This document shows, one piece after another, positions 1-64,000 of a stretch of DNA of 64,000 bases. This stretch comes from Selenomonadaceae bacterium (lineage in GTDB: Bacteria > Bacillota > Negativicutes > Selenomonadales > Selenomonadaceae). Each line of letters begins with the position of its first letter. The stretch's first letter is position 1. Below the pieces are notes generated by a model. The model was not told the origin of the DNA. It did no database searches and saw only the letters and a program-made list of their open reading frames with translations. A program made the translations under genes and the position numbers. The stretch covers positions 1 through 64,000 of the forward strand of contig JAQYBD010000091.1 in the NCBI GenBank assembly GCA_029338835.1. The letters run 5' to 3'.

Positions 1-3
1 GAT

Positions 4-79
<76 letters not shown>

Positions 80-80
80 T

Positions 81-156
<76 letters not shown>

Positions 157-168
157 TTTTGATTAGAT

Positions 169-196
169 GGCTCCTTTGGTGACAAGGGAGCCTTTT
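169..196 (+). terminator. Intrinsic terminator of the tRNA-Lys transcript
   Basis: GGCTCCTTT pairs with AAGGGAGCC (9 bp, one G-T) around a short loop and is followed by TTTT. It separates the tRNAs from surE. Confidence 0.8.
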
Positions 197-239
197 CGTA
201 TCTTTCCATCCAGATAACAGGACGAATGGAGGTTTTATT

Positions 240-992
240 TTGCGGATCTTGATCTCGAACGATGATGGCATTGAAGCGCGCGGCTTGGAAGCGCTGGTCA
301 AAGCCTTGACGAAAGAACATACGGTAATCGTTTCGGCTCCGGCGCGTCAGCAGAGCGGCATGGCTCACGCGCTGAATGTCGGGCGTCCCATGGAACTCTT
401 GAAAGGAGAACGCCTCTGCCGCCAGTACGGCATCGAGGCCTGGGCGGTTGATGGTACGCCGACGGACAGCGTCAAGCTCTATCTGGAGGCCATCGCCGAG
501 GAAAAGCCAGATGTCGTGATTTCGGGCATCAATCACGGGGCGAATCTCGCGACGGATATCCTGTATTCGGGGACGGTCGGTGCAGCTATGGAGGGCATCC
601 TGCACGACATTTCCTCGTTTGCCATCTCTCTGGATATGGACAGTACCATTTCCTATGAAGAAGCCGCAGAGATCTTTGCGGCGCATCTTGACCGCATCCT
701 GGCCGAAGAAAAGCAGCCGCTATTCTGGAACATCAATTTCCCGAGAGCGTTCCAGGGCGGGCGGCCGCAATTCGTGTTCGGCCGCCAGGGCAAGCGCGAT
801 TACCATAATGCGTTTCAGCGTGAACTGCGTGAGGACGGCCGCGTCTTTTATACGGTAGCCGGCGAGATCTTCGATACGGATAAGAGCAAGCCGACGGATA
901 TCTATGCGGTTGAGGCCGGTTACATTGCCGTGACCCCGCTGATGGTCGACTTGACGGATTATATGGAACTTGAGAAGAAACTCAATCGTTGA
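240..992 (+). CDS. surE: 5'/3'-nucleotidase SurE
   Basis: Product of 250 residues, normal for SurE, a metal-dependent cytosolic nucleoside monophosphate phosphatase linked to stationary-phase survival. The N-terminus MRILISNDDG carries the family's signature metal-binding Asp pair (SNDDG). SGINHGANLATDILYSGTVG is the second conserved block, with Asn and Ser/Thr around the active site. The start is TTG at 240, preceded by GGAGG at 228-232. It stands between two terminators (169-196 and 1001-1040), so it is probably monocistronic. No promoter is obvious in the short upstream gap. Confidence 0.95.
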   Translation: MRILISNDDGIEARGLEALVKALTKEHTVIVSAPARQQSGMAHALNVGRPMELLKGERLCRQYGIEAWAVDGTPTDSVKLYLEAIAEEKPDVVISGINHGANLATDILYSGTVGAAMEGILHDISSFAISLDMDSTISYEEAAEIFAAHLDRILAEEKQPLFWNINFPRAFQGGRPQFVFGRQGKRDYHNAFQRELREDGRVFYTVAGEIFDTDKSKPTDIYAVEAGYIAVTPLMVDLTDYMELEKKLNR

Positions 993-1000
993 GTGCCTGT

Positions 1001-1040
1001 GAGCCGCCTGCTGGGGATTTTCCGGCAGGACGGCTCTTTT
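1001..1040 (+). terminator. Intrinsic terminator after surE
   Basis: GAGCCGCCTGC pairs with GCAGGACGGCTC (one bulged A) and is followed directly by TTTT at 1037-1040. Confidence 0.8.
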
Positions 1041-1104
1041 CGCAAGGCGGGAGAATGGACTGGCGGCGATACAGATTCCGGGTATGAAAGACAGGTGGAG
1101 ATAG

Positions 1105-3171
1105 ATGAAAGTAACGGATTCCATTCAATATATAAAAGGTGTGGGACCCAAGAAAAAGGCGGAACTCAACCGTCTGGGGATCGTGACGGTATACGATCTC
1201 TTGACGTATTTCCCGCGCACGTATGAGGATCAGAGCGTGCTGACGCGTATCTCAGACCTCCGGGTCGGGGAGCAGCAGACTATTTCGGGAATCATCACGA
1301 AGCTGCAGGAACGCCAGGGCGGCCGGCGCGGCATGACCATCCTGACTGCTCTGATCAGCGATGGGTCGGGCTTTTTGCAAGTGACCTGGTTCAATCAGAA
1401 CTATCTCAAGAAACAGCTGCAGGTCGGCCGCCGCATCTTCGTGACGGGCAGGGCGTCCTATGCATTCGGCGGCCGCGGGCAATTTGCGATGAGCCAGCTG
1501 AGTTCCTTCCAGATCCTGACGGAGGAGGAAGATGCTGCTGCGCAATGCGGCATACAGCCCGTCTATCCGGCTACGGAACGCCTGAACCAGAAATTCTTCC
1601 GCAAATTGCTGAAGGAGGCGCTGGCAGCTGAGGTGGAGCTGCCGGAGGTCCTGCCGGCAGCCGTATGCCGGCAATACCATCTGATGGCGCGCCGCGAGGC
1701 ACTGGCAACCATTCATTTCCCCAAGGATTTCACGGCGCTGAAGGCCGCGCGGCGCCGCCTGGCCTTTGAAGAGCTGTATCTCATCCAGTGCGGCCTGATG
1801 CTCCTCAAGCAGAAGCTGCAGCAGAGTGCCAAAGGCATCCGGCATGGCGCAGATGGGGTACTCCTGCAGCGCGTGGAAAAAAGCCTGCCGTTTGCCCTTA
1901 CGCATGATCAAGATGGTGCCTGGCAGGATATCCGCCAGGATATGGAACGTGATTTGCCGATGCGCCGCCTCGTGCAGGGGGATGTGGGCTCCGGCAAGAC
2001 AGTCATTGCCATGCTGGCACTCGTCAAGACCGTGGAGAACGGCTGCCAGGGGGCGATGATGGCTCCGACGGAAATCCTGGCCGAACAGCATTATGAGTCT
2101 TTTTGCCGTCAGCTGCAGCCATTTGGCATCCGCATCTCATTCCTTTCCGGCCGTCTGACGAAGAAGCAGCGCAAAGCCGTTTATCAGGAGATCCTGCGCC
2201 ATGAAACGGATATCGTCATCGGCACGCATGCACTGATCCAGGAAGAGGTGCATTTCCATCGCCTGGGGCTCGTCGTCACCGATGAACAGCATCGCTTCGG
2301 CGTGGCGCAGCGTACAGCACTGGAGAAGAAAGGGGATTGCGTCCCCGATGTACTCGTCATGACGGCAACGCCAATCCCGCGCACGATGACGCTGACCGTC
2401 TACGGCGATCTCGATGTCTCGCTGATCCGCGAATTGCCGCCCGGGCGCAAGCCCATCCGTACCTTTGTGCGCCGGCCGGATCGGCGGCCGCTCATTTACC
2501 GCTATGTCCACAGCCAGCTGGAGGAGGGACGCCAGGCTTATGTCGTTTGCCCGCTGATCGAGATGGATGAGGAGAGCAAGCTGCCTTCCGCGGAAGAGAT
2601 CTATGATGAACTCCGCTACGGTATCTTCCAGGATATGCCTTGCGGGCTCGTGCATGGCAGGATGCGGCCTGCCGACAAGGAAGCCGTGATGGAGGCGTTT
2701 TATCAGGGTGACATCAAGCTGCTGGTCTCGACGACGGTTATCGAGGTCGGTGTCAATGTGCCGAATGCGAGCATCATGGTCGTGGAGCATGCCGACCGCT
2801 TCGGCCTTTCGCAGCTCCATCAGCTGCGCGGGCGCATCGGCCGCGGCTCTTACGCCTCGTACTGCATCCTTGTTTCAGAGGGCAAGACGCAGCAGGCGCG
2901 TGAGCGGCTCAATATCATGGAGAAGACAGCCGACGGGTTCCAGCTGGCTGAAGAGGACCTGCGCCTGCGCGGCCCGGGACAATTCTTCGGCTCTATGCAG
3001 CATGGCCTGCCGGATCTCAAGATTGCCGATGTCCTCAAGGACAGCGATATCCTCATCGAGGCGCGCAAGGCAGCCCTGGAGAGCCTCAGGCGCCAGGAGG
3101 ACCTCGCTTTCGTGCTGCCGATACTCGAACTCCAGTACCAGGAGCAGTTCCGGCACATCACGGAATCGTGA
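1105..3171 (+). CDS. recG: ATP-dependent DNA helicase RecG
   Basis: 688-residue superfamily 2 helicase that remodels stalled replication forks and branch-migrates Holliday junctions. The N-terminal region has the expected wedge/OB domain (KGVGPKKKAELNRLGI, then the OB fold at roughly 60-150). The motor core follows: Walker A GDVGSGKT at 292-299, the DEQH box at 393-396 in a VVTDEQHRFG context, TATPIPRT, and the C-terminal QLRGRIGRG motif VI. The length is normal for the family. The ATG start at 1105 follows GGTGGAG. It may be transcribed alone: the surE terminator lies upstream and a weak terminator and new promoter lie downstream. Confidence 0.97.
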   Translation: MKVTDSIQYIKGVGPKKKAELNRLGIVTVYDLLTYFPRTYEDQSVLTRISDLRVGEQQTISGIITKLQERQGGRRGMTILTALISDGSGFLQVTWFNQNYLKKQLQVGRRIFVTGRASYAFGGRGQFAMSQLSSFQILTEEEDAAAQCGIQPVYPATERLNQKFFRKLLKEALAAEVELPEVLPAAVCRQYHLMARREALATIHFPKDFTALKAARRRLAFEELYLIQCGLMLLKQKLQQSAKGIRHGADGVLLQRVEKSLPFALTHDQDGAWQDIRQDMERDLPMRRLVQGDVGSGKTVIAMLALVKTVENGCQGAMMAPTEILAEQHYESFCRQLQPFGIRISFLSGRLTKKQRKAVYQEILRHETDIVIGTHALIQEEVHFHRLGLVVTDEQHRFGVAQRTALEKKGDCVPDVLVMTATPIPRTMTLTVYGDLDVSLIRELPPGRKPIRTFVRRPDRRPLIYRYVHSQLEEGRQAYVVCPLIEMDEESKLPSAEEIYDELRYGIFQDMPCGLVHGRMRPADKEAVMEAFYQGDIKLLVSTTVIEVGVNVPNASIMVVEHADRFGLSQLHQLRGRIGRGSYASYCILVSEGKTQQARERLNIMEKTADGFQLAEEDLRLRGPGQFFGSMQHGLPDLKIADVLKDSDILIEARKAALESLRRQEDLAFVLPILELQYQEQFRHITES

Positions 3172-3173
3172 TT

Positions 3174-3196
3174 TATGCCATATTGCATAGTTTTTT
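3174..3196 (+). terminator. Weak intrinsic terminator after recG
   Basis: TATGC/GCATA forms a 5-bp stem with a 6-nt loop, followed by G and six Ts, 2 nt after the recG stop codon. The stem is short, so termination may be partial. Confidence 0.4.
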
Positions 3197-3205
3197 GCAC
3201 AAGGC

Positions 3206-3234
3206 TTGTCAGGACGCTCAATAATGTGTATAAT
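3206..3234 (+). promoter_or_regulatory. Sigma-A promoter of dapB
   Basis: TTGTCA at 3206-3211 and a perfect TATAAT at 3229-3234 are separated by 17 bp. The predicted start near 3241 gives a leader of about 85 nt before dapB. Confidence 0.85.
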
Positions 3235-3247
3235 ACATGTAAAAATG

Positions 3248-3298
3248 CGTGCATTCTCCGCGAACGTTTGTCGGAAATCCGAAAAGGGGAATGCCGCG
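3248..3298 (+). promoter_or_regulatory. Structured dapB leader
   Basis: In the 5' UTR, GCATTCTCC (3251-3259) can pair with GGGGAATGC (3286-3294). The stem encloses a small hairpin, TCGG/CCGA at 3271-3282. There is no T-run. The region is far too short for a lysine riboswitch. A regulatory role is a guess. Confidence 0.3.
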
Positions 3299-3324
3299 TG
3301 GACGCGTAACAGGAGGCGCATATC

Positions 3325-4116
3325 TTGACAACAGTAATCGTAAATGGAGCCTGTGGCCGCATGGGACAGGCAGTTTTGAAAGCCGTGCAGGAAGCAGACG
3401 GGCTTGAACTCGTCGGTGCCGTGGATATAAGAGGCGGCGCGGACACGGGGACACTGGTCGGCCTGCCGGCCAATGGCATCCTCGTGGAAACGGATCTTGC
3501 TGCAGCACTGGAACGCCTGCAGCCGGAAGTCATGGTGGATTTCACGCGCCCGGATGTCGTTTTTGACAACGTCATGACGGCGCTTGCACACAAGACTTCG
3601 CCAGTGGTCGGCACGACGGGCCTTTCCGATGAGCAGAAGGCTGAGATCGCCAAGGCTGCTGAGAAATACGATACGCCGGCATTCATCGCTCCGAATTTCG
3701 CGATTGGCGCCGTACTCCTCATGGTCTTGTCGCGCCAGGCTGCCAAGTACATGCCGGAAGTGGAGATCATCGAACTCCATCATGACAAGAAGCTCGATGC
3801 TCCATCGGGCACGGCCATCCAGACGGCTGCCATGATTGCCGAGGTCCGCAAGGAACACCAGCAGGGCAATCCTGAGGAATTCGAGAAGCTCCCGGGTGCC
3901 CGCGGTGCGAATTACGAAGGCATGCATATCCACAGCGTGCGCCTGCCGGGCTATGTCGCGCATCAGGAAGTCATCTTCGGCGGCCTCGGCCAGACGCTGA
4001 CCATCCGTCACGATTCGATGAATCGCGAATCCTTCATGCCGGGCGTCGTACTCGCTGCCAAGAAGGTCCGCGGCCTCAAGGGCCTGACGGTCGGCCTCGA
4101 CAAGCTGCTCGACTGA
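3325..4116 (+). CDS. dapB: 4-hydroxy-tetrahydrodipicolinate reductase
   Basis: 263-residue DapB, which reduces hydroxy-tetrahydrodipicolinate with NAD(P)H on the way to meso-diaminopimelate and lysine. The Rossmann glycine motif VNGACGRMGQAV is at residues 5-16. The substrate-site motif ELHHDKKLDAPSGTA, with the paired catalytic histidines and lysine, is at about 152-166. The C-terminal tetramerisation motif ends in LDKLLD. The start is TTG at 3325 behind AGGAGG. The gene has its own strong promoter and structured leader. asd follows 88 bp later on the same strand, so the two steps are probably co-transcribed. Confidence 0.97.
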   Translation: MTTVIVNGACGRMGQAVLKAVQEADGLELVGAVDIRGGADTGTLVGLPANGILVETDLAAALERLQPEVMVDFTRPDVVFDNVMTALAHKTSPVVGTTGLSDEQKAEIAKAAEKYDTPAFIAPNFAIGAVLLMVLSRQAAKYMPEVEIIELHHDKKLDAPSGTAIQTAAMIAEVRKEHQQGNPEEFEKLPGARGANYEGMHIHSVRLPGYVAHQEVIFGGLGQTLTIRHDSMNRESFMPGVVLAAKKVRGLKGLTVGLDKLLD

Positions 4117-4204
4117 GCCATCCCTTTGCCGGTTCTACTATCATCATAAAAAAGGAACTCATCCGGGACGTTTTCCGGAATGTATGCAGAAAGGAACGAT
4201 TACC

Positions 4205-5236
4205 ATGAAGAAGTACAACGTAGCGATCCTCGGCGCGACCGGTGCCGTAGGCCAGGAATTCCTGAACCTCATCGAAGAGCGCAATTTCCCCTTTGCCAAT
4301 CTGAAAATGCTCGCTTCCAAGCGCAGCGCTGGCAAGAAGATCCAGTTCATGGGCAAAGAGTACACGGTAGAGGAGACGACGGATGACTCCTTCAAGGATG
4401 TCGAGATTGCCCTGTTTGCCGGCGGTGCAGCCAGCAAGCAGTTCGCTCCGGCAGCCGTCAAGGCCGGTGCCGTTGTCATCGACAATTCCAGCGCTTTCCG
4501 CATGGATCCGGAAGTCCCGCTCGTTGTTCCGGAAGTCAATCCGCAGGCCATTGCCCGTCACAAGGGCATCATCGCCAACCCGAACTGCTCGACGATCATC
4601 ATGATGATGGCCTTGAAGCCGCTTTACGATCTCTCGAAGATCAAGCGCATCGTCGTTTCGACGTATCAGGCTGTTTCGGGCGGCGGCAAGGAAGCCATGG
4701 CCGAGCTTGAGCAGCAGGTCGAGGATATCGTTGCCGGCCGCGAGCCGCAGGCCAATATCCTGCCGGGCGCAAAGTTCCCGAAGCATTATCAGATTGCTTT
4801 CAACCTCATCCCGCAGATTGATGTCTTCTATGACAACCTCTACACGAAAGAGGAAATGAAGATGGTCAACGAGACGAGAAAGATCCTCGAGGATGACGGC
4901 CTGCGCATCACGGCCACGACGGTACGCGTGCCGGTTTACCGCAGCCATGCCGAATCCGTCAATGTCGAGTTTGAGGATGAAGTCAGCGTGGAAGCTGCCC
5001 GCAAGGCCATCGATGCCTTCCCGGGTGCCATCGTCCGCGACAATCCGGACGAGCAGATCTATCCGATGCCGCTCTTCACGTCCGGCAAGAATGATGTCGA
5101 AGTCGGCCGTATCCGCAAGGATGAGTCCATCGAGCATGGTCTGAACTTCTGGGTCTGCGGCGACCAGATCCGCAAAGGCGCGGCTCTCAACGCCCTGCAG
5201 ATCGCTGAGTACATGATCGAGCATGATATGATCTGA
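4205..5236 (+). CDS. asd: Aspartate-semialdehyde dehydrogenase
   Basis: 343-residue Asd, which reduces beta-aspartyl phosphate to aspartate semialdehyde, the branch point to lysine/DAP, threonine and methionine. The NADP-binding motif ILGATGAVGQE is at residues 7-17. The catalytic cysteine lies in ANPNCSTI (about 130). The substrate-binding region and the RVPVYRSHAESV histidine motif are present. I chose ATG 4205, behind AAAGGAAC, over an in-frame ATG at 4184 that lacks a ribosome site. It follows dapB and ends at the bidirectional terminator at 5256-5297. Confidence 0.97.
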   Translation: MKKYNVAILGATGAVGQEFLNLIEERNFPFANLKMLASKRSAGKKIQFMGKEYTVEETTDDSFKDVEIALFAGGAASKQFAPAAVKAGAVVIDNSSAFRMDPEVPLVVPEVNPQAIARHKGIIANPNCSTIIMMMALKPLYDLSKIKRIVVSTYQAVSGGGKEAMAELEQQVEDIVAGREPQANILPGAKFPKHYQIAFNLIPQIDVFYDNLYTKEEMKMVNETRKILEDDGLRITATTVRVPVYRSHAESVNVEFEDEVSVEAARKAIDAFPGAIVRDNPDEQIYPMPLFTSGKNDVEVGRIRKDESIEHGLNFWVCGDQIRKGAALNALQIAEYMIEHDMI

Positions 5237-5255
5237 GCAATATAACATCGTGATA

Positions 5256-5297
5256 CAAAAACCGTCAGGAACAGCAATCCCGTTCCTGACGGTTTTT
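5256..5297. terminator. Bidirectional terminator between asd and the DASS transporter
   Basis: AAAAACCGTCAGGAAC pairs with GTTCCTGACGGTTTTT, a near-perfect 16-bp stem with A-runs on one side and T-runs on the other. It serves both converging genes. Confidence 0.9.
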
Positions 5298-5322
5298 CTT
5301 GTGGGGATATTCTTTTACGCAA

Positions 5323-6801
5323 TCAGAAGATGCCGAGTACATGCCAGTACGTCTGTGCGAAGATCAGCATCAGGACGTACCCGATGATCGTCAAGGGCAG
5401 ACCCACCTTGATGCAGTCCTTGGCCGAGAAGGTCTCGGTGGAAAAGGCCAGGATGCCCTGCGGCGAATTGACGGGCAGGATGAAGCCGAAGCTGACGACG
5501 AACTGCAGGACCATGGTGATGCCGACGATGTTCAGGGCGTCGTTGCCGAGTCCCTGGAGTACGGCAATCATGATGGGGATCATGGAGGAAGCAACGGCCG
5601 TGGCACTGGCAAAGCCGAGGTGGACGACAATGAGGAACAGTGCGAGAATCGCAAAGACCAGGAAGACGCTCATGCCTGCCAGGCCAAAGACGGTCATGAG
5701 CTGGTTGGCCAGCCAGGCCGCGGCCTTGGTCGAAAGCAGGGCCGAGCCCATGCTGATGCCGACACCGAAGAGGATCAGGGTACCCCAGGAGATGCGTGAC
5801 TGTGCTTCTTTCCAGTTCATGATGCCGATGCCGGGCAGCAGCATGAGCGTGACGGCGATGACCGTGGAAGTCGTCGTATCGAGCGGATGCAGCGTCTTTT
5901 CCGTGACCCAGAGGAAGAGCAGGCCGATGGAGATGACCATGAGCTTTTTCTCCGCAGGCTTCATGGGGCCGAGTGCAGCCCGCTCGGTGCGGACGGTCTC
6001 GTCGCCGCCCGCGACTTCCTTCGTCTCCGGCGGCAGCATCTTGAGACAGACAAAATAAAGGAGGATCGACATGATGACGGCATACGGTGCGGCGGCAATG
6101 AACCATTCCGCCCAGGAAATCGTGGCGCCGAGCTGCTTCTCGATAAAGCCCAGCGCTACCATGTTCTGCGCTGCTGCCGTCTTGATGCCGATATTCCAGA
6201 TGCTGGCCACCTGGATGGTGGCGACCATGAGCAGCGCGGCGAAGCGGCTGTCTTTCTTCATCTTGAAAGCGGAAATGATGCCGAGGACAATCGGGACGAT
6301 GCAGCCGACACGCGCAGTAGTACTCGGGACAAAGAAAGCCAGGACGAAACCGACGAAGATCATGCCGGCCAGGATGCGGTTGGTCTTGGCACCGACCTTG
6401 GAGAGAATGAAAAGAGCGATGCGCCGGTCAAGACCCGTGTGCATCATAGCTGCCGCGAGAAAGAGTGCGGCGCCGACGAGTACCGCGCCGTTGCTGGTGA
6501 TGCCGCCAAACGCCATGCCGACGGCTTTTGATGTACCGAGCATTTTATCCGGTGCGGCGGGATTGGGACTCATGCCCAGACAGAGGATCATCAAGGTCGC
6601 AATGATGGCTGCACTGATTGGATAACTGACAGCCTCTGTGATCCAGACGATGATGGCAAATACCAGGATGCCGAGCATCCGATGACCGCCGGTGGTAAGA
6701 TCTGCTGGCGTCGGCAGCAGGAATATCGCCAGCATGGCCAAAGCGGCCAGCAGCAATCCATACTTTTTGGCGAAGGATGTGGAAGTTTTTTCCGTTGCCA
6801 T
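5323..6801 (-). CDS. DASS-family sodium:dicarboxylate/anion symporter (SLC13-like)
   Basis: 492-residue polytopic membrane protein of the divalent anion:sodium symporter family. About a dozen hydrophobic helices are visible. The two family repeats contain the substrate/sodium hairpins: SNGAVLVGAALFLAAAMM and FFVPSTTARVG in the first half, SFGFILPVNSPQGILAF in the second. The family imports succinate, malate, sulfate or similar anions with sodium; the substrate cannot be read from sequence. The start is ATG at 6801, behind AGAGGTGAG; an in-frame GTG at 6810 lies inside that ribosome site. It is divergent from the DauR-like regulator and the PLP-enzyme operon, which suggests it supplies their substrate. 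Confidence 0.88.
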   Translation of the reverse strand: MATEKTSTSFAKKYGLLLAALAMLAIFLLPTPADLTTGGHRMLGILVFAIIVWITEAVSYPISAAIIATLMILCLGMSPNPAAPDKMLGTSKAVGMAFGGITSNGAVLVGAALFLAAAMMHTGLDRRIALFILSKVGAKTNRILAGMIFVGFVLAFFVPSTTARVGCIVPIVLGIISAFKMKKDSRFAALLMVATIQVASIWNIGIKTAAAQNMVALGFIEKQLGATISWAEWFIAAAPYAVIMSILLYFVCLKMLPPETKEVAGGDETVRTERAALGPMKPAEKKLMVISIGLLFLWVTEKTLHPLDTTTSTVIAVTLMLLPGIGIMNWKEAQSRISWGTLILFGVGISMGSALLSTKAAAWLANQLMTVFGLAGMSVFLVFAILALFLIVVHLGFASATAVASSMIPIMIAVLQGLGNDALNIVGITMVLQFVVSFGFILPVNSPQGILAFSTETFSAKDCIKVGLPLTIIGYVLMLIFAQTYWHVLGIF

Positions 6802-6924
6802 AATACTCACCTCTATATTATGAAAGAATACAAGATATACCTTATAGTTCTATTATTCGTGATACAAGAAGGATTTCCTCTTTCTTTTGGCAAGTGTACA
6901 ATATACAAAGAGTCAGGTTTTGCC

Positions 6925-6942
6925 GTATAAAAAATTATATAC
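6925..6942. promoter_or_regulatory. Candidate operator upstream of the DauR-like gene
   Basis: The imperfect palindrome GTATAAAAAATTATATAC lies just 5' of the -35 box at 6944 and in the region shared with the divergent transporter gene. A similar AT-rich palindrome overlaps the downstream operon promoter (7657-7672). Binding by the adjacent regulator is inferred only. Confidence 0.4.
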
Positions 6943-6943
6943 A

Positions 6944-6972
6944 TTGACAATATCAATAAGATTTTATATAAT
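6944..6972 (+). promoter_or_regulatory. Consensus sigma-A promoter of the DauR-like regulator
   Basis: TTGACA at 6944-6949 and TATAAT at 6967-6972 have exactly 17 bp between them, a perfect consensus. The in-frame ATG at 6971 lies inside the -10, which rules it out as the translation start. Confidence 0.9.
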
Positions 6973-6997
6973 GAATGCGAAAGGACTGGTGAACGAT

Positions 6998-7642
6998 ATG
7001 CACCCATTGTTGAAGCGGTACATCCCGTTGGCGGATATGCTGGCCGCTACCTTTGGCGAGGATTGCGAAGTGGTTTTGCACGATCTGGCGGATCCGGAAC
7101 ATTCTGTGGTTTACGTAGCCAATGGGCAGGTGACAGGGCGCCGCATCGGGCAGGGCATAGAACACCTGGTGCGGGAGGTCATGCAGGCAGATGGCCCGGA
7201 ACAGGATTATGCCGTCAATGACTATTTTCATAAGCATGGCCGCCTGATCCGTTCTTCTTCGCTGTTTATTCGCGATGAGGAAGATCATCTGATCGGCGCG
7301 ATGTGCATCAATCTGGATACGACCAGGATCACGCAGCAGATGGCATTCCTGCAGTCCCTGATGCCGAAACCGCCCGAACCTGTTGCTGCACATGAGACGC
7401 AACACGGGAACCGTGTCGAGGATATGGTCATGTCGCTGGTGGACAACATCCTGGCTGGTTGTGATGTGAGACTCTTGACCCGGGAAGAACGGCTGGAAAA
7501 GATCCGTTTCATGCAGAAACGGGGGATCTTCCAGGTGAAGGGAAGCATTGAGCAGGTGGCCAAACGCTTGGGCATCACCAAAGTCACGGTTTACAGCTAC
7601 CTGGATGAACTGCGCAAAAAGTCACAGGACGCGGACGATTGA
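6998..7642 (+). CDS. DauR/YheO-like transcriptional regulator (PAS-like sensor plus HTH)
   Basis: 214-residue regulator. Residues about 1-110 match the YheO-like PAS domain (LKRYIPLADMLAATFG, EVVLHDLADPEHSVVYVANG, FIRDEEDHLIGAMCINLD). The C-terminus from about 155 is the DauR-type helix-turn-helix, with REERLEKIRFMQKRGIFQVK and VAKRLGITKVTVYSYLDELR. Family members such as Pseudomonas DauR sense amino-acid-related ligands and control D-amino-acid catabolism. ATG 6998 is chosen because the earlier ATG (6971) is within the -10 box. It sits between the divergent anion transporter and the PLP-enzyme operon, both likely targets. Confidence 0.85.
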   Translation: MHPLLKRYIPLADMLAATFGEDCEVVLHDLADPEHSVVYVANGQVTGRRIGQGIEHLVREVMQADGPEQDYAVNDYFHKHGRLIRSSSLFIRDEEDHLIGAMCINLDTTRITQQMAFLQSLMPKPPEPVAAHETQHGNRVEDMVMSLVDNILAGCDVRLLTREERLEKIRFMQKRGIFQVKGSIEQVAKRLGITKVTVYSYLDELRKKSQDADD

Positions 7643-7651
7643 ATTTTACCT

Positions 7652-7680
7652 TTGATATATAAATTTTTATATGATAAATA
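7652..7680 (+). promoter_or_regulatory. Promoter with embedded palindrome for the D-amino-acid operon
   Basis: TTGATA (7652-7657), 17 bp, TAAATA (7675-7680). The spacer is filled by the imperfect palindrome ATATAAATTTTTATAT (7657-7672), similar to that at 6925-6942. This fits regulation by the gene just upstream. Confidence 0.5.
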
Positions 7681-7705
7681 TATTTTTCTATAAGGAGGCT
7701 GCTTT

Positions 7706-8815
7706 ATGCATTATATGGATTTGGATACGCCGTACCTGCTCCTTGATGAAAAGAGGCTGCGCAAGAATCTGGCGGATATGCAGGCCTATGCCGATGCGCA
7801 TCATGTAGCCCTGCGCCCGCATACCAAGACGCATAAGATGCCGGCAATCGCGCAGATGCAGATGCAGCAGGGAGCCTGCGGCATTGCTGTGGCCAAGGTG
7901 GGCGAAGCGGAAGAAATGGCCCGGGCGGGGCTAGCCGATATCCTGATTGCCAATGAGATCGTGGGGGTCCAGAAATGGCAGCGCATGGCAGCCTTGGTCA
8001 AGGCGGGATGCCAGCTTTCTTTCGGCGTGGATGCTCCCTGCCAGGTCACGGGCGCCGAGGCAGTCTTTGCCGAAACCGGCGTATGCGTTTCCGTGCAGGT
8101 CGAGATCGAAGTGGGAGAAGAACGATCCGGCATCATCCGCGATGAGGATTTCCTGGCTTTGCTGGCAGCCATCCGTTCCTGTCCGCACATCCATTTCAAG
8201 GGACTCTTCTCTCATGATGGCAATACGTATCGCGCCAAGGATCTGGCAGAATGCAAAGCCCTGGCGGCAAAGGCGCAGCAGCGGACGGTCCATTTTGCTC
8301 AGCTGGCGCATGAGCAGGGCATGGACTGTGAAGTGGTCAGTTATGGTGCGACGCCGACATTCATGAACCATATTGATATCCTGCCTGGCATCACCGAACT
8401 CCGTCCCGGCACGTATGCCTTGATGGATGCTGCGCAGGGCCATGCCATCGACGATTGGTCACGCTGTGCGGCAACGGTACTGGCCACCGTGATCAGCAAA
8501 CCGACGGACACGCGCACTATCCTGGATGTCGGTGCCAAGGGACTGACCAAAGAAACGCGCACCGAGGGGATCTGCTCGACGCGGGGGATGGGCATGCTGT
8601 ATGATTTCCCGGGTGTTTCCATTGATTCACTGTTTGATGAACATGCCATCATCCTGGATCGCGGCTTCCATGACCGGGTCCAGATCGGCGACAAAGTCCG
8701 CATCATCCCCGTGCATATCTGCCCGGTCTGCAATCTTTACGACAAAGCTGCCCTGCTGGACGGGGAGACTGTCAAGGCTATCCTGCCGATTTCCTGCCGC
8801 GGCAAGATCCAGTGA
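7706..8815 (+). CDS. D-threonine aldolase / D-serine dehydratase (DSD1)-family PLP enzyme
   Basis: 369 residues, fold-type III (alanine racemase-like) PLP barrel followed by a D-serine dehydratase-like C-terminal domain. The Schiff-base lysine is Lys41 in LRPHTKTHK. The metal-binding His337-x-Cys339 pair sits in PVHICPVCNLYD, as in metal-dependent DSD1 enzymes. Family members act on D-threonine, D-serine, D-3-hydroxyaspartate or related 3-hydroxy amino acids. Which one applies here cannot be decided. ATG 7706 follows AAGGAGG. It is the first gene of an operon with a RidA protein and a second PLP enzyme. Confidence 0.88.
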   Translation: MHYMDLDTPYLLLDEKRLRKNLADMQAYADAHHVALRPHTKTHKMPAIAQMQMQQGACGIAVAKVGEAEEMARAGLADILIANEIVGVQKWQRMAALVKAGCQLSFGVDAPCQVTGAEAVFAETGVCVSVQVEIEVGEERSGIIRDEDFLALLAAIRSCPHIHFKGLFSHDGNTYRAKDLAECKALAAKAQQRTVHFAQLAHEQGMDCEVVSYGATPTFMNHIDILPGITELRPGTYALMDAAQGHAIDDWSRCAATVLATVISKPTDTRTILDVGAKGLTKETRTEGICSTRGMGMLYDFPGVSIDSLFDEHAIILDRGFHDRVQIGDKVRIIPVHICPVCNLYDKAALLDGETVKAILPISCRGKIQ

Positions 8816-8866
8816 GCGGGAAATGGGTGACTTCTATCGTCATGTGAATAAAGAGGAGGAAACGGT

Positions 8867-9256
8867 ATGGATTTCATTGCCAAGCCGGAGGGTTCCAGGA
8901 ATAAAGGTCATTATTCCCCGGGAGTCGTCATGAACAACATCTTATATGTATCTGGACAACTGCCGCTTGATCCCGTGACCAATCAAGTGGTACCGGGCGA
9001 CGTGCAGGTCCAGACAAGACGCTCGCTGCAGAATGTCGAAGCTGTCTTGAAGCGCGCAGGAACGGATAAAAGAGATGTCGGGCTCTGCCGGGTTTACCTG
9101 TCGGATATCGCACTCTGGGACCAGGTCAATGCGGTTTATGCTGATTTCTTTGGCAGCCATATGCCGGCGCGCGTCGTCGTACCCACCCGTACGCTGCACT
9201 TCGGTGCGCTTGTCGAGATCGAAGCGATGGCAGAACTGCCTGTTGAAGGAAAATGA
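8867..9256 (+). CDS. RidA-family enamine/imine deaminase
   Basis: 129 residues, the normal size for the YjgF/YER057c/UK114 (RidA) family, trimeric cytosolic proteins that hydrolyse reactive enamine/imine intermediates such as 2-aminoacrylate. The family block ILYVSGQLPLDP is at about 25-36. The substrate-carboxylate-binding arginine lies in MPARVVVPT, and the C-terminal VEIEAMAE strand is present. GAGGAGG precedes ATG 8867. Sitting between two PLP enzymes suggests it detoxifies the enamine that one of them releases by beta-elimination. Confidence 0.9.
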   Translation: MDFIAKPEGSRNKGHYSPGVVMNNILYVSGQLPLDPVTNQVVPGDVQVQTRRSLQNVEAVLKRAGTDKRDVGLCRVYLSDIALWDQVNAVYADFFGSHMPARVVVPTRTLHFGALVEIEAMAELPVEGK

Positions 9257-9265
9257 GGAGGCGTT

Positions 9266-10366
9266 ATGATGAAATTCGTTTGTACGGCCTGCGGGCGGGA
9301 AGAAGATACGCATACCCGCAAATCAAAATGCGATTGTGGCGGTCTTTGGGAACTTTCGTACACGCCGCCCAAATTCACGCTTGAGGATATCGACCGGGAT
9401 ACCTGGAGCATCTTCCGCTATCGCAAGTTCATGGCTCTGACGGGCGATACCTGGAGAGACGTTACTCTTGGCGAAGGCATGACGCCCATCATCCCGTTCC
9501 AGGAAGGGGTATGGTTCAAGATGGATTACTTCATGCCCACGCTTTCTTTCAAGGATCGCGGTGCTGCAGTCCTGATTGCCCATGCCAAGGCCATCGGCGT
9601 CGATCGTGTCGTGCAGGACAGCAGCGGCAATGCGGGCAACAGCGTGGCCGCATACTGTGGGAGAGTCGGCATCGCCTGTGATATCTTTGTGCCGGAAGGG
9701 ACGTCCGATAAGAAAATCCGCATGATCGAGGCCCATGGCGCAACGGCGCATATCATCCCGGGCAATCGCGACCACTGTGCCGATGTCTGCCGTGCGACCG
9801 CACGCGAGAAGCAGCTCTACTATGCGAACCATGTCTACAATCCCTTCTTCTATGAAGGAACCAAGACGTACATCTATGAAACGTATGAGCAGCTGCACCG
9901 CATCCCCGAACATATTTTTATCCCTGTGGGGAACGGCACCTTGTTCCTGGGCATCGTGAAAGGCCTGGAACATCTGCTGCAGAGCGGCCTCATCCCGCAC
10001 ATGCCGCAGCTCTATCTCGTGCAGAGCGAACGTTGCCAGCCCTTGCTCCAGGCTATGGCGGAACATGCTGCGCAGATTCGCCCGGGAACATCTTCTGCAA
10101 CACTGGCCGAAGGGATTTCCATTGGCCTGCCCATGCGCAGTGGCGAGATCTTGTCCTATGTGTACCGCTATCATGTCAAGGGCGTGGCGATCCCGGAAGA
10201 AAAGATCCTGCCTGCGCGCAGCAAGCTGGCACGGCGGGGCATTTACTGTGAGCATACGACGGCCGCCATCTATGCCGGGTATGAGGCGTACTGCCAGGAG
10301 CATGGCCCGCTCTCCGATGTGCTGATCTCCATGTGCGGTGCCGGCCTGAAATCCGATCACGGCTGA
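9266..10366 (+). CDS. Threonine synthase-like fold-type II PLP lyase
   Basis: 366 residues. A zinc-ribbon-like start (CTAC ... CDCGG, residues about 6-25) is typical of threonine-synthase relatives. The PLP lysine is in LSFKDRGAA (about 92-100), followed by DSSGNAGNSVAAY (phosphate/substrate loop) and PVGNGTLFLG (PLP-phosphate glycine loop). True threonine synthase is usually near hom/thrB. Here the neighbours are a DSD1-like enzyme and RidA, so a dehydratase, lyase or hydroxyaspartate-acting role is as likely. ATGATG at 9266/9269 follows GAGGAGG. The 10-bp gap from ridA shows tight co-translation. Confidence 0.8.
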   Translation: MMKFVCTACGREEDTHTRKSKCDCGGLWELSYTPPKFTLEDIDRDTWSIFRYRKFMALTGDTWRDVTLGEGMTPIIPFQEGVWFKMDYFMPTLSFKDRGAAVLIAHAKAIGVDRVVQDSSGNAGNSVAAYCGRVGIACDIFVPEGTSDKKIRMIEAHGATAHIIPGNRDHCADVCRATAREKQLYYANHVYNPFFYEGTKTYIYETYEQLHRIPEHIFIPVGNGTLFLGIVKGLEHLLQSGLIPHMPQLYLVQSERCQPLLQAMAEHAAQIRPGTSSATLAEGISIGLPMRSGEILSYVYRYHVKGVAIPEEKILPARSKLARRGIYCEHTTAAIYAGYEAYCQEHGPLSDVLISMCGAGLKSDHG

Positions 10367-10433
10367 GAATATAATGATACCCTGGCATCCCTGCTGTACC
10401 TGTGGTAGGGATGCAGCCATGAGCAGGAAAACG

Positions 10434-10474
10434 AAGACTGCCGTCAGCATTATCTGGCGGCAGTCTTTGCTTGC
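10434..10474. terminator. Strong hairpin, probable terminator after the PLP operon
   Basis: AAGACTGCCGTCAG pairs with CTGGCGGCAGTCTT (14 bp, one G-T) around a 6-nt loop. On the plus strand it is followed by the modest T-tract TTTGCTT, on the minus strand by CGTTTTCC. It could serve either direction. Confidence 0.55.
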
Positions 10475-10521
10475 GGAATACCAGCTGCACAAGTTGCTGC
10501 TCGAAAGGCTTTTTGTTTCAT
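10450..10521 (-). CDS. Candidate 23-residue small protein
   Basis: A minus-strand frame encodes MKQKAFRAATCAAGIPQAKT followed by AAR. ATG at 10521 is preceded at good spacing by AAGGAG. Its stop codon falls inside the hairpin at 10434-10467, as a short terminated transcript would have. It has a positively charged start and one cysteine. I do not recognise the protein, and no clear minus-strand promoter is visible. It may be chance. Confidence 0.2.
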   Translation of the reverse strand: MKQKAFRAATCAAGIPQAKTAAR

Positions 10522-10736
10522 AGAGACTCCTTGGCGATGATATGGACTGTAGCTTAGATGGATATGCCATGAATATGCAGCAGTGTTTGCTGCCGTATTT
10601 TCTAGTGCAACGCGTTTATCCTTATTATCAAGCGGAGAAGGGCTCGGGCTGTGCAGGAAGCCATATAGAAAAATGATGCCTTTCAGACAAACTATAGGAT
10701 TGAAGCGTAAAATGACAAGCAGATCGGCAATCGATG

Positions 10737-10766
10737 TTAGCAATCGATGTGGAAATATGATAAGAT
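10737..10766 (+). promoter_or_regulatory. Probable promoter of ireB-ruvX with a direct repeat
   Basis: TTAGCA (10737-10742), 18 bp, TAAGAT (10761-10766). The -35 is overlapped by two copies of GCAATCGATGT (10727-10737 and 10740-10750, 13-bp period), each containing the palindrome ATCGAT. This is a possible operator. Confidence 0.45.
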
Positions 10767-10816
10767 AGAAAGCAACATAACGGGAAAACCCGAATAAGTG
10801 CTTCGGAGGGATATTT

Positions 10817-11080
10817 ATGGTCAGTGAAGAAACAATGATGTTCCGGTTCGGCAACGATGAGAACAAGGCGGAGCGGATCATCCGTTCAGTCTGCAGTGCG
10901 ATGGAGGAAAAAGGCTACAATCCCATCAATCAGCTGGTCGGTTATCTGCTTTCCGGTGACCCGGCGTATATCACGAGCCACAATGATGCGCGCAGCCAGA
11001 TCCGCACGCTGGAACGCGATGAGCTCCTGGAAGAACTCGTGCGTTCGTATCTGACAAAGGACAAGGAAAAGGAAGCATAA
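10817..11080 (+). CDS. ireB: IreB-family regulatory phosphoprotein (UPF0297)
   Basis: 87 residues, matching the IreB/YrzL family of small cytosolic proteins phosphorylated by PASTA-type Ser/Thr kinases in Firmicutes and involved in cell-wall stress responses. The family hallmarks [20 protein letters not shown] and [20 protein letters not shown] are both intact. Thr6 in the N-terminal EETMMF corresponds to the phosphorylated threonine region. ATG 10817 follows GGAGG. It overlaps ruvX by one base (TAATG), giving the conserved ireB-ruvX-DUF1292 order. Confidence 0.93.
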
Positions 11081-11496
11081 TGAAACGATATATGTCACTC
11101 GATATCGGTGACCGGACCATCGGCATCGCAGTCAGCGACCTCCTGGGCCTGACGGCGCAGGGGGTGGAAACGATTCACCGCAAATCCTTGGAGGAGGATC
11201 TCAAGCGCCTCGGCGAGCTCATGAAGGAATATGAGACCCATTCGCTCGTTCCTGGCCTGCCCAAGAATATGGATGGCACGGAGGGCGAGCGCTGTGCGAT
11301 CGTCAAGGATTTCATGGCCAGTGTCAAGGAGCGTTACCCGGAGGTCGAAGTCAAGTTCTGGGATGAACGCCTCTCGACGGTGGCGGCAACGCGTTCGCTG
11401 CTCGAGGCCGATGTTTCCCGCCGCAAGCGCAAGAAAGTCATTGACAAGATGGCCGCGGTCTTTATCCTGCAGGGGTATCTGGACAGCCTGCGCTGA
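11080..11496 (+). CDS. ruvX: Putative pre-16S rRNA nuclease / Holliday junction resolvase-like RuvX (YqgF)
   Basis: 138-residue RNase H-fold nuclease. The first catalytic Asp is in LDIGDRTIGIAVSD (about 6-19). VPGLPKNMDGTEG and the FWDERLSTVAATRSL block with the second acidic residues follow, and the C-terminal KKVIDKMAAVFILQGYL helix is normal. In bacteria YqgF matures the 5' end of 16S rRNA; a resolvase role is also proposed. The start overlaps the ireB stop codon by one base. Confidence 0.93.
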   Translation: MKRYMSLDIGDRTIGIAVSDLLGLTAQGVETIHRKSLEEDLKRLGELMKEYETHSLVPGLPKNMDGTEGERCAIVKDFMASVKERYPEVEVKFWDERLSTVAATRSLLEADVSRRKRKKVIDKMAAVFILQGYLDSLR

Positions 11497-11552
11497 CTTT
11501 GAGGGCTGCCTTGGCATTCAAAGCTCTTGGGCGTCTCGGGCGGCGTGGACGG

Positions 11553-11582
11553 TTGACAAGCTTTCTTGCCATACGCTACAAT
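11553..11582 (+). promoter_or_regulatory. Sigma-A promoter upstream of the DUF1292 gene
   Basis: TTGACA at 11553-11558 and TACAAT at 11577-11582 with 18-bp spacing, in the 142-bp gap after ruvX. Confidence 0.75.
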
Positions 11583-11638
11583 GAAGACAGTAATGAATTC
11601 TCAGGTAAGAAAAAATATTTTTGGAAGAGGTGGTTCTT

Positions 11639-11959
11639 GTGGCAGATGAAATGATGAACGAAGAAGATGTAGTCGTAGTCATGACGGATGAGGACGGGCA
11701 TGAGTACTATTATAGGGAAGAGATGATCATCCCGGTGGATGAGGAGCGTTATGCACTGCTCGTCGGTATCCATGGTGAGGACGAAGAACACGCGGCTGGC
11801 TGCGGCTGTGGCTGCGAAGATGGCGACGAAGATGTCATCATTGCCAAGATTGTCGTCAATGATGAGGGCGAAGAAGAGTATATCGAGCCGTCGGATGAAG
11901 AATTTGAAGCGGTCCAGAAGGCGTACGATGCCCTGGTCGATGAGGCTGAGAAGGAATAA
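11639..11959 (+). CDS. DUF1292 family protein (YrzB-like)
   Basis: 106 residues, strongly acidic, of unknown function. The DUF1292 pattern is visible: VVVMTDEDGHEYYY, a central RYALLVGIHGED strand, then EDVIIAKIVVNDEGEEEYI. The GCGCGCED cysteine cluster in the middle is unusual enough to note and could bind metal, though not demonstrably. GTG 11639 is chosen because GAGGTGG lies 5-6 nt before it. The gene follows ireB and ruvX as in many Firmicutes but has its own promoter, and it ends at a strong terminator. Confidence 0.85.
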   Translation: MADEMMNEEDVVVVMTDEDGHEYYYREEMIIPVDEERYALLVGIHGEDEEHAAGCGCGCEDGDEDVIIAKIVVNDEGEEEYIEPSDEEFEAVQKAYDALVDEAEKE

Positions 11960-11970
11960 GGTGTCATGAC

Positions 11971-12002
11971 AGGCTGCCGACCCGTTGGGTGGCGGCCTTT
12001 TC
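11971..12002 (+). terminator. Intrinsic terminator after the DUF1292 gene
   Basis: AGGCTGCCGACCC pairs with GGGTGGCGGCCT (12 bp, one bulge), followed by TTTT. Confidence 0.85.
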
Positions 12003-12015
12003 CTTATAATGAGCA

Positions 12016-13221
12016 ATGAATATGAACGAATGGAAAACAAAATGGCAGGAATTCTGGCAGCAGGGACAGGATTTTCTTGCCCGGATCAGGAAGGGCGTGC
12101 GCTGCGGCGAGGCACCTGCAGAGCCGTCGGCAAACGAGGAGACGTCTTCGCAGGCTGAGGGGACAGAAGCATCCCTTGGGGATCGCTGCGTTGCGTTTTT
12201 CCGGGAAATGAGCTGGAAAAAGGGCTTGGTGGCGGCCATCTTGGTGATCCTCCTGGCCGGTGGCATCTCCTGCCTTTATCTGTTTGGCGGCAGTCCGTCA
12301 GCAAAGCGTGCCTCCTTTGATGCGGATCAAAGCATCTATGTGATGGTCAAACCGGGCATGAATGCCAATGATATCGCTGCAGAACTCGTGGATCTCGGCG
12401 TCATCGACAGCAAGATGCGTTTCTGGTGGCTCACAAGAGTCCATGGTTATGGCAGTCAGATCAAAACGGGGACGTATGCCTTCCAGGCGAACATGGATGA
12501 GGAAACCGTCCTGCAGAAGCTCGTGGCAGGCGATACGACCGTCATCCGGTTCACGATCCCCGAGGGCTTCAGCGTGCGGGAAATCGCGAAGCGCCTGGCC
12601 GATGCAGGCCTTGTCGATGAACAGGAATTCCTGGCGCAAGCCAAGGATTTTGCCCCGTATCCCTATATGAAGAAACAGCCGCATGTCCAGTTTGCAGCCG
12701 AAGGCTTCCTGTTTCCCGATACGTATGAGCTGCACGGTGATGCGGCAACGCCGGAGGGCATCATGAAGATGATGGCAGAGGACTTTGAGCAGCGGCTGAC
12801 GCCGGAGATGCGCCAGCAGGCAGCGGCGATGAACCTCTCAATCCACGATCTCATCACCCTGGCTTCCCTCGTTGAGAAAGAAGCCCGGTACGACGAGGAC
12901 CGGCCAATCATCGCGCAAGTATTCTTCAAGCGGCTGTCCCTCGGCATGCCGCTGCAGTCGGATACGACGCTGCAGTATCTCATGGCAGCCCCGAAGGAAG
13001 ATGTGTCCATCGAGGATACGAAGATCGATTCGCCGTATAATACGTATCAGGTGACGGGTCTGCCGCCGGGACCGATTGCGAATCCGGGCCTCAAGTCCAT
13101 TGAAGCGGTCCTGCATCCGGCTGCGACGGATTACTTGTATTTCGTTGCTGACCGCCAGGGCCATAACCATTATTCCACGAATTACGCCGATCATGAGGCG
13201 ATTGTAGAGCAGGTGCGTTGA
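12016..13221 (+). CDS. mltG: Endolytic murein transglycosylase MltG
   Basis: 401 residues. A cytoplasmic N-terminus of about 65 residues precedes one membrane helix (about 70-91). The extracytoplasmic part has a LysM-like region and the YceG catalytic domain. The active-site motif LASLVEKEARYDEDRP is at about 283-298, and YNTYQVTGLPPGPIANPG near the C-terminus is also diagnostic. MltG cuts nascent glycan strands and sets peptidoglycan chain length. The start lacks a strong ribosome site; ATG 12016 and ATG 12022 are both possible. trmR follows almost without a gap. Confidence 0.94.
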   Translation: MNMNEWKTKWQEFWQQGQDFLARIRKGVRCGEAPAEPSANEETSSQAEGTEASLGDRCVAFFREMSWKKGLVAAILVILLAGGISCLYLFGGSPSAKRASFDADQSIYVMVKPGMNANDIAAELVDLGVIDSKMRFWWLTRVHGYGSQIKTGTYAFQANMDEETVLQKLVAGDTTVIRFTIPEGFSVREIAKRLADAGLVDEQEFLAQAKDFAPYPYMKKQPHVQFAAEGFLFPDTYELHGDAATPEGIMKMMAEDFEQRLTPEMRQQAAAMNLSIHDLITLASLVEKEARYDEDRPIIAQVFFKRLSLGMPLQSDTTLQYLMAAPKEDVSIEDTKIDSPYNTYQVTGLPPGPIANPGLKSIEAVLHPAATDYLYFVADRQGHNHYSTNYADHEAIVEQVR

Positions 13222-13223
13222 AT

Positions 13224-13865
13224 ATGAATGCGGATTGTACCGTCCCCAAGGATAAAACGGGACGGACGGATGAAAGAATGGAAGACCTTTTGCATGAGAT
13301 GGAGGCATATGCTGCACGGCATCATGTCCCCATCATCAATGAACGCGGCCGCCGGGCTTTTCTCGATATCGTGCAGCAGGAACGCCCGCATCGCGTGCTG
13401 GAGATCGGCACGGCCATTGGCTACTCGACGCTGCTCCTGCTGCTGCATGGCGCAGCAGATGTGACGGTCACGACGCTCGAACTCAGCGAGGAGCGCGCGC
13501 AGCTTGCCAAAGGCTTCTGGGCGCGCGCAGGGCTTCTGGGCCGCGTGGACTTGCGGACGGGCAATGCCGGGGATATCCTGACGGAACTCACAGGCCCGTA
13601 CGATTTCGTTTTCATCGATGCGGCCAAGGGACAGTATGTGGATTATTTCCATAAGATCCAGCCGCTGCTCGCTCCGCGATGCACGATCCTGGCCGATAAC
13701 GTCCTGTTCCGCGGCTATGTACTCGGGCCGGAGCGGGCGCCGCGCCGTTACCGCACCATCGTCAAGCGGCTGCGCGCATACATCACATTAGTCAATCATA
13801 CGCCGGGGTTCTCGACTGAGATCCTTGAACGCGGGGACGGCCTGGCGGTGACACGGAGGAAATAA
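13224..13865 (+). CDS. trmR: tRNA 5-hydroxyuridine methyltransferase (TrmR/YrrM), class I SAM methyltransferase
   Basis: 213 residues of the O-methyltransferase family 3 fold. SAM motif I VLEIGTAIGYSTLLLLL is at about 54-70. The acidic motif LELSEERA and the metal-site motif DFVFIDAAKGQYVDYF (about 130-145) follow. In Bacillus, TrmR methylates ho5U34 to mo5U34 in tRNA, using the hydroxyl made by TrhP, whose homologue is the next gene. The ATG at 13224 is next to the mltG stop; a TTG at 13218 would overlap it. Confidence 0.88.
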   Translation: MNADCTVPKDKTGRTDERMEDLLHEMEAYAARHHVPIINERGRRAFLDIVQQERPHRVLEIGTAIGYSTLLLLLHGAADVTVTTLELSEERAQLAKGFWARAGLLGRVDLRTGNAGDILTELTGPYDFVFIDAAKGQYVDYFHKIQPLLAPRCTILADNVLFRGYVLGPERAPRRYRTIVKRLRAYITLVNHTPGFSTEILERGDGLAVTRRK

Positions 13866-13869
13866 CGTT

Positions 13870-15099
13870 TTGATCATGAAAAAGCCGGAGCTTCTGGCTC
13901 CTGCCGGCAATATGGAAAAGATGAAGATGGCACTGCTCTACGGTGCCGATGCCGTGTATCTTGGCGGCAAGGCCTACGGATTGCGGGCTTTCGGCGGCAA
14001 TTTCAGCCGCGAGGAACTCAGGGACGCGATGGATTTTGCCCATGGGCTTGGCAAGAAAGTCTATGTGACCGTCAATATTTTCCCGCATAACCGCGATCTT
14101 GACGCCTTGCCGGATTATTTGCGGTATCTCCAGGAAATCGGCACCGATGCCCTGCTCGTGGCGGATCTAGGCGTCTTTACGATGTGCCGCGAGGTCGTGC
14201 CGGAAATGGAACTCCACATCAGTACGCAGGCCAACAATACGAACTGGGCGACGGTGCGTGCCTGGCAGGCACTTGGCGCCAAGCGCGTGGTCCTGGCCCG
14301 GGAGATGTCTCTGGCGGAGATCCGCGAGATCCGCGCGAAATGCGATGTGGATCTTGAGATGTTCGTGCATGGCGCGATGTGCATCTCGTATTCCGGCCGC
14401 TGCCTGCTCTCGAATTATTTTACGGGACGCGATGCCAACCACGGCAGCTGTGCGCAGTCCTGCCGCTGGAAGTACGCGCTTGTCGAAGAGACACGGCCGG
14501 GGAAATACTTCCCGATCGAGGAGGATGAGCGCGGCACGTACATCATGAACTCCAAAGATATGTGCCTCTTGCCGCATCTCGCGGATGTCATCGAGAGCGG
14601 CGTCGAGAGCCTCAAGATCGAGGGGCGCATGAAGAGCGTCCACTACGTCGCGAGTGTTGTCAAGGCCTATCGCCTGGCCATCGATGCGTATTTCGCGCAT
14701 CCGGACGATTTCACCATCGAGCCGGCGTGGCTGGAAGAACTCGAGAAAGTGTCCCATCGTCCATATACGACGGGATTCTATTACCATCAGCCGACACAGG
14801 ATGACCAGCTCTATGGGACATCTTCCTATATCCAGACGTCCGAGTTCGTGGGACTCGTGCGTTCTTACGATGCGGCGACGGGCTTTGCGCTCGTCGAGCA
14901 GCGCAACAATATGAAACTGGGACAGGAAATCGAAGTGTTCCAGCCGCGAGGGCCGCTCTACCGCCAGACGATTCGCGCCATGCGCGATGAGGAAGGCGAG
15001 GAGATCTCGGTGGCACCGCATCCGCAGCAGCTGCTCTATATGAAGATGGATCAGCCAGTGGAGCCGTACACCATCCTGCGTCGCGATTATCAAGCTTGA
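13870..15099 (+). CDS. trhP: U32-family tRNA hydroxylation protein (TrhP-like)
   Basis: 409 residues, peptidase U32 family. The N-terminal TIM-barrel start PELLAPAGNMEKMKMALLYG is followed by the U32 signature EMFVHGAMCISYSGRC, with the conserved cysteines continuing in GSCAQSCRWKY (probable Fe-S or redox site). SLKIEGRMKS closes the core. U32 proteins of this size act in prephenate-dependent hydroxylation of tRNA U34. The adjacent TrmR, which methylates that product, supports the assignment. TTG 13870 lies 9-10 nt after GGAGGA; the in-frame ATG at 13876 would be too far. Confidence 0.88.
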   Translation: MIMKKPELLAPAGNMEKMKMALLYGADAVYLGGKAYGLRAFGGNFSREELRDAMDFAHGLGKKVYVTVNIFPHNRDLDALPDYLRYLQEIGTDALLVADLGVFTMCREVVPEMELHISTQANNTNWATVRAWQALGAKRVVLAREMSLAEIREIRAKCDVDLEMFVHGAMCISYSGRCLLSNYFTGRDANHGSCAQSCRWKYALVEETRPGKYFPIEEDERGTYIMNSKDMCLLPHLADVIESGVESLKIEGRMKSVHYVASVVKAYRLAIDAYFAHPDDFTIEPAWLEELEKVSHRPYTTGFYYHQPTQDDQLYGTSSYIQTSEFVGLVRSYDAATGFALVEQRNNMKLGQEIEVFQPRGPLYRQTIRAMRDEEGEEISVAPHPQQLLYMKMDQPVEPYTILRRDYQA

Positions 15100-15148
15100 G
15101 CCTTGGCCTGGAGGGCCGGGCAGGAATGAAGGAAAGCGGGGATTACTC

Positions 15149-15430
15149 ATGGAAAAGACAGTTCGTTATTTCGGCAAGGCCACGGGACGCGTACAGGGCG
15201 TCGGGTTCCGCATGTTCATCCAGCAGCACGCCGCGGAACTCGGTGTGACAGGCTGGGTCCGCAACATGGAAGATGGCAGTGTCCACATGGAGATCCAGGG
15301 GACACCAGAGGCCGTCGACAAATTGTCCGTACTCATGCGGGAAGGCAATTACTTCATCAAGGTCAAGGAATTGACATTTGAGGAACGCCCGGCTGTGCCG
15401 GAAGAGACGCGTTTCGTCATCCGTTACTGA
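15149..15430 (+). CDS. acyP: Acylphosphatase
   Basis: 93 residues, the standard length for this alpha/beta-sandwich enzyme, which hydrolyses acyl phosphates. The catalytic loop GRVQGVGFRMFIQQHA (about 13-28) contains the phosphate-binding arginine. GWVRNMEDGSVHMEIQG carries the catalytic asparagine. It lies between trhP and aroQ with short gaps and is probably co-transcribed, without an obvious functional link. Confidence 0.95.
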   Translation: MEKTVRYFGKATGRVQGVGFRMFIQQHAAELGVTGWVRNMEDGSVHMEIQGTPEAVDKLSVLMREGNYFIKVKELTFEERPAVPEETRFVIRY

Positions 15431-15458
15431 TTGCTTCGCATTTCTGGGAGGATTTTTT

Positions 15459-15896
15459 ATGCCAAAGATACTCGTGCTGCATGGCCCCAATCTCAATCTC
15501 CTGGGGACGCGGGAACCGGAGATTTACGGCCGCACGACCCTGCAGGATATCAATGACCGCATGGAGAAACGTGCAGCCGCAGCCGGGATTGCCATGGATT
15601 TCCTGCAGTCCAATCATGAAGGTGTCCTCGTCGATGCTGTGCAGGCTGCCAATCACAAATACGATTACATCATTTTCAATGCAGCGGCGTTCACGCATTA
15701 CAGCATCGCCCTGCGGGATGCCATCGCGGCCATCGAGGTGCCGGTCATCGAAGTGCATCTCTCGAATATCCATAAACGCGAGGAGTTCCGCTATACGTCC
15801 GTGCTGGCTCCTGTCGCCATGGGGCAGATCTGCGGCCTCGGCGCGGAAAGCTATATGGCGGCTCTTGAAGCCATCATCTATAAGCTCAAGGGCTGA
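15459..15896 (+). CDS. aroQ: Type II 3-dehydroquinate dehydratase
   Basis: 145-residue dodecameric shikimate-pathway enzyme that dehydrates 3-dehydroquinate. The family motif LVLHGPNLNLLGTREPEIYG (about 5-24) carries the catalytic Arg and Tyr. SNHEGVLVDAVQ, FNAAAFTHYSIALRDA and the HLSNIHKREEFRYTSV block with the catalytic His complete the active site. ATG 15459 is well spaced from GGGAGGA. The gene precedes the proline peptidase and efp, a common Firmicutes order (aroQ-pepP-efp). Confidence 0.97.
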   Translation: MPKILVLHGPNLNLLGTREPEIYGRTTLQDINDRMEKRAAAAGIAMDFLQSNHEGVLVDAVQAANHKYDYIIFNAAAFTHYSIALRDAIAAIEVPVIEVHLSNIHKREEFRYTSVLAPVAMGQICGLGAESYMAALEAIIYKLKG

Positions 15897-15949
15897 TGTC
15901 CAGAAGGAAATCAGTCCGCAGGGGATTTTTCGTCAGGAGGGATAGTTGT

Positions 15950-17029
15950 ATGAATCCAGATCGTTTGGAGGCTTTGCGCGCTTTGCTCGCGCAGGAAGGC
16001 CTCGATGGCGTTGTCGTGACGAAATACGTCAATCTGCATTATTTCAGCGGTTTCCGCGGTGACGACACGACGCTGGTGGTCACGCGTGACCATGCCTTGC
16101 TGATCACGGATAACCGGTATACGGAGCAGGCAGCTCAGCAGGCCCCGCTCTATGAGATCGTCGAGCAGAAGGGCGGTCTCTTGAAGAAAACGGCGGAATG
16201 CATCGGGAAGCTCGGCTGCAGGCAGGTGGGCTTTGAGGGCAATGCCATGCTCTACAATGACCATGCGGCGCTTGCGGGCATGATGCCAGGCGTCGATTTT
16301 TCGAAAGCTTTGACACTCGATGCACTGCGGGCTGTCAAGGATGCGGAAGAAATCGGTTATATCCGCAAGGCCTGTGAGATCGCGGATGAAGCGTTTGCAG
16401 ATATCGTTGCGTTCATCCGTCCGGGCCGGACGGAAATCGAGGTCGCGGCGCGCCTCGAACAGGTCATGCGCGCTGCAGGCGCAGAAAAAACGTCGTTTGA
16501 TACCATCGTGGCTTCCGGTCTGCGCGGCAGCATGCCGCACGGCACGGCTACCGAGAAAGTCATTGAGGCAGGCGATTTCGTGACGATGGACTACGGTGCC
16601 AAGTACCAGGGCTATTGCTCCGATATCACGCGCACTGTCTGTGTGGGCAGAGCGACACCGCGTCAGCGCGAAGTCTATGAGGCGGTACTCGGCGCGCAGG
16701 AAATGGTCCTCGGCCTCATCGGCCCGCAGGCATCCTGCCAGGCCATCGATGCCGCATCACGTGAATACCTTGCGCGTTACGGCCTTGCCGAGTATTTCGG
16801 CCATGGCCTCGGTCACAGCCTGGGACTTGAGATCCATGAGTCACCGCGTCTCTCGCGCTCTTGTGCGCCCGGTGATGTGCTTGTCCCCGGCAATCTCATC
16901 ACGGACGAACCGGGTGTTTATCTGCCGGGCTGGGGAGGCCTGCGCATCGAGGATACGGTACTCGTGACGGAAACGGGCAGCGAGCGGCTCACGAAATCGG
17001 ATAAATCGTTGCGGGAACTCGGCTGCTGA
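15950..17029 (+). CDS. pepP: Xaa-Pro aminopeptidase (M24B)
   Basis: 359-residue 'pita-bread' dinuclear metallopeptidase that removes N-terminal residues before proline. The creatinase-like N-domain (about 1-125) is followed by the catalytic domain with all five metal ligands visible: Asp in VTMDYGAKY, Asp in CSDITRTV, His in FGHGLGHSLGLEIHE, Glu in ITDEPGVYLPG and Glu in RIEDTVLVTE. GGAGGG precedes ATG 15950. It is the usual gene upstream of efp, but efp has its own promoter. Confidence 0.95.
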   Translation: MNPDRLEALRALLAQEGLDGVVVTKYVNLHYFSGFRGDDTTLVVTRDHALLITDNRYTEQAAQQAPLYEIVEQKGGLLKKTAECIGKLGCRQVGFEGNAMLYNDHAALAGMMPGVDFSKALTLDALRAVKDAEEIGYIRKACEIADEAFADIVAFIRPGRTEIEVAARLEQVMRAAGAEKTSFDTIVASGLRGSMPHGTATEKVIEAGDFVTMDYGAKYQGYCSDITRTVCVGRATPRQREVYEAVLGAQEMVLGLIGPQASCQAIDAASREYLARYGLAEYFGHGLGHSLGLEIHESPRLSRSCAPGDVLVPGNLITDEPGVYLPGWGGLRIEDTVLVTETGSERLTKSDKSLRELGC

Positions 17030-17085
17030 TGATCCCCGGAGATGCTGCGGCATGCGGCCGCGGGCGCGGGCCGGCGGAAGAAAGC

Positions 17086-17114
17086 TTGACGGGATGCCGC
17101 AAGTTTATTATAAT
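17086..17114 (+). promoter_or_regulatory. Sigma-A promoter of efp
   Basis: TTGACG at 17086-17091, 17 bp, perfect TATAAT at 17109-17114. It gives a leader of about 60 nt. Confidence 0.85.
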
Positions 17115-17182
17115 AAAAACGTTATGATATGTTTATGTTGTATCATGCAAATTGACCATGATATTTTGGAGGGCGTTAGTGA

Positions 17183-17740
17183 ATGATTAATAGTACGGAT
17201 TTTCGCACGGGCTTGACGATTGAGATTGATGGCGGTGTCTGGCAGATTGTTGATTTCCAGCATGTAAAGCCGGGCAAGGGCGCAGCTTTCGTTCGCACGA
17301 AGATCAAGAACGTTGAGACGGGTGCAGTGGTAGAGCGTACCTTCAACCCGAACGAAAAAATGCCGGCTGCTCATCTGGAGACGCGCAATATGCAGTATCT
17401 CTATGAAGCAGATGGCATGTATACGTTCATGGATATGGAGACGTATGAGCAGACGGAACTCAACAAGGACCAGCTTGGTGATGCACTGAACTACCTCATG
17501 GAAAACATGGAGGTCTCGCTGCAGACGTTCAAGGGCCGCATCATCGGCATCCAGCTGCCGAACTCCGTCAACCTCAAGGTCATCGAATGCGAGCCGAGCG
17601 TCAAGGGCAACACGGCTACGGGCGCCACGAAGATGGCAAAAGTTGAAACGGGCTACGAAGTACGCGTGCCGCTTTTCGTCAACGAGGGCGATACGCTCCG
17701 CATCGATACCCGCACGGGCAACTACATCGAGCGCGCATAA
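17183..17740 (+). CDS. efp: Elongation factor P
   Basis: 185 residues in three beta-barrel domains (about 1-64, 65-128, 129-185). EF-P binds the ribosome and relieves stalling at polyproline. The modified tip is Lys32 in HVKPGKGAAF, the same residue that is modified in Bacillus-type EF-P. VIECEPSVKGNTATGATK and the C-terminal GDTLRIDTRTGNYIERA are family signatures. No epmA/epmB-like gene is nearby. It has its own promoter and terminator, so it is probably transcribed alone. Confidence 0.97.
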   Translation: MINSTDFRTGLTIEIDGGVWQIVDFQHVKPGKGAAFVRTKIKNVETGAVVERTFNPNEKMPAAHLETRNMQYLYEADGMYTFMDMETYEQTELNKDQLGDALNYLMENMEVSLQTFKGRIIGIQLPNSVNLKVIECEPSVKGNTATGATKMAKVETGYEVRVPLFVNEGDTLRIDTRTGNYIERA

Positions 17741-17754
17741 AAAACGCTTTTTCA

Positions 17755-17805
17755 GCAGCTGTCATACCATCTCGCTGGTATGGCAGCTGTATTTCTTTCA
17801 TTTTT
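17755..17805 (+). terminator. Intrinsic terminator after efp
   Basis: GCAGCTGTCATACCA pairs with TGGTATGGCAGCTGT (one G-T), followed by the T-rich tract ATTTCTTTCATTTTT. Confidence 0.85.
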
Positions 17806-17938
17806 CTTTCGGTTTGGGCAGGAGAACGGTGTTTTTTAGCGAAATAATATAGTATAAATATGCAGTCGGTGCAGCAAGGAAACATCAAAGCTGCCTGCTG
17901 CAGGAGCATTGCTCGTTTCGTTTAAGGAGGCCTTTATC

Positions 17939-18340
17939 ATGGCAAATGAAAAAGAACTGTTGAAGAAAGATTCGGGTCTTGGTGCCATCCGCATCGCGGA
18001 TGAAGTGGTCAGCATCATCGCTGGCCTGGCTGCTACGGAAGTCGACGGGATTGCGGGCATGAGCGGCGGCATTGCCGGTGGCATCGCGGAGATGCTCGGC
18101 CGCAAGAATTTCGCCAAGGGCGTCAAGGTCGAAGTCGGCGAGAAGGAAGCGGCTGTCGACCTTTACATCATCGTCAAGTACGGTGTGCGCATCCCCGATG
18201 TGGCCCTGGCCGCTCAGGAAAATGTCAAGCAGGCCATCGAGACGATGACAGGCCTGTCGGTTGTCGAGGTCAATGTCCACGTACAGGGGGTCGGTTTCCC
18301 GGAGGAAGCGCCGAAGACGGAAGAGGTGCGTGTACGCTGA
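17939..18340 (+). CDS. Asp23/Gls24 family envelope stress response protein
   Basis: 133 residues. The Asp23 domain is visible as GAIRIADEVVSIIAGLAATEVDGIAGM, KGVKVEVGEKEAAVDLYIIVKYGVRIPDVA and the C-terminal VVEVNVHVQGVGF strand. Family members form a cytoplasmic layer tethered to the membrane by AmaP, encoded by the next gene. A glycine-rich MSGGIAGGIAEML segment sits in the middle. ATG 17939 follows TAAGGAGG. Together with amaP and the DUF2273 gene it forms the usual envelope-homeostasis operon. Confidence 0.93.
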   Translation: MANEKELLKKDSGLGAIRIADEVVSIIAGLAATEVDGIAGMSGGIAGGIAEMLGRKNFAKGVKVEVGEKEAAVDLYIIVKYGVRIPDVALAAQENVKQAIETMTGLSVVEVNVHVQGVGFPEEAPKTEEVRVR

Positions 18341-18360
18341 GTTGAAGCGAGGCGGATACC

Positions 18361-18942
18361 ATGGGGATCATTAACCGTATATTGCTGTTTTTTTTCAGCC
18401 TGTCTGTTGCGGCGTTGTCGCTTGTCGTGCTGGCGGCCTGCCTCGGCGTGCTGCCGGAGTCCGTCTGGCTCAATGAGCTGCAGTATGCACTCACGCGTCC
18501 GGAGACAATCGCAGGCGCTGTTGTCGTCTTCCTCATCGCTTTCCAGCTGTTCTGCTGCTCGTTCCGCCGGACGCGTCCCGCGGAGCATGCAACGGGGGAA
18601 TACCTCGTGCTGCAGAATGAGGCGGGGGCTGTGCGCGTGGCGCTTGACGCCGTGCGCTCGCTCGTCGAGCAGACTGCGACGGGCCTGCCTGGCATCCGGC
18701 TGGCTAGGGCCAAGGTATATCGCGTACACAGCGGCCGCGGCGCAGAGGCGGCGGATCAGCTCAAGCTCGTGCTTGACCTCTCGATCGGCCGCGGGCTCAA
18801 CGTCAATGAGGTGTCGGCGTCTGCCGCGAAGGAGATCCGCGAGGAACTCCAAGAAGTCATGGGACTCTCGGATGTCGCACTCGATTTGCGCATCACGAGC
18901 CTTTCCGATGCGGCTCTGCCATCGAAACGCCGCGTCGTCTGA
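18361..18942 (+). CDS. amaP: Alkaline shock response membrane anchor protein AmaP
   Basis: 193 residues. Two hydrophobic helices (about 6-28 and 50-68) form a hairpin. A cytoplasmic domain resembling Asp23 follows (TGEYLVLQNEAGAVRVALDA, then VYRVHSGRG and an amphipathic C-terminus). AmaP anchors Asp23 multimers to the inner face of the membrane. It starts 20 bp after the Asp23-family gene, and the DUF2273 membrane protein follows 15 bp later. Confidence 0.9.
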   Translation: MGIINRILLFFFSLSVAALSLVVLAACLGVLPESVWLNELQYALTRPETIAGAVVVFLIAFQLFCCSFRRTRPAEHATGEYLVLQNEAGAVRVALDAVRSLVEQTATGLPGIRLARAKVYRVHSGRGAEAADQLKLVLDLSIGRGLNVNEVSASAAKEIREELQEVMGLSDVALDLRITSLSDAALPSKRRVV

Positions 18943-18957
18943 GGTGGTGGACAGAAG

Positions 18958-19197
18958 ATGAAAGAAGAAATCAAGAACTATTTGGAACAGATCTGGCAGG
19001 AAAGCCCGTATCGTGTCATCGGGCTCTTTGCAGGACTCTTTATCGGCCTGGCCATCCTGATCTTTGGCTTCTGGCGCACCCTCTTTGTCCTGTTCTGCGG
19101 CAGTGTCGGCCTTTTCATCGGCACACGGCTCGACGAGGGGGATACTATTTTCTCGCTGTTGGAACGGATCCTGCCCGAACGGTTCAACAAAATCTAA
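18958..19197 (+). CDS. DUF2273 small membrane protein
   Basis: 79 residues with two closely spaced membrane helices (YRVIGLFAGLFIGLAILIFG and TLFVLFCGSVGLFIGTRLDE) and charged termini. DUF2273 proteins are conserved companions of Asp23/AmaP. They probably join the same membrane complex, but no biochemical function is established. An 18-nt perfect hairpin (GTACGCG/CGCGTAC, 19276-19293) without a T-run lies between this gene and nusB. Confidence 0.88.
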   Translation: MKEEIKNYLEQIWQESPYRVIGLFAGLFIGLAILIFGFWRTLFVLFCGSVGLFIGTRLDEGDTIFSLLERILPERFNKI

Positions 19198-19322
19198 ACA
19201 TCTCCCGCTTCCTGGAGCAGGAGAAAGGCCCGTATCGTGTGAGCGGGGCGGAGTAAGGAACAATCATTTTGCTGAGTACGCGCCGTCGCGTACAGGAAGG
19301 TTTAAGGTAAGGAAGGTTATTC

Positions 19323-19754
19323 ATGAGTCGTAGACAAGCAAGAGAGGCGGCCCTTCAGGCGCTGTTTCAGTTAGATTTGAACCACGGAGATGAGGCGGAT
19401 CAGGAAGAGATGTATGAATCTCTGGCCATCGATACAGCCCTTGCAGAGGGGGAGGCCATGAATGCTCATGACCGTGCTTTTGTCAAGGCGCTCGTCCATG
19501 GGACCCGCCAGCACCTTGCCGAGATCGACGCAGAGATTGCCCATGCCTCCCGGGAATGGAAAGTGGAACGCATGGCAGTGGTCGACCGCAACCTCACGCG
19601 CATGGCGACGTATGAGATGCAGTTCGCCCCCGAGAAGCTCACGCCGAATATTGCCATCAACGAGGCTGTGGAACTGGCGAAAAAGTATGGTACGGATGAG
19701 TCCAGCCGCTACGTCAATGGCATCCTTGGCGCAATCATGAAGAATGTGCAGTGA
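19323..19754 (+). CDS. nusB: Transcription antitermination factor NusB
   Basis: 143-residue all-helical NusB, which binds boxA RNA with NusE (S10) to antiterminate rRNA transcription. The N-terminal RRQAREAALQALFQLDLN and the C-terminal TPNIAINEAVELAKKYGTDE and RYVNGILGAI signatures are complete. In many Firmicutes nusB leads into folD-xseA. Here folD is absent and a terminator (19766-19791) separates nusB from xseA, so read-through or an unseen promoter must drive xseA. Confidence 0.95.
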   Translation: MSRRQAREAALQALFQLDLNHGDEADQEEMYESLAIDTALAEGEAMNAHDRAFVKALVHGTRQHLAEIDAEIAHASREWKVERMAVVDRNLTRMATYEMQFAPEKLTPNIAINEAVELAKKYGTDESSRYVNGILGAIMKNVQ

Positions 19755-19765
19755 TACATGACGGA

Positions 19766-19791
19766 AGCCAGACTTGAGTCTGGCTTTTTTC
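19766..19791 (+). terminator. Intrinsic terminator between nusB and xseA
   Basis: AGCCAGAC/GTCTGGCT, 8-bp stem with a TTGA loop, followed by a run of Ts. It starts 12 nt after the nusB stop codon. Confidence 0.8.
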
Positions 19792-19832
19792 TTGTCGGAA
19801 TGACCGGCTGGCCTGGAGGTGATCGAGTGGTC

Positions 19833-21158
19833 ATGATGGAACATGTGGAACATATTCATAGTGTCAGCGATGTGACGCGCTACATCAAGATGATGTTTGC
19901 ACGGGAAACGCTGTTCTCGCATCTGCAGGTGCGTGGCGAACTCTCGAATTTCAAGCGGTACGCTTCAGGGCATTGTTACTTCACGCTCAAGGATGCATCC
20001 TCCTGCCTCAAATGCGTGATGTTCCGTAGCAGGGCGCAGGGCTTGCGTTTTGAGCCGCAGAATGGCATGCAGGTCATCCTGGGCGGCAGTATCGCCGTGT
20101 ATGAACGCGATGGCGTCTATCAGTTCTATGCAGACCGCATGGTGCCGGATGGCGTAGGCGAGCTGGCACTGGCCTTGGAACAGCGGAAGGCGCGCCTGAC
20201 GGCGGAAGGGCTTTTCGATGAGGATCACAAGCAGCCTCTGCCGCGCTTCCCGAAGACCATCGGCATCGTGACTTCTCTGTCAGGTGCCGTGCTGCGCGAT
20301 ATCTATCGCGTCTCGAAACGCCGCTGGCCGTCGGTGCAGCTCGTATTGAAGCCCGTGCTGGTACAAGGGGAGGAGGCTGCGGCTCAGATTGCCGGAGCCA
20401 TCCGTTTTTTCAATGAACGGTATCCCGTCGATGTCCTCATCGTAGGGCGCGGCGGCGGCTCGATGGAAGACCTCTGGGCCTTTAATGAAGAAGTCGTCGT
20501 GCGTGCCATTTATGCATCGAAGATCCCTGTGATTTCGGCCGTCGGCCATGAAACGGATTTCACTCTGGCGGATTTTGCCAGCGACCAGCGCGCGGCAACG
20601 CCTTCGCAGGCCGCAGAACTGGCCGTGCCGGATCGCTTGGAACTCAAGCGTTATGTCATGAGCCTGGCCGCACGGCTGCGTGAGCAGTCCAGGCGCCAGT
20701 GCGATGCCAAGCGCCTGCGCCTCAATGCCTGCCTCAGGAGTACGGCTCTTGAGAAGCCGCAGCTCTTGCTGGCCGGCCGTTCGCAGCGGCTTGACCGTGC
20801 CGTACAGGCCTTGCAGCACACGATGAAGCAGGAACTCACGCTGCGCCGTCACCGTCTGTCGCTTGCCTGTGAGAAGCTCGACATGCTGAACCCCCTGCAG
20901 GTCCTTTACCGCGGGTACGGCATCATCGAGAAGCGCGGCAGGATCGTGACGAGCGTGCAGGATGCGAAGGTCGGCGAGCGCGTCCAGATTGTCCTGAAGG
21001 ATGGCCGGGTAGCAGCCCGCATCGAGGATCTTGATGAATCTGGGGAAAACGCTCCCCGCCGCGCGCGGACGAGCCGGAAACGGCAGCAGGAGCAGAACAG
21101 TCAGCTTGGTCAGGAAAGGAAGATGGAAGATGCCCAGAAAGAAGGAACTCTCTTTTGA
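19833..21158 (+). CDS. xseA: Exodeoxyribonuclease VII large subunit
   Basis: 441 residues. The N-terminal OB-fold domain (VTRYIKMMFARETLFSHLQV, ELSNFKRYASGHCYFTLKD) is followed by the catalytic core with GIVTSLSGAVLRDI, DVLIVGRGGGSMEDLWAFN and SAVGHETDFTLADFASDQRA. A coiled-coil arm and a C-terminal strand (RGYGIIEKRGRIVTSV) end it. Exo VII degrades single-stranded DNA to oligonucleotides. ATG 19833 follows GGAGGTGAT; an earlier in-frame ATG at 19758 is rejected because the terminator lies inside that extension. It overlaps xseB by 29 bp. Confidence 0.96.
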   Translation: MMEHVEHIHSVSDVTRYIKMMFARETLFSHLQVRGELSNFKRYASGHCYFTLKDASSCLKCVMFRSRAQGLRFEPQNGMQVILGGSIAVYERDGVYQFYADRMVPDGVGELALALEQRKARLTAEGLFDEDHKQPLPRFPKTIGIVTSLSGAVLRDIYRVSKRRWPSVQLVLKPVLVQGEEAAAQIAGAIRFFNERYPVDVLIVGRGGGSMEDLWAFNEEVVVRAIYASKIPVISAVGHETDFTLADFASDQRAATPSQAAELAVPDRLELKRYVMSLAARLREQSRRQCDAKRLRLNACLRSTALEKPQLLLAGRSQRLDRAVQALQHTMKQELTLRRHRLSLACEKLDMLNPLQVLYRGYGIIEKRGRIVTSVQDAKVGERVQIVLKDGRVAARIEDLDESGENAPRRARTSRKRQQEQNSQLGQERKMEDAQKEGTLF

Positions 21159-21369
21159 AGAATCCCTGGAGAAACTGGAGGAGATCGTCAAGACCATGGA
21201 GGAGGGCAGCCTGAGCCTCAAGGACCTCATGACGAATTATTCGGAAGGAGTCCAGCTGGCCAAGAATTGCCTGACTTCGCTTGACCGTGCGGAAAAGACC
21301 ATGGATCTCCTCGTCAAGGAGGAGAAGGGCACGGTCAAGGAAGAGCATTTGGATATAGAGGGAGAATAA
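21130..21369 (+). CDS. xseB: Exodeoxyribonuclease VII small subunit
   Basis: 79 residues, normal for XseB, several copies of which coat the coiled-coil arm of XseA. The core LSFEESLEKLEEIVKTMEEG then LSLKDLMTNYSEGVQLAKNC is intact. The start at 21130 is inside the end of xseA (29-bp overlap) behind a purine-rich AGGAAAG site, so translation is coupled. ispA follows 6 bp later. Confidence 0.95.
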   Translation: MPRKKELSFEESLEKLEEIVKTMEEGSLSLKDLMTNYSEGVQLAKNCLTSLDRAEKTMDLLVKEEKGTVKEEHLDIEGE

Positions 21370-21375
21370 GGTAGT

Positions 21376-22254
21376 ATGTTCAAGGAACTTTGGCAGGAAA
21401 GACAGCAGCTGGTGGAACGCCAGCTGGGAAAAGAACTCGATGCACAGCAGCCGCTCAACAAGACGCTGCATGATGCCATGCAATACAGCCTGATGGCCGG
21501 CGGCAAGCGCCTGCGGCCCATCCTTTTGATGGCGGCAGCCGATGCCGTGGGAGCAGATGGTACGAAATTCCTGACGACGGCCTGTGCCATCGAGATGATC
21601 CATACATATTCCCTGATCCATGATGATCTGCCGGCCATGGACAACGATGATTACCGCCGCGGCAAGCTGACGAACCACAAAGTCTATGGCGACGGCATGG
21701 CAGTACTTGCCGGCGATGCACTCTTGACGCTGGCCTTTGAGGTCATGCTGCGCCAGGCAGAGGTGCCTGCTGAGACACGCTTGTCTGTCGTGCGCGAGAT
21801 GAGCATGGCTGCCGGCATGAATGGCATGGTTGGCGGCCAGGCCATTGACCTGGAATCTGAGGGACATCGCATCGATATGGATACCCTGCGCAGCATGCAT
21901 ATGGGCAAGACAGGTGCGCTGTTCCATGCGGCCATCCGCAGCGGCGCCATCCTGGCCGGTGCCGGGGAAAAAGAACTTTCTGCACTGACGACGTATGCTG
22001 ATAAATTTGGCCTGGCCTTCCAGATCACGGACGATATCCTGGATGTAACGGGCGATGAGCAGGAAATCGGCAAACCAGTCGGCAGCGATCTGCGCAATCA
22101 TAAATCGACGTATGTCACGTTGACTTCGCTTTCGGAAGCGCAGCAGCTGGCGACCGAAACCGTGCAGGCAGCGGAAGCAGCCCTGCAGCCCTTTGGCGAA
22201 CGGGCTGCATTCCTCAGGGATCTTGTCCGCTACTTGCTCGCACGCAAGAATTAA
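21376..22254 (+). CDS. ispA: Polyprenyl (farnesyl/geranylgeranyl) diphosphate synthase
   Basis: 292-residue all-helical prenyltransferase. The first aspartate-rich motif DDLPAMDNDD is at about 84-93 and the second, DDILD, at about 220-224. GGKRLRP and the conserved KTG and GQ motifs are also present. It condenses IPP with allylic diphosphates to supply undecaprenyl and quinone side chains. Chain length cannot be assigned firmly. It sits directly before dxs in the conserved xseAB-ispA-dxs-tlyA order. Confidence 0.94.
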   Translation: MFKELWQERQQLVERQLGKELDAQQPLNKTLHDAMQYSLMAGGKRLRPILLMAAADAVGADGTKFLTTACAIEMIHTYSLIHDDLPAMDNDDYRRGKLTNHKVYGDGMAVLAGDALLTLAFEVMLRQAEVPAETRLSVVREMSMAAGMNGMVGGQAIDLESEGHRIDMDTLRSMHMGKTGALFHAAIRSGAILAGAGEKELSALTTYADKFGLAFQITDDILDVTGDEQEIGKPVGSDLRNHKSTYVTLTSLSEAQQLATETVQAAEAALQPFGERAAFLRDLVRYLLARKN

Positions 22255-22278
22255 GTAGGAAGAAGGGGAAGTGTTTCC

Positions 22279-24237
22279 ATGCAAGCATTGCTCGATCGAA
22301 TCAATAACCCGGAAGATGTCAAGCGGCTTTCCGTCCAGGAACTCGAACGCCTGGCCGGTGAGATCCGCCGCTTGATCATCGATACCGTCGCGCAGAACGG
22401 CGGTCATCTGGCACCGAATCTCGGCACGGTAGAGTTGACACTCGCCCTTTACAGCGTTTTTTCGTTTCCGGAAGATAAACTGGTATGGGATGTCGGTCAT
22501 CAATCCTACACCCATAAGATCCTGACGGGACGCAGGGACCGGTTTGGCACTCTGCGCAAGCAGGGCGGCATCACAGGCTTCCCCAACCGTTTTGAATCCC
22601 CTTATGATGCGTTCGGCGTCGGCCATGCGAGTACGTCCATCTCCGCAGCATTGGGCATAGCCATCGCGCGTGATGTCAAAGGCCGCCGGAATCAGGTCAT
22701 CGCCGTCATTGGCGACGGTGCCCTGACGGGCGGCGAGGCCTTCGAGGCGCTCAATCATGCAGGCGACCTTGGCACCAAACTCATCGTCATCCTCAACGAC
22801 AATGAGATGTCCATCGATGCCAATGTCGGAGCCATGAGTGAATATCTCTCGCGCATCCGCATCGCGCCGCAGTACAACCGTGCCAAGCGCGACATGGGCA
22901 ATCTCTTGATGCGTATCCCACATATCGGCGACAAAGTCTATAAGACGGCCAGCCACCTCAAAGACGGGGTGCGCTCGGTGTTCGTGCCCGGCAGCCTGTT
23001 CGAAGACATGGGCTTCCATTACATCGGACCCATTGACGGACATAATATCCGCCTCATGGAAGAAGTCCTGTCCAGGGCTCGTGACATGACGGGGCCGGTA
23101 CTCATCCATATCCACACGGTCAAGGGCAAAGGCTATCTGCCGGCTGAGCAGGCACCGGAGAAGTTCCACGGCGTCGGCTGCTTTGATGCGCAGACGGGCA
23201 AGCCGGCCAAGAAAGCGCCCGCAGCACCTTCGTACACTTCGGTCTTCAGCGATGCGCTCATCGCCCTGGCAAAGCGGGATCCTGATGTGCTGGCCATCAC
23301 AGCGGCCATGCCGTCCGGTACCGGACTCAAGGCTTTTGGCAAGGTATACCCCAAACGCTTTTTCGATGTGGGGATCGCGGAAGAACATGCGATGACGATG
23401 GCGGCCGGCATGGCTGCAGCCGGCATGCACCCTGTTATCGCACTCTATTCGACATTTGCTCAGCGCGCCTATGACCAGATGATCCATGACGTTTGCCTGC
23501 AGGATCTGCCCGTGACCATCTGCCTGGACCGTGCGGGCCTGGTCGGTGAGGATGGCCCGACGCATCATGGCGTTTTTGACCTCTCGTATCTGCGGCAGAT
23601 CCCGAATATGCATGTGCTGGTGCCGAAGGACGAGGAGGAACTGCGGCACATGCTGGCGACAGCCCTTGCCATCAAGGGGCCGTCGGCCATCCGCTATCCA
23701 CGCGGAGCCGGGCGCGGCGTGACGCTCACCGATGATTTTTCCATCCTGCCGCTTGGCAAGGCGGAAGTCCTGCACGAGTCAGGCGAGATCGCACTGCTCG
23801 CAGTCGGCACGATGGTCGAGCATGCCGAGCAGGCAGCGAAACTCCTGGCCGGGCAGGGCATAGAAGCGGCCGTGGTCAACATGCGTTTTGTCAAGCCGCT
23901 CGATGAAGAACTCATCCTGCGTTATGCAGCGGAAAAGAAGCTGCTGGTGACGCTGGAGGAAAATGTCCTGGCCGGCGGCTTTGGTTCGGCAGTGGCGGAA
24001 TGCCTGGCCGATCATGGCGTCCAAGTACCGCTTCTGCGCTTCGGCATCCCGGACCGCTTCATCGAGCAGGGAACCCGCCAGGAACTCCTGTCCCTCTGCC
24101 GCCTGCAGCCACAGCAGCTGGCAGCTGCCATCCTGATGGCTCTTGGCAGGGACTGCGAGACCGAGCATCCTGCCGAGCCGTCAGGAACGGATGGCAAGGT
24201 GAGAAAGGAGACGCCCGGAGCCGGGCCACAGGCATAA
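22279..24237 (+). CDS. dxs: 1-deoxy-D-xylulose-5-phosphate synthase
   Basis: 652-residue thiamine-diphosphate enzyme that makes DXP from pyruvate and glyceraldehyde 3-phosphate, the first step of the MEP isoprenoid pathway and a branch to thiamine. VWDVGHQSYTHKILTGR is at about 72-88. The ThDP/Mg motif GDGALTGGEAFEALNHAG ... NDNEMS follows. The transketolase central domain has DVGIAEEHAMTMAAGMA with the catalytic Glu, and a C-terminal domain closes the protein. The C-terminal tail past about 620 is low-complexity and longer than usual. Confidence 0.97.
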   Translation: MQALLDRINNPEDVKRLSVQELERLAGEIRRLIIDTVAQNGGHLAPNLGTVELTLALYSVFSFPEDKLVWDVGHQSYTHKILTGRRDRFGTLRKQGGITGFPNRFESPYDAFGVGHASTSISAALGIAIARDVKGRRNQVIAVIGDGALTGGEAFEALNHAGDLGTKLIVILNDNEMSIDANVGAMSEYLSRIRIAPQYNRAKRDMGNLLMRIPHIGDKVYKTASHLKDGVRSVFVPGSLFEDMGFHYIGPIDGHNIRLMEEVLSRARDMTGPVLIHIHTVKGKGYLPAEQAPEKFHGVGCFDAQTGKPAKKAPAAPSYTSVFSDALIALAKRDPDVLAITAAMPSGTGLKAFGKVYPKRFFDVGIAEEHAMTMAAGMAAAGMHPVIALYSTFAQRAYDQMIHDVCLQDLPVTICLDRAGLVGEDGPTHHGVFDLSYLRQIPNMHVLVPKDEEELRHMLATALAIKGPSAIRYPRGAGRGVTLTDDFSILPLGKAEVLHESGEIALLAVGTMVEHAEQAAKLLAGQGIEAAVVNMRFVKPLDEELILRYAAEKKLLVTLEENVLAGGFGSAVAECLADHGVQVPLLRFGIPDRFIEQGTRQELLSLCRLQPQQLAAAILMALGRDCETEHPAEPSGTDGKVRKETPGAGPQA

Positions 24238-24298
24238 AAACATAACAAACGTAACATCCATGAGAACAGTAAGAGAAGAATAGAAGGTTTGGGGACGA

Positions 24299-25105
24299 AT
24301 GGCAAAAGAACGATTGGATATCCTTTTGGTAGAGCGTGGCCTGGCTGGCAGCCGGGAACGGGCCAAGCGCATGATCATGGCCGGCGAAGTGCTGGTCGAT
24401 GGCCAGAAGGTCGATAAAGCCGGCACGACAGTGAAGCCCGAGGCGGAGATCCGCCTGCTCGGGAACGATATTCCCTATGTCAGCCGCGGCGGGCTCAAGC
24501 TCGAGAAGGCCATGCAGGAATTTGACGTGACACTTGACGGCAAGGTGGCGGCCGATATCGGCGCCTCGACAGGCGGCTTCACGGACTGCATGCTCCAAAA
24601 TGGCGTGCGCAAGGTCTTCGCCATTGATGTCGGATACGGGCAGCTGGCCTGGAAACTGCGCACCGATGAACGTGTCGTCAATATGGAACGCACGAATATC
24701 CGCCATGTCACGTCGGAGATGCTCGGCGAGAAACTGGACTTTGCGTCCATCGATGTCGCCTTCATCTCCCTCACGAAGGTCCTGCCGGTTGCCAAAGAAC
24801 TCCTGAGCGGAGAAGGCGAGCTTGTCGCCCTCATCAAGCCCCAGTTTGAGGCGGGCCGCGATAAAGTCGGCAAGAAAGGCGTCGTGCGGGATCCGGCCGT
24901 GCATGAAGAAGTGATCGAGAGCGTGACGTCGTTTGCCCGTTCCCTGGGATTCTGCCCGCTGGCTCTTACGTATTCGCCCGTGAAGGGACCGGAAGGCAAT
25001 ATCGAATATCTCATCCATCTCACGAGCCGGACGGGCGCGGATACGGTGTCAGCGGCACGCATCCGCGAAGTGGTGGCCGCCGCTCATGCGGCACTCGATA
25101 AATAA
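24299..25105 (+). CDS. tlyA: TlyA-family rRNA methyltransferase (S4 plus FtsJ-like domain)
   Basis: 268 residues. An N-terminal S4 RNA-binding domain (RLDILLVERGLAGSRERAKR, residues 4-60) is joined to an FtsJ-like SAM methyltransferase domain (YVSRGGLKLEKA, AADIGASTGGFTDCML as motif I, then DVAFISLTKVLP). TlyA proteins 2'-O-methylate rRNA; some were called hemolysins. A pathogenic function should not be inferred. The ribosome site is weak (GGGGACG). It follows dxs by 61 bp. Confidence 0.93.
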   Translation: MAKERLDILLVERGLAGSRERAKRMIMAGEVLVDGQKVDKAGTTVKPEAEIRLLGNDIPYVSRGGLKLEKAMQEFDVTLDGKVAADIGASTGGFTDCMLQNGVRKVFAIDVGYGQLAWKLRTDERVVNMERTNIRHVTSEMLGEKLDFASIDVAFISLTKVLPVAKELLSGEGELVALIKPQFEAGRDKVGKKGVVRDPAVHEEVIESVTSFARSLGFCPLALTYSPVKGPEGNIEYLIHLTSRTGADTVSAARIREVVAAAHAALDK

Positions 25106-25116
25106 GGAGTGATTGG

Positions 25117-25968
25117 ATGCTGACGATAGCCGTATTCCCCAATGTCACCAAGGACAATGCGGCGGAAATCCTCTACCGCATCGTGGCGTTCTATAAGGAT
25201 AAGGATGTCCGGCTCATCATGCCGCTCGATGAATCCCGCTTTTTCGATATGGAGTCGTATGGCGTGCCGGACATCGAGAAGATCCCTGCGGATCTGGCAC
25301 TCTGCCTCGGCGGCGACGGGACGCTGCTCGGCGTCTGCCACCGGTATGGGGATGCCGCCATCCCGCTCTGCGGCGTCAATATCGGCACGCTGGGATTCAT
25401 GGCGGATATCGAGCCCGATGAACTGGAGACGAAGCTCCAGAAAATCATTGACAAGGATTATCATATCGAGCATCGCCTGCTGCTGGCCGGTTTTGTCCAT
25501 TCCTGCGGCAAGCAGCGTTTCATCGGCCATGCCATCAACGATGTCGTGGTGACGAAGGGGGGCGTTGCGCGCATGCTGCACCTGGGCCTCAGCATCAATT
25601 CGTCGCACCTCATCGACTACAAGGCAGACGGCCTCATCGTGTCGACACCGACGGGCTCGACTGCGTATTCGCTGTCGGCCGGCGGCCCCATCATGAATCC
25701 GAATATCCGGGCGCTGCTCCTGACACCGATCTGCGCGCACACGTTCAATATGCGCCCGCTGGCCATCCGGGAAGATGACGTGGTCCATATCGAGATCGCT
25801 GCTGTCCATCAGGACATCATCGTGACGCTCGATGGGCAGGAAAGTTACCGGCTTTTGCCGGGCGACGAAGTCATCGTGCAGAAATCCAAGGTGCAGGCCA
25901 ATATTGTCAAATTCGATGACAAGGATTACTATCAGATCCTGCGCACGAAATTGTGGAGAAATGACTGA
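25117..25968 (+). CDS. nadK: NAD kinase
   Basis: 283-residue NAD kinase (ATP-dependent, makes NADP). The signature GGDGTLLG is at about 66-73 and NIGTLGFMADIEPDE follows. The NAD-binding motif TPTGSTAYSLSAGGPI is at about 178-193, with the C-terminal beta-sheet domain including VTLDGQE. It begins 11 bp after tlyA behind AAGGAGTGA and precedes argR, as in many Firmicutes. Confidence 0.96.
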   Translation: MLTIAVFPNVTKDNAAEILYRIVAFYKDKDVRLIMPLDESRFFDMESYGVPDIEKIPADLALCLGGDGTLLGVCHRYGDAAIPLCGVNIGTLGFMADIEPDELETKLQKIIDKDYHIEHRLLLAGFVHSCGKQRFIGHAINDVVVTKGGVARMLHLGLSINSSHLIDYKADGLIVSTPTGSTAYSLSAGGPIMNPNIRALLLTPICAHTFNMRPLAIREDDVVHIEIAAVHQDIIVTLDGQESYRLLPGDEVIVQKSKVQANIVKFDDKDYYQILRTKLWRND

Positions 25969-26000
25969 GCCAGGACAGGAAAGGAAGAAAGGCTGATTCA

Positions 26001-26462
26001 ATGAAAGAGAGACGCTTGGAATTGATCCGTGAGATTATCCGCCACGAGATCATTGAGACACAGGATGAATTGGCTGCCGAGCTGCGCAAGAAGCGCATTG
26101 CAGTCACGCAGGCCACCGTTTCGCGCGATATCAAGGAACTCATGCTCATCAAGGTACCGACGGGGGACGGCCGCTATCGCTATGCCCTGCCGGCGCAGGA
26201 AAATTATGCATTCACCAAGGAGCGTATGCGGCGCATCTTCAACGATACGATCATTGACTGCGATTACAGCGAGAACGTACTGGTCGTCAAGACGCTGCCG
26301 GGCGGAGCCAATACCGTGGCCTCGGCACTCGACTACTGCAAATGGCCCGAGATCATCGGCACGGTAGCTGGTGACGACAGCATCCTGGTGGTCGTCAAAC
26401 CCAAGGAGACGGCACCGGATATCAAGAAACGCATCCTGGATCTTTTGGACCAGAATAGCTGA
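26001..26462 (+). CDS. argR: Arginine repressor ArgR/AhrC
   Basis: 153 residues. The winged-helix DNA-binding domain is at about 1-70 (RLELIREIIRHEIIETQDEL, QATVSRDIKELMLIKVP). The C-terminal hexamerisation and arginine-binding domain contains NTVASALDYCKWPEIIGTVA and GDDSILVVVKPKE; its GDD motif binds arginine. ArgR represses arginine biosynthesis and activates catabolism. No ARG box is evident nearby. It is 18 bp upstream of recN. Confidence 0.96.
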   Translation: MKERRLELIREIIRHEIIETQDELAAELRKKRIAVTQATVSRDIKELMLIKVPTGDGRYRYALPAQENYAFTKERMRRIFNDTIIDCDYSENVLVVKTLPGGANTVASALDYCKWPEIIGTVAGDDSILVVVKPKETAPDIKKRILDLLDQNS

Positions 26463-26480
26463 GGGAAGGATCGATTCGCG

Positions 26481-28193
26481 ATGCTGAAAACTTTGACGGT
26501 CTGGAATTTCGCGCTGCTTGAGCACGTGCAGGTGGAATTCGGACCGGGACTCAATATCCTGACTGGTGAGACGGGCGCGGGCAAATCCATCCTCATCGAT
26601 TCGCTGGGGGCGGTCCTCGGCCAGCGCGTTTCCGCTGACAATATCCGTTCGGGCTGTGACTGGCTGCGCGTGGAAGCCGTGTTCTCCCTGGATGAAGAAT
26701 CCCTGGGACTCCATGAATTCCTGACGCAGCAAGCCATCGATGATTCAGAGAACATGCTGATCGTCACGCGCCAGGTGACGCGCAACGGCCGCAGCAATGT
26801 ACTCGTCAACGGCTGTCACGTGACGCTGGCCACGCTCAAGCGCATCGGCACGTTCCTCGTGGACATCCATGGACAGAACGAGAATCTGGCCCTGCTCAAA
26901 GAGGAGAGCCAGCTGCATCTGCTCGATACGTACGATCCGGATCTCTCGGAGGCCCTGGCTGCCTATGAATGCGCCTACCGGGCCTGGACCGAGCAGAGGA
27001 AGCGCTACGACGAAAAGCGGCAGGCTTCGCGCGAATATGCACAGCGCCTCGATATGCTGCACTGGCAGGATAAGGAGATCACCGACGCAGGACTCAAAGA
27101 GGGCGAGGATGAGGAACTAGAAGCGGAAATCCGCAAGCTTTCACATGCAGAAAAGATTGTCGGATTTGTCGAAGAGTCGTATAATCTTCTTGATGGCGGT
27201 TCGAGCCGCGGGCTCAGCGTGCTGGCAGCCCTTTCCCAGGTCAAGAAGGATCTGGGCGATATGAGCCGCTTTGACCAGTCGCTTGAGAATGCGCAGAAGA
27301 TTGTCGAAGAAGCGTTTGTCTCATTGCAGGAAGCGGCTTATGAGCTGCGCGACTACGGTGAGAACATGGAATTCAGTCCCGAGCGCCTCGATACGCTCCA
27401 GCAGCGCATGGATCTCATTTATAGGCTCTGCAAGAAATATGGTGCGACGGTGGCCGATGTGCTGGCTCATCAGCAGAAGGTCCAGCAGGAATTGCTCGAT
27501 ATCGAGAATTACGACGATGATATTGCCGCACTCGAGAAGAAGATCGCCTCGCTTGAGGCAGAGCTGGCGCGCAAGGCGCAGCGATTGACAAAGCTGCGCC
27601 AGGCGGCGGCGGACGATCTCTCGGCTGCCATCCGCACTCAGCTGCTGGAACTCGGCATGCCGCAGGCACGCTTCTACATCGCCGTTACGCCCGCGGATCA
27701 GTATGGGTCGCATGGCCGTGATGAAGTGGCGATGTATTTTTCGGCCAATGCCGGCGAAACGGAGAAACCGTTGCAGAAAGTGGCTTCCGGCGGTGAACTC
27801 TCGCGTATTGCCCTGGCTATCAAGACCGTGGCTTCCTCGCGGGATTCCTCGGTGCCGAGCATGGTCTTCGATGAAATCGATACGGGCATCGGCGGCCGCA
27901 CGGCCCAGATGGTCGCCGAACGCATTGCCCTGGTCGCGCAGTACAAGCAGGTACTCTGCATCACGCATCTGCCGCAGATCGCCTGCATGGCCGATGAGCA
28001 TCTCTACATCTCGAAGGGCATCGAGGACAATCATGCGGTCACGCAGGTGCGCCCGCTTTCCGAGCGCGAGCAGATCAGTGAGATTGCCCGCATGGCTTCC
28101 GGTGCCGATATGACGACGGCATCCATTGACAATGCCCGGGAGATGGTCCTGCATGCGAAAATGAAGAAAGAGAGCTTCCGGCAGGGATCCTGA
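26481..28193 (+). CDS. recN: DNA repair protein RecN
   Basis: 570-residue SMC-like ATPase for double-strand break repair. Walker A TGETGAGKSILIDSLG is at about 29-44. A long antiparallel coiled coil spans about 150-370. The C-terminal half carries the ABC signature ASGGELSRIALAIK, Walker B VFDEIDTGIGG and the D-/H-loop CITHLPQIACMAD. The length is normal. The last codons overlap a weak terminator-like hairpin. Confidence 0.97.
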   Translation: MLKTLTVWNFALLEHVQVEFGPGLNILTGETGAGKSILIDSLGAVLGQRVSADNIRSGCDWLRVEAVFSLDEESLGLHEFLTQQAIDDSENMLIVTRQVTRNGRSNVLVNGCHVTLATLKRIGTFLVDIHGQNENLALLKEESQLHLLDTYDPDLSEALAAYECAYRAWTEQRKRYDEKRQASREYAQRLDMLHWQDKEITDAGLKEGEDEELEAEIRKLSHAEKIVGFVEESYNLLDGGSSRGLSVLAALSQVKKDLGDMSRFDQSLENAQKIVEEAFVSLQEAAYELRDYGENMEFSPERLDTLQQRMDLIYRLCKKYGATVADVLAHQQKVQQELLDIENYDDDIAALEKKIASLEAELARKAQRLTKLRQAAADDLSAAIRTQLLELGMPQARFYIAVTPADQYGSHGRDEVAMYFSANAGETEKPLQKVASGGELSRIALAIKTVASSRDSSVPSMVFDEIDTGIGGRTAQMVAERIALVAQYKQVLCITHLPQIACMADEHLYISKGIEDNHAVTQVRPLSEREQISEIARMASGADMTTASIDNAREMVLHAKMKKESFRQGS

Positions 28194-28209
28194 ATCAGGA
28201 AGCGTTTTT
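28174..28209 (+). terminator. Possible terminator at the end of recN
   Basis: GCTTCC (28174-28179) pairs with GGAAGC (28198-28203), followed by G and five Ts. The loop contains CAGGGATCCTG, which can fold further. The 5' arm is inside the recN coding region. Confidence 0.45.
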
Positions 28210-28294
28210 GATGAAGTGGATCTGGAATGGATCTGCTTATTGTTGGCTGGCCGGCCTGGTGCTGGCCTCGGGAAGGAAACAAGGGGGTTTTTCG

Positions 28295-28840
28295 ATGTAT
28301 GAGGATTTGATGGAAACGAAAATTGCGAGCGAGGATGTCTTTGATGGCGTATTGCTGCACGTCAGGAAGGATACCGTCAAGCTGCCGAATGGCAGGACGG
28401 CGACGCGGGAGTGGATCCGGCATCCGGGGGCTTCGTCTGTCATCCCCGTGCTGCCGGATGGCTCGATCATCCTTGTGCGCCAGTACCGTTATCCCATCGA
28501 CCAGGTGACCCTGGAGGTCCCGGCCGGCAAGCTCGATTCGCCGGAGGAAGATCCGCTCGTTTGTGCGGAGCGTGAGCTTTCGGAGGAAACGGGCTATACG
28601 GCGGACAAGATCGAAAAGCTCACGACCATTGCGACAACGGTCGGTTTCTCGAATGAGCGCATCCACCTCTACGTAGCCCGGGGGCTGACGCCAGGCAAAC
28701 AGCATACGGATGAGGATGAATTCATCAATGTCGTCAAGGTGCCGCTGGCAGAAGCTCTGGCCATGATCCAGGACGGCCGCATCATCGATGCGAAGAGTGT
28801 CGTTTCCATCCTGATGGTCAGTCAGCAGCTGAAGGGCTGA
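28295..28840 (+). CDS. NUDIX hydrolase, ADP-ribose pyrophosphatase type
   Basis: 181 residues. The Nudix box (G-x5-E-x7-REUxEExGU) is fully present in GKLDSPEEDPLVCAERELSE plus ETGY at about 78-101. The N-terminal DTVKLPNGRTATREWIRHPG strand pair and FSNERIHLYVARGL match the ADP-ribose pyrophosphatase (NudF) subfamily, which cleaves ADP-ribose to AMP and ribose 5-phosphate. Substrate specificity is inferred. ATG 28295 is behind AAGGGGG. It leads an operon with the M50 protease and scpAB. Confidence 0.88.
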   Translation: MYEDLMETKIASEDVFDGVLLHVRKDTVKLPNGRTATREWIRHPGASSVIPVLPDGSIILVRQYRYPIDQVTLEVPAGKLDSPEEDPLVCAERELSEETGYTADKIEKLTTIATTVGFSNERIHLYVARGLTPGKQHTDEDEFINVVKVPLAEALAMIQDGRIIDAKSVVSILMVSQQLKG

Positions 28841-28856
28841 GTTGTTTGGAGGGTAT

Positions 28857-29483
28857 ATGTTTCATTTTGATCTTCTGGATATCGTTGCGGGTATCCCCGG
28901 ACTCATCATCGCGATGGTCATCCATGAATACGCACATGCACGCGTGGCCGATGCCCTTGGGGATCCGACGCCGCGCATGATGGGCCGCCTGACGCTGAAC
29001 CCGGTTGCCCACATCGACCCGGTCGGCCTCATCATGCTGTTCCTCGTGCGGTTCGGCTGGGCGAAGCCGGTCATCATCGATGCCCGTCATTTCAGGAATC
29101 CGCGCCGCGACGATATCCTCGTTTCTCTCGCAGGGCCTGCGGCGAATCTCGTGACGGCGTTCGTGACGCTCGTCGTTCTCCTGGCCTATCATCAGATGGC
29201 CGGACGGCCGTCGTTAGGAGCATACCAGGTCCTGCAGCTCATCATCATCTATAACATCAACTTTGCGATCTTCAACCTGATCCCCCTGCCGCCGCTCGAT
29301 GGCTCGCATGTGCTTGCGCAGCTCCTGCCGGGCAGGCTGGCCTATCAGTACGTGCAGCTTGAGCGCTACAGCTTCCTGATCCTCATCGTCCTCATCATGA
29401 CGCCGGTCCTGAGCTTGATCTTCATCCCGCTGCAGCGCCTCATCTGGTCATCGTTCCTGTTCATCCTGGCACCGTTCTTCTGA
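28857..29483 (+). CDS. M50 site-2-protease-family membrane metalloprotease
   Basis: 208 residues, at least four hydrophobic helices. The zinc motif HEYAH is at residues 23-27 in the first helix. NFAIFNLIPLPPLDGSHVLA near residue 140 contributes the third ligand Asp. LVSLAGPAANLVTA is the conserved middle helix. This is the short SpoIVFB/YwhC-like subgroup, usually of unknown substrate. ATG 28857 follows GGAGGG; an ATG at 28842 precedes that site and is rejected. It is placed before scpA, a common Firmicutes context. Confidence 0.9.
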   Translation: MFHFDLLDIVAGIPGLIIAMVIHEYAHARVADALGDPTPRMMGRLTLNPVAHIDPVGLIMLFLVRFGWAKPVIIDARHFRNPRRDDILVSLAGPAANLVTAFVTLVVLLAYHQMAGRPSLGAYQVLQLIIIYNINFAIFNLIPLPPLDGSHVLAQLLPGRLAYQYVQLERYSFLILIVLIMTPVLSLIFIPLQRLIWSSFLFILAPFF

Positions 29484-29494
29484 GCAGGTGCGTC

Positions 29495-30274
29495 ATGAAG
29501 GATTATACGATACATCTGCCGGTCTTCGACGGGCCGCTGGAACTCCTGCTGCGACTCATCGAGAAGAACAAGATCGATATCTATGATATCCCCATTGCGC
29601 TTTTGACGCGCGAATATCTTGACTCCCTCGAGACGATGAAGCGGCTGGACATGGAGGTAACGAGCGCGTTCCTCGTGATGGCAGCCACGCTCCTCCAGAT
29701 CAAGTCCCGCATGATGCTTCCTAAGCCCGTGCGGGATGAGGAAGGCGAGGAGGAAGATCCGCGCCTTGAACTCGTCGAACGCCTGCTGGAGTACAAGAAA
29801 TTCAAGCAAATCAGCGAAGTGCTCGGCGATATGGCCGTAGTGCAGGAGCGTTTCGTGGGCAGGGCGCCCTTGCCTTTGCCGATCCGCCGCCTGCCGCCGG
29901 AGCATCTGCCGCTCGAGGAACTCGTCGCGGCTTTCCAGGCAGTCCTGCAGGTCAAAGTGGAACCCGCCATCCCGATGGTGCTGGTGGCACCGGAGACATA
30001 CAGCATCGAGGAAAAGATGGATTCGCTGCTGGAGTTCTTGGCGGAGCGCAAGGGCATGATGCGCTTTAGCGAGGCCTTTGTGTCGGGAGTGCGCAGCGAA
30101 CTCATCGTGACGTTTTTGGCTCTCCTGGAACTCATGAAGGAAGGGATTGTCACGGTGCGCCAGCCGCATCTGTTCGCCGATATGGAGATTGCCTGGCAGC
30201 CCGGGATGGACTTCGAGAGAGCCATGCATGCCGTGCGTCAGCAGAGAGGGGATCCTGAGCATGGAACAACATGA
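29495..30274 (+). CDS. scpA: Segregation and condensation protein A (kleisin)
   Basis: 259 residues. The N-terminal kleisin block YTIHLPVFDGPLELLLRLIE and NKIDIYDIPIALLTREYLD is followed by MAATLLQIKSRMMLP. The C-terminal winged helix includes VVTFLALLELMKEGIVTVRQ-type sequence (VTFLALLELMKEGIVTVRQ). ScpA bridges the SMC heads and binds ScpB in the bacterial condensin. The gene overlaps scpB by 14 bp, so the subunits are translationally coupled. Confidence 0.96.
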   Translation: MKDYTIHLPVFDGPLELLLRLIEKNKIDIYDIPIALLTREYLDSLETMKRLDMEVTSAFLVMAATLLQIKSRMMLPKPVRDEEGEEEDPRLELVERLLEYKKFKQISEVLGDMAVVQERFVGRAPLPLPIRRLPPEHLPLEELVAAFQAVLQVKVEPAIPMVLVAPETYSIEEKMDSLLEFLAERKGMMRFSEAFVSGVRSELIVTFLALLELMKEGIVTVRQPHLFADMEIAWQPGMDFERAMHAVRQQRGDPEHGTT

Positions 30275-30920
30275 TATGAAAGAGACAGGACTGCTGGAAG
30301 CCGTCCTGTTCGCGGCGGGAGATCCGCTCGGCAGGGACGCCTTGGCTCATGTGATGGACTGTGCCCCGGAAGAAGTCGAGCCTTTGGCTGCGGCGCTGCA
30401 GCAGGAGCTGCTTGCGCGCGGCAGCGGCCTCACCGTTCATCACGTGGCGGGCGGCTATCAGCTCGTCACGCGGCAGGAGACGTATCCCGTGGTCGAACGC
30501 CTCAGCCAGGTGACGGAGCGGCGACTGTCCGCGCCGACACTCGAGACGCTCTCAATCATCGCTTTCAAGCAGCCCATCACGAAACCGGAAATCGAGCGGC
30601 TGCGCGGCGTGCGTATCGAGAGAGCGCTGGCGAAGCTTTTGGAACTCGGCCTCATCGAAGAACGGGGACGCAAGCAGGTGATCGGCCGTCCTATCCTTTA
30701 CGGGACGACGGAAGCGTTTTTGCGCTGCTTTGGCCTCGAGTCGCTTGCTGACCTGCCGCAGCTGCCGACGACAGAGGACGCGGCCGAGAGTCTCGATGAA
30801 GAACAGAAGGCACTGTTGCGCGAGAGCCTTGCAAGGCGCCAGCAGGAGACTTCTGCCGCAGAAGCGCCGCCGCAGCAGGATGCTGCGCTAGAGGAGCCCG
30901 CGGAGCAACAGAACAAATGA
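30261..30920 (+). CDS. scpB: Segregation and condensation protein B
   Basis: 219 residues with tandem winged-helix domains (LLEAVLFAAGDPLGRDALAH, then LSAPTLETLSIIAFKQPITK, and VIGRPILYGTTEAFLRCFGL). ScpB dimers bind the ScpA kleisin. The C-terminal 40 residues are Gln/Glu/Ala-rich and probably disordered. ATG 30261 lies inside scpA, preceded by GAGAGGGG. The operon stops at the terminator at 30924-30954. Confidence 0.95.
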   Translation: MEQHDMKETGLLEAVLFAAGDPLGRDALAHVMDCAPEEVEPLAAALQQELLARGSGLTVHHVAGGYQLVTRQETYPVVERLSQVTERRLSAPTLETLSIIAFKQPITKPEIERLRGVRIERALAKLLELGLIEERGRKQVIGRPILYGTTEAFLRCFGLESLADLPQLPTTEDAAESLDEEQKALLRESLARRQQETSAAEAPPQQDAALEEPAEQQNK

Positions 30921-30923
30921 CGG

Positions 30924-30954
30924 ACAGCACGTGCCCTGGCGCCGTGCTGTTTTT
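30924..30954 (+). terminator. Intrinsic terminator after scpB
   Basis: ACAGCACG pairs with CGTGCTGT (8 bp) and is followed by five Ts. Confidence 0.85.
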
Positions 30955-30987
30955 CGGATTTATGGTTTGATATAGGAGGAAATGAAA

Positions 30988-33477
30988 TTGGTGGAATTAT
31001 TAGCACCGGCCGGCAGCAGGGAAGCCTTGATCGCAGCCGTGGAGAATGGAGCCAATGCTGTCTATCTGGCCGGCAATGTCTTCGGTGCTCGCGCCTATGC
31101 CGCGAATTTTGACCGTGAGGGCCTGCGCGAGGCCATCCGCTTTGCCCATCTGCGCGATGTGGCCATCCATGTCACGGTCAATACGATCGTCGATGATGAA
31201 GAACTGCCGGAGCTTCGCGATTACCTGCGCTTCTTGTACGAAGCGGGAGCCGATGCCATCCTCGTGCAAGATCTCGGTGTGGCCAGACTGGCTAGAGAAA
31301 CCGTGCCGGATCTGCCGCTGCATGCCAGCACGCAGATGTCCGTCCATAGCCTGGAAGGCGTGCGTACGCTCAAGGAACTGGGCTTTTCGCGCGTGGTCCT
31401 GGCCCGTGAGCTTTCCCTCAAGGATATCCGTTACATCTGCGCGCATGCCGGGGTGGAGATCGAGACGTTCATGCACGGGGCGCTTTGCGTCTGCTATTCA
31501 GGGCAGTGCCTCATGAGCAGTATGATCGGCGGGCGCAGCGGCAATCGCGGACGCTGCGCGCAGCCCTGCCGGCTGCCCTATACGCTGGTGGATGAGGAAG
31601 GCCACGATGCACTGGGCGACGAAGCTGGCAAATACCTGCTCTCTCCGCGCGACCTCAGCACGATTGACGTCATCCCTGAACTCCTCGCGGCCGGCGTGAA
31701 TTCTCTCAAGATCGAAGGCCGCATGAAACGGCCGGAATACGTCGCGACCGTCGTGCGCACGTACCGCGAGGCCATCGATTCGTATTACAGCGACAAGGGC
31801 TATGCGGTGACGGCTGAAGAACGCGACGATCTCGCGCAGATCTTCAACCGTGACTTCACGACAGCCTACCTCCTGGGACGCCCGGGCAAGACCATGATGA
31901 GCGACCGCCGTCCGAACAACCGCGGCCTGCTCATCGGGCGCGTGCTGGACTATGACTGGGATCGCCGGCTCGTCACGGTGAAGCTCAGCGGCAGGCTCGG
32001 CCTCGGCGACCAGGTGGATTTCTGGGTCAAGGTCGGCGGCCGCGTGACGGCGACCATCCAGGAACTCCAAGCCGTCGACGGCAGGCAGCTGGAGCGCGGC
32101 GAAGCGGGCGATACGGTCGTCTTTGCCATTCCTGCCGCCGTGCGCCATCATGACCGCGTGTTCAAGGTCTACGATGCGGCCTTGATGGAACGGGCCAAGC
32201 ACAGCTATGATACGGGCGCTCCTGTGCGGCGCATCCCCGTTGCCGTCCACGTGCATGCAGCCATCGGTGAGCCGCTCTGCATCACCCTGCGCGATCCCGA
32301 TGGCGTGACAGGAACGGGCCGGACGGATTTCATCGGCGAAGCTGCGCGCAAGCGGCCACTCTCGGAAGAGACAGTCCGCAAGCAGGTCGCTCGTCTCGGC
32401 ACCTCGGTATTTGCCCTGGCATCGCTTGCCTGTGAGATCGTGGGCGAAGTCATGGTCCCTGTCAGCGAGATCAACGAGGCACGCCGTCGCGCCGTGGAGG
32501 AGCTTGAGGAAAAACGCCTTGCCATCCACATGGCAAAGGCCCGTCAGGTGCCGGCCGGCCGTATCGCGCCGGAGACACCGCGGCAGGAACTCGGCAGGAC
32601 TGCCACGCTGATGGTTGCCTGCGATACGCTGGAGCAGGTGAAGGCCGCACTCGCAGGCGGCGCAGATGGCATCCTCTTTGGCGGCGATTCATACCGTCAT
32701 CACGCGATCACGGTGGAAGAATACCGGGCGGCCTGGCAGCTATCTGAGGATGCCGGTGCGCGCATCGATTTCAATCTGCCGCGCATCGTGCGGGAAGCAC
32801 ATCAGAAGGCCGTGGAACGGCTGCTGGCTGCCTGGGAGGACTTCCCGCCTGCCGCCATCCACGTCCACAATATCGGCACACTCGGCCTGGTGCGCCGGCT
32901 GACGACCCTGCCCATCCATGCCGATTATTCTCTGATCTCGTACAATCATCAGACGCTGGCCTTCCTCAAGGAATACGGTGTGGCGGAAGCGACGCTTTCC
33001 CCGGAACTCAACCGCGGGCAGATCCTGGAGCTTGCCAAGGATTCCCCGCTGCCTTTAAGCTGCATCGTGCATGGACGCCTTGAACTCATGATCTCGGAGT
33101 ACTGCGTCATGGGCAGTTTCCTCGGCGGCCTGGATAAAGGCCCCTGCAGCCAGCCCTGCACGAAGCACCGGTACGCCCTGAAAGACCGCAAGGATGCGTG
33201 CTTCCCGCTCGTGACCGATCAGTTCTGCCACATGCATGTACTCAACAGCAAGGTGCTTTCGATGCTGCCGCATGCGATGAAATTCATCCCGGGCGGTATC
33301 CGGACTCTGCGCATCGAAGCAAAAGCCCTGGAGCCGGATGAAATCCGCCGCCTCACGGCAGCGTATCGCCGAGCCATGGGCATGCCGCAGGAGCCCGACG
33401 AAGCACAGGAGGCCTGGCTCAAGGAGCAGGAGGGGACGGACATCACCCGTGGCCATTACTTCCGCGGTGTCCTTTAA
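30988..33477 (+). CDS. U32-family protein with DUF3656 (RlhA-like rRNA hydroxylation protein)
   Basis: 829 residues. The N-terminal U32 barrel starts VELLAPAGSREALIAAVENG and carries the cysteine signature ETFMHGALCVCYSGQC and GRCAQPCRLPY. A DUF3656-type domain follows. The C-terminal repeat has a second cysteine cluster (EYCVMGSF, GPCSQPCTKHRY). The E. coli family member RlhA hydroxylates 23S rRNA C2501; a similar role is inferred, not shown. TTG 30988 is chosen because AGGAGGA gives 8-nt spacing; ATG 30982 would have only 2 nt. Confidence 0.88.
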   Translation: MVELLAPAGSREALIAAVENGANAVYLAGNVFGARAYAANFDREGLREAIRFAHLRDVAIHVTVNTIVDDEELPELRDYLRFLYEAGADAILVQDLGVARLARETVPDLPLHASTQMSVHSLEGVRTLKELGFSRVVLARELSLKDIRYICAHAGVEIETFMHGALCVCYSGQCLMSSMIGGRSGNRGRCAQPCRLPYTLVDEEGHDALGDEAGKYLLSPRDLSTIDVIPELLAAGVNSLKIEGRMKRPEYVATVVRTYREAIDSYYSDKGYAVTAEERDDLAQIFNRDFTTAYLLGRPGKTMMSDRRPNNRGLLIGRVLDYDWDRRLVTVKLSGRLGLGDQVDFWVKVGGRVTATIQELQAVDGRQLERGEAGDTVVFAIPAAVRHHDRVFKVYDAALMERAKHSYDTGAPVRRIPVAVHVHAAIGEPLCITLRDPDGVTGTGRTDFIGEAARKRPLSEETVRKQVARLGTSVFALASLACEIVGEVMVPVSEINEARRRAVEELEEKRLAIHMAKARQVPAGRIAPETPRQELGRTATLMVACDTLEQVKAALAGGADGILFGGDSYRHHAITVEEYRAAWQLSEDAGARIDFNLPRIVREAHQKAVERLLAAWEDFPPAAIHVHNIGTLGLVRRLTTLPIHADYSLISYNHQTLAFLKEYGVAEATLSPELNRGQILELAKDSPLPLSCIVHGRLELMISEYCVMGSFLGGLDKGPCSQPCTKHRYALKDRKDACFPLVTDQFCHMHVLNSKVLSMLPHAMKFIPGGIRTLRIEAKALEPDEIRRLTAAYRRAMGMPQEPDEAQEAWLKEQEGTDITRGHYFRGVL

Positions 33478-33507
33478 GACCTGTCAAGTGAGGTAACAGA
33501 AAGAACA

Positions 33508-35883
33508 ATGGAACAAGAAACGTATAAAATCATGGAATACAGCCGGGTCCGGGAGATGCTGGCGGAATGCACTTCCTCGCTCATCGGCAAAGAACGTGCG
33601 CAGGATATGCTGCCGAGCAGCGATTTCGATGAAGTGGCCGAGTGGATGCAGGAGACGGCGGAAGCCGTGACGATCCTCGAGACGGCTGCTCCGCCGTTTG
33701 GCGGCATCTTCGATATCCGGCCCTTCCTCAAGAAGGTGAAGATGGGAGCGGTACTCGATCTCGATGACATCATGAACATCATGAGTACGCTCTATGCCAT
33801 GCGCAACCTCAAGCGGTTTTTCCGCGACAGCGAGGTGGAAGCGCCGACGCTGAAAGAATGGGCGAGGAATATCGAGATCCTCGGCCAGCTCGAACGGCTG
33901 CTTGAAAATACCGTGGATGAACACGGCGCCATCCGCGAGGATGCCAGTGTCGAACTGCGCCGCATCCGCCGCGAACTCAAAGGCGCGCAGGGCAAGATCA
34001 AGGAGCGCATCGGCAGCATCCTCCATGCAGCGGAGTATCAGAAATACTTCCAGGATGCCATTGTCACCGTGCGTGACGAACGCTATGTCATCCCGGTCAA
34101 GCAGGAATACCGTTCGCGTTTCCCCGGCATCGTGCATGACCAGTCGGCAACGGGCGCGACGCTTTTCATCGAGCCGATGGCCATCGTTGAACTCAACAAT
34201 GATGTCAAGCAGCTGACGCTGGCTGAGCAGCAGGAAATCCAGCGCATCCTGCGTCATCTTTCCTCGGAAATCAACAAGAACGGCGAGATCCTGGCCGAGA
34301 ATTGCCGCATCCTCGGCGATCTGGACTTTGCCTTTGCCAAAGCCAGGCTGGCCAAGGCCATGGATGCCCAGCGCCCGGAACTCAACCGCGAGGGACGTAC
34401 GGACCTCCGTCAGGCGCGCCATCCGTTCATCGCGAAAGCGAAGGTCGTGCCGATTGACATCCGCATCGGCGAGGGGTACCGGATGCTCCTGATCACGGGT
34501 CCGAACACCGGCGGCAAGACGGTCAGCATGAAGACCTTCGGCCTCATGGTGCTGCTGGCACAGTCGGGCTGCTATCTGCCGACGGCGCCGGATCCCGTCA
34601 TCGCGGTCTACCCGAATATCTATGCCGATATCGGCGATGAGCAGAGCATCGAGCAGAATCTGTCGACCTTCTCGGCACACATGACGCATATCGTGCGCAT
34701 CCTCGAAAAAGTAGAAGCCGATGATCTCGTCCTGCTCGATGAGCTCGGCGCCGGCACGGATCCGGAGGAAGGGGCGGCGCTTGCCATGGCTATCCTCGAG
34801 AAACTGCTGCAGCTGCGCGTGACGACGGTCGCCACGACGCATTATTCCGAACTCAAGACCTTTGCCTATTCCCGCGACGGCATCGAGAATGCCTGCGTCG
34901 AGTTTGATGTCAAGACTTTGCGGCCGACGTACCGCCTGCTCATCGGCATGCCGGGCGCGAGCAACGCGTTTGCCATCAGCCGCCGCCTCGGGCTTTCCGA
35001 GGCACTCATCCTGCGGGCGCAGCAACTCGTCAAAGCGGATCATGCACAGTTCGAGCATGTCATCAATGAACTCGAGAATGAGAAGATGATGTACGAGCAG
35101 CGCAATGCCGATATCCTGGAACGCCAGCAGCGCGTGACACAGTTGGAGCAAAAGGTCGCGAGCATGAAGGATGAACTCGCGAAACGCAAGGGCGATATGA
35201 TCCGCAAGGCCCGTGAACAGAGCGCCGCCATGGTGCGCCGTACGCGCCGCGAATCCGAGGCCATCATCAAAGAACTCAAGGAACAGTTTGACGACCAGGG
35301 CATCAAGCGCCGCCAGCAGGCCATCCAGGATGCCCGTGCCAAGCTCAACGAAGCGTTTGAGAAGGCGCGTCCGGGCATCATGACGCAGAAAGGCGTCGGC
35401 CAGGCCGTGAATATCAAGACGATCCGGCCGGGGGACAGCGTCTACGTCAAGAAGCTCGACCAGAAAGGGACGGTGCTTGCCGTCGATGGTCGGGAACTCC
35501 TCGTGCAGATCGGCAGCCTGCATACGAAAGTCAAGGCATCGGCCTGCCGTTTCCTGAGCCATGCACCGCAGGAGAAACCTGCTGCCCCCGCATCCTCCCG
35601 CAACCGCCAGACGCGTGCTTTCCTCCAGAAGGTACAGGGCGTCGGCCGTGAGATCGATATCCGCGGACTCATGGTCGATGAGGCTGAGATGGTCGTGGGC
35701 AAATTCCTCGATGATGCCGAAATGGCCGGGCTTTCCCAGGTCCTTGTCATCCACGGCAAGGGGACTGGTGCATTGCGCAAGGGCATACAGGATTATCTCA
35801 AGCATCATCCGAGCGTCGTGAGCTTCCAGTTCGCCGATATCAACGAAGGCGGCACGGGAGCGACCGTTGTCAATCTCAAGTGA
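33508..35883 (+). CDS. mutS2: MutS2 family ATPase/endonuclease with C-terminal Smr domain
   Basis: 791 residues. N-terminal core and clamp helices lead to the MutS-type ATPase with Walker A GPNTGGKT at about 331-338, then DIGDEQSIEQNLSTFSAHM and LVLLDELGAGTDPEEGAAL (Walker B). A coiled coil (about 510-610) precedes the Smr domain from about 717 (EIDIRGLMVDEAE, VIHGKGTGALRKG). MutS2 splits collided ribosomes and/or suppresses recombination and lacks the mismatch-recognition domain. It follows the U32 gene by 30 bp and may be co-transcribed with it. Confidence 0.96.
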   Translation: MEQETYKIMEYSRVREMLAECTSSLIGKERAQDMLPSSDFDEVAEWMQETAEAVTILETAAPPFGGIFDIRPFLKKVKMGAVLDLDDIMNIMSTLYAMRNLKRFFRDSEVEAPTLKEWARNIEILGQLERLLENTVDEHGAIREDASVELRRIRRELKGAQGKIKERIGSILHAAEYQKYFQDAIVTVRDERYVIPVKQEYRSRFPGIVHDQSATGATLFIEPMAIVELNNDVKQLTLAEQQEIQRILRHLSSEINKNGEILAENCRILGDLDFAFAKARLAKAMDAQRPELNREGRTDLRQARHPFIAKAKVVPIDIRIGEGYRMLLITGPNTGGKTVSMKTFGLMVLLAQSGCYLPTAPDPVIAVYPNIYADIGDEQSIEQNLSTFSAHMTHIVRILEKVEADDLVLLDELGAGTDPEEGAALAMAILEKLLQLRVTTVATTHYSELKTFAYSRDGIENACVEFDVKTLRPTYRLLIGMPGASNAFAISRRLGLSEALILRAQQLVKADHAQFEHVINELENEKMMYEQRNADILERQQRVTQLEQKVASMKDELAKRKGDMIRKAREQSAAMVRRTRRESEAIIKELKEQFDDQGIKRRQQAIQDARAKLNEAFEKARPGIMTQKGVGQAVNIKTIRPGDSVYVKKLDQKGTVLAVDGRELLVQIGSLHTKVKASACRFLSHAPQEKPAAPASSRNRQTRAFLQKVQGVGREIDIRGLMVDEAEMVVGKFLDDAEMAGLSQVLVIHGKGTGALRKGIQDYLKHHPSVVSFQFADINEGGTGATVVNLK

Positions 35884-36022
35884 ACGGCAAGACCGCAGAG
35901 ATTCTTGGCGACGGGCGGCGGACACGCCGCGTCTGCTGAATTTCCCACTGGAAAACATGGGCTTTTCCGTGAATGTGTGGTAAAATGGAAAGCGTACATG
36001 TTTTAAGGAGGCATCCTGTTCT

Positions 36023-38155
36023 ATGGAAAATCGTTCCCCGAAAAACCATCACAGACGAAATACGAAGACTGGCGGCCCTTCGACCGCACATAAAACCCTC
36101 ATGGGTATCGGCATCGTTCTGTTGGTCATGCTGATCGGCGTTGGCTGCGGATTTCTTACTGCCAGCATGAATACGAAGTCAGATCTGGCGGATGATATCC
36201 GCCCGCCGGCTTCCTCCCAGGTCTACGATATCGACGGCAATGAGATCGCGACGATCCATGCGGAAGAAGACCGCATGCCCGTCAAGCTCAGCCAGGTCCC
36301 GCAGAATCTGCAGGATGCGTTCGTGGCCGTTGAGGATAACCGTTTCTACGACCATATCGGCGTGGATCCGCGCGGCATCGCGCGTGCCATCTGGGCCAAT
36401 CTGCGCGGCCGTACCGTCTCGGAAGGCGGCTCTACGATCACGCAGCAGCTGGCCAAGAATGCATACCTGACGCAGGATCGCACGCTCAAGCGCAAGATCC
36501 AGGAACTCTTCCTGGCCCTGCGCCTCGAACGCCAGTATACGAAGCAGGAGATCCTGGAACTCTACCTGAACCAGATTTACTTTGGGCAGGGAGCTTACGG
36601 CGTCCAGGCAGCAGCCCGCACGTACTTCGGCAAGGATGTCGAGGACTTGACGCTCAATGAATGTGCGATGCTGGCCGGCATCCCGAAGAGCCCAAATTAT
36701 TATTCGCCGCTCAACAACCTGCAGGCTGCACAGGACCGCAAGGCAACGGTACTCGACCAGATGGCTAAGTACGGCTACATCGATACGGCTACGGCGGAAA
36801 AGACGAAGAAAGAGAAACTCGATCTCGTACAGCCCAGCCAGAAGAAAGACGATCATGAAGCCTCGTACTTCATCGATTACGTGACCCAGAGACTCATCGA
36901 TAAATACGGTGCCGATAAGGTCTACAAGGAAGGCCTCAAGGTCTATACGACCATCGATATGGACATGCAGCGCGCCGCGGAGAGTGCCATGAAGAAACTG
37001 CCGAACGGCAAGAAGGACGGCAACGGTGTCCAGCAGCCGCAGGGCGCACTCGTGGCCATTGACCCGCATTCCGGTTATGTCACGGCGCTGGTCGGCGGCC
37101 GCGGCACGGATCAGTTCAACCGCGCCACGATGGCGGAACGCCAGCCGGGTTCTTCCTTCAAGCCGTTCGTGTTTGCGGCGGCTCTTGAAAACAAGTTCAC
37201 GCCGTCGACCGTCATCAATGACAGTCCCATCCGGATCGGCGACTGGGAACCGCAGAACTATGAACGCACCTTCAGCGGCAGCGTGACGCTGCGCCAGGTG
37301 GCCACTCATTCGATGAATGTGCCGACGGTCAAGATTGCCCAGAAGCTCGGCATCGAGAAGGTCCTCTATTACGCCCAGGAGATGGGCATCACGACACTCG
37401 TCACGGATGGCCCGCAGAATGACAAGAACCTGGCAGCTTCGCTGGGCGGCCTGACGAAGGGGGTAACGCCGCTGGAACTCACGAGCGCGTACTGCACCTT
37501 TGCCAATAAGGGCGTCCACGTTGATCCGGTCGTCATCGTCAAGGTCCTCGACCGCAACGGCAAAGTCATCGAGGAAGCTGCACCGCAGCAGCATGAAGTC
37601 ATCAGTGAGGAAAGCGCCGCAGAACTCACGAGCATGCTCCAGGATGTCATCAAGTCCGGTACGGGCCGCGGCGCGAACATCGGCCGTCCTGCCGCCGGCA
37701 AGACGGGTACGACGAGCGATTACCATGATGCATGGTTCGTCGGCTACACCCCGGATCTCGTCACGGGTGTCTGGATCGGCAACGATGACAACACGTCGAT
37801 GGGCATGATGACGGGCGGCATGCTGCCGGCGAGCATCTGGAAGTCCTTCATGACCGATGCCCTCAAAGGCATGCCGGCCAAGGACTTCGATGGCTCCTCG
37901 TCTTCCCGGAGCGATGCCATCGGCACGCTCGAGGATGATAAGAGTACGGCTGTCTCGAAGAAGGGATCGTCTTCTGCCAAAACGGAGAACAAGGCACCGG
38001 AAAAGGGCAAGGAAGGCGAGAAAAAGCCCAATGGCAATGGCCAGCAGCCTGCCAGCCTACCTGCCGGGCAGGCACCGTCAGCTGGTGGCGGAACTCCTGC
38101 TCCAGCCACTGCCGCACCGGAACCCGGCAGCAGCGTCTCGAAAGGCAAGCTTTGA
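36023..38155 (+). CDS. Class A penicillin-binding protein 1A (transglycosylase/transpeptidase)
   Basis: 710 residues: short cytoplasmic tail, one membrane anchor (about 27-49), a GT51 glycosyltransferase domain with catalytic Glu104 in AVEDNRFYDHIGVDPRG and GGSTITQQLAKN, then a transpeptidase domain with SxxK at Ser377-Lys380 (PGSSFKP), the SMN motif in ATHSMNVPTVK and KTGT at 560-563. It polymerises and cross-links peptidoglycan in the periplasm. The last 75 residues are a Ser/Pro/Ala/Lys-rich disordered tail. ATG 36023 follows AAGGAGG. Confidence 0.95.
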   Translation: MENRSPKNHHRRNTKTGGPSTAHKTLMGIGIVLLVMLIGVGCGFLTASMNTKSDLADDIRPPASSQVYDIDGNEIATIHAEEDRMPVKLSQVPQNLQDAFVAVEDNRFYDHIGVDPRGIARAIWANLRGRTVSEGGSTITQQLAKNAYLTQDRTLKRKIQELFLALRLERQYTKQEILELYLNQIYFGQGAYGVQAAARTYFGKDVEDLTLNECAMLAGIPKSPNYYSPLNNLQAAQDRKATVLDQMAKYGYIDTATAEKTKKEKLDLVQPSQKKDDHEASYFIDYVTQRLIDKYGADKVYKEGLKVYTTIDMDMQRAAESAMKKLPNGKKDGNGVQQPQGALVAIDPHSGYVTALVGGRGTDQFNRATMAERQPGSSFKPFVFAAALENKFTPSTVINDSPIRIGDWEPQNYERTFSGSVTLRQVATHSMNVPTVKIAQKLGIEKVLYYAQEMGITTLVTDGPQNDKNLAASLGGLTKGVTPLELTSAYCTFANKGVHVDPVVIVKVLDRNGKVIEEAAPQQHEVISEESAAELTSMLQDVIKSGTGRGANIGRPAAGKTGTTSDYHDAWFVGYTPDLVTGVWIGNDDNTSMGMMTGGMLPASIWKSFMTDALKGMPAKDFDGSSSSRSDAIGTLEDDKSTAVSKKGSSSAKTENKAPEKGKEGEKKPNGNGQQPASLPAGQAPSAGGGTPAPATAAPEPGSSVSKGKL

Positions 38156-38233
38156 TGGATTTTCCTTCCGGGTCATCCGGTTATGACAAGCTAGACCAGG
38201 CAGCCTGCTGCCTGATATAAAGGAGAGAGATTG

Positions 38234-39442
38234 TTGGCAAACGTATTTGATACCCTGAAAGAAAGAGGCTTCATCGCCCAGTGTACGAATGAAGCCGAGC
38301 TGCGCGAACTCTTTGACAAAGAGCGCGTGACCTTTTACATCGGCTTCGATCCGACGGCGGACAGCCTGCATGCCGGTCATTTCATCGCCCTGATGGCCAT
38401 GGCTCACATGCAGCGTGCCGGCCATCGTCCCATCTGCCTCGTTGGCGGCGGTACGGGTACGGTCGGAGATCCTTCGGGACGCACGGACATGCGCAAGATG
38501 CTGACGGATGAAGACATCGAACACAACTGTGAATGCTTCAAGAAGCAGATTGCCCGTTTCATTGATTTTTCCGATGGCAAGGCCATCATGGTCAACAACG
38601 GCGACTGGCTCAGGAAGCTCAACTACATCGACCTCCTGCGCGATGTCGGTGCCTGCTTCACGGTCAACCGCATGCTCGCGGCGGAATGCTACAAGCAGCG
38701 CTGGGAAAAGGGCCTGACCTTCCTCGAATTCAACTACATGGTCATGCAGGCCTATGACTTCCTCGAACTCAACCGCCGTTACGGCTGCAAGCTTGAGATG
38801 GGCGGCGACGACCAGTGGTCGAACATCATCGCCGGCGTTGAACTCAACCGCCGCAAGAACAATACGGCAGTCTACGGCCTGACGAACAAGCTTTTGACGA
38901 AGAGCGATGGCAAGAAGATGGGCAAGACTGCAGGCGGCGCGCTCTGGCTCGACGCCGAGAAGACCTCGCCGTACGAATTCTACCAGTACTGGCGCAATGT
39001 CGACGATGCCGACGTCGAGAAGTGCCTTTCCCTCCTGACGTTCCTGCCGATGGAGGAGGTACACCGTCTCGGCAGCCTCAAGGATGCGGCCATCAATGAA
39101 GCCAAGAGCATCCTTGCCTATGAAGTCACGAAAATCGTCCATGGCGAGGAAGAAGCGCAGAAGGCGCAGAAGGCAGCTGAAGCACTGTTCGGCGGTGCGG
39201 GCAATACGGACGATATGCCGACGATCCCGGCAGAAGCCGGCAAGAAGCTGCTTGATGTCCTCACGGCCGGCAAGGTCTTTGCTTCAAAGAGTGAAGGACG
39301 CCGCCTGATCCAGCAGAATGGCCTGTCCCTGGGCGATGAGAAAGTCAAGGATGTCGACTATATCCTAAAGGACAGCGACTTCACGGATGGTGCTGCCATC
39401 GTCAAGAAGGGCAAGAAGAAATACTTCAAGCTCGTGAAATGA
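38234..39442 (+). CDS. tyrS: Tyrosyl-tRNA synthetase
   Basis: 402-residue class Ic synthetase of the TyrZ-like long-insert type. The HIGH-equivalent is in [18 protein letters not shown] (about 41-58). [20 protein letters not shown] and [12 protein letters not shown] bind tyrosine. The KMSKS equivalent is [15 protein letters not shown]. The C-terminal S4 domain begins at about 335. TTG codons at 38231 and 38234 are both possible; AGGAG favours 38234. The 75-bp upstream gap has a small hairpin (CAGGCAG/CTGCCTG, 38197-38214) but no room for a T-box. Confidence 0.96.
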
Positions 39443-39483
39443 CCAGGAGCAGCCGCAAGTCTCCCGCTGTCCGCAGAACTGTA

Positions 39484-39512
39484 TTGTGAGAAGCGGGGAT
39501 TTGTGCTACAAT
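39484..39512 (+). promoter_or_regulatory. Promoter of the yebC-like gene
   Basis: TTGTGA at 39484-39489, 17 bp, TACAAT at 39507-39512. Confidence 0.7.
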
Positions 39513-39566
39513 GAATAAGCTATCGCATGTATCATGCAATTTTGATTGAAGGAGCGGTGTTCTTTT

Positions 39567-40301
39567 ATGTCAGGACATTCTAAATGGGCGAATATAAAGC
39601 GCAAAAAAGGTGCAAACGACGCGATCCGTGGCAAGATTACGACGAAGATCGGCCGTGAGATCACGATTGCCGTCCGCATGGGCGGTGCCGACCCGACGGG
39701 CAACATGCGCCTGAAGCTGGCCCTTTCCAAAGCGAAATCCAATAACATCCCGAAGGACAACATCAAGCGTGCCATCGAGAAGGGCCTTGGCAATACCGAA
39801 GGCGGCAATTACGAAGAGATCATGTATGAAGGCTATGGCCCAGGCGGCACGGCCGTCATGCTCGATATCCTCACGGATAACCGCAACCGCACGGCTGCAG
39901 ATGTCCGCCACCTTTTCTCGAAATTCGGCGGCAACCTTGGGCAGGATGGCTGCGTGGCATGGATGTTCAAGAAGAAGGCTGTGTTCATCGTCGAGAAAGA
40001 AGCATTTGACGACGAAGATGCACTGATGGAAATCGTACTCGAAGCCGGGGCTGAGGATATGAAGTCGGAAGACGAAGTCTTCGAGATCACGGGCGAGCCG
40101 GAATCCTTCGATGCCATCGAGCAGGCTCTCGGCGAGAAGGGCATCGAGATGGCTTCGGCTGAAGTCACGATGGTGCCTGACACGATGGTCCATCTGGCCG
40201 GCAAAGATGCTGAGAAGATGCAGAATCTCATCGATGCCCTGGAAGAGAATGACGACGTTCAGAACGTTTACAGCAATTACGAGTCCGACGACGAAGAGTG
40301 A
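39567..40301 (+). CDS. YebC/PmpR-family protein (TACO1-like)
   Basis: 244 residues of the YebC family: SGHSKWANIKRKKGANDAIR at the N-terminus, then GGADPTGNMRLKLALSKAKS, NIPKDNIKRAIEKG and YEGYGPGGTAVMLDILTDNR. Members act as transcriptional regulators and/or as translation factors that help ribosomes through proline stretches. The highly acidic C-terminus (ENDDVQNVYSNYESDDEE) is normal. Its location just before ruvCAB is conserved across many bacteria. ATG 39567 has GAAGGAG upstream. Confidence 0.95.
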   Translation: MSGHSKWANIKRKKGANDAIRGKITTKIGREITIAVRMGGADPTGNMRLKLALSKAKSNNIPKDNIKRAIEKGLGNTEGGNYEEIMYEGYGPGGTAVMLDILTDNRNRTAADVRHLFSKFGGNLGQDGCVAWMFKKKAVFIVEKEAFDDEDALMEIVLEAGAEDMKSEDEVFEITGEPESFDAIEQALGEKGIEMASAEVTMVPDTMVHLAGKDAEKMQNLIDALEENDDVQNVYSNYESDDEE

Positions 40302-40349
40302 TCGCTAGGATTTCCAGATTTTCTAGCAAGCTCTCGGCCGGACGATGAG

Positions 40350-40395
40350 CAAGCCCCTACGATTCGACCATTCGATTTGTAGGGGCTTGCTTTCG
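40350..40395 (+). terminator. Hairpin between the yebC-like gene and ruvC
   Basis: CAAGCCCCTAC (40350-40360) pairs perfectly with GTAGGGGCTTG (40379-40389), followed by CTTTCG. The stem is strong but the T-tract is poor. It may terminate partially or only stabilise the upstream mRNA. Confidence 0.5.
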
Positions 40396-40469
40396 TGACG
40401 GCAGGATGACGAGACGGCCGCGCATGCATTGCGCCAGAGGCCGGGAAAGGAACAGCAGGATCATCTTTT

Positions 40470-40964
40470 ATGTTAGCATTAGGAATTGACCCCGGCACGG
40501 CCATCTGCGGCTTCGGTTTCGTGGAATCGGTCGGCAGCCGCCTGATCCCGCGGGCTTACGGTTCCATCTTCACCTCGCCGGAAATGAAGATGGAGGACCG
40601 CTTGATGAAGATTTACGATGAACTCGATGCACTCATCAAGAAATACCAGCCGGATGTCATGGGGGTGGAGAAACTCTTTTTCAATCGCAATGTCACGACA
40701 GCCATCCCCGTCGGACAGGCCAGGGGCATCGTGCTGCTGACGGCCGCCAAGAACAATCTGCGGCTCGTCGAGCGCACGCCGATGCAGATCAAGCAGGATG
40801 TCACGGGCTACGGCAAGGCGGACAAGCAGCAGGTGATCTACATGGTCACGAAGATCCTCAACCTGCCGAAACCGCCAAAGCCTGACGATACGGCCGATGC
40901 ACTGGCCATCGCCATCTGTACGACGCACTGTCTCAACAGCATCACCTGGAGGAATCAATTATGA
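40470..40964 (+). CDS. ruvC: Crossover junction endodeoxyribonuclease RuvC
   Basis: 164-residue Holliday junction resolvase. The four catalytic acids are visible: Asp7 in LGIDPGTAICGFG, Glu in MGVEKLFFNRN, and the two Asps in KPPKPDDTADALAIAICTTH. It cuts junctions held by RuvAB. The stop codon overlaps the ruvA start (ATGA). This confirms a ruvCAB operon; RuvX at 11080 is a distinct family. Confidence 0.97.
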   Translation: MLALGIDPGTAICGFGFVESVGSRLIPRAYGSIFTSPEMKMEDRLMKIYDELDALIKKYQPDVMGVEKLFFNRNVTTAIPVGQARGIVLLTAAKNNLRLVERTPMQIKQDVTGYGKADKQQVIYMVTKILNLPKPPKPDDTADALAIAICTTHCLNSITWRNQL

Positions 40965-41557
40965 TCGGTTATCTGCGCGGGACCATTCTCTATCTCTATA
41001 CGGATTACTGCCTGCTCGATGTGCACGGCGTGGGCTATCGCGTATTCATCGCGAATTCCACGCGCCAGAAGCTGCGCCTGCATGAAGAGGCCAGGCTTTT
41101 CACCTACACGAGCGTGCGCGAGGATGCCATCGTACTCTACGGGTTTGCGGCACAGGAGGAGTATGACCTTTTCCTGCAGCTCATCGGTGTTTCCGGCATC
41201 GGGCCGAAAGTCGCGCTGGGCATACTCTCGTCCATCACGGTGGAGGGGCTCTGCCGGGCCATCCAGAACAAGCAGACGAGTGTCCTGACGAAACTGCCGG
41301 GCATCGGCAAGAAATCGGCTGAGCGCCTGATCCTTGAACTCAAGGATAAAGTGGCCTTGGCAGGCGGTGAGGAAGAAATCCTGACGCTCGAAACCGATGT
41401 CCCAGCCGGCGATGATGCTGTGGCGGAGGCCACAGAGGCACTCAAGGCGCTCGGTTACACGCAGGCGGAGCTTGCGCCCGTCATCCGCAAGACGGCGAAA
41501 TACAAGACGACCGAGGCCATCATCAAGGCCTCGCTCAAGGCATTGAGCCATATGTGA
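40961..41557 (+). CDS. ruvA: Holliday junction branch-migration protein RuvA
   Basis: 198 residues. The OB-fold domain I (MIGYLRGTILYLYTDYCLLD) is followed by two helix-hairpin-helix motifs (LIGVSGIGPKVALGILSS, LTKLPGIGKKSAERLILELK) and a C-terminal domain III that binds RuvB (ALKALGYTQAELAPVIRK). The tetramer recognises four-way junctions. It overlaps ruvC by four bases and is followed by ruvB after 51 bp. Confidence 0.97.
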   Translation: MIGYLRGTILYLYTDYCLLDVHGVGYRVFIANSTRQKLRLHEEARLFTYTSVREDAIVLYGFAAQEEYDLFLQLIGVSGIGPKVALGILSSITVEGLCRAIQNKQTSVLTKLPGIGKKSAERLILELKDKVALAGGEEEILTLETDVPAGDDAVAEATEALKALGYTQAELAPVIRKTAKYKTTEAIIKASLKALSHM

Positions 41558-41608
41558 TGCGTTCCATGATGAAATACAATTCCAGGATTCACAGAAGGAG
41601 GTGCCGGC

Positions 41609-42631
41609 TTGGACGGTTTTGATTCCTATGACGACGAGGACCGCATCGTCGCGATGGATGAGCAGCGGGCGGATGACTGGCAGTACAGCCTGCGTCCACG
41701 CAAGCTCATCGAATACATTGGCCAGGAAAAGGTCAAGGCGAATCTTTCGATTTTCATTCAGGCGGCCTTGTCGCGCGGCGAGGCACTCGATCACGTCCTG
41801 CTGTACGGTCCGCCGGGCCTGGGCAAGACGACGCTTGCGGGCATCATCGCCAATGAACTCGGCGTCAACTTTCGCCAGACCTCAGGCCCTGCCATCGAGC
41901 GCAGCGGCGATCTGGCGGCGTTGCTCACCAATCTGCAGGAACACGATGTCCTCTTCATCGATGAGATCCATCGCCTGTCGCACAGCGTCGAGGAAGTACT
42001 CTATTCGGCGATGGAAGATTTTGCGCTGGATATCATCATCGGCAAGGGGCCGAGTGCGCGCTCCATCCGGCTTGACATTGCGCCGTTCACGCTGATCGGC
42101 GCGACGACGAAGGCCGGTGCGCTGGCGGCACCTTTGCGCGACCGCTTCGGCGTCATCTCACGGCTCGAGTACTACACGCCCGAATCGCTCGTGCATATCA
42201 TCAAGCGTGCAGCTGAGATCCTTGAGATCCCCATTGAGGACGAAGGGGCTCTTGAGATTGCACGCCGCAGCCGCGGCACGCCGCGCGTGGCCAACCGGCT
42301 GCTGAAGCGCGTGCGCGATGTGGCTCAGATCGAGGGCTCCGGGGTCATTACGAATGCGATTGCCGACAAGGCGTTGCGCATGCTCGAAGTCGACAAGGCC
42401 GGCCTTGACCATACGGATCGGCGCATGCTGATGACCATGATCCAGAAATTTGGCGGCGGACCGGTCGGCCTCGATACCCTTGCTGCCGCCATCAGCGAAG
42501 CAACCGATACCATCGAAGATGTTTATGAGCCATACCTCATCCAGCTCGGCTTTCTCAACCGCACGCCGCGTGGCCGCGTGGTGACGCAAGCCGGTTACGA
42601 GCATCTTGGTATCCCGTATGAAAAAAAATGA
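41609..42631 (+). CDS. ruvB: Holliday junction branch-migration ATPase RuvB
   Basis: 340-residue AAA+ motor. [19 protein letters not shown] leads to Walker [21 protein letters not shown], Walker [16 protein letters not shown], sensor [20 protein letters not shown] and the C-terminal winged helix ([19 protein letters not shown]). The start is TTG 41609 behind AAGGAGG. Family length and motifs are complete. Confidence 0.97.
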
Positions 42632-42652
42632 CATGAAAATGAGGTGAATCCG

Positions 42653-43306
42653 TTGCAATTACTGCTTCATATGTGCTGCGGGCCATGTTCCTGCTATCCC
42701 GTCAAGAAACTGCGCGAGGAAGGCATCGAGCCGACAGGCTATTTCTTCAATCCAAATATCCATCCCTATAAAGAGTGGGAGATGCGTTTGAAGACGGCCA
42801 GGGAATTTGCCGAGAAGGTCGATATGGCATTTCATGCCGACGAGCATTACCGTCTGCGCGATTTCCTCAAGAAAGCGCTGCCGGCTGAAGCTCTGCCCAA
42901 TGGACGCTGCACGATGTGCTATACCTGGCGTCTCGAGGAGACGGCTCGCTATGCGGCGGAGCATGGCTTTGACGCCTTTACGTCAACGCTTTTCTACAGT
43001 ATCTACCAGCAGCATGATCTCATGCGCCGTACGGCGGAACGCTTTGCCAAGCAGTATGGTGTGACTTTCTACTATGAGGATTTCCGTCCCGGCTGGCAGG
43101 AAGGCATCGACATCAGCCACGAGCTTGAACTTTATCGCCAGCCGTACTGCGGCTGTATCTTCAGCGAAGAGGAGCGCTATTCGCGCGAGATCCGCAAGCA
43201 GCGCAAGAAAGAGAACAAGGCCAAGAAGCGCGCCCGCCTCGAGCGCGAGGCACGCGAGGCAAAAGAGGCCGCTGCGGGATGTAGCCCGGCTTCAACGTGC
43301 GGCTAA
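42653..43306 (+). CDS. queH: Epoxyqueuosine reductase QueH (DUF208)
   Basis: 217 residues. The QueH cysteine pattern is present: LLHMCCGPCSCYPVKKL at the N-terminus, NGRCTMCYTWRLEETA in the middle and YCGCIFSEEERY toward the C-terminus; these bind a [4Fe-4S] cluster and a second metal site. QueH reduces epoxyqueuosine to queuosine in tRNA anticodons and replaces QueG in many anaerobes. TTG 42653 follows GAGGTGA at 5 nt. A basic/acidic coiled tail of about 40 residues follows the core. queA lies nearby at 44689. Confidence 0.94.
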   Translation: MQLLLHMCCGPCSCYPVKKLREEGIEPTGYFFNPNIHPYKEWEMRLKTAREFAEKVDMAFHADEHYRLRDFLKKALPAEALPNGRCTMCYTWRLEETARYAAEHGFDAFTSTLFYSIYQQHDLMRRTAERFAKQYGVTFYYEDFRPGWQEGIDISHELELYRQPYCGCIFSEEERYSREIRKQRKKENKAKKRARLEREAREAKEAAAGCSPASTCG

Positions 43307-43315
43307 ATGTAAAAG

Positions 43316-43435
43316 GCGGAGCTTCGGCAGGACACGGGCGCGAAGCGCGGGATACCGGTGGCATCCCCGGGGAAGGTGACCCGCAGGACCGAAAGAGTTC
43401 CATGGACGCGTCAAGGGATTTTTGATTCAATGGTG
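43316..43435 (+). ncRNA. Candidate structured leader RNA upstream of the SpoIID-domain gene
   Basis: The 155-bp gap after queH is unusually GC-rich and can fold into successive hairpins: GCTTCG/CGAAGC or GCGC/GCGC (43321-43348), GGGAT/ATCCC (43350-43366), CGGG/CCCG (43368-43384) and GGA(C)C/G(A)GTTCC (43386-43401). A TTTTT run follows at 43429-43433. I could not match it to a known riboswitch; c-di-AMP (ydaO), B12 and c-di-GMP elements were considered and lack their key motifs. Confidence 0.3.
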
Positions 43436-43461
43436 AAGAGAGTCGAAGGGAAGTGAAGGGG

Positions 43462-44667
43462 ATGAAAAATTTTCTGTTAGTCCTGCTGGCCGGCGCGATG
43501 GTCTTGTCTTCTGTTACGCCGGTCATGGCGCGCCATGCACCGGCTCCGGCCGACCCGGGGAACGTGAGCAAGATGAGCAAGGCAAAGGCAGAGGAACCCG
43601 TGCTGCGCATCGGCCTTGCTGAGAAGCAGGCCTCACTGATACTGACGCCGCTTGCCGGCAAAGTCACATGCCGGACGGAAACCTCGAAGGCACTCGTGCT
43701 GCCCGCAGGCCAGGCCGTCACCATCAGCCGGCAGGGGAATGCATTCCTCGTTGCTGGCAAGAAGCTTGCAGGCACGACGCTCACGCTGACACCTGCCAAT
43801 GCGGGCGCTGGCGCGTCGTTCCGCTACGGCAGCCGTTCGTATGCCGGCGCGATGCAGGTGCTTGCGCGCGCTGGCGGCATGACGCTCGTCAATCCGGTGG
43901 GCATCGAGACGTATCTCAAGAGCGTCGTACCCGAGGAAATGCCGACGGACTGGCCGCAGGAGGCCTTGAAGGCCCAGAGCGTCGCCGCGCGCAGTTTTGC
44001 CCTGCATAACCGCGGCCGCCACGGATCCGCAGGCTATGACCTCTGCACGACGACGCATTGCCAGGTCTATACGGGTACTGGTGCTGAGAGATCTTCAGCA
44101 AATGCGGCCCTGCGCGCGACGCGCGGCGAGGTGCTTCTTTATCACGGCCAGCCCGTCGATGCGCTCTTCCATACGGACAGCGGCGGCATGACGGAAAACA
44201 GTGAAGACGTCTGGGGCGGCTACGTGCCGTATCTGCGCGCGGCCAGGGACCCGCAGCAAAAGACGATGCCCTGGACAAAATCCATCCCGCTGAACACGCT
44301 TTCCGCCAAGCTTGCCGCCAAGGGCAAGAAAGTTGGCACCATCCGCAAGGTCACGCTTTCTCCTGTGCAGTTTGGCAAGGAGACGAGTGACCGCACAGTC
44401 TCGGGACGCGTCAAGACCATGACGGTGATAGGTACGCAGGGCACGGCACGGATCAGTGGCAACGATATGCGCAGCATGTTCGGCCTCAAGAGTACACTCT
44501 TTGCTGCCAAAATCCAGAAAGACGCACTCCTGCTCGAAGGCTACGGCTACGGCCACGGCCTTGGCATCTCGCAATGGGGGGCCAAACGCCTGGCCGAGTC
44601 GGGCAAGCCCTATGCGGACATCCTGCATCACTACTACACGGGTGTGGAGTTAACAAAACAATATTAA
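43462..44667 (+). CDS. Secreted SpoIID/LytB-domain protein
   Basis: 401 residues. A signal peptide (about 1-24, KNFLLVLLAGAMVLSSVTPV) is followed by a low-complexity linker and the SpoIID domain from about 140: VNPVGIETYLKSVVPEEMPT with the catalytic Glu, WPQEALKAQSVAARSFAL, and the C-terminal GYGYGHGLGISQWGAKRLAE. SpoIID cleaves glycan strands lacking stem peptides during engulfment; LytB-type relatives are amidase enhancers. No sporulation genes accompany it, so a vegetative wall role is inferred. ATG 43462 is taken; GTG 43453 is an alternative. Confidence 0.9.
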   Translation: MKNFLLVLLAGAMVLSSVTPVMARHAPAPADPGNVSKMSKAKAEEPVLRIGLAEKQASLILTPLAGKVTCRTETSKALVLPAGQAVTISRQGNAFLVAGKKLAGTTLTLTPANAGAGASFRYGSRSYAGAMQVLARAGGMTLVNPVGIETYLKSVVPEEMPTDWPQEALKAQSVAARSFALHNRGRHGSAGYDLCTTTHCQVYTGTGAERSSANAALRATRGEVLLYHGQPVDALFHTDSGGMTENSEDVWGGYVPYLRAARDPQQKTMPWTKSIPLNTLSAKLAAKGKKVGTIRKVTLSPVQFGKETSDRTVSGRVKTMTVIGTQGTARISGNDMRSMFGLKSTLFAAKIQKDALLLEGYGYGHGLGISQWGAKRLAESGKPYADILHHYYTGVELTKQY

Positions 44668-44688
44668 AGATAAGAGGTTATATCTATT

Positions 44689-45813
44689 ATGTTACTATCC
44701 GATTTTGATTACGACCTGCCGGAGGAACGCATCGCCCAGGTGCCGATCGAGCCGCGCAACGCATCGCGCCTCATGGTACTCGATCCCGTGGAGAAAACGA
44801 TAGAGCATCGTCATTTCTATGATCTCAAGGATTTCCTTGTACCGGGAGATACCCTGATCTTCAACGATACCCGCGTCATGCCGGCCCGCCTCATCGGGCA
44901 TCGCGACCAGACGGGCGGCAAGGTCGAAGTATTCCTGCTGCGCCGGCTCGATGCGACTCATTGGGAAACGCTCGTCAAGCCGGGCAAGAAGGCCAAGCCG
45001 GGCAATGTCATCCGTTTCAGCGATGAACTGTCCTGTACGGTAACGGAGCATACGGATTTTGGCGGCCGTATCGTGGAGTTCCAGTTCGATGGCATTTTCG
45101 AGGAAATCCTTGACCGTCTTGGCGAGACGCCGCTGCCGCCGTACATCCACGAGAAACTCGAGGATAAGGAGCGCTACCAGACCGTCTACAACCGCGAAGA
45201 AGGCTCTGCCGCCGCACCGACAGCCGGCCTGCACTTCACGAAAGAACAGATGCAGGAACTCCGCGATATGGGGGTCAACCTCGGCTTTGTCACGCTGCAC
45301 GTTGGTCTCGGCACGTTCCGGCCTGTCAATGTCGACAATATCGAAGAGCATGAGATGCATAAGGAGTATTACTGCATCTCCGATGAAACGGCGAAACTCA
45401 TCATGGATACGAAGAAAGCCGGGCATCGTGTCATCGCCGTCGGCACGACGAGCATCCGCACCCTGGAATCCGCTGCCACGGCCAAGGATGAGATTGCCGG
45501 TAAGAGCGGCTGGACGGGCATCTTCATCTATCCGGGGTATGACTTCAAGATCGTCGATGCCCTCGTCACGAACTTCCATCTGCCAAAATCCACGCTCATC
45601 ATGCTCATCAGCGCCTTTGCTGGCCGCAAGTTCATCCTGCAGGCCTACAAGACGGCTGTCGAGATGAAGTACCGCTTTTTCTCGTTTGGCGACGCCATGC
45701 TCGTGACGAGAAAACAGCCGGATGACGAACGCAATCGGGAAGTCGCAGAACTCGAGGAGCTTGACCGTCAGCGGGAAGCTGCAGCCAACGGGAATCCGGG
45801 CTGTAGTGAATAA
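44689..45813 (+). CDS. queA: S-adenosylmethionine:tRNA ribosyltransferase-isomerase QueA
   Basis: 374 residues, about 25 more than typical because of a charged C-terminal tail. QueA transfers the ribosyl group of SAM to preQ1 in tRNA to form epoxyqueuosine, the substrate of QueH encoded 2 kb upstream. Signatures: [70 protein letters not shown] and [19 protein letters not shown]. No tgt follows within the window. A very strong terminator ends the unit. Confidence 0.97.
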
Positions 45814-45833
45814 GAAGAGAAGAAAAGAAGAGA

Positions 45834-45873
45834 AAGCAAATGCCTTCCAGGCCGGGAGGCGTTTGCTTTTTTT
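45834..45873 (+). terminator. Strong intrinsic terminator after queA
   Basis: AAGCAAATGCCTTCC pairs with GGGAGGCGTTTGCTT (15 bp with G-T pairs), 5-nt loop, followed by a long T-run. Confidence 0.92.
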
Positions 45874-45930
45874 GCTTCATTGAGCCGATGCGGCAAGGGA
45901 TTCCTCTTGCCCCGCTTTGGGCAATTCATA

Positions 45931-45984
45931 TTTACATAGAATTTACATATCTGCAACAAATCGCCTGCCAATCTTTGCTACGAT
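45931..45984 (+). promoter_or_regulatory. Pho box and promoter of pstSCA
   Basis: Two perfect TTTACAT heptamers (45931-45937, 45942-45948) with an 11-bp period and a degenerate third repeat (GCAACAA, 45953-45959) match the direct-repeat layout of PhoB/PhoP boxes. A TACGAT -10 follows at 45979-45984, with no good -35, as expected for an activated promoter. Confidence 0.7.
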
Positions 45985-46059
45985 ATAGGAGAACGAGGAA
46001 GGGAACCAGCGGGTTCCCGGAAGTCACTCAATCAAGGAATGATTTGGGAGGAAATGGAT

Positions 46060-46932
46060 ATGTTCAACAAGATGAAGAAACTTCTTTCCCTTGGCGCAGT
46101 AGTCGCCAGTACGGCTGTACTGCTCACGGGCTGCGGCGGCGGCAGCCAGCAGGCTGCAAGCTCGGGCAGCGGCGCTGCACAGGAAATCTCCGGCAAGATT
46201 TCTGCTTCGGGTTCGACGGCACTGCTGCCGCTCCTGAAACCGGCGCAGGAAGCTTTCCAGGAAAAATATGAGAAAGTCACGGTCAATGTTGCTGGCGGCG
46301 GTTCTTTCACGGGCATGAACCAGGTCGCGGAAGGTGCGGTGCAGATCGGCAACTCCGACGTCAACCTGCCGGATGAGTACAAGGACAAGGGGCTCGTCGA
46401 CCACAAGGTTGTCGTGGAGCCGTTCGTCTTCATCGTCGACAAGGACAATAAAGTCGACAATCTCACGAAACAGCAGGCCATCGATATCCTGACGGGCAAG
46501 ATCACGAACTGGAAGGAAGTCGGCGGTGCCGACCAGAAGATCACGCTGATCCATCGTGCCAAGTCTTCAGGGTCGCGTGCTACGATCAGCGATGTCGTCC
46601 TCAAGGGCGCCGCTTTCACGGATGATGCCGTCATCCAGGATTCCAACGGTGCTGTGCGCGCTGCGATTGCCAGCACGCCGGGGTCCATCGGCTATGTCGA
46701 TGCCCCGTATGCCGATGATTCCGTCAAGATCCTGAAGTTCGACGGGGTCGAGTATTCTCCGCAGAACATCATCGATGGCAAGTATCCGATTTATGGCTAC
46801 GGCCATATGTACACGAAGGGTGAGCCGACGGGTGCTGTCAAGGCCTTCATCGATTACATCCTCAGCGATGAGTTCCAGAACAGCCAGGTCGAGAAGCTCG
46901 GCTTCATCCCGGTCAGCAAGATGAAGAAATAA
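46060..46932 (+). CDS. pstS: Phosphate ABC transporter substrate-binding lipoprotein PstS
   Basis: 290 residues. The lipoprotein signal peptide MFNKMKKLLSLGAVVASTAV ends in the lipobox LLTGC. The mature protein binds inorganic phosphate: ISASGSTALLPLLKPAQEAF, NVAGGGSFTGMNQVAEGAVQ, IGNSDVN and RAKSSGSRATISDVVLKG (phosphate-ligand Ser/Arg/Thr loop). ATG 46060 is 8 nt from GGAGG. It is the first gene behind the Pho box. A hairpin and a long inverted repeat separate it from pstC. Confidence 0.95.
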   Translation: MFNKMKKLLSLGAVVASTAVLLTGCGGGSQQAASSGSGAAQEISGKISASGSTALLPLLKPAQEAFQEKYEKVTVNVAGGGSFTGMNQVAEGAVQIGNSDVNLPDEYKDKGLVDHKVVVEPFVFIVDKDNKVDNLTKQQAIDILTGKITNWKEVGGADQKITLIHRAKSSGSRATISDVVLKGAAFTDDAVIQDSNGAVRAAIASTPGSIGYVDAPYADDSVKILKFDGVEYSPQNIIDGKYPIYGYGHMYTKGEPTGAVKAFIDYILSDEFQNSQVEKLGFIPVSKMKK

Positions 46933-46936
46933 GCTT

Positions 46937-47074
46937 GTTTTTGCCAGCAGGCCTTGCGGGGCACAGCAGGACAGGCAAAACGTGAGCAGTGGTCAGTGGG
47001 CAGTCCATCGTGAGCCGGCAGAAAACTTACGGCATGGCCCCCTGGCCATTCTTGCGTTATCGGCTGCCGGGCTC
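46937..47074 (+). repeat. Inverted-repeat structures between pstS and pstC
   Basis: GTTTTTGCC (46937-46945) pairs with GGCAAAAC (46974-46981). GAGCCGGCAG (47012-47021) pairs with CTGCCGGGCTC (47064-47074) around an inner hairpin ATGGCC/GGCCAT (47034-47048). Neither has a T-run. They could protect the pstS mRNA 3' end and lower pstC/pstA expression. Confidence 0.5.
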
Positions 47075-47117
47075 CGGATATCTGTCGGCGGGACTCTACA
47101 GGAAGTGGGAGGAAATT

Positions 47118-48035
47118 ATGGAACGGGCAGTAACAGTAAGCCGCATGGACGGGAAACAGTCCGGCGGCGGTCATGAGCGCAGGATCTTTTACGACAAGTG
47201 CGGACGATATCTCTTTATCGCGTCGGCTTTCCTCATGACGATCATCATCTTTTCGATCATCTTTTTTGTCGGGCGGCAGGGCCTCATGACCTTTGCTGAG
47301 GTCAGTCCGCTGGAATTCTTCTTCAGCGCGCATTGGGATCCGACGCTCGGGAAATTCGGCGCCTTGTCCTTCATCATCGGTTCGCTGGCAACGACGCTGC
47401 TCGCAGTCGTCATCGGCGCGCCGCTCGGACTCTTTGGTGCGATTTTCCTCGCGAAGGTCGCACCGGTCTGGCTCAAGAACATCATGCGCCCGGCAACCGA
47501 TCTTTACGTTGCTATCCCGTCCGTTGTCTACGGCTACATCGGTTTGATGGTCCTCGTGCCGTTCCTGCGCAGCACTTTCGGCACGACGACAGGCTTTGGC
47601 GTACTCGCGGCTTCGTTGGTGCTGGCCATCATGATCCTGCCGACCATCCTGTCCATCAGCACGGATGCCCTCAATGCCGTGCCGCGCCCTTTGGAGGAAG
47701 CCAGCCTGGCACTTGGCGCAACCTGGTGGCAGACGATGATCCATGTCGTCGTGCCGGCTGCTGCGCCCGGCATCTTGACGGCTGTCGTACTCGCGATGGC
47801 GCGCGCTGTGGGTGAGACGATGGCCGTGCAGATGCTCATCGGCAATACGCCGCAGATCATCACATCGCTCTTCACGCCGACGGCTACGCTGACAAGCAAT
47901 ATCGTCGTCGAGATGGGCAATACGCCTTTCGGCTCAGTCTGGGGCAATGCGCTGTTCCTCATGGCCTTTGTCCTGCTCCTGATCTCACTGGGCATGATTC
48001 TCTTGATTCGCCGTTTTGGCCAGAGGAGGGTTTAA
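47118..48035 (+). CDS. pstC: Phosphate ABC transporter permease PstC
   Basis: 305 residues, six membrane helices. The characteristic N-terminus includes FIASAFLMTIIIFSIIFFVG and an extracytoplasmic LMTFAEVSPLEFFFSAHWDP segment. The coupling loop with the EAA motif is PLEEASLALGATWWQTMIHV. Start ATG 47118 follows GGGAGG. It forms the channel with PstA. The gap from pstS is 185 bp with long inverted repeats. pstA follows after 4 bp. Confidence 0.94.
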   Translation: MERAVTVSRMDGKQSGGGHERRIFYDKCGRYLFIASAFLMTIIIFSIIFFVGRQGLMTFAEVSPLEFFFSAHWDPTLGKFGALSFIIGSLATTLLAVVIGAPLGLFGAIFLAKVAPVWLKNIMRPATDLYVAIPSVVYGYIGLMVLVPFLRSTFGTTTGFGVLAASLVLAIMILPTILSISTDALNAVPRPLEEASLALGATWWQTMIHVVVPAAAPGILTAVVLAMARAVGETMAVQMLIGNTPQIITSLFTPTATLTSNIVVEMGNTPFGSVWGNALFLMAFVLLLISLGMILLIRRFGQRRV

Positions 48036-48039
48036 CGCT

Positions 48040-48888
48040 ATGGATACAAGGACGCAAAACAAGCTGGCCGTAGCCGGACTATGGCTCGCGGGCTTCTTTA
48101 TCCTGGGCCTGCTGGCTGTTTTTCTCGGTTACATCCTCTACAAGGGGCTACCGGTACTCTCGCCGCAGTTCGTGCTGGGCAAGTCCAGCGATATCATGGC
48201 AGGCGGCGGTGTCGGTGCCCAGCTGTTCAATTCCTTCTACATGCTGCTCATCTCGATGGGCATTTCCATCCCGATCGCGCTCGGAGCCGGTATCTACCTG
48301 GCAGAATACGCACGTGAGAACAAGCTGACGAAATGCATCCGCTTGTCGGTCGAGAGCCTGGCGACGGTGCCATCCATCGTCTTGGGCTTATTCGGCATGA
48401 TCATCTTCGTCAACATGATGAACATGGGCTTCTCTATCCTCGGCGGTTCGCTGACCCTGGTGCTGCTGAATCTGCCGATGCTCGTGCGCGTGACAGAGGA
48501 AGCCATCCGCACGGTGCCGAAATCGTATGAGGAAGCCAGCCTGGCCCTGGGTGCCACGAAGCTGCAGACCATCTGCCGTGTCGTGCTGCCGAACGCCCTG
48601 CCCGGCATCATCACAGGCATCACGTTGACGGCCGGACGAGCCCTCGGCGAGACGGCCATCCTGATCTTCACGGCCGGCACGACGGTATCGCGCCATATGT
48701 TCGATACGGATGTCATGGCAGGCGGCGAGACCCTGGCCGTACATCTCTGGTATCTCATGAGTACGGGTCTTGTGCCGGACCGCGATATGATTGCCGACGG
48801 CATCGGTGCCCTGCTGATCCTGACCATCCTCGTCTTCAATTTCATCCTGCTGCTGCCGCTGAAACTGCTGCGTCACAGCACAAAATGA
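48040..48888 (+). CDS. pstA: Phosphate ABC transporter permease PstA
   Basis: 282 residues, six membrane helices. The coupling loop SYEEASLALGATKLQTICRV and RALGETAILIFTAGTT are typical of PstA. GGAGGG precedes ATG 48040; an in-frame upstream start at 48016 would overlap pstC. The operon ends here with a strong terminator. The ATPase pstB and regulator phoU, normally next, are missing from this locus and from the whole window. Confidence 0.94.
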   Translation: MDTRTQNKLAVAGLWLAGFFILGLLAVFLGYILYKGLPVLSPQFVLGKSSDIMAGGGVGAQLFNSFYMLLISMGISIPIALGAGIYLAEYARENKLTKCIRLSVESLATVPSIVLGLFGMIIFVNMMNMGFSILGGSLTLVLLNLPMLVRVTEEAIRTVPKSYEEASLALGATKLQTICRVVLPNALPGIITGITLTAGRALGETAILIFTAGTTVSRHMFDTDVMAGGETLAVHLWYLMSTGLVPDRDMIADGIGALLILTILVFNFILLLPLKLLRHSTK

Positions 48889-48909
48889 CTGATTTTCCCC
48901 TGCTTCTGG

Positions 48910-48960
48910 AGGCTGCTTGCTGCAAATCATGGATTTGCGGCGGGCAGCCTTTCTGTTTTT
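48910..48960 (+). terminator. Intrinsic terminator after pstA
   Basis: AGGCTGCTTGCTGCAAATC pairs with GATTTGCGGCGGGCAGCCT (imperfect long stem), followed by TTTCTGTTTTTCC. Confidence 0.85.
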
Positions 48961-48962
48961 CC

Positions 48963-48991
48963 TTTTAAATCCCAGATTTATTTTGTATAAT
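48963..48991 (+). promoter_or_regulatory. Probable promoter of nhaA
   Basis: A perfect TATAAT (48986-48991) 40 bp before the gene, with a weak -35 (TTTTAA, 48963-48968) at 17-bp spacing. Confidence 0.6.
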
Positions 48992-49030
48992 ATAAAAAAG
49001 AATGTATTTTTATAAGGAGATGATGTTGAT

Positions 49031-50212
49031 ATGAAAGAAACGATCCGCTCGCTCGCAACGCCATTCCTCTGGTTCTGGCGCTGGGAAGCAAAAAGCGGCG
49101 CCATCTTGTTGCTCGGTGCGGTCGTGGCCCTGCTCCTGGCGAATTCGCCGCTGGCCGGCGCCTACCACCACGTCCTGCATATGCCCATCCGGCTGGGGGT
49201 CGGTGCGTTCAGTCTCGAACTGGGTCTTCTGCACTGGATCAACGACGGACTCATGGCCGTGTTCTTCTTCGTCATCGGCCTCGAAATCAAGCGGGAATTC
49301 CTCTATGGCGAACTCAAGACGCGTTCTGCCATGATGCTGCCTGTTGGTGCAGCACTCGGCGGCATGATCGTGCCCGCCATCCTCTATGCACTCATTAATT
49401 TTGGCACGCCGACGGCGGGCGGCTGGGGCATCCCGATGGCCACGGACATCGCTTTCGCGCTCGGCATCATGACACTGACGGCGCGCCAGGCACCGTTGGG
49501 GCTGGTGGTCTTCCTGACGGCGCTGGCCATCGTTGATGACCTCGGCGCCATCGTCGTCATCGCGCTCTTCTACAGCAGTGAGATTGCCTTTGCCGCTCTT
49601 TTCGTCGGCCTGGCAGCCATTGCGGTGGCGTTCTTGTTCAGCAGGCTCCGCGTGCGTTTCTTCCTGGCCTATCTGGCTTTGGGGCTCGTTGCCTGGTATG
49701 CGTTCCTGCAGGCCGGCGTGCATCCGACCATTGCCGGCGTACTCCTGGGCCTTGCCATCCCCGCACATGAAGATCCGGATCGCTCGATGCTGCATGCCTG
49801 GGAACACCGCCTGGAACCCTGGTCGGCTTACGGCATCATGCCTATCTTTGCCCTCGGCAATGCCGGCGTCACGCTTTCGCTGAGTACGTTTGACCCCTGG
49901 TCGCCGCTTTTCCTCGGCATCCTGGCCGGCCTGTGCCTCGGCAAGCCGCTCGGCATCTTCGGTACGGTCTGGTGTTTCAGCCGACTGTTCAAGGTGCCGG
50001 TGCCGGGCAATGCTTCCACGGGGCAGGCTGCTGCGACGGGCATGCTCGGCGGCATCGGCTTCACGATGTCCATCTTCATCGCTTCCCTGGCTTTTGCCGA
50101 CAGCGGTGCCATGCTGGATCTGGCAAAGATCAGCATCCTTTCGGCTTCAATCCTTTCGGGGATCCTCGGCGCGCTGGTGTTCAAGCTCCAGAGCCTGCGG
50201 GCTTCCTCATAA
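49031..50212 (+). CDS. nhaA: Na+/H+ antiporter NhaA
   Basis: 393 residues, about 12 membrane helices, normal NhaA length. The ion-binding aspartate pair is in LTALAIVDDLGAIVVIALF (about 160-178). The unwound helix IV region has GIPMATDIAFALGIM. HWINDGLMAVFFFVIGLEIK near the N-terminus and the C-terminal GMLGGIGFTMSIFIASLAF are typical. It exchanges internal sodium for protons. It could also recycle sodium taken up by symporters such as the DASS protein in this window. It is monocistronic by its promoter and terminator. Confidence 0.96.
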   Translation: MKETIRSLATPFLWFWRWEAKSGAILLLGAVVALLLANSPLAGAYHHVLHMPIRLGVGAFSLELGLLHWINDGLMAVFFFVIGLEIKREFLYGELKTRSAMMLPVGAALGGMIVPAILYALINFGTPTAGGWGIPMATDIAFALGIMTLTARQAPLGLVVFLTALAIVDDLGAIVVIALFYSSEIAFAALFVGLAAIAVAFLFSRLRVRFFLAYLALGLVAWYAFLQAGVHPTIAGVLLGLAIPAHEDPDRSMLHAWEHRLEPWSAYGIMPIFALGNAGVTLSLSTFDPWSPLFLGILAGLCLGKPLGIFGTVWCFSRLFKVPVPGNASTGQAAATGMLGGIGFTMSIFIASLAFADSGAMLDLAKISILSASILSGILGALVFKLQSLRASS

Positions 50213-50218
50213 AAAACT

Positions 50219-50306
50219 CCCGGCCTTGTCCCTGCGGCGAGCCTGTGGTGCAGAAGCAGATATCTAGCTCCTGGCTTCATGGCGCACGCAGGGAGCCGGG
50301 ATTTTT
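50219..50306 (+). terminator. Long composite hairpin/terminator after nhaA
   Basis: CCCGGC (50219-50224) and CCCTGCG (50230-50236) pair with CGCAGGG (50287-50293) and GCCGGG (50295-50300), followed by A and five Ts. The ~50-nt apical region contains GAAGC/GCTTC and can fold again. It is longer than an ordinary terminator. Confidence 0.6.
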
Positions 50307-50404
50307 CTGCATTCTTGCGACAGGTCGGCTGGTGGATTTTGTTCCTGTTTTCTGCTATATTGAAAAAGAGAGAGAATGATTGGGTGAAGAGAGGCGTTCA
50401 TTTC

Positions 50405-50971
50405 GTGAAGATCATGAAGCGATTCTTGCTGGGCTGGATGATAGCCGGCATGCTGTGCTGGGGGAGTATGCCGGTCCTGGCGGCGGCGCAGCCATCTGCC
50501 AGCCGGGCCGCGCAGGTGCAGGAAGGGATTGCTGCACGCCGGGCCTATGAGCATCTGGCGCAGCGCCTCGATCGGCATTACCGGACGATGCCAGTTATCG
50601 GGGATATCCAGTATGAACATACGAAAGCGGCAATCCGCAACAACCGGGCACATCAGACGCCGCTCTCTACGAGTGAGCTGCTCTTTGCCCGCTGCATGCA
50701 TGATGGCAATTATGCGGAAGCTTCGGCCATTGCGGTGATGGCGGTCTTTGATGCCTATGAACCGGCGGAGCGAGCGCATTTCCGGTTGCGCCAGGCAGAG
50801 ACGATGATTGTCCGGCAGATCGATCTGCCGGGAACGCAGCGCCTGCTGGAGGAAGCGGCCCGCGAGCTTGCGGCAGCTGAGCAGCATGACGAAGCCTGGC
50901 AGCAGGATATGGCTGCCGTCGAGGAGTACGCGGGCATTGTGACGGCATACGGCAGATACAGCCCGCGGTAG
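50405..50971 (+). CDS. Secreted hypothetical protein
   Basis: 188 residues; I do not recognise the family. A signal peptide is clear: KRFLLGWMIAGMLCWGSMPV followed by LAAAQ, with cleavage likely near residue 28. The mature part is about 160 residues, predicted mostly helical, rich in Ala/Glu/Arg/Gln, with a repeated helix-like pattern (SELLFARCMHDGNYAEASAI, AHFRLRQAETMIVRQIDLPG) that resembles TPR/Sel1 helices without a firm match. GTG 50405 is chosen over ATG 50414 for its spacing from GAGAGG. It is bracketed by two long hairpins and is probably monocistronic. Confidence 0.65.
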   Translation: MKIMKRFLLGWMIAGMLCWGSMPVLAAAQPSASRAAQVQEGIAARRAYEHLAQRLDRHYRTMPVIGDIQYEHTKAAIRNNRAHQTPLSTSELLFARCMHDGNYAEASAIAVMAVFDAYEPAERAHFRLRQAETMIVRQIDLPGTQRLLEEAARELAAAEQHDEAWQQDMAAVEEYAGIVTAYGRYSPR

Positions 50972-50993
50972 ACAGCGCCATTCCCGCAGACAG

Positions 50994-51060
50994 GAAAAAG
51001 TTCCCTGGCTCAAGCTGCGCCGCCCGCAATGGTACGGGCCGCGTGCCTGAGAGGGAACTT
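50994..51060 (-). terminator. Minus-strand terminator after panE
   Basis: Read on the minus strand, AAGTTCCCT (from 51060) pairs with AGGGAACTT (to 50999) at the base of a long imperfect hairpin whose inner part pairs CCCG with CGGG. It ends in TTTTT. It lies 47 nt past the panE stop codon. Confidence 0.65.
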
Positions 51061-51093
51061 CAGCTTCCAGATGGATTCTTTTTATGCAAATGC

Positions 51094-51127
51094 AAGGACT
51101 GGCTGGTTATCTTGCCAGTCCTTTTTC
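51094..51127 (+). terminator. Plus-strand terminator overlapping the panE 3' end
   Basis: AAGGACTGGC pairs with GCCAGTCCTT (10 bp), followed by TTTTT on the plus strand. It would stop transcription from the secreted-protein gene before it runs into panE. Confidence 0.8.
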
Positions 51128-52045
51128 ATGCCCCCAGGCGCTGATCTTGGCATACAGGGGTGTTGCGACGTGATATTCCTGGCCGAGTGCGACGATGCGG
51201 TCGACAAGGCCCGTAAATTCCGACGGGCCGCCTTTCTCGACATCGCGCTGCATGGAGGTCGTGAGGCCTGGCGCAAAGGCGTCCATGAGCTTCAGACCGT
51301 TGGCGACAAGATCGCGGTCAAAGGTGATGCCCATGGCTTCGCCAAGTGCCTGGACTTCCTGGATGAGGCCGATGAAGGTCTCGCGGACCTTGCCGGGATG
51401 CTGGAATTCATCGCTCTTGGCGCCGTAGTAAAGTCCGGCTGCGCCCATCGGTGAGACGAAACTGAATTTGGTCAGGGCATCGCGCTGGATCTGGTCGGTG
51501 AAATGTGCATGGATGTCAGCCGCGCGCAGGATGGCCTCAAGCTCCCGGGCCTTTCCCGAAAGTTCCTGCGACTGTCCCGGGCGGAAGCCATAGAAGACGC
51601 GCAGGATGGACTGCGGCTGTGCGATGACGCCGGGCTCAGCGATCTTGGCGAAGACGTAGATGCAGCCATCGAGTGCCGTGAGGCCGGGCAGCTTCTCTTG
51701 CATGACGGCACCGGAACCGAAGACATTGAGAATCGGGATGATGAGTGTCTCCTTGCCGGCAGCATGCCTGGCGAACTCGATGGCATCGGGCAGGCTGTAG
51801 TATTTGACGCAGACAAAGAGTACATCCGGTGTTTCCTTCGCCTGCAGGTATTCGTCCATGGTGCAGGCCTTGACTTTGGGGATGCGGATGTCGCCGCGGT
51901 GATTCGTGCGGATGAGCAGGCCGTTTTCCTGCATGGCCTGGAGGTGCCTGCCGCGGGCGAGGAAGGTCACATCGTTGCCCGCATGCGCGAGATACCCGCC
52001 CAGGACGCCGCCGGTACCACCTGCGCCGATGATTGCGAATTTCAT
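51107..52045 (-). CDS. panE: 2-dehydropantoate 2-reductase
   Basis: 312 residues of the ApbA/PanE family. The N-terminal NADPH-binding motif FAIIGAGGTGGVLGGYLAHA is at 3-22. The conserved CVKYYSLPDAI (catalytic-lysine region), FVSPMGAAGLYYGAK and SMQRDVEKGGPSEFTGLVDR blocks follow. It reduces ketopantoate to pantoate for coenzyme A synthesis. The family also contains paralogues with other 2-oxoacid substrates, and no panB/panC is nearby. It reads leftward, with AAGGGGG before the ATG and a TACAAT-like -10 about 50 bp upstream. Confidence 0.85.
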   Translation of the reverse strand: MKFAIIGAGGTGGVLGGYLAHAGNDVTFLARGRHLQAMQENGLLIRTNHRGDIRIPKVKACTMDEYLQAKETPDVLFVCVKYYSLPDAIEFARHAAGKETLIIPILNVFGSGAVMQEKLPGLTALDGCIYVFAKIAEPGVIAQPQSILRVFYGFRPGQSQELSGKARELEAILRAADIHAHFTDQIQRDALTKFSFVSPMGAAGLYYGAKSDEFQHPGKVRETFIGLIQEVQALGEAMGITFDRDLVANGLKLMDAFAPGLTTSMQRDVEKGGPSEFTGLVDRIVALGQEYHVATPLYAKISAWGHEKGLAR

Positions 52046-52135
52046 GAGAATACCCCCTTTGGGCTGATTGGAATGATTTTTCTTTTATTGTATCACACGG
52101 CACGGGCGGCGTAAAACATTGCCTTGTATCGCGAA

Positions 52136-52164
52136 TTGACAGACGGGGGACAGGCCAGTATACT
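52136..52164 (+). promoter_or_regulatory. Promoter of the GT39/GT2/GtrA operon
   Basis: Perfect TTGACA (52136-52141), 17 bp, TATACT (52159-52164). The leader before the first gene is about 150 nt and GC-rich. Confidence 0.85.
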
Positions 52165-52323
52165 AAGGAAAGTATAAAGATTAGATTTTGCTTGCAATTC
52201 ATGCCATGGCATCCCGTGAACCGGCTGCTGTGGCTGGCTCGGCAACCGGTGCGTGGCTGTGTCCAGGTATTGGGGGCCGTGTTTTTTTGTGAACGGGCGG
52301 GCAAAGGGATGGGAGAGGAAGAT

Positions 52324-53790
52324 ATGAAACATCATCCGCAGGCGCTGGCTCTCCTGGGGGTCATCCTCATGGTGTTTGCCGGCAATCACCTGCTGGCCAT
52401 CACGGATCCAGTGGAATCGAACTATGCGCTGACTGCCAAGGAAATGCTGGCCGCGGGAGATTTCATCTCGCCGCGCATCTACGGCAATTTCTGGTACGAC
52501 AAGCCGATTTTCTTTTATTGGGAACTTTTGGCCGGGTTCCAGCTGTTCGGAGTCAATGAGTTCGCCGCGCGTTTTTTCCCGGCACTCGTTTCCGTACTCG
52601 ATGTCCTGCAGGTCTGGTACTTCGCGAAAAAGCTCTACGATAAGGGGACGGCCTTTGCCGCGGCGCTGATCTTCGCGACGACGACGGCGTTCTTCTATCT
52701 GTCGAAAGCGGTCATCACCGACATGACCTTCATCTTTTTCTTCAATTCCGTCCTCATTGCCTTTTATCTGGGCTATCGGAGCGGCAATCGCCAATGGTAT
52801 CTTGCCGCTTTCTTCTTTTCAGGGCTCACCGTCCTCACGAAAGGGCCCATCGGCTTCCTGCTGCCGGGCTTCATCCTGCTCGTTTTCCTTTGTCTGCGCA
52901 GGAAGCCCCGCGAACTCCTGCACCTCGGCTGGCTGCCTGGCCTGGCCGTATTCCTCGTGGTGGGCGGCAGCTGGTATTATGCGATGTATCGCCTGCACGG
53001 CATGGACTTCATCACGAATTTCTTCGGCGTGCAGAATTTCCTGCGCGCGACGGTCTCGGAGCATGCGCGCGACGATGTCTGGTTCTATTACATCGTCATC
53101 TTCCTCTTGGGATTCTGCCCTTGGTCGTTCCTCGTGCTGTGGCGGCTCAAGAAGACCTGGCGCAGTCTTTATGCGAGGCGCTGGAGCGAGCATGCGGTAT
53201 TCCTTTTGACATGGGCCGTACTCATCCATCTCTTCTTCCAGTGCATGGCAACAAAGTACGTGACGTATACGCTGCCGGCCTTTTTGCCGATGGCCATCCT
53301 GGCGGCGCGGCTCCTCAAGGAACGCACGCGGCTCGTCAAGCGCCTGGCGGCAGCCTGCTGGTGCCTCTATCTCGTCCTGACCTTTGCCGTGGCCGTGCCG
53401 CTCTGTGCGCAGCAGTCGGGGCGGGCTGCGGCAGAATCGTTAAGGAATCTTAATCCTGATGATGCGCTGGTCGTTAACTGCGGCGATTATAATGTAGAAC
53501 GCATACGATACAGGACTTCTACGGTATTTTATTACGGCGGCAATATCCCGGAACTCATCCATCGCGCCGACATGGAGCGCGTGAAGCCTGCGGGACTCAG
53601 CTGGAATGCCAAGAATGTCATGCCGTTCCTGGCCTATGAGGATCTGCCGGTCAAGACTCCATTCTTCGTCATCTGTGAAGCGCCGCGTGAGGCGTATCTC
53701 AAGGAACAGCTGCCGCAGGCGGAGTTCTCGACGGTCTACGAGGAACGGGATACGCTCATCATCCGGGTGGTCCTGCCGTCTGCAGAGTAA
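52324..53790 (+). CDS. GT39 (ArnT-like) polyprenyl-phosphate-sugar glycosyltransferase
   Basis: 488 residues. A dozen hydrophobic helices are followed by a soluble C-terminal domain of about 100 residues. The first periplasmic loop carries the GT39/GT83 acidic motif in TDPVESNYALTAKEMLAAGD, then ISPRIYGNFWYDKPIFFYW, as in ArnT. Later blocks include LSKAVITDMTFIFFFNS and FLTKGPIGFLLPG-like sequence. Such enzymes move a sugar from a lipid carrier to lipid A, a glycan or a protein outside the membrane. The acceptor is unknown. ATG 52324 follows GAGAGGAA. Confidence 0.86.
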   Translation: MKHHPQALALLGVILMVFAGNHLLAITDPVESNYALTAKEMLAAGDFISPRIYGNFWYDKPIFFYWELLAGFQLFGVNEFAARFFPALVSVLDVLQVWYFAKKLYDKGTAFAAALIFATTTAFFYLSKAVITDMTFIFFFNSVLIAFYLGYRSGNRQWYLAAFFFSGLTVLTKGPIGFLLPGFILLVFLCLRRKPRELLHLGWLPGLAVFLVVGGSWYYAMYRLHGMDFITNFFGVQNFLRATVSEHARDDVWFYYIVIFLLGFCPWSFLVLWRLKKTWRSLYARRWSEHAVFLLTWAVLIHLFFQCMATKYVTYTLPAFLPMAILAARLLKERTRLVKRLAAACWCLYLVLTFAVAVPLCAQQSGRAAAESLRNLNPDDALVVNCGDYNVERIRYRTSTVFYYGGNIPELIHRADMERVKPAGLSWNAKNVMPFLAYEDLPVKTPFFVICEAPREAYLKEQLPQAEFSTVYEERDTLIIRVVLPSAE

Positions 53791-53846
53791 GACAGGCCTT
53801 GGCGCGCAGGAAACGCGCAGGGCTTGAGGAAAGGAAGCCAATCAAC

Positions 53847-54911
53847 ATGTCAGCCATTACATCCGATCCGGTGTCCGGCGCGCGGAAGCATCGTCTTTCC
53901 ATCGTCGTACCGGTCTATAATGAAGAAGCGAATCTGCGTCATTTCTATGCAGCCGTCTGTCACGAGCTGGCGAAGCTGCCGCAGTATGCCTGGGAACTCA
54001 TCTTCGTCGATGATGGCTCGGTGGACAAGAGCCGTGCCATCCTGCACGAGCTGGAGCAGGAGGACTGCCGTGTCCAGCCCATGCTGCTCGCGCGCAATTC
54101 CGGTCATCAGCTGGCCCTGACCTGCGGGCTCGACCATGCCGACGGCGATGTTGTCATCACGATGGACGGGGATATGCAGCATCCGCCTGAGATGATCCCG
54201 ACGCTCCTGCGGGACTGGGAGGAGGGGTATGAGGTCGTGCAGACCATCCGCGAGGCGACGGAAGATGCCTCGTGGCTCAAGCGCACGACATCGGCAGGCT
54301 ATTACCGATTCCTCAACATCATTTCCGAGGTTCCCGTGCAGCCGGGCGGCTCCGATTTCCGCCTGATGGACCATAAGGTCGTCGTGGCGTTCCGCCGTTA
54401 TCGCGAACACGCGCGTTTCATCCGCGGCCTTGTGGGTTCTATGGGCTTTCGTCAGAAGCAGGTCCATTTCACGGCCCCGCCGCGCTATGCCGGCGTCTCG
54501 AAGTTCTCGCCGCGCAAGATGTGGCGCCTGGCTGTTGACGGGGTCTTCACGTGTTCGACGTTTCCGCTGCGCATCGGTCTCTACATCGGCTTCTTCAGCA
54601 TGATGGTGAGCCTCATCCTCTTCCTGCATGTACTCTTCGAGACGTTTGTCCGGGAGGATACCGTGGCGGGCTGGCCGACCATCATCGCCTGCATCGCGTT
54701 TTTCGGCGGCCTGCAGCTCATGATACTCGGGATCATCGGCGAGTACCTCGGCCGCACGTATGAGGAGGCCAAGCATCGTCCGCTCTATCTCCTGGAGCGC
54801 GGCAAGCCCGCGGACTGCGGGCAGGCTGCACCAGCAGGGTTTCCTCCAGCTGTGCCGGCGCGGGCGGCCTCGCAGGAGCAGGAAGACGGCAACGGCAGGC
54901 AAAGGGGTTGA
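53847..54911 (+). CDS. GT2 polyprenyl-phosphate glycosyltransferase (GtrB/ArnC/DPM1-like)
   Basis: 354 residues. A GT-A catalytic domain (LSIVVPVYNEEANLRHFYAA, IFVDDGSVDKSR, and the metal-binding DGDMQHPPEMIPTLL) is followed by the SAGYYRFLNIISEVPVQPGG and FSPRKMWRLAVDG motifs. Two C-terminal membrane helices (about 245-300) and an Ala/Pro-rich tail end it. It makes the undecaprenyl-phosphate sugar used by the GT39 enzyme encoded just upstream. The sugar cannot be read from sequence. Confidence 0.9.
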   Translation: MSAITSDPVSGARKHRLSIVVPVYNEEANLRHFYAAVCHELAKLPQYAWELIFVDDGSVDKSRAILHELEQEDCRVQPMLLARNSGHQLALTCGLDHADGDVVITMDGDMQHPPEMIPTLLRDWEEGYEVVQTIREATEDASWLKRTTSAGYYRFLNIISEVPVQPGGSDFRLMDHKVVVAFRRYREHARFIRGLVGSMGFRQKQVHFTAPPRYAGVSKFSPRKMWRLAVDGVFTCSTFPLRIGLYIGFFSMMVSLILFLHVLFETFVREDTVAGWPTIIACIAFFGGLQLMILGIIGEYLGRTYEEAKHRPLYLLERGKPADCGQAAPAGFPPAVPARAASQEQEDGNGRQRG

Positions 54912-54919
54912 GGACGGTC

Positions 54920-55324
54920 ATGCATTTTGATCTTGAGACGCTCAAGCGCCACTTCCTGTCGCGTGAATTCGTGCTTTTCCTCGTCGTCGGCTGCATCAAT
55001 ACCTTCCTTTGCAGTTTCCTCGCGGAACTCTTGACGCCTTTTTGCGGCAATGCGAACCTTGCGTTCAATGTCGGGTATCTCTTGAGCAATATCAACGCGT
55101 ATATCCTGAATGGCTGGCTCGTGTTCCCGACGCATCTGACGCTGGCGCGCTATATCAAGTTTTTCCTGTCGTATGTCCCGAATTACCTCATCCAGAACAT
55201 CATCGTGCTGGTCTTCTATAACTGGCTCGGCCTGCCGTCGCTCGTGAGCTTCCTCATAGCAGCGGTACTCGGCGTACCCATCACCTTCCTGTTTGTCAAG
55301 CTCTTTGCGTTCGGACGCCGCTGA
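54920..55324 (+). CDS. GtrA-family membrane protein (putative lipid-linked sugar flippase)
   Basis: 134 residues with four predicted membrane helices: FVLFLVVGCINTFLCSFLAE, NLAFNVGYLLSNINAYILNG, IKFFLSYVPNYLIQNIIVLV and FLIAAVLGVPITFLFVKLFA. The FLVVGCINT and NAYILNGWLVF segments fit the GtrA pattern. GtrA proteins are thought to flip polyprenyl-phosphate sugars. It starts 8 bp after the GT2 gene, completing a synthesise-flip-transfer module. Confidence 0.9.
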   Translation: MHFDLETLKRHFLSREFVLFLVVGCINTFLCSFLAELLTPFCGNANLAFNVGYLLSNINAYILNGWLVFPTHLTLARYIKFFLSYVPNYLIQNIIVLVFYNWLGLPSLVSFLIAAVLGVPITFLFVKLFAFGRR

Positions 55325-55390
55325 CGGCCTAGATGCAGCAGGCAGAGGCAGGGAAATCGAATCCATAGTAAAGTTATAGGAATAATAAGA

Positions 55391-55419
55391 TTGACAGAAC
55401 CCGTTCCATATGGTATCGT
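55391..55419 (+). promoter_or_regulatory. Promoter-like element upstream of the truncated sirohaem reductase
   Basis: Perfect TTGACA (55391-55396), 17 bp, TATCGT (55414-55419). It lies just before a terminator hairpin, so a transcript from it would be about 70 nt unless read-through occurs. Confidence 0.55.
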
Positions 55420-55450
55420 AATGGTATTCATAGCGAACTGACCAAAGAAT

Positions 55451-55493
55451 GGAGGTTCCTGTGCGCTTTTGGTGCGCCGGGACCTCCTTTTTT
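55451..55493 (+). terminator. Intrinsic terminator overlapping the start of the sirohaem reductase frame
   Basis: GGAGGTTCC (55451-55459) pairs with GGGACCTCC (55479-55487), then six Ts. The 5' arm also contains the only Shine-Dalgarno-like GGAGG for the following frame. Confidence 0.8.
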
Positions 55494-56648
55494 CATGTCC
55501 ATCCGGAGGAACTCCTCGACACGACGCAGCTCGTCGAGGAAACCTACCGGTTCTTCCTCGGCAATCGGGATTTCTCGAACCTGCCGCGCAAGTTCAAGGT
55601 ATCGATCTCAGCCAACCCGCATGATGCCGGTTTTGCGCGCATCAACGATCTCGCGTTCGTGCCGGCCAGGCGCGCGGGCGAGGCGGGCTTCCACGCTTAC
55701 GTGGGCGGCGGCCTTTCAGCTGAGCCCTACCTTGCCCAGAAGCTGCCGTTCTTCCTCCGCGCTGCGGAAGTGCTGCCGGTCGCCAAGGCCGTGGCGACGA
55801 TTTTCCGCGACGAGGGCTACCGCGAGAAGCGCAATCACTGCCGTCTCAAGTACCTTGTCGCAGACCTTGGCATCGAGGCTGTGGCTGCAAGGATCACGGC
55901 GCAGACGGGGCCGCTCCTGACGGGCGGTGAGGAAATCACGGCACCGTGGCACTACGGCCGCTTCTATGGCGTTCATGCGCAGAAGCAGGCAGGGCTTTCA
56001 TACGTCGGGCTGCATCTGCCGCAAGGCCATATCGAGGCCAGCGACTTGCGCATCCTGGCCGGTTTTGCGCGCACATACGGTCAGGGTCGTTTGCGCACGA
56101 CGAATTCGCAGAATCTCATCCTGCTCGATATCCCGCAGGAACGCGTGGATGACCTGTGCCAAGAGGCAATCTTCAAGCGGTATCCGCTGCAGCCGGGGCT
56201 TTTTTCCGGCTACGCTTCTTCCTGCACGGGCAATGCCTACTGCAATTTTGCCCCTATCGAGACGAAGAACCGCCTGCAGGAATTGACCAGGGCTCTCGAT
56301 GCTGCATTCCCACAGCTCGATGTACCGGTGCGCATCAATCTGACGGGGTGTTCCCATTCGTGCGCGCAGCCTCAGGTAGCCGATATCGGCCTCACGGGCG
56401 GCCGCGCGAAGGTGGATGGCGAGGTGACGCCTGTCTACGCGGTGCAGGTGGGCGGTGCGCTCGGACGTGAGGCAGCCTATGCCCGGCCCTTGACGGGCAA
56501 GGTAGCCGATGCGAAGCTGCCGGCTGCACTCAAGGCACTCGTCGCGCATTACCTCGCGAGACGGCAGGACGGGGAAGCATTCTACGAGACCGTGCGCCGT
56601 ACGCCGCTCGCGGACTGGCAGGCAGTCCTGGCACCATATCTCATCTGA
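55461..56648 (+). CDS. Nitrite/sulfite reductase-family protein, N-terminally truncated (possible pseudogene)
   Basis: 395 residues. Recognisable homology begins near residue 13 (HPEELLDTTQLVEETYRFFL, NLPRKFKVSISANPHDAGFA) and continues through the second ferredoxin-like half-domain and the sirohaem/[4Fe-4S] ligands (SCTGNAYCNF, INLTGCSHSCAQPQVADIGL). Full-length NirA/CysI-type proteins have about 100-130 more N-terminal residues holding the first half-domain, which are missing here; a stop at 55431 closes the frame upstream. The first dozen codons are encoded by a terminator hairpin. It may be a deletion remnant or a regulated short form. GTG 55461 is the best-spaced start. Confidence 0.7.
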   Translation: MRFWCAGTSFFHVHPEELLDTTQLVEETYRFFLGNRDFSNLPRKFKVSISANPHDAGFARINDLAFVPARRAGEAGFHAYVGGGLSAEPYLAQKLPFFLRAAEVLPVAKAVATIFRDEGYREKRNHCRLKYLVADLGIEAVAARITAQTGPLLTGGEEITAPWHYGRFYGVHAQKQAGLSYVGLHLPQGHIEASDLRILAGFARTYGQGRLRTTNSQNLILLDIPQERVDDLCQEAIFKRYPLQPGLFSGYASSCTGNAYCNFAPIETKNRLQELTRALDAAFPQLDVPVRINLTGCSHSCAQPQVADIGLTGGRAKVDGEVTPVYAVQVGGALGREAAYARPLTGKVADAKLPAALKALVAHYLARRQDGEAFYETVRRTPLADWQAVLAPYLI

Positions 56649-56683
56649 AATTATGCGGCATATGCGATTTTTTGACGAAATGG

Positions 56684-56712
56684 TTGTAATTCTGTATTAT
56701 TTCGTCTATAAT
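56684..56712 (+). promoter_or_regulatory. Promoter of the thi operon
   Basis: TTGTAA (56684-56689), 17 bp, perfect TATAAT (56707-56712), 35-40 nt before the riboswitch. Confidence 0.8.
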
Positions 56713-56748
56713 AGAAAGCGTTTCGAGGATTCCTAAAAATTCCATAGA

Positions 56749-56861
56749 CACGGGGAGCTTGCCCGATGACCGCAGGATGGCGGAGATCAAAGCAGGCTGA
56801 GAGGGAGTTGATGACTCCGACCCGGGAACCTGATTTGGATAATGCCAACGTAGGGATGCGC
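56749..56861 (+). promoter_or_regulatory. TPP (THI-box) riboswitch
   Basis: The conserved aptamer elements are all visible: ACGGGGAGC at 56750-56758, GCTGAGA ending at 56802, and ACCTGATTTGGATAATGCC (56828-56846) followed by AACGTAGGGA. The sequence between the first two elements includes an extra hairpin (CCGC/GCGG), an optional P3 extension. Thiamine diphosphate binding should favour the terminator downstream. Confidence 0.95.
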
Positions 56862-56895
56862 AGGAAATGCAAGCAAATGATGTTTCCGCATGTAC

Positions 56896-56930
56896 AGGGA
56901 GACGACCAAAGTCAGGTTGTCTCCCTTTTT
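56896..56930 (+). terminator. Riboswitch-controlled terminator
   Basis: AGGGAGACGACC pairs with GGTTGTCTCCCT (12 bp, one G-T), loop AAAGTCA, followed by five Ts. It lies between the TPP aptamer and the thiSG start, so control is by transcription termination. Confidence 0.9.
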
Positions 56931-56960
56931 GTTTGGCTGGTTTGATGAGGAGGATGCATG

Positions 56961-57938
56961 ATGGTACGGATCAATGGTGAACTGCAGGAGAAGACAGGGC
57001 TCAGCGTCGCGGATTATTTGGAGCAGGCCGGGTACGATAGACGGGCTGTGGCCGTGGAGTACAACGGCGTGATCCTGGCGCATGAGGCTTACGACACGAC
57101 GGTGCTGTCCGCCGGCGATGAGGTCGAGGTGGTCTGCTTCATGGGCGGCGGTTCGGGGGCAGCTGAGGCGGAGGAGGATGCACTCGTCATCGGCGGCCAT
57201 GTGTTCCATTCACGCTTCATCCTGGGCTCGGGCAAGTATTCGCTGAACCTCATCCAGGCAGCTGTAGAGTATGCCGGTGCCGAACTCATCACGGTGGCTG
57301 TGCGCCGGGCCAACACGAAAGAAAAGGAAAATATCCTCGACTATGTGCCAAAGGATGTCACGCTGCTGCCGAATACTTCGGGGGCGCGCACCGCAGAGGA
57401 AGCTGTGCGCATCGCGCATCTTGCCAAGGCACTCGGCTGCGGGGACTTCGTGAAGATCGAGATCATGCGCGATTCCAAATACCTGCTGCCGGACAACAAT
57501 GAGACCATCCGGGCCACGGAGATCCTCGCGAAAGAAGGCTTTGTCGTCATGCCTTACATGTATCCGGACCTCAATGCAGCCCGGGATCTTGTCAACGCGG
57601 GGGCAGCAGCCGTCATGCCGCTGGCGGCGCCCATCGGCTCGAACAAAGGGCTCGCGACGAAGGAATTCATCCAGATCCTCATCGATGAGATTGACCTGCC
57701 GATCATCGTCGACGCCGGCATCGGCGCGCCGTCGCAGGCCTGCGAAGCGATGGAGATGGGGGCGGCGGCCATCATGGCCAATACGGCACTCGCAACAGCC
57801 GGCAATGTGCCGCTCATGGCTTCAGCGTTCGGCGATGCCATCCGGGCAGGACGCAAGGCATATCTTGCGGGTCTCGGACGTGTCCTGAGCCGCGGTGCTG
57901 AGGCATCGGATCCGCTGACGGGGTTCCTGCGGGATTGA
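56961..57938 (+). CDS. ThiS-ThiG fusion: sulfur carrier plus thiazole synthase
   Basis: 325 residues. Residues about 1-64 are a ThiS ubiquitin-like fold ([39 protein letters not shown]) ending in the MGGG that is normally the free ThiS C-terminus. A short acidic linker leads to full-length ThiG ([38 protein letters not shown] with the Schiff-base Lys, [35 protein letters not shown]). ThiG builds the thiazole from DXP, dehydroglycine and ThiS-thiocarboxylate. ATG 56958 and 56961 are adjacent; the latter is better spaced from GAGGAGG. thiH follows after 13 bp. Confidence 0.9.
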
Positions 57939-57951
57939 GGAGGGCTGCACC

Positions 57952-59247
57952 ATGAATGAGATCAATGAGATCAATGAGAAACAGAGCGAAAATCGCAAAG
58001 AGAATCAATTCCTCGTGGATTCCCAGCGCTTGAGCGAGGCGGCGCTTGCGAAGAAGCACCGGCTGGAACACGATCCATCCTGCCGTACGGACCCGATGGC
58101 GTACCTGCCGGATATGGAGCAGATCCATTCCGATGTGCGCGAGAAGGTCATCGCGGCCATGGAGGCCTATGACCCCGATGCCTATACGATCCAGGATGTC
58201 CGCCGGGCACTCGACCATCGCATCTGCAGCGTGGAGGATTTCAAGGCACTGCTGTCACCTGCCGCGCTGCCGCTGCTCGAGCAGATGGCCAGCCGCGCGC
58301 GTCTCGAGACGAGCCGTCATTTCGGCAATACCGTCTATCTTTTCACGCCGCTCTACATCGCCAATTACTGCGAGAATTACTGCGTTTACTGCGGGTTCAA
58401 CTGCTACAACGATATCCAGCGCCTGCAGCTGACGCCTGAGGAGATCGAGCATGAGATGCAGGTCATCGCGCAGAGCGGCATGGAGGAGATCCTGCTGCTC
58501 ACGGGGGAGAGCAAGACGAAGAGCAGCGTGGCTTACATCGGCGAAGCCTGCAAGCTGGCGCGCAAGTATTTCCGCAATGTCGGCCTTGAAGTCTACCCCA
58601 TGAATGTCAAGGACTACAAGTACCTGCATGAATGCGGCGCCGACTATGTGACGGTTTTCCAGGAGACGTATGACCTCAAGAAATATGAGACGCTGCATCT
58701 CATGGGACATAAGCGCGTCTGGCCGTACCGGTTCGAGGCACAGGAGCGCGCACTCATGGCCGGCATGCGCGGCGTCGGCTTCTCGGCACTCCTTGGCCTT
58801 GCGGATTTCCGCCGGGATGCGCTCGCGACGGCTCTGCATGTCTGGTATCTGCAGCGCAAATATCCGCAGGCCGAGTTCTCGCTTTCGTGCCCGCGCCTGC
58901 GGCCCATCATCAACAATGAGAAAATCAATCCGCTCGATGTCGGGGAGCGGCAGCTCTGCCAGATCATCTGTGCGTACCGTATCTTCCTGCCGTATGTCGG
59001 CATCACGGTTTCGTCGCGTGAGAGTGCCTCGTTCCGCAACGGCATCGCGAAGATCGCGGCCACCAAGATTTCTGCTGGCGTCTCGACGGGCATCGGCGAT
59101 CATGAAGAGAAATATACGGGAAAGGAGACGGAGGAGAAGGGCGATGCCCAGTTCGAGATCTGCGATTCCCGCAGCCTCGGCAGCATGTACCGCGATATGG
59201 CTGGCGAAGGATTGCAGCCTGTCCTCAATGATTATGTCTATCTTTGA
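57952..59247 (+). CDS. thiH: 2-iminoacetate synthase ThiH (radical SAM)
   Basis: 431 residues, longer than typical (~375) because of an N-terminal Asn/Glu-rich extension that begins with a tandem GAGATCAAT repeat. The radical-SAM cysteines are Cys140, Cys144 and Cys147 in YCENYCVYCGFNCYN. The LLTGESKTKSSVAYI and VFQETYDLKKYETLHLMG blocks and the C-terminal Fe-S-like domain match ThiH/HydG relatives. It cleaves tyrosine to dehydroglycine for ThiG in anaerobes, in place of ThiO. Its end overlaps the tenI-like gene. Confidence 0.93.
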   Translation: MNEINEINEKQSENRKENQFLVDSQRLSEAALAKKHRLEHDPSCRTDPMAYLPDMEQIHSDVREKVIAAMEAYDPDAYTIQDVRRALDHRICSVEDFKALLSPAALPLLEQMASRARLETSRHFGNTVYLFTPLYIANYCENYCVYCGFNCYNDIQRLQLTPEEIEHEMQVIAQSGMEEILLLTGESKTKSSVAYIGEACKLARKYFRNVGLEVYPMNVKDYKYLHECGADYVTVFQETYDLKKYETLHLMGHKRVWPYRFEAQERALMAGMRGVGFSALLGLADFRRDALATALHVWYLQRKYPQAEFSLSCPRLRPIINNEKINPLDVGERQLCQIICAYRIFLPYVGITVSSRESASFRNGIAKIAATKISAGVSTGIGDHEEKYTGKETEEKGDAQFEICDSRSLGSMYRDMAGEGLQPVLNDYVYL

Positions 59248-59905
59248 TCCCTCCGGCCTGGCTGCTCCAGGACGAGAGGCAGGGAAGGGGCAGGCAGCGT
59301 TCTCTGCAGCGCATACTGGCCAATGGAGCTGGCAGGAACTCATCGGTGTGACGAACCGCCGGCTGTTTGCCTCAGGAGAAGATTTTCTCGAGCGGCTCCG
59401 GCAGATCGCTGCCCACAGGCCGCGGGCCATCGTGTTGCGCGAAAAGGATCTTTCGGAAGCCTGCTATGAGGAGCTGGCGCAAAAGGTCCTTCTCCTCTGC
59501 CGGAGGGCCGGCGTTCCCTGCATCCTGCATGGCTTCCCGGGGATTGCTGCACGCCTGCAGCCGGACGGCCTGCATCTGCCGCTGCCGCTCCTGCGCACGC
59601 TGACGCCAGCCGTGCGTGCGTCTTTCCTGCAGCTCGGCACTTCATGCCACAGCGTTGCAGACGCCAGGGAGGCTGTCCAGCTGGGCTGCACCTATCTCTT
59701 TGCCGGACATATCTTTGCGACCTCGTGCAAACCGGGCCTGCCGCCGCGCGGGCTTTCCTTCCTGCAGGAAGTCACGGCAGCTGTCCCGCTTCCCGTCTAC
59801 GCCATCGGCGGCCTGACGCCGGCGCGCGTGCCGCTCGTGCGCGCAGCCGGAGCCAAAGGGGCCTGTGCGATGGGCAGCCTGATGCAAGGGAACCTCTGGT
59901 TTTGA
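59234..59905 (+). CDS. ThiE/TenI-family protein, most like thiazole tautomerase TenI
   Basis: 223 residues of the thiamine-phosphate-synthase fold. LIGVTNRRLFASGEDFLERL begins the barrel. The diagnostic block GTSCHSVADAREAVQLGCTY, then LFAGHIFATSCKPGLPPRGL, and VYAIGGLTPARVPLVRAAGA, match TenI, which aromatises the ThiG product, better than ThiE. The N-terminal 30 residues are atypical. It overlaps thiH; starts at 59228 or 59234, neither with a good ribosome site, suggest translational coupling. Confidence 0.8.
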   Translation: MSIFDPSGLAAPGREAGKGQAAFSAAHTGQWSWQELIGVTNRRLFASGEDFLERLRQIAAHRPRAIVLREKDLSEACYEELAQKVLLLCRRAGVPCILHGFPGIAARLQPDGLHLPLPLLRTLTPAVRASFLQLGTSCHSVADAREAVQLGCTYLFAGHIFATSCKPGLPPRGLSFLQEVTAAVPLPVYAIGGLTPARVPLVRAAGAKGACAMGSLMQGNLWF

Positions 59906-59949
59906 TGCAGTCTGCATACATGTAATACTGTATACATCAAGAAGAGGGG

Positions 59950-59978
59950 TTGACGCCGCATAGCGATAACGCTATAAT
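59950..59978 (+). promoter_or_regulatory. Strong promoter of a short transcript upstream of amtB
   Basis: TTGACG (59950-59955), 17 bp, perfect TATAAT (59973-59978). The start is predicted near 59985. A terminator follows at once (60003-60045). Confidence 0.85.
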
Positions 59979-59984
59979 GAGTAC

Positions 59985-60045
59985 ATCAGCAAGAGGCAAT
60001 GGAGCCCCGCGAGAACCTAGGTACCAGGTTCTGCGGGGCTTTTTC
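59985..60045 (+). ncRNA. Predicted ~60-nt RNA (promoter-terminator pair) upstream of amtB-glnK
   Basis: The strong promoter at 59950-59978 directly feeds a Rho-independent terminator: AGCCCCGCGAGAACCT (60003-60018) pairs with AGGTTCTGCGGGGCT (60026-60040), then five Ts. This predicts a short RNA with a single-stranded 5' part (AGTACATCAGCAAGAGGCAA). It could be a trans-acting sRNA or an attenuated leader of amtB. A 32-codon frame starting at 59999 has a ribosome site only 2 nt away and is doubtful. Confidence 0.55.
60003..60045 (+). terminator. Terminator of the short transcript / thi-amtB boundary
   Basis: A 15-bp stem with one bulged A and a 7-nt loop GGTACC-type apex, followed by TTTTT. 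It could also stop the thi operon, whose last gene ends at 59905. Confidence 0.88.
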
Positions 60046-60247
60046 TGTTCTCAAGGCTGATGGCATATCCGCAACATCCCTGATATCATCAATATAGTAA
60101 ATGGACAATGGCGTCCAGCAGTTCTCTTTTCGCGAGCCTCGCGGAGAGCAGGACAGCTGGGCGCTTTTCCATTTCTCCTCTCTTCCTGCGGCATATGCAA
60201 GCAATTATTCCAGATACGTCTTCGGACACGGAAAGGAAATGATTCAC

Positions 60248-61552
60248 ATGATTGATACGGGCGATACGGCCTGGGTCCTCATCAGTGCGGCCCTGGTTTT
60301 CATTATGACACCTGGTCTGGCTTTCTTCTATGGCGGCATGGTCCGCAGCAAGAACGTCCTGACTACGATTATGCAGAGTTTCTTCATTGTCGCGATGATT
60401 TCCGTCGAATGGATCATCCTCGGTTATGCCATGACGTTCGGCACCGATATCGGCGGCTTCATCGGCAGCCTTGATAAGATCGGTTTGGCCGGCGTCGGCC
60501 TCAACGTCCTCGAGAATGGCACGATCCCAGAACTTGCTTTCGTTGCGTTCCAGTGCATGTTCGCCGTCATCACGCCGGCCCTCATCACCGGTGCTTTTGC
60601 AGAGCGCATGCGTTTCGCCGCTTTTGCCGTCTTGATCCTGCTCTGGGCGATCCTCATCTACAACCCGATGGCACATTGGGTATGGGGCGGCGGCTTCCTT
60701 GCCCAGCTCGGTGCGCTTGACTTTGCCGGCGGCCTCGTCATCCACATCCTTTCGGGTGTTTCTGGCCTTACAATCTGCATCCTGCTCGGCACGCGCCGCG
60801 GCTATGGCCAGTTCGCCATGCTGCCGCACAACCTGCCGATGACGGTACTCGGTGCGACGCTCCTCTGGTTCGGCTGGTTCGGCTTCAACGCCGGTTCGGC
60901 ACTCGGCGCCAATGGCCTGGCTGCCAATGCTTTCGTCACGACGCAGGCCGCAGCTGCTGCTGCCACGGTTTCCTGGGTCCTCGTTGAGTGGATCCGCAAT
61001 GGCAAGCCGACCATCCTCGGCGCAGCTTCTGGCTGCATCGCCGGCCTCGTTGCCATCACGCCGGCTGCCGGCTTCGTAAAGCCCATGCCAGCTGTCTGCA
61101 TCGGTCTCATCGGCGGCGTTGTCTGCTACCTCGCCGTTGCTGTCCTCAAAGAGAAGCTCGGCTATGATGATTCCCTCGATGCGTTCGGCGTCCATGGTAT
61201 CGGCGGTACGTGGGGTTCCATCGCCACGGGTCTCTGGGCCACGACGGAAGTCAACCCTGCTGGTGCTGACGGCCTCTTCTATGGCGACTCGCATCTGCTC
61301 TTTGCGCAGGTTGTCTCGGTCATCGTTGCCTATGCCCTGGCCATCATCGGTACGTACATCCTCTTCAAGATCGTCAGCAGCTTCATGAAGGTCCGCACTG
61401 ACGAGACGGAGGAAATCGCAGGCCTCGATATCGTCGAACACGGCGAGCGCGGCTATGCCAGCTCCATGATGTCCGGCAGCCCGATCATCGCATCCCTCGA
61501 GAATTCCAGCGAGATGCTCGCGAATACGATTTTACGCACGCAGAAAGAGTGA
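60248..61552 (+). CDS. amtB: Ammonium transporter AmtB
   Basis: 434 residues, 11 predicted membrane helices, family length. LISAALVFIMTPGLAFFYGG MVR-type N-terminus, the FQCMFAVITPALITGAFAER block, the pore histidine motif FAGGLVIHILSGVSGL, and DAFGVHGIGGTWGSIATG with the second pore histidine are intact. ATG 60248 is taken because AAGGA lies about 10 nt upstream; an in-frame ATG at 60239 abuts that site. glnK follows 7 bp later, the universal amtB-glnK pairing for PII-controlled ammonium uptake. A 200-bp leader separates it from the predicted short RNA. Confidence 0.96.
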   Translation: MIDTGDTAWVLISAALVFIMTPGLAFFYGGMVRSKNVLTTIMQSFFIVAMISVEWIILGYAMTFGTDIGGFIGSLDKIGLAGVGLNVLENGTIPELAFVAFQCMFAVITPALITGAFAERMRFAAFAVLILLWAILIYNPMAHWVWGGGFLAQLGALDFAGGLVIHILSGVSGLTICILLGTRRGYGQFAMLPHNLPMTVLGATLLWFGWFGFNAGSALGANGLAANAFVTTQAAAAAATVSWVLVEWIRNGKPTILGAASGCIAGLVAITPAAGFVKPMPAVCIGLIGGVVCYLAVAVLKEKLGYDDSLDAFGVHGIGGTWGSIATGLWATTEVNPAGADGLFYGDSHLLFAQVVSVIVAYALAIIGTYILFKIVSSFMKVRTDETEEIAGLDIVEHGERGYASSMMSGSPIIASLENSSEMLANTILRTQKE

Positions 61553-61559
61553 GGCAGCT

Positions 61560-61928
61560 ATGAAGATCACAAAGGTGGAAATCATCACACGTGCCAGCAA
61601 GCTTGAAGAACTCAAGCAGGCACTCAACGATATCGGCGTACTCGGCATGACGGTCAGCCAGGTCTTTGGCTGCGGCCTTTCCAAGGGGCACACGGAAGTG
61701 TACCGCGGCAAGGAGTACGATATCAATCTGGTACCCAAAATCAAATTGGAAACCGTTGTCTGCGAGGTCCCGGTCGAGCGCGTCCTGGAGGTCGCACAGA
61801 AGGCCGTCCGCACGGGGAATATCGGCGATGGCAAGATCTTTGTCTACGAGCTTACCGACGCCGTCCGCATCCGTACCGGTGACCGCGGCCCGCAGGCCAT
61901 CATGGATATCCCCGACGAGAAGAAATAA
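61560..61928 (+). CDS. glnK: PII nitrogen regulatory protein GlnK/GlnB
   Basis: 122 residues. The PII fold begins MKITKVEIITRASKLEELKQ and includes the T-loop GHTEVYRGKEYDINLVPKIK with the Tyr at the uridylylation position, then the B- and C-loop motifs GNIGDGKIFVYELTDAVRIR and TGDRG. It senses 2-oxoglutarate, ATP and ADP and blocks AmtB when nitrogen is sufficient. Downstream of amtB, GlnK is the better name. It ends at a strong terminator. Confidence 0.95.
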   Translation: MKITKVEIITRASKLEELKQALNDIGVLGMTVSQVFGCGLSKGHTEVYRGKEYDINLVPKIKLETVVCEVPVERVLEVAQKAVRTGNIGDGKIFVYELTDAVRIRTGDRGPQAIMDIPDEKK

Positions 61929-61994
61929 CGTGTTGGCCAATTGATATATCCCTATTGAAAATCCCTTCTATCTCCATACACAATGCATAGCAGG

Positions 61995-62046
61995 AACAGA
62001 GGCTGTGCTGGAACATCGCTTCCAGCGACAGCCTCTGTTTCGTTTG
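61995..62046 (+). terminator. Intrinsic terminator after glnK
   Basis: ACAGAGGCTGT and CTGGAA pair with TTCCAG and ACAGCCTCTGT in a long two-part stem, followed by TTTCGTTTG. Confidence 0.85.
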
Positions 62047-62085
62047 CCCTTCGTGTCCGGCCGACGCTTGCGCAGCCGTATTTAA

Positions 62086-62114
62086 TTGTAATTCAAATTT
62101 GAATTTGATATAAT
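62086..62114 (+). promoter_or_regulatory. hlyD promoter with a perfect palindromic operator
   Basis: TTGTAA (62086-62091), 17 bp, TATAAT (62109-62114). The spacer is filled by the perfect 16-bp palindrome AATTCAAATTTGAATT (62090-62105), positioned to block RNA polymerase. An ATG at 62113 lies inside the -10 and cannot be the start. Confidence 0.75.
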
Positions 62115-62184
62115 GAAAAAGAATCAGTTCGGATCTATGTGGCAGCGGCGACAAAGAAAGAGCCGGCGGGCGGAGGGATCAATC

Positions 62185-63186
62185 ATGAAGCAGCGAAAGA
62201 AGATTGTGGCATTCCTGGTGTTCATCATGCTGTTGGGCGGCATCTGGTACGCATACCAGCAGCACGAGGAGCAGGCGAGACTCGCGGCGGCACGCGAACT
62301 CACGCTTTCGGGCAACGTCGATTTGCGTGAGATCACCGTGGCGTTCCGCGAGAGTGACCGCATCAAAGATCTCCTGGTAGAGGAGGGCGACACGGTCAAG
62401 GCAGGCGAGGTACTCGGCCATCTCGACAGCGATGAACTCATCCTGGCAATCCGGAAGATTGATGCGCAGATCGCGGCGCAGCAGAGTACGGTCGACAAGC
62501 TCCACAACGGCACGCGCACGGAGGAGATACGCCAGGCGGAAGCACGGCTGCGTTCGGCACAGGCTGCCGCGGAGTATGCGAGGGGTGTCTATGCGCGCCG
62601 GCAGGCCATCTACGACAGCGTCGAGGGCGTAAGCGAGCAGGAACTTGACAATGCGCGCACCGAGGCTGATGCCAGGGAGGCGGCTGTCGCTGAAGCGGCA
62701 CAGGCTTTGCAGGAAGCACAGGCCGGTCCGCGTGAGGAAGATGTGCGCGGGGCGGAAGCCACCCTGGCGTCGCTGCAGGAGGAACGCGCGCGTCAGGCCT
62801 ACGTGCTGTCGCAGTACGAGCTGACGGCACCGGCGGACGGCGTCATCCGCTCGCGGCTCTTGGAACCCGGCGACATGGCATCGCCTTCGGCTCCGGTCTT
62901 CAAGCTCTCCCTGCTCGATAAGAAATGGGTGAGGGTCTATGTCAGTGAGAAGGATCTTGGCCGCATCTATGAGGGCCAGGCTGCAGAAGTCTGCATCGAC
63001 AGCCAGAAGGACAAGCCAATCGCCGGGCAGATCGGCTATATCTCCGATACGGCAGAGTTCACGCCCAAGACGGTCCAGACCGATGAATTGCGTACGTCGC
63101 TGGTCTATGAAGTGCGTGTTTATGTGACGGATGAAGACAATGTGCTGCGCCTCGGCATGCCGGCGACGGTCAAGATTGCCTTATGA
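62185..63186 (+). CDS. HlyD/YbhG-family membrane-fusion (periplasmic adaptor) protein
   Basis: 333 residues. One N-terminal membrane anchor (KIVAFLVFIMLLGGIWYAYQ) precedes a lipoyl-like half (VAFRESDRIKDLLVEEGDTV, GEVLGHLDSDEL), a long Ala/Glu/Arg-rich coiled-coil hairpin (about 95-205), the second half (YELTAPADGVIRSRLLEPGD) and a beta-barrel domain (WVRVYVSEKDLGRIYEGQAA). It couples an ABC exporter to an outer-membrane channel, as in YbhG-YbhFSR. ATG 62185 follows GGAGGG. The frame from 62113 is rejected because it starts in the -10 box. The ABC ATPase gene follows. Confidence 0.9.
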   Translation: MKQRKKIVAFLVFIMLLGGIWYAYQQHEEQARLAAARELTLSGNVDLREITVAFRESDRIKDLLVEEGDTVKAGEVLGHLDSDELILAIRKIDAQIAAQQSTVDKLHNGTRTEEIRQAEARLRSAQAAAEYARGVYARRQAIYDSVEGVSEQELDNARTEADAREAAVAEAAQALQEAQAGPREEDVRGAEATLASLQEERARQAYVLSQYELTAPADGVIRSRLLEPGDMASPSAPVFKLSLLDKKWVRVYVSEKDLGRIYEGQAAEVCIDSQKDKPIAGQIGYISDTAEFTPKTVQTDELRTSLVYEVRVYVTDEDNVLRLGMPATVKIAL

Positions 63187-63226
63187 GTGCGGCCGCCGGT
63201 GCATGGAGCAGCAGGGAGATGATGAG

Positions 63227-64000
63227 ATGACAGAAGCACGGCAGGGACATGGCGGCAACCGGCAGGCGGAGAACGCACAGGTGCCGGGCATCGTTGAGGC
63301 CAGGGGCATCCGCAAGGTCTTTGTGCGCAAGCACGATACCACCGTGGCTCTGGAACGACTGGATCTCACGGTACCGCGCGGGGAGATCACGGCACTCGTC
63401 GGGCCAGACGGCGCGGGGAAGACGACTTTCATGCGGCTCGTCTGCGGGCTCATGAAGCCGACGGAGGGCCGTCTGCATGTGGCGGGTCTCGATGTCGCAG
63501 CGCATCCCCAGCAGGTGCAGGACGCCCTGAGCTACATGCCGCAGCGCTTCGGCCTTTACGAGGATCTGACGGTCCTCGAGAACCTGGAACTTTACGCGAG
63601 GCTCCACGGCGTCCCCGAAGACGTGCGGCAGCAGCGCTTCGACCATCTGCTCGCGATGACGGAACTCGCGGCTTTCACGGGGCGTCTCGCGGGCAGGCTC
63701 TCAGGCGGCATGAAGCAGAAGCTGGGGCTTGCCTGCACGCTCGTGCGCTCGCCGAAGCTCCTTCTGCTCGACGAGCCGACCGTCGGCGTCGACCCGCTCT
63801 CACGCCGCGAACTCTGGGTCATCCTCGAGCAGATGGTGAGAGAAGAACATTTGTCTGTACTCGTGAGTACGGCTTACATGGAGGAAGCTGCGCGCTGCCG
63901 GAGCGTTTTCGTGCTGAATCACGGCCGCATCCTGGCCCATGGGACTCCCGCTGACCTCTGCGGCCTGGCTGCAGGCTGCTGCTATGGCGTCGTGCCACCC
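63227..64000 (+). CDS. ABC exporter ATP-binding protein (YbhF-like), 3' end beyond window
   Basis: At least 258 codons, open to the window edge. Walker A GPDGAGKT is at 59-66, the Q-loop in YMPQRFGLYEDLTVLENLEL, the signature LSGGMKQKLGLA from 158, Walker B LLLLDEPTVGVDP around 182, and the H-loop position reads STAYMEEAARC, with Tyr-Met rather than the usual His. In YbhF-type proteins two such domains are fused and the first has a degenerate H-loop, so a second domain probably follows outside the window. The ATG at 63227 is behind GGGAG, 40 bp after the adaptor gene. Confidence 0.88.
   Translation, partial: MTEARQGHGGNRQAENAQVPGIVEARGIRKVFVRKHDTTVALERLDLTVPRGEITALVGPDGAGKTTFMRLVCGLMKPTEGRLHVAGLDVAAHPQQVQDALSYMPQRFGLYEDLTVLENLELYARLHGVPEDVRQQRFDHLLAMTELAAFTGRLAGRLSGGMKQKLGLACTLVRSPKLLLLDEPTVGVDPLSRRELWVILEQMVREEHLSVLVSTAYMEEAARCRSVFVLNHGRILAHGTPADLCGLAAGCCYGVVPP

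Follow-up and report, generated by a model that had tools for sequence, protein, structure and literature searches.

What does a bacterium do with a compact cluster that encodes two unrelated PLP enzymes, a RidA-type deaminase, a transcription regulator and an anion transporter? The cluster lies in the window (the whole stretch of 64,000 nucleotides that was analyzed) and belongs to a gut- or rumen-type bacterium with a 2.24-Mb genome. All five genes listed in a preliminary description of this DNA were found in place and are of the types it named, with each product scoring above its own Pfam cut-off at a highly significant E-value (Table 1). The regulator gene is followed by genes for a DSD1-like enzyme, RidA and a threonine-synthase-like enzyme (ThrCL) at intervals of 63, 51 and 9 bp, respectively. 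Together they form an accessory island flanked by asd and ireB/ruvX that is missing from this site in the two same-genus genomes compared. The operon would be accessory, horizontally mobile and catabolic. In the open literature that was searched, with subscription journals outside the search, the gene set is undescribed. As a whole explanation, we propose that the operon uses its two PLP enzymes and RidA to degrade beta-hydroxyaspartate and/or beta-hydroxyasparagine, a reading held tentatively and at somewhat less than an even chance.

Table 1. Genes and predicted regulatory sites of the cluster, in window coordinates.
Feature	Position	Strand	Evidence
DASS-family anion transporter, divergent	5323..6810	-	TIGR00785 246 bits (cut-off 198.6); PF00939 377 bits
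Predicted operator O1, GTATAAAAAATTATAT	6925..6940		11/12 match to ATATAA-N4-TTATAT; between the DASS and regulator genes, just before the -35 box
Predicted sigma-70 promoter, TTGACA-17-TATAAT	6944..6972	+	perfect, 12/12 match
Predicted operator O2	6954..6969		10/12 match; 29 bp from O1; overlaps the -10 box
YheO/DauR-type transcription regulator	6998..7642	+	PF08348 127 bits; PF13309 64 bits
Predicted operator O3, ATATAAATTTTTATAT	7657..7672		12/12 match; just upstream of the DSD1-like gene
DSD1-like fold-III PLP enzyme	7706..8815	+	PF01168 and PF14031; aligned sites; AlphaFold pLDDT 88
RidA-type enamine/imine deaminase	8867..9256	+	PF01042 110 bits (Rid fold family)
ThrCL, fold-II PLP enzyme, threonine-synthase-like	9266..10366	+	PF00291 227 bits; AlphaFold pLDDT 92.5, ThrC-type fold

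The regulator combines PAS_6 and HTH_22 domains, the architecture of YheO/DauR proteins. These regulators are tied to D-amino acids, and DauR itself belongs to the D-arginine dauBAR system of Pseudomonas; the target operon is a different one here. The longest reading frame begins at a TTG (6887), but because the promoter lies beyond that codon and, in the protein read from it, PAS_6 begins only at residue 42, translation very probably starts at the ATG at 6998. The promoter would serve the regulator gene and probably the whole operon as well. A conserved palindromic operator, ATATAA-N4-TTATAT, was derived in the present analysis and is predicted at 23 of 29 loci with a YheO gene versus 1 of 50 without one (p = 2e-13). 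O3 is its only perfect copy across the genome, and tandem spacing of 29–31 bp was seen again in other loci. Perfect sites in 19 genomes were also used to look for a wider regulon. Because those outside the module led to no consistent gene, the operator looks module-specific. We infer, along with the direction of regulation, that the regulator would bind paired operators and control its own gene along with the operon of three enzymes, and perhaps also the divergently oriented transporter gene. Through the operator, a regulator of the YheO family is tied to a definite group of target genes, such that its ligand should be findable.

The genes also travel together elsewhere. The conserved module consists of the YheO/DauR-type regulator, RidA and ThrCL. 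The DSD1-like enzyme is an optional member, absent from the majority of ThrCL loci. YheO and RidA are accompanied by ThrCL alone (e.g. L087, L093 and L098), by DSD1 alone (L136 and L141), or by both enzymes. In the Negativicutes, the DSD1 subfamily and ThrCL co-occur with Fisher p-values of 1.3e-7 by genome and 1e-4 by genus for a wide ThrCL set, and of 5e-5 and 0.011 for a strict one. Full-length genes for the two adjoin in 14 genomes from two classes. The gene set therefore reflects more than chance, and the independent occurrence that would have spoken against a module is not what was found: RidA, YheO, DSD1 and ThrCL recur together in varied orders and with a common operator. Two other sets of ThrCL neighbors, a GH1 glycosidase (c5, L070) and an FMN oxidoreductase with an M29 peptidase (L096 type), come from loci without RidA or YheO and look like chance neighbors.

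The DSD1-like protein carries the Ala_racemase_N and D-ser_dehydrat domains of DSD1/D-threo-3-hydroxyaspartate dehydratase (D-THA-DH)-type enzymes, and its best Foldseek matches are 4v15, 6qkb and 3wqc. Dehydratases of this fold have His-x-Cys metal ligands and lack His193, while aldolases have His-x-Asp ligands and use His193 as the catalytic base (PMC4401734). In the alignment, His337 and Cys339 occupy the metal-ligand positions and the aldolase base is absent, an arrangement that holds for all full-length DSD1-like members. With the Delftia D-THA-DH and the Zn-dependent D-serine dehydratases (Dsd1p and chicken DSD), the protein shares the fold, the PLP lysine, the metal site and an HxG-[NHS]-x-Y segment replacing the aldolase base, but it is only about 28% identical to them, and its gene shares an operon with those for ThrCL, RidA and a YheO regulator. 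The active-site residues thus favor a dehydratase over an aldolase, and the enzyme is predicted to be a Zn-dependent beta-hydroxy-amino-acid dehydratase. D-Threonine aldolase and the 3-hydroxy-D-aspartate aldolase BhcC are ruled out by the missing ligand pattern and His193, and for BhcC also by the NF045642 score (202 bits, cut-off 690). The substrate does not follow from the fold, because Dsd1p also accepts D-Ser and D-Thr (PMC8071972).

ThrCL has the ThrC fold (type II) with its PLP lysine in SFKDRG, and a zinc-ribbon-like CxxC...CxC motif at its N-terminus. Despite this likeness to threonine synthase, it falls below every NCBIfam ThrC cut-off (PRK06450, 254 vs 301; TIGR00260, 139 vs 167) and belongs to a well-supported clade apart from ThrC. 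The ThrC segment NSV-NPxR-EGQKT is not present; its NSV-NPxR residues we take, from the Thermus threonine synthase, to be the substrate-phosphate site. The ThrCL family has NHVYNPFFYEGTKT instead, with NSV-NPxR changed to NHVYNPFFYEG in about 50 members, while the canonical segment is kept in PDB ThrCs and in the true ThrC next to one ThrCL (L021, 5202-6287). The concern that this gene might be the genome's sole threonine synthase is laid to rest by a canonical ThrC encoded elsewhere (C98/L006, 510 aa); with the cut-offs, the lost phosphohomoserine motif and the separate clade, this rules out ThrCL as the cell's threonine synthase. Its RidA context also sets it apart from ThrC, and we predict a beta-eliminase (ammonia-lyase), with the residues better at excluding ThrC than at naming the function. 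The family ranges over Negativicutes, Clostridia, Sutterellaceae and one spirochaete, and is patchy (67 of 380 genomes). These proteins, below all threonine-synthase model cut-offs and with no assigned function found, turn up repeatedly in bacteria of the gut and rumen. From the module, they are probably eliminases, and it yields a short list of candidate substrates.

RidA would connect the two enzymes. The protein scores 105.7 bits against TIGR00004, just below the cut-off of 106.25, and its PAR-V motif, which presumably holds the arginine that matters, aligns with solved Rid-family members. An arginine is required for imine hydrolysis, and RidA genes are found in clusters with those for threonine dehydratase-type enzymes (PMC4433059). 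As in such tdc-type clusters, which join RidA to threonine/serine dehydratases, a PLP eliminase and RidA share one operon here, but the partners come from two other enzyme families, and the text of PMC4433059 makes no mention of threonine synthase or hydroxyaspartate. In the mechanism we propose, the DSD1-like dehydratase and the ThrCL eliminase would take water and then the amino group off a beta-hydroxy-amino acid, probably as different stereoisomers of one substrate; that they act on the same compound is suggested by their shared regulation only. Both would release an enamine that RidA hydrolyses to a 2-oxo acid and ammonia. The initial suggestion that a D- or beta-hydroxy-amino acid is broken down through an enamine, with RidA taking part, is supported, and we consider it quite probable that this self-regulated gene set dismantles a hydroxylated amino acid by dehydration and RidA action.

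Several neighbors in relatives bear on the substrate. In Anaerovibrio-type genomes, a CN-hydrolase gene separates DSD1 from RidA; the best solved match of the L064 protein is mouse NIT2, an omega-amidase, which it matches end to end (251 bits, residues 6-272), and copies in L065 and L095 were found by similarity to it. Asparaginase II is encoded in L136, where its gene follows YheO by 20 bp, and a short way off in L139 and L105, GltP/DctA-family carriers adjoin DSD1 in L095, L141 and L146, and a BhcD-like reductase gene, below its cut-off (326 vs 500), lies 6 bp behind DSD1 in L142. Because of these neighbors, beta-hydroxyaspartate or beta-hydroxyasparagine is our choice for the exact substrate, albeit one in which our confidence is tentative and below even. 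A DSD1-family enzyme dehydrates beta-hydroxyasparagine, and the resulting keto acid is transaminated to Asn; asparaginase converts beta-hydroxyasparagine into hydroxyaspartate, and the Delftia D-THA-DH accepts L-erythro-hydroxyaspartate (PMC8071972). The product would be oxaloacetate from beta-hydroxyaspartate, or 2-oxosuccinamate, to be finished by omega-amidase in relatives carrying one. In the source genome the substrate may enter through the DASS carrier, for which a PDB search gave chloroplast DiT2.1 and dicarboxylate carriers of the LaINDY type as the closest solved relatives.

On the other side, the amidase and asparaginase genes occur in just three genomes each, and for two of the asparaginases the distance is two to three genes. 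The DASS gene is not conserved with the module either: direct phmmer comparison gave a single distant DASS, at 92 bits, in one other locus (L106), whose apparent 817 bits as a conserved partner were dropped as an artefact of a two-sequence profile. The early hydroxyaspartate guess gains independent support from the genomic context but loses the transporter as a conserved part. In the beta-hydroxyaspartate cycle of Paracoccus (BhcABCD), too, a D-amino-acid enzyme of fold III is found together with a PLP lyase of fold II. The module is not a version of it: there is no bhcA, bhcB, bhcC or bhcD, residues and cut-offs speak against an aldolase, and RidA stands in the reductase's place, so nitrogen would be released, not conserved. 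A bolder form of our reading, which we rate as rather unlikely, makes ThrCL a new activity in the threonine-synthase branch, an ammonia-lyase for L-side beta-hydroxyaspartate, beta-hydroxyasparagine or similar, that forms an undescribed anaerobic pathway with the D-side DSD1-like dehydratase, RidA and the YheO operator code. By this pathway gut/rumen bacteria would use hydroxylated aspartate or asparagine, host-excreted beta-hydroxyasparagine among them. If the hydroxyaspartate/hydroxyasparagine reading is true, it would explain the anaerobic removal of amino acids from hydroxylated host proteins or host excretion.

A somewhat unlikely alternative is detoxification or use of D-Ser/D-Thr, with the DSD1-like enzyme as a plain D-Ser/D-Thr dehydratase, ThrCL as a second serine/threonine-type ammonia-lyase, RidA clearing 2-aminoacrylate or 2-aminocrotonate, and DASS as a bystander or exporter of the acid product. 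The D-amino-acid link of YheO/DauR regulators fits, as does the lack of a DsdA-like gene among the genome's five PALP matches. So do the activity of DSD1-family enzymes on D-Ser and D-Thr (PMC8071972) and the clustering of RidA genes noted above (PMC4433059). However, the omega-amidase, asparaginase, BhcD-like and GltP/DctA-type neighbors would be left unexplained.

An acidic sulfur analogue of the cysteate type, or another beta-substituted amino acid from which the PLP enzymes eliminate sulfite, thiol or amine instead of water, is improbable. It draws on L140, where DSD1 has a D-cysteate sulfo-lyase (CuyA; 511 bits against a cut-off of 450) as a neighbor along with a TRAP carrier, a pairing from which substrates may vary among relatives. 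It also draws on permeases of the TauE/SafE type, which lie near L095 and, in L112 and L115, next to distant relatives of ThrCL. But only one genome has CuyA, the TauE link concerns a different clade at about 40% identity, and the amide hydrolases are again unexplained. Still less probable is a DSD1-like racemase or epimerase that supplies ThrCL's isomer: the fold-III family includes racemases, and the frequent absence of DSD1 from ThrCL loci is expected if it merely widens the stereochemical range, yet both dehydratase metal ligands are conserved, and where DSD1, RidA and YheO occur without ThrCL (L136 and L141), DSD1 itself seems to be RidA's feeder. Finally, that the cluster concerns threonine supply through a misplaced or second threonine synthase is very improbable, since the closeness of ThrCL to ThrC models and folds is outweighed by the cut-offs, the lost motif, the canonical ThrC, the patchy distribution and a module with no hom or thrB. 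In L021, the genes next to ThrCL encode a canonical ThrC and a ThrB-like protein.

The module at 5323-10366 is a real, conserved and regulated catabolic unit. Its five genes lie at the positions given in the preliminary description, and gaps of 63, 51 and 9 bp precede the three enzyme genes in order after the regulator. Homologues of the threonine-synthase-like protein (ThrCL) with 47–78% identity are patchily distributed over about 50 of 380 Negativicutes genomes (67 at E ≤ 1e-60), and others occur in Lachnospiraceae, a spirochaete and Burkholderiales/Sutterellaceae. Their recurrent partners in the fetched neighbourhoods are a YheO-type regulator, RidA and a DSD1-like enzyme, in varying gene order; the DASS transporter, originally counted as a member, is not common to these loci. 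The DSD1 subfamily was detected in 20 of the 380 genomes, 14 of which also carry ThrCL or a close relative (Fisher p = 1.3e-7; p = 1e-4 when counted by genus), or 10 with the strict ThrCL set (p = 5e-5). Among five DSD1 genomes in a Clostridia sample, ThrCL adjoins in three and lies on a separate contig in a fourth (G380). Because two loci (L136, L141) combine DSD1, RidA and YheO without ThrCL, and four (L084, L087, L093, L098) combine ThrCL, RidA and YheO without DSD1, each PLP enzyme is an alternative or a complement to the other in feeding a single RidA/YheO system. In Selenomonas ruminantium an AlaX-type alanyl-tRNA-editing-like protein, which might protect translation from an analogue of serine type, lies directly 3' of ThrCL (L061 3086-4279), and in genome G006 ORF peptide repeats (CTKQEFRRELQ; L060 3830-5345) a few kilobases from ThrCL suggest a CRISPR array.

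Features in the window
Feature	Position	Remark
Two tandem tRNA-Lys(CTT) genes	4-156	
Operator O1	6925-6940	11/12 match
Promoter	6944-6972	TTGACA-17-TATAAT, perfect
Operator O2	6954-6969	10/12 match
Operator O3	7657-7672	12/12 match; genome's only perfect copy
DSD1-like enzyme	7706-8815 (+)	fold-III PLP enzyme
RidA	8867-9256 (+)	enamine/imine deaminase
ThrCL	9266-10366 (+)	fold-II PLP enzyme

The module is flanked by asd and ireB/ruvX in the 2.24 Mb genome, whose nearest relatives place it in Selenomonadaceae. In two same-genus genomes asd and its downstream genes match the window and the module is absent at the junction, one of them having only short ORFs at the site, and genome-wide searches of both gave no match to ThrCL or the DSD1 subfamily, which marks the module as accessory. 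The other genome (G139, a sister species; L161 3237-6159) carries at this junction, apparently a variable site, a LysR regulator with paired large and small subunits of an aconitase-type enzyme; a pair of this kind also comes after DASS in L106.

ThrCL has a ThrC-type fold (AlphaFold pLDDT 92.5), with M. tuberculosis threonine synthase (ThrC) as its best PDB match at 31% identity. A role in threonine synthesis was rejected: ThrCL scores below the cut-off of every ThrC model, lacks the NSV-NPxR phosphate segment, forms a clade apart from ThrC, and is not the genome's only candidate for that function, a contingency raised in the preliminary description, as a 510-aa ThrC is encoded on another contig (C98). 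A four-cysteine motif at its N-terminus is invariant across the aligned set. IlvA, CysK and diaminopropionate ammonia-lyase, identified by reading translations (CysK by length only), are each separate genes in this genome. Since RidA is its most constant enzyme partner, ThrCL likely catalyzes a beta-elimination to an enamine, with a stereochemistry that we infer; RidA genes cluster with enamine-forming PLP enzymes (PMC4433059). Elsewhere in the genome, diaminopropionate ammonia-lyase is followed by an M20-type hydrolase (L005), a second PLP eliminase pathway. In a Burkholderiaceae MAG, ThrCL and RidA directly adjoin canonical ThrC and a gene reading as homoserine kinase ThrB (L021 3540-7189). 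Distant ThrCL relatives (∼40% identity, no zinc-ribbon match) directly adjoin a TauE/SafE-type permease (L112 7057-7824, L115 7129-7896).

D-threonine aldolase, BhcC and D-threo-3-hydroxyaspartate dehydratase can be aligned with the DSD1-like family, and a fold search gave PDB entries 4v15, 6qkb and 3wqc as best matches. Metal ligands are His and Cys in the dehydratase but His and Asp in the aldolase, whose base His193 is missing from the dehydratase (PMC4401734). Every full-length member here has His-x-Cys and lacks the base His, and the family members are predicted to be dehydratases. The generic mechanism, dehydration of a beta-hydroxy amino acid with clean-up by RidA, is quite probable; the full proposal, substrate included, is tentative and leans slightly towards doubtful.

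The neighbouring genes in relatives favour an aspartate/asparagine skeleton, D-Ser and D-Thr being possible substrates as well. 2-Oxosuccinamate, the keto acid from beta-hydroxyasparagine, is converted to oxaloacetate via omega-amidase. Three genomes, all of one genus (g3), encode a hydrolase of omega-amidase type (best match mouse NIT2) between DSD1 and RidA. In L136 the gene immediately behind the regulator is asparaginase II, which is also found near DSD1 in L139 and L105, and GltP/DctA-family carriers flank DSD1 in L095, L141 and L146. Beta-hydroxyasparagine is broken down by a DSD1 enzyme to a keto acid that transaminates to Asn, asparaginase converts it to hydroxyaspartate, and the Delftia enzyme acts on D-threo and L-erythro hydroxyaspartate (PMC8071972). 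In L142 (768-2893) a DSD1-subfamily gene is followed after 6 bp by one whose best match is iminosuccinate reductase BhcD (326 bits, short of the cut-off of 500), possibly a nitrogen-conserving variant. The beta-hydroxyaspartate cycle was rejected as the identity of the module itself. In L140 (5563-13607) a DSD1-subfamily gene adjoins D-cysteate sulfo-lyase CuyA (over cut-off), with amidohydrolase, M20 peptidase and TRAP-type carrier genes; this possible pathway for cysteate or an N-modified acidic amino acid indicates that the substrates of related modules may include other acidic amino acids.

A dyad search upstream of regulator genes, scored against shuffles, yielded ATATAA-N4-TTATAT, far above shuffles. 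Of 29 loci with YheO, 23 have sites of at least 11/12 matches close to module genes, versus 1 of 50 loci that lack YheO (p = 2e-13); the YheO-free loci are a reasonable though not perfect control, since genomes differ in their AT-rich promoter regions. The N4 spacer consists solely of A and T in 46/46 sites. O1 and O2, spaced by 29 bp, bracket or overlap the promoter, and other loci likewise show tandem sites 29–31 bp apart. Because this promoter falls inside the regulator's long ORF (start TTG 6887), the start codon actually used is most likely ATG 6998. The simplest reading of the operator layout is that the YheO-type protein would be a self-regulating repressor, though it could instead be an inducer-dependent activator. 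A second, divergent YheO-type regulator adjoins a threonine-dehydratase-like PLP enzyme (L189 5033-7204), hinting at a broader link between YheO regulators and PLP eliminases.
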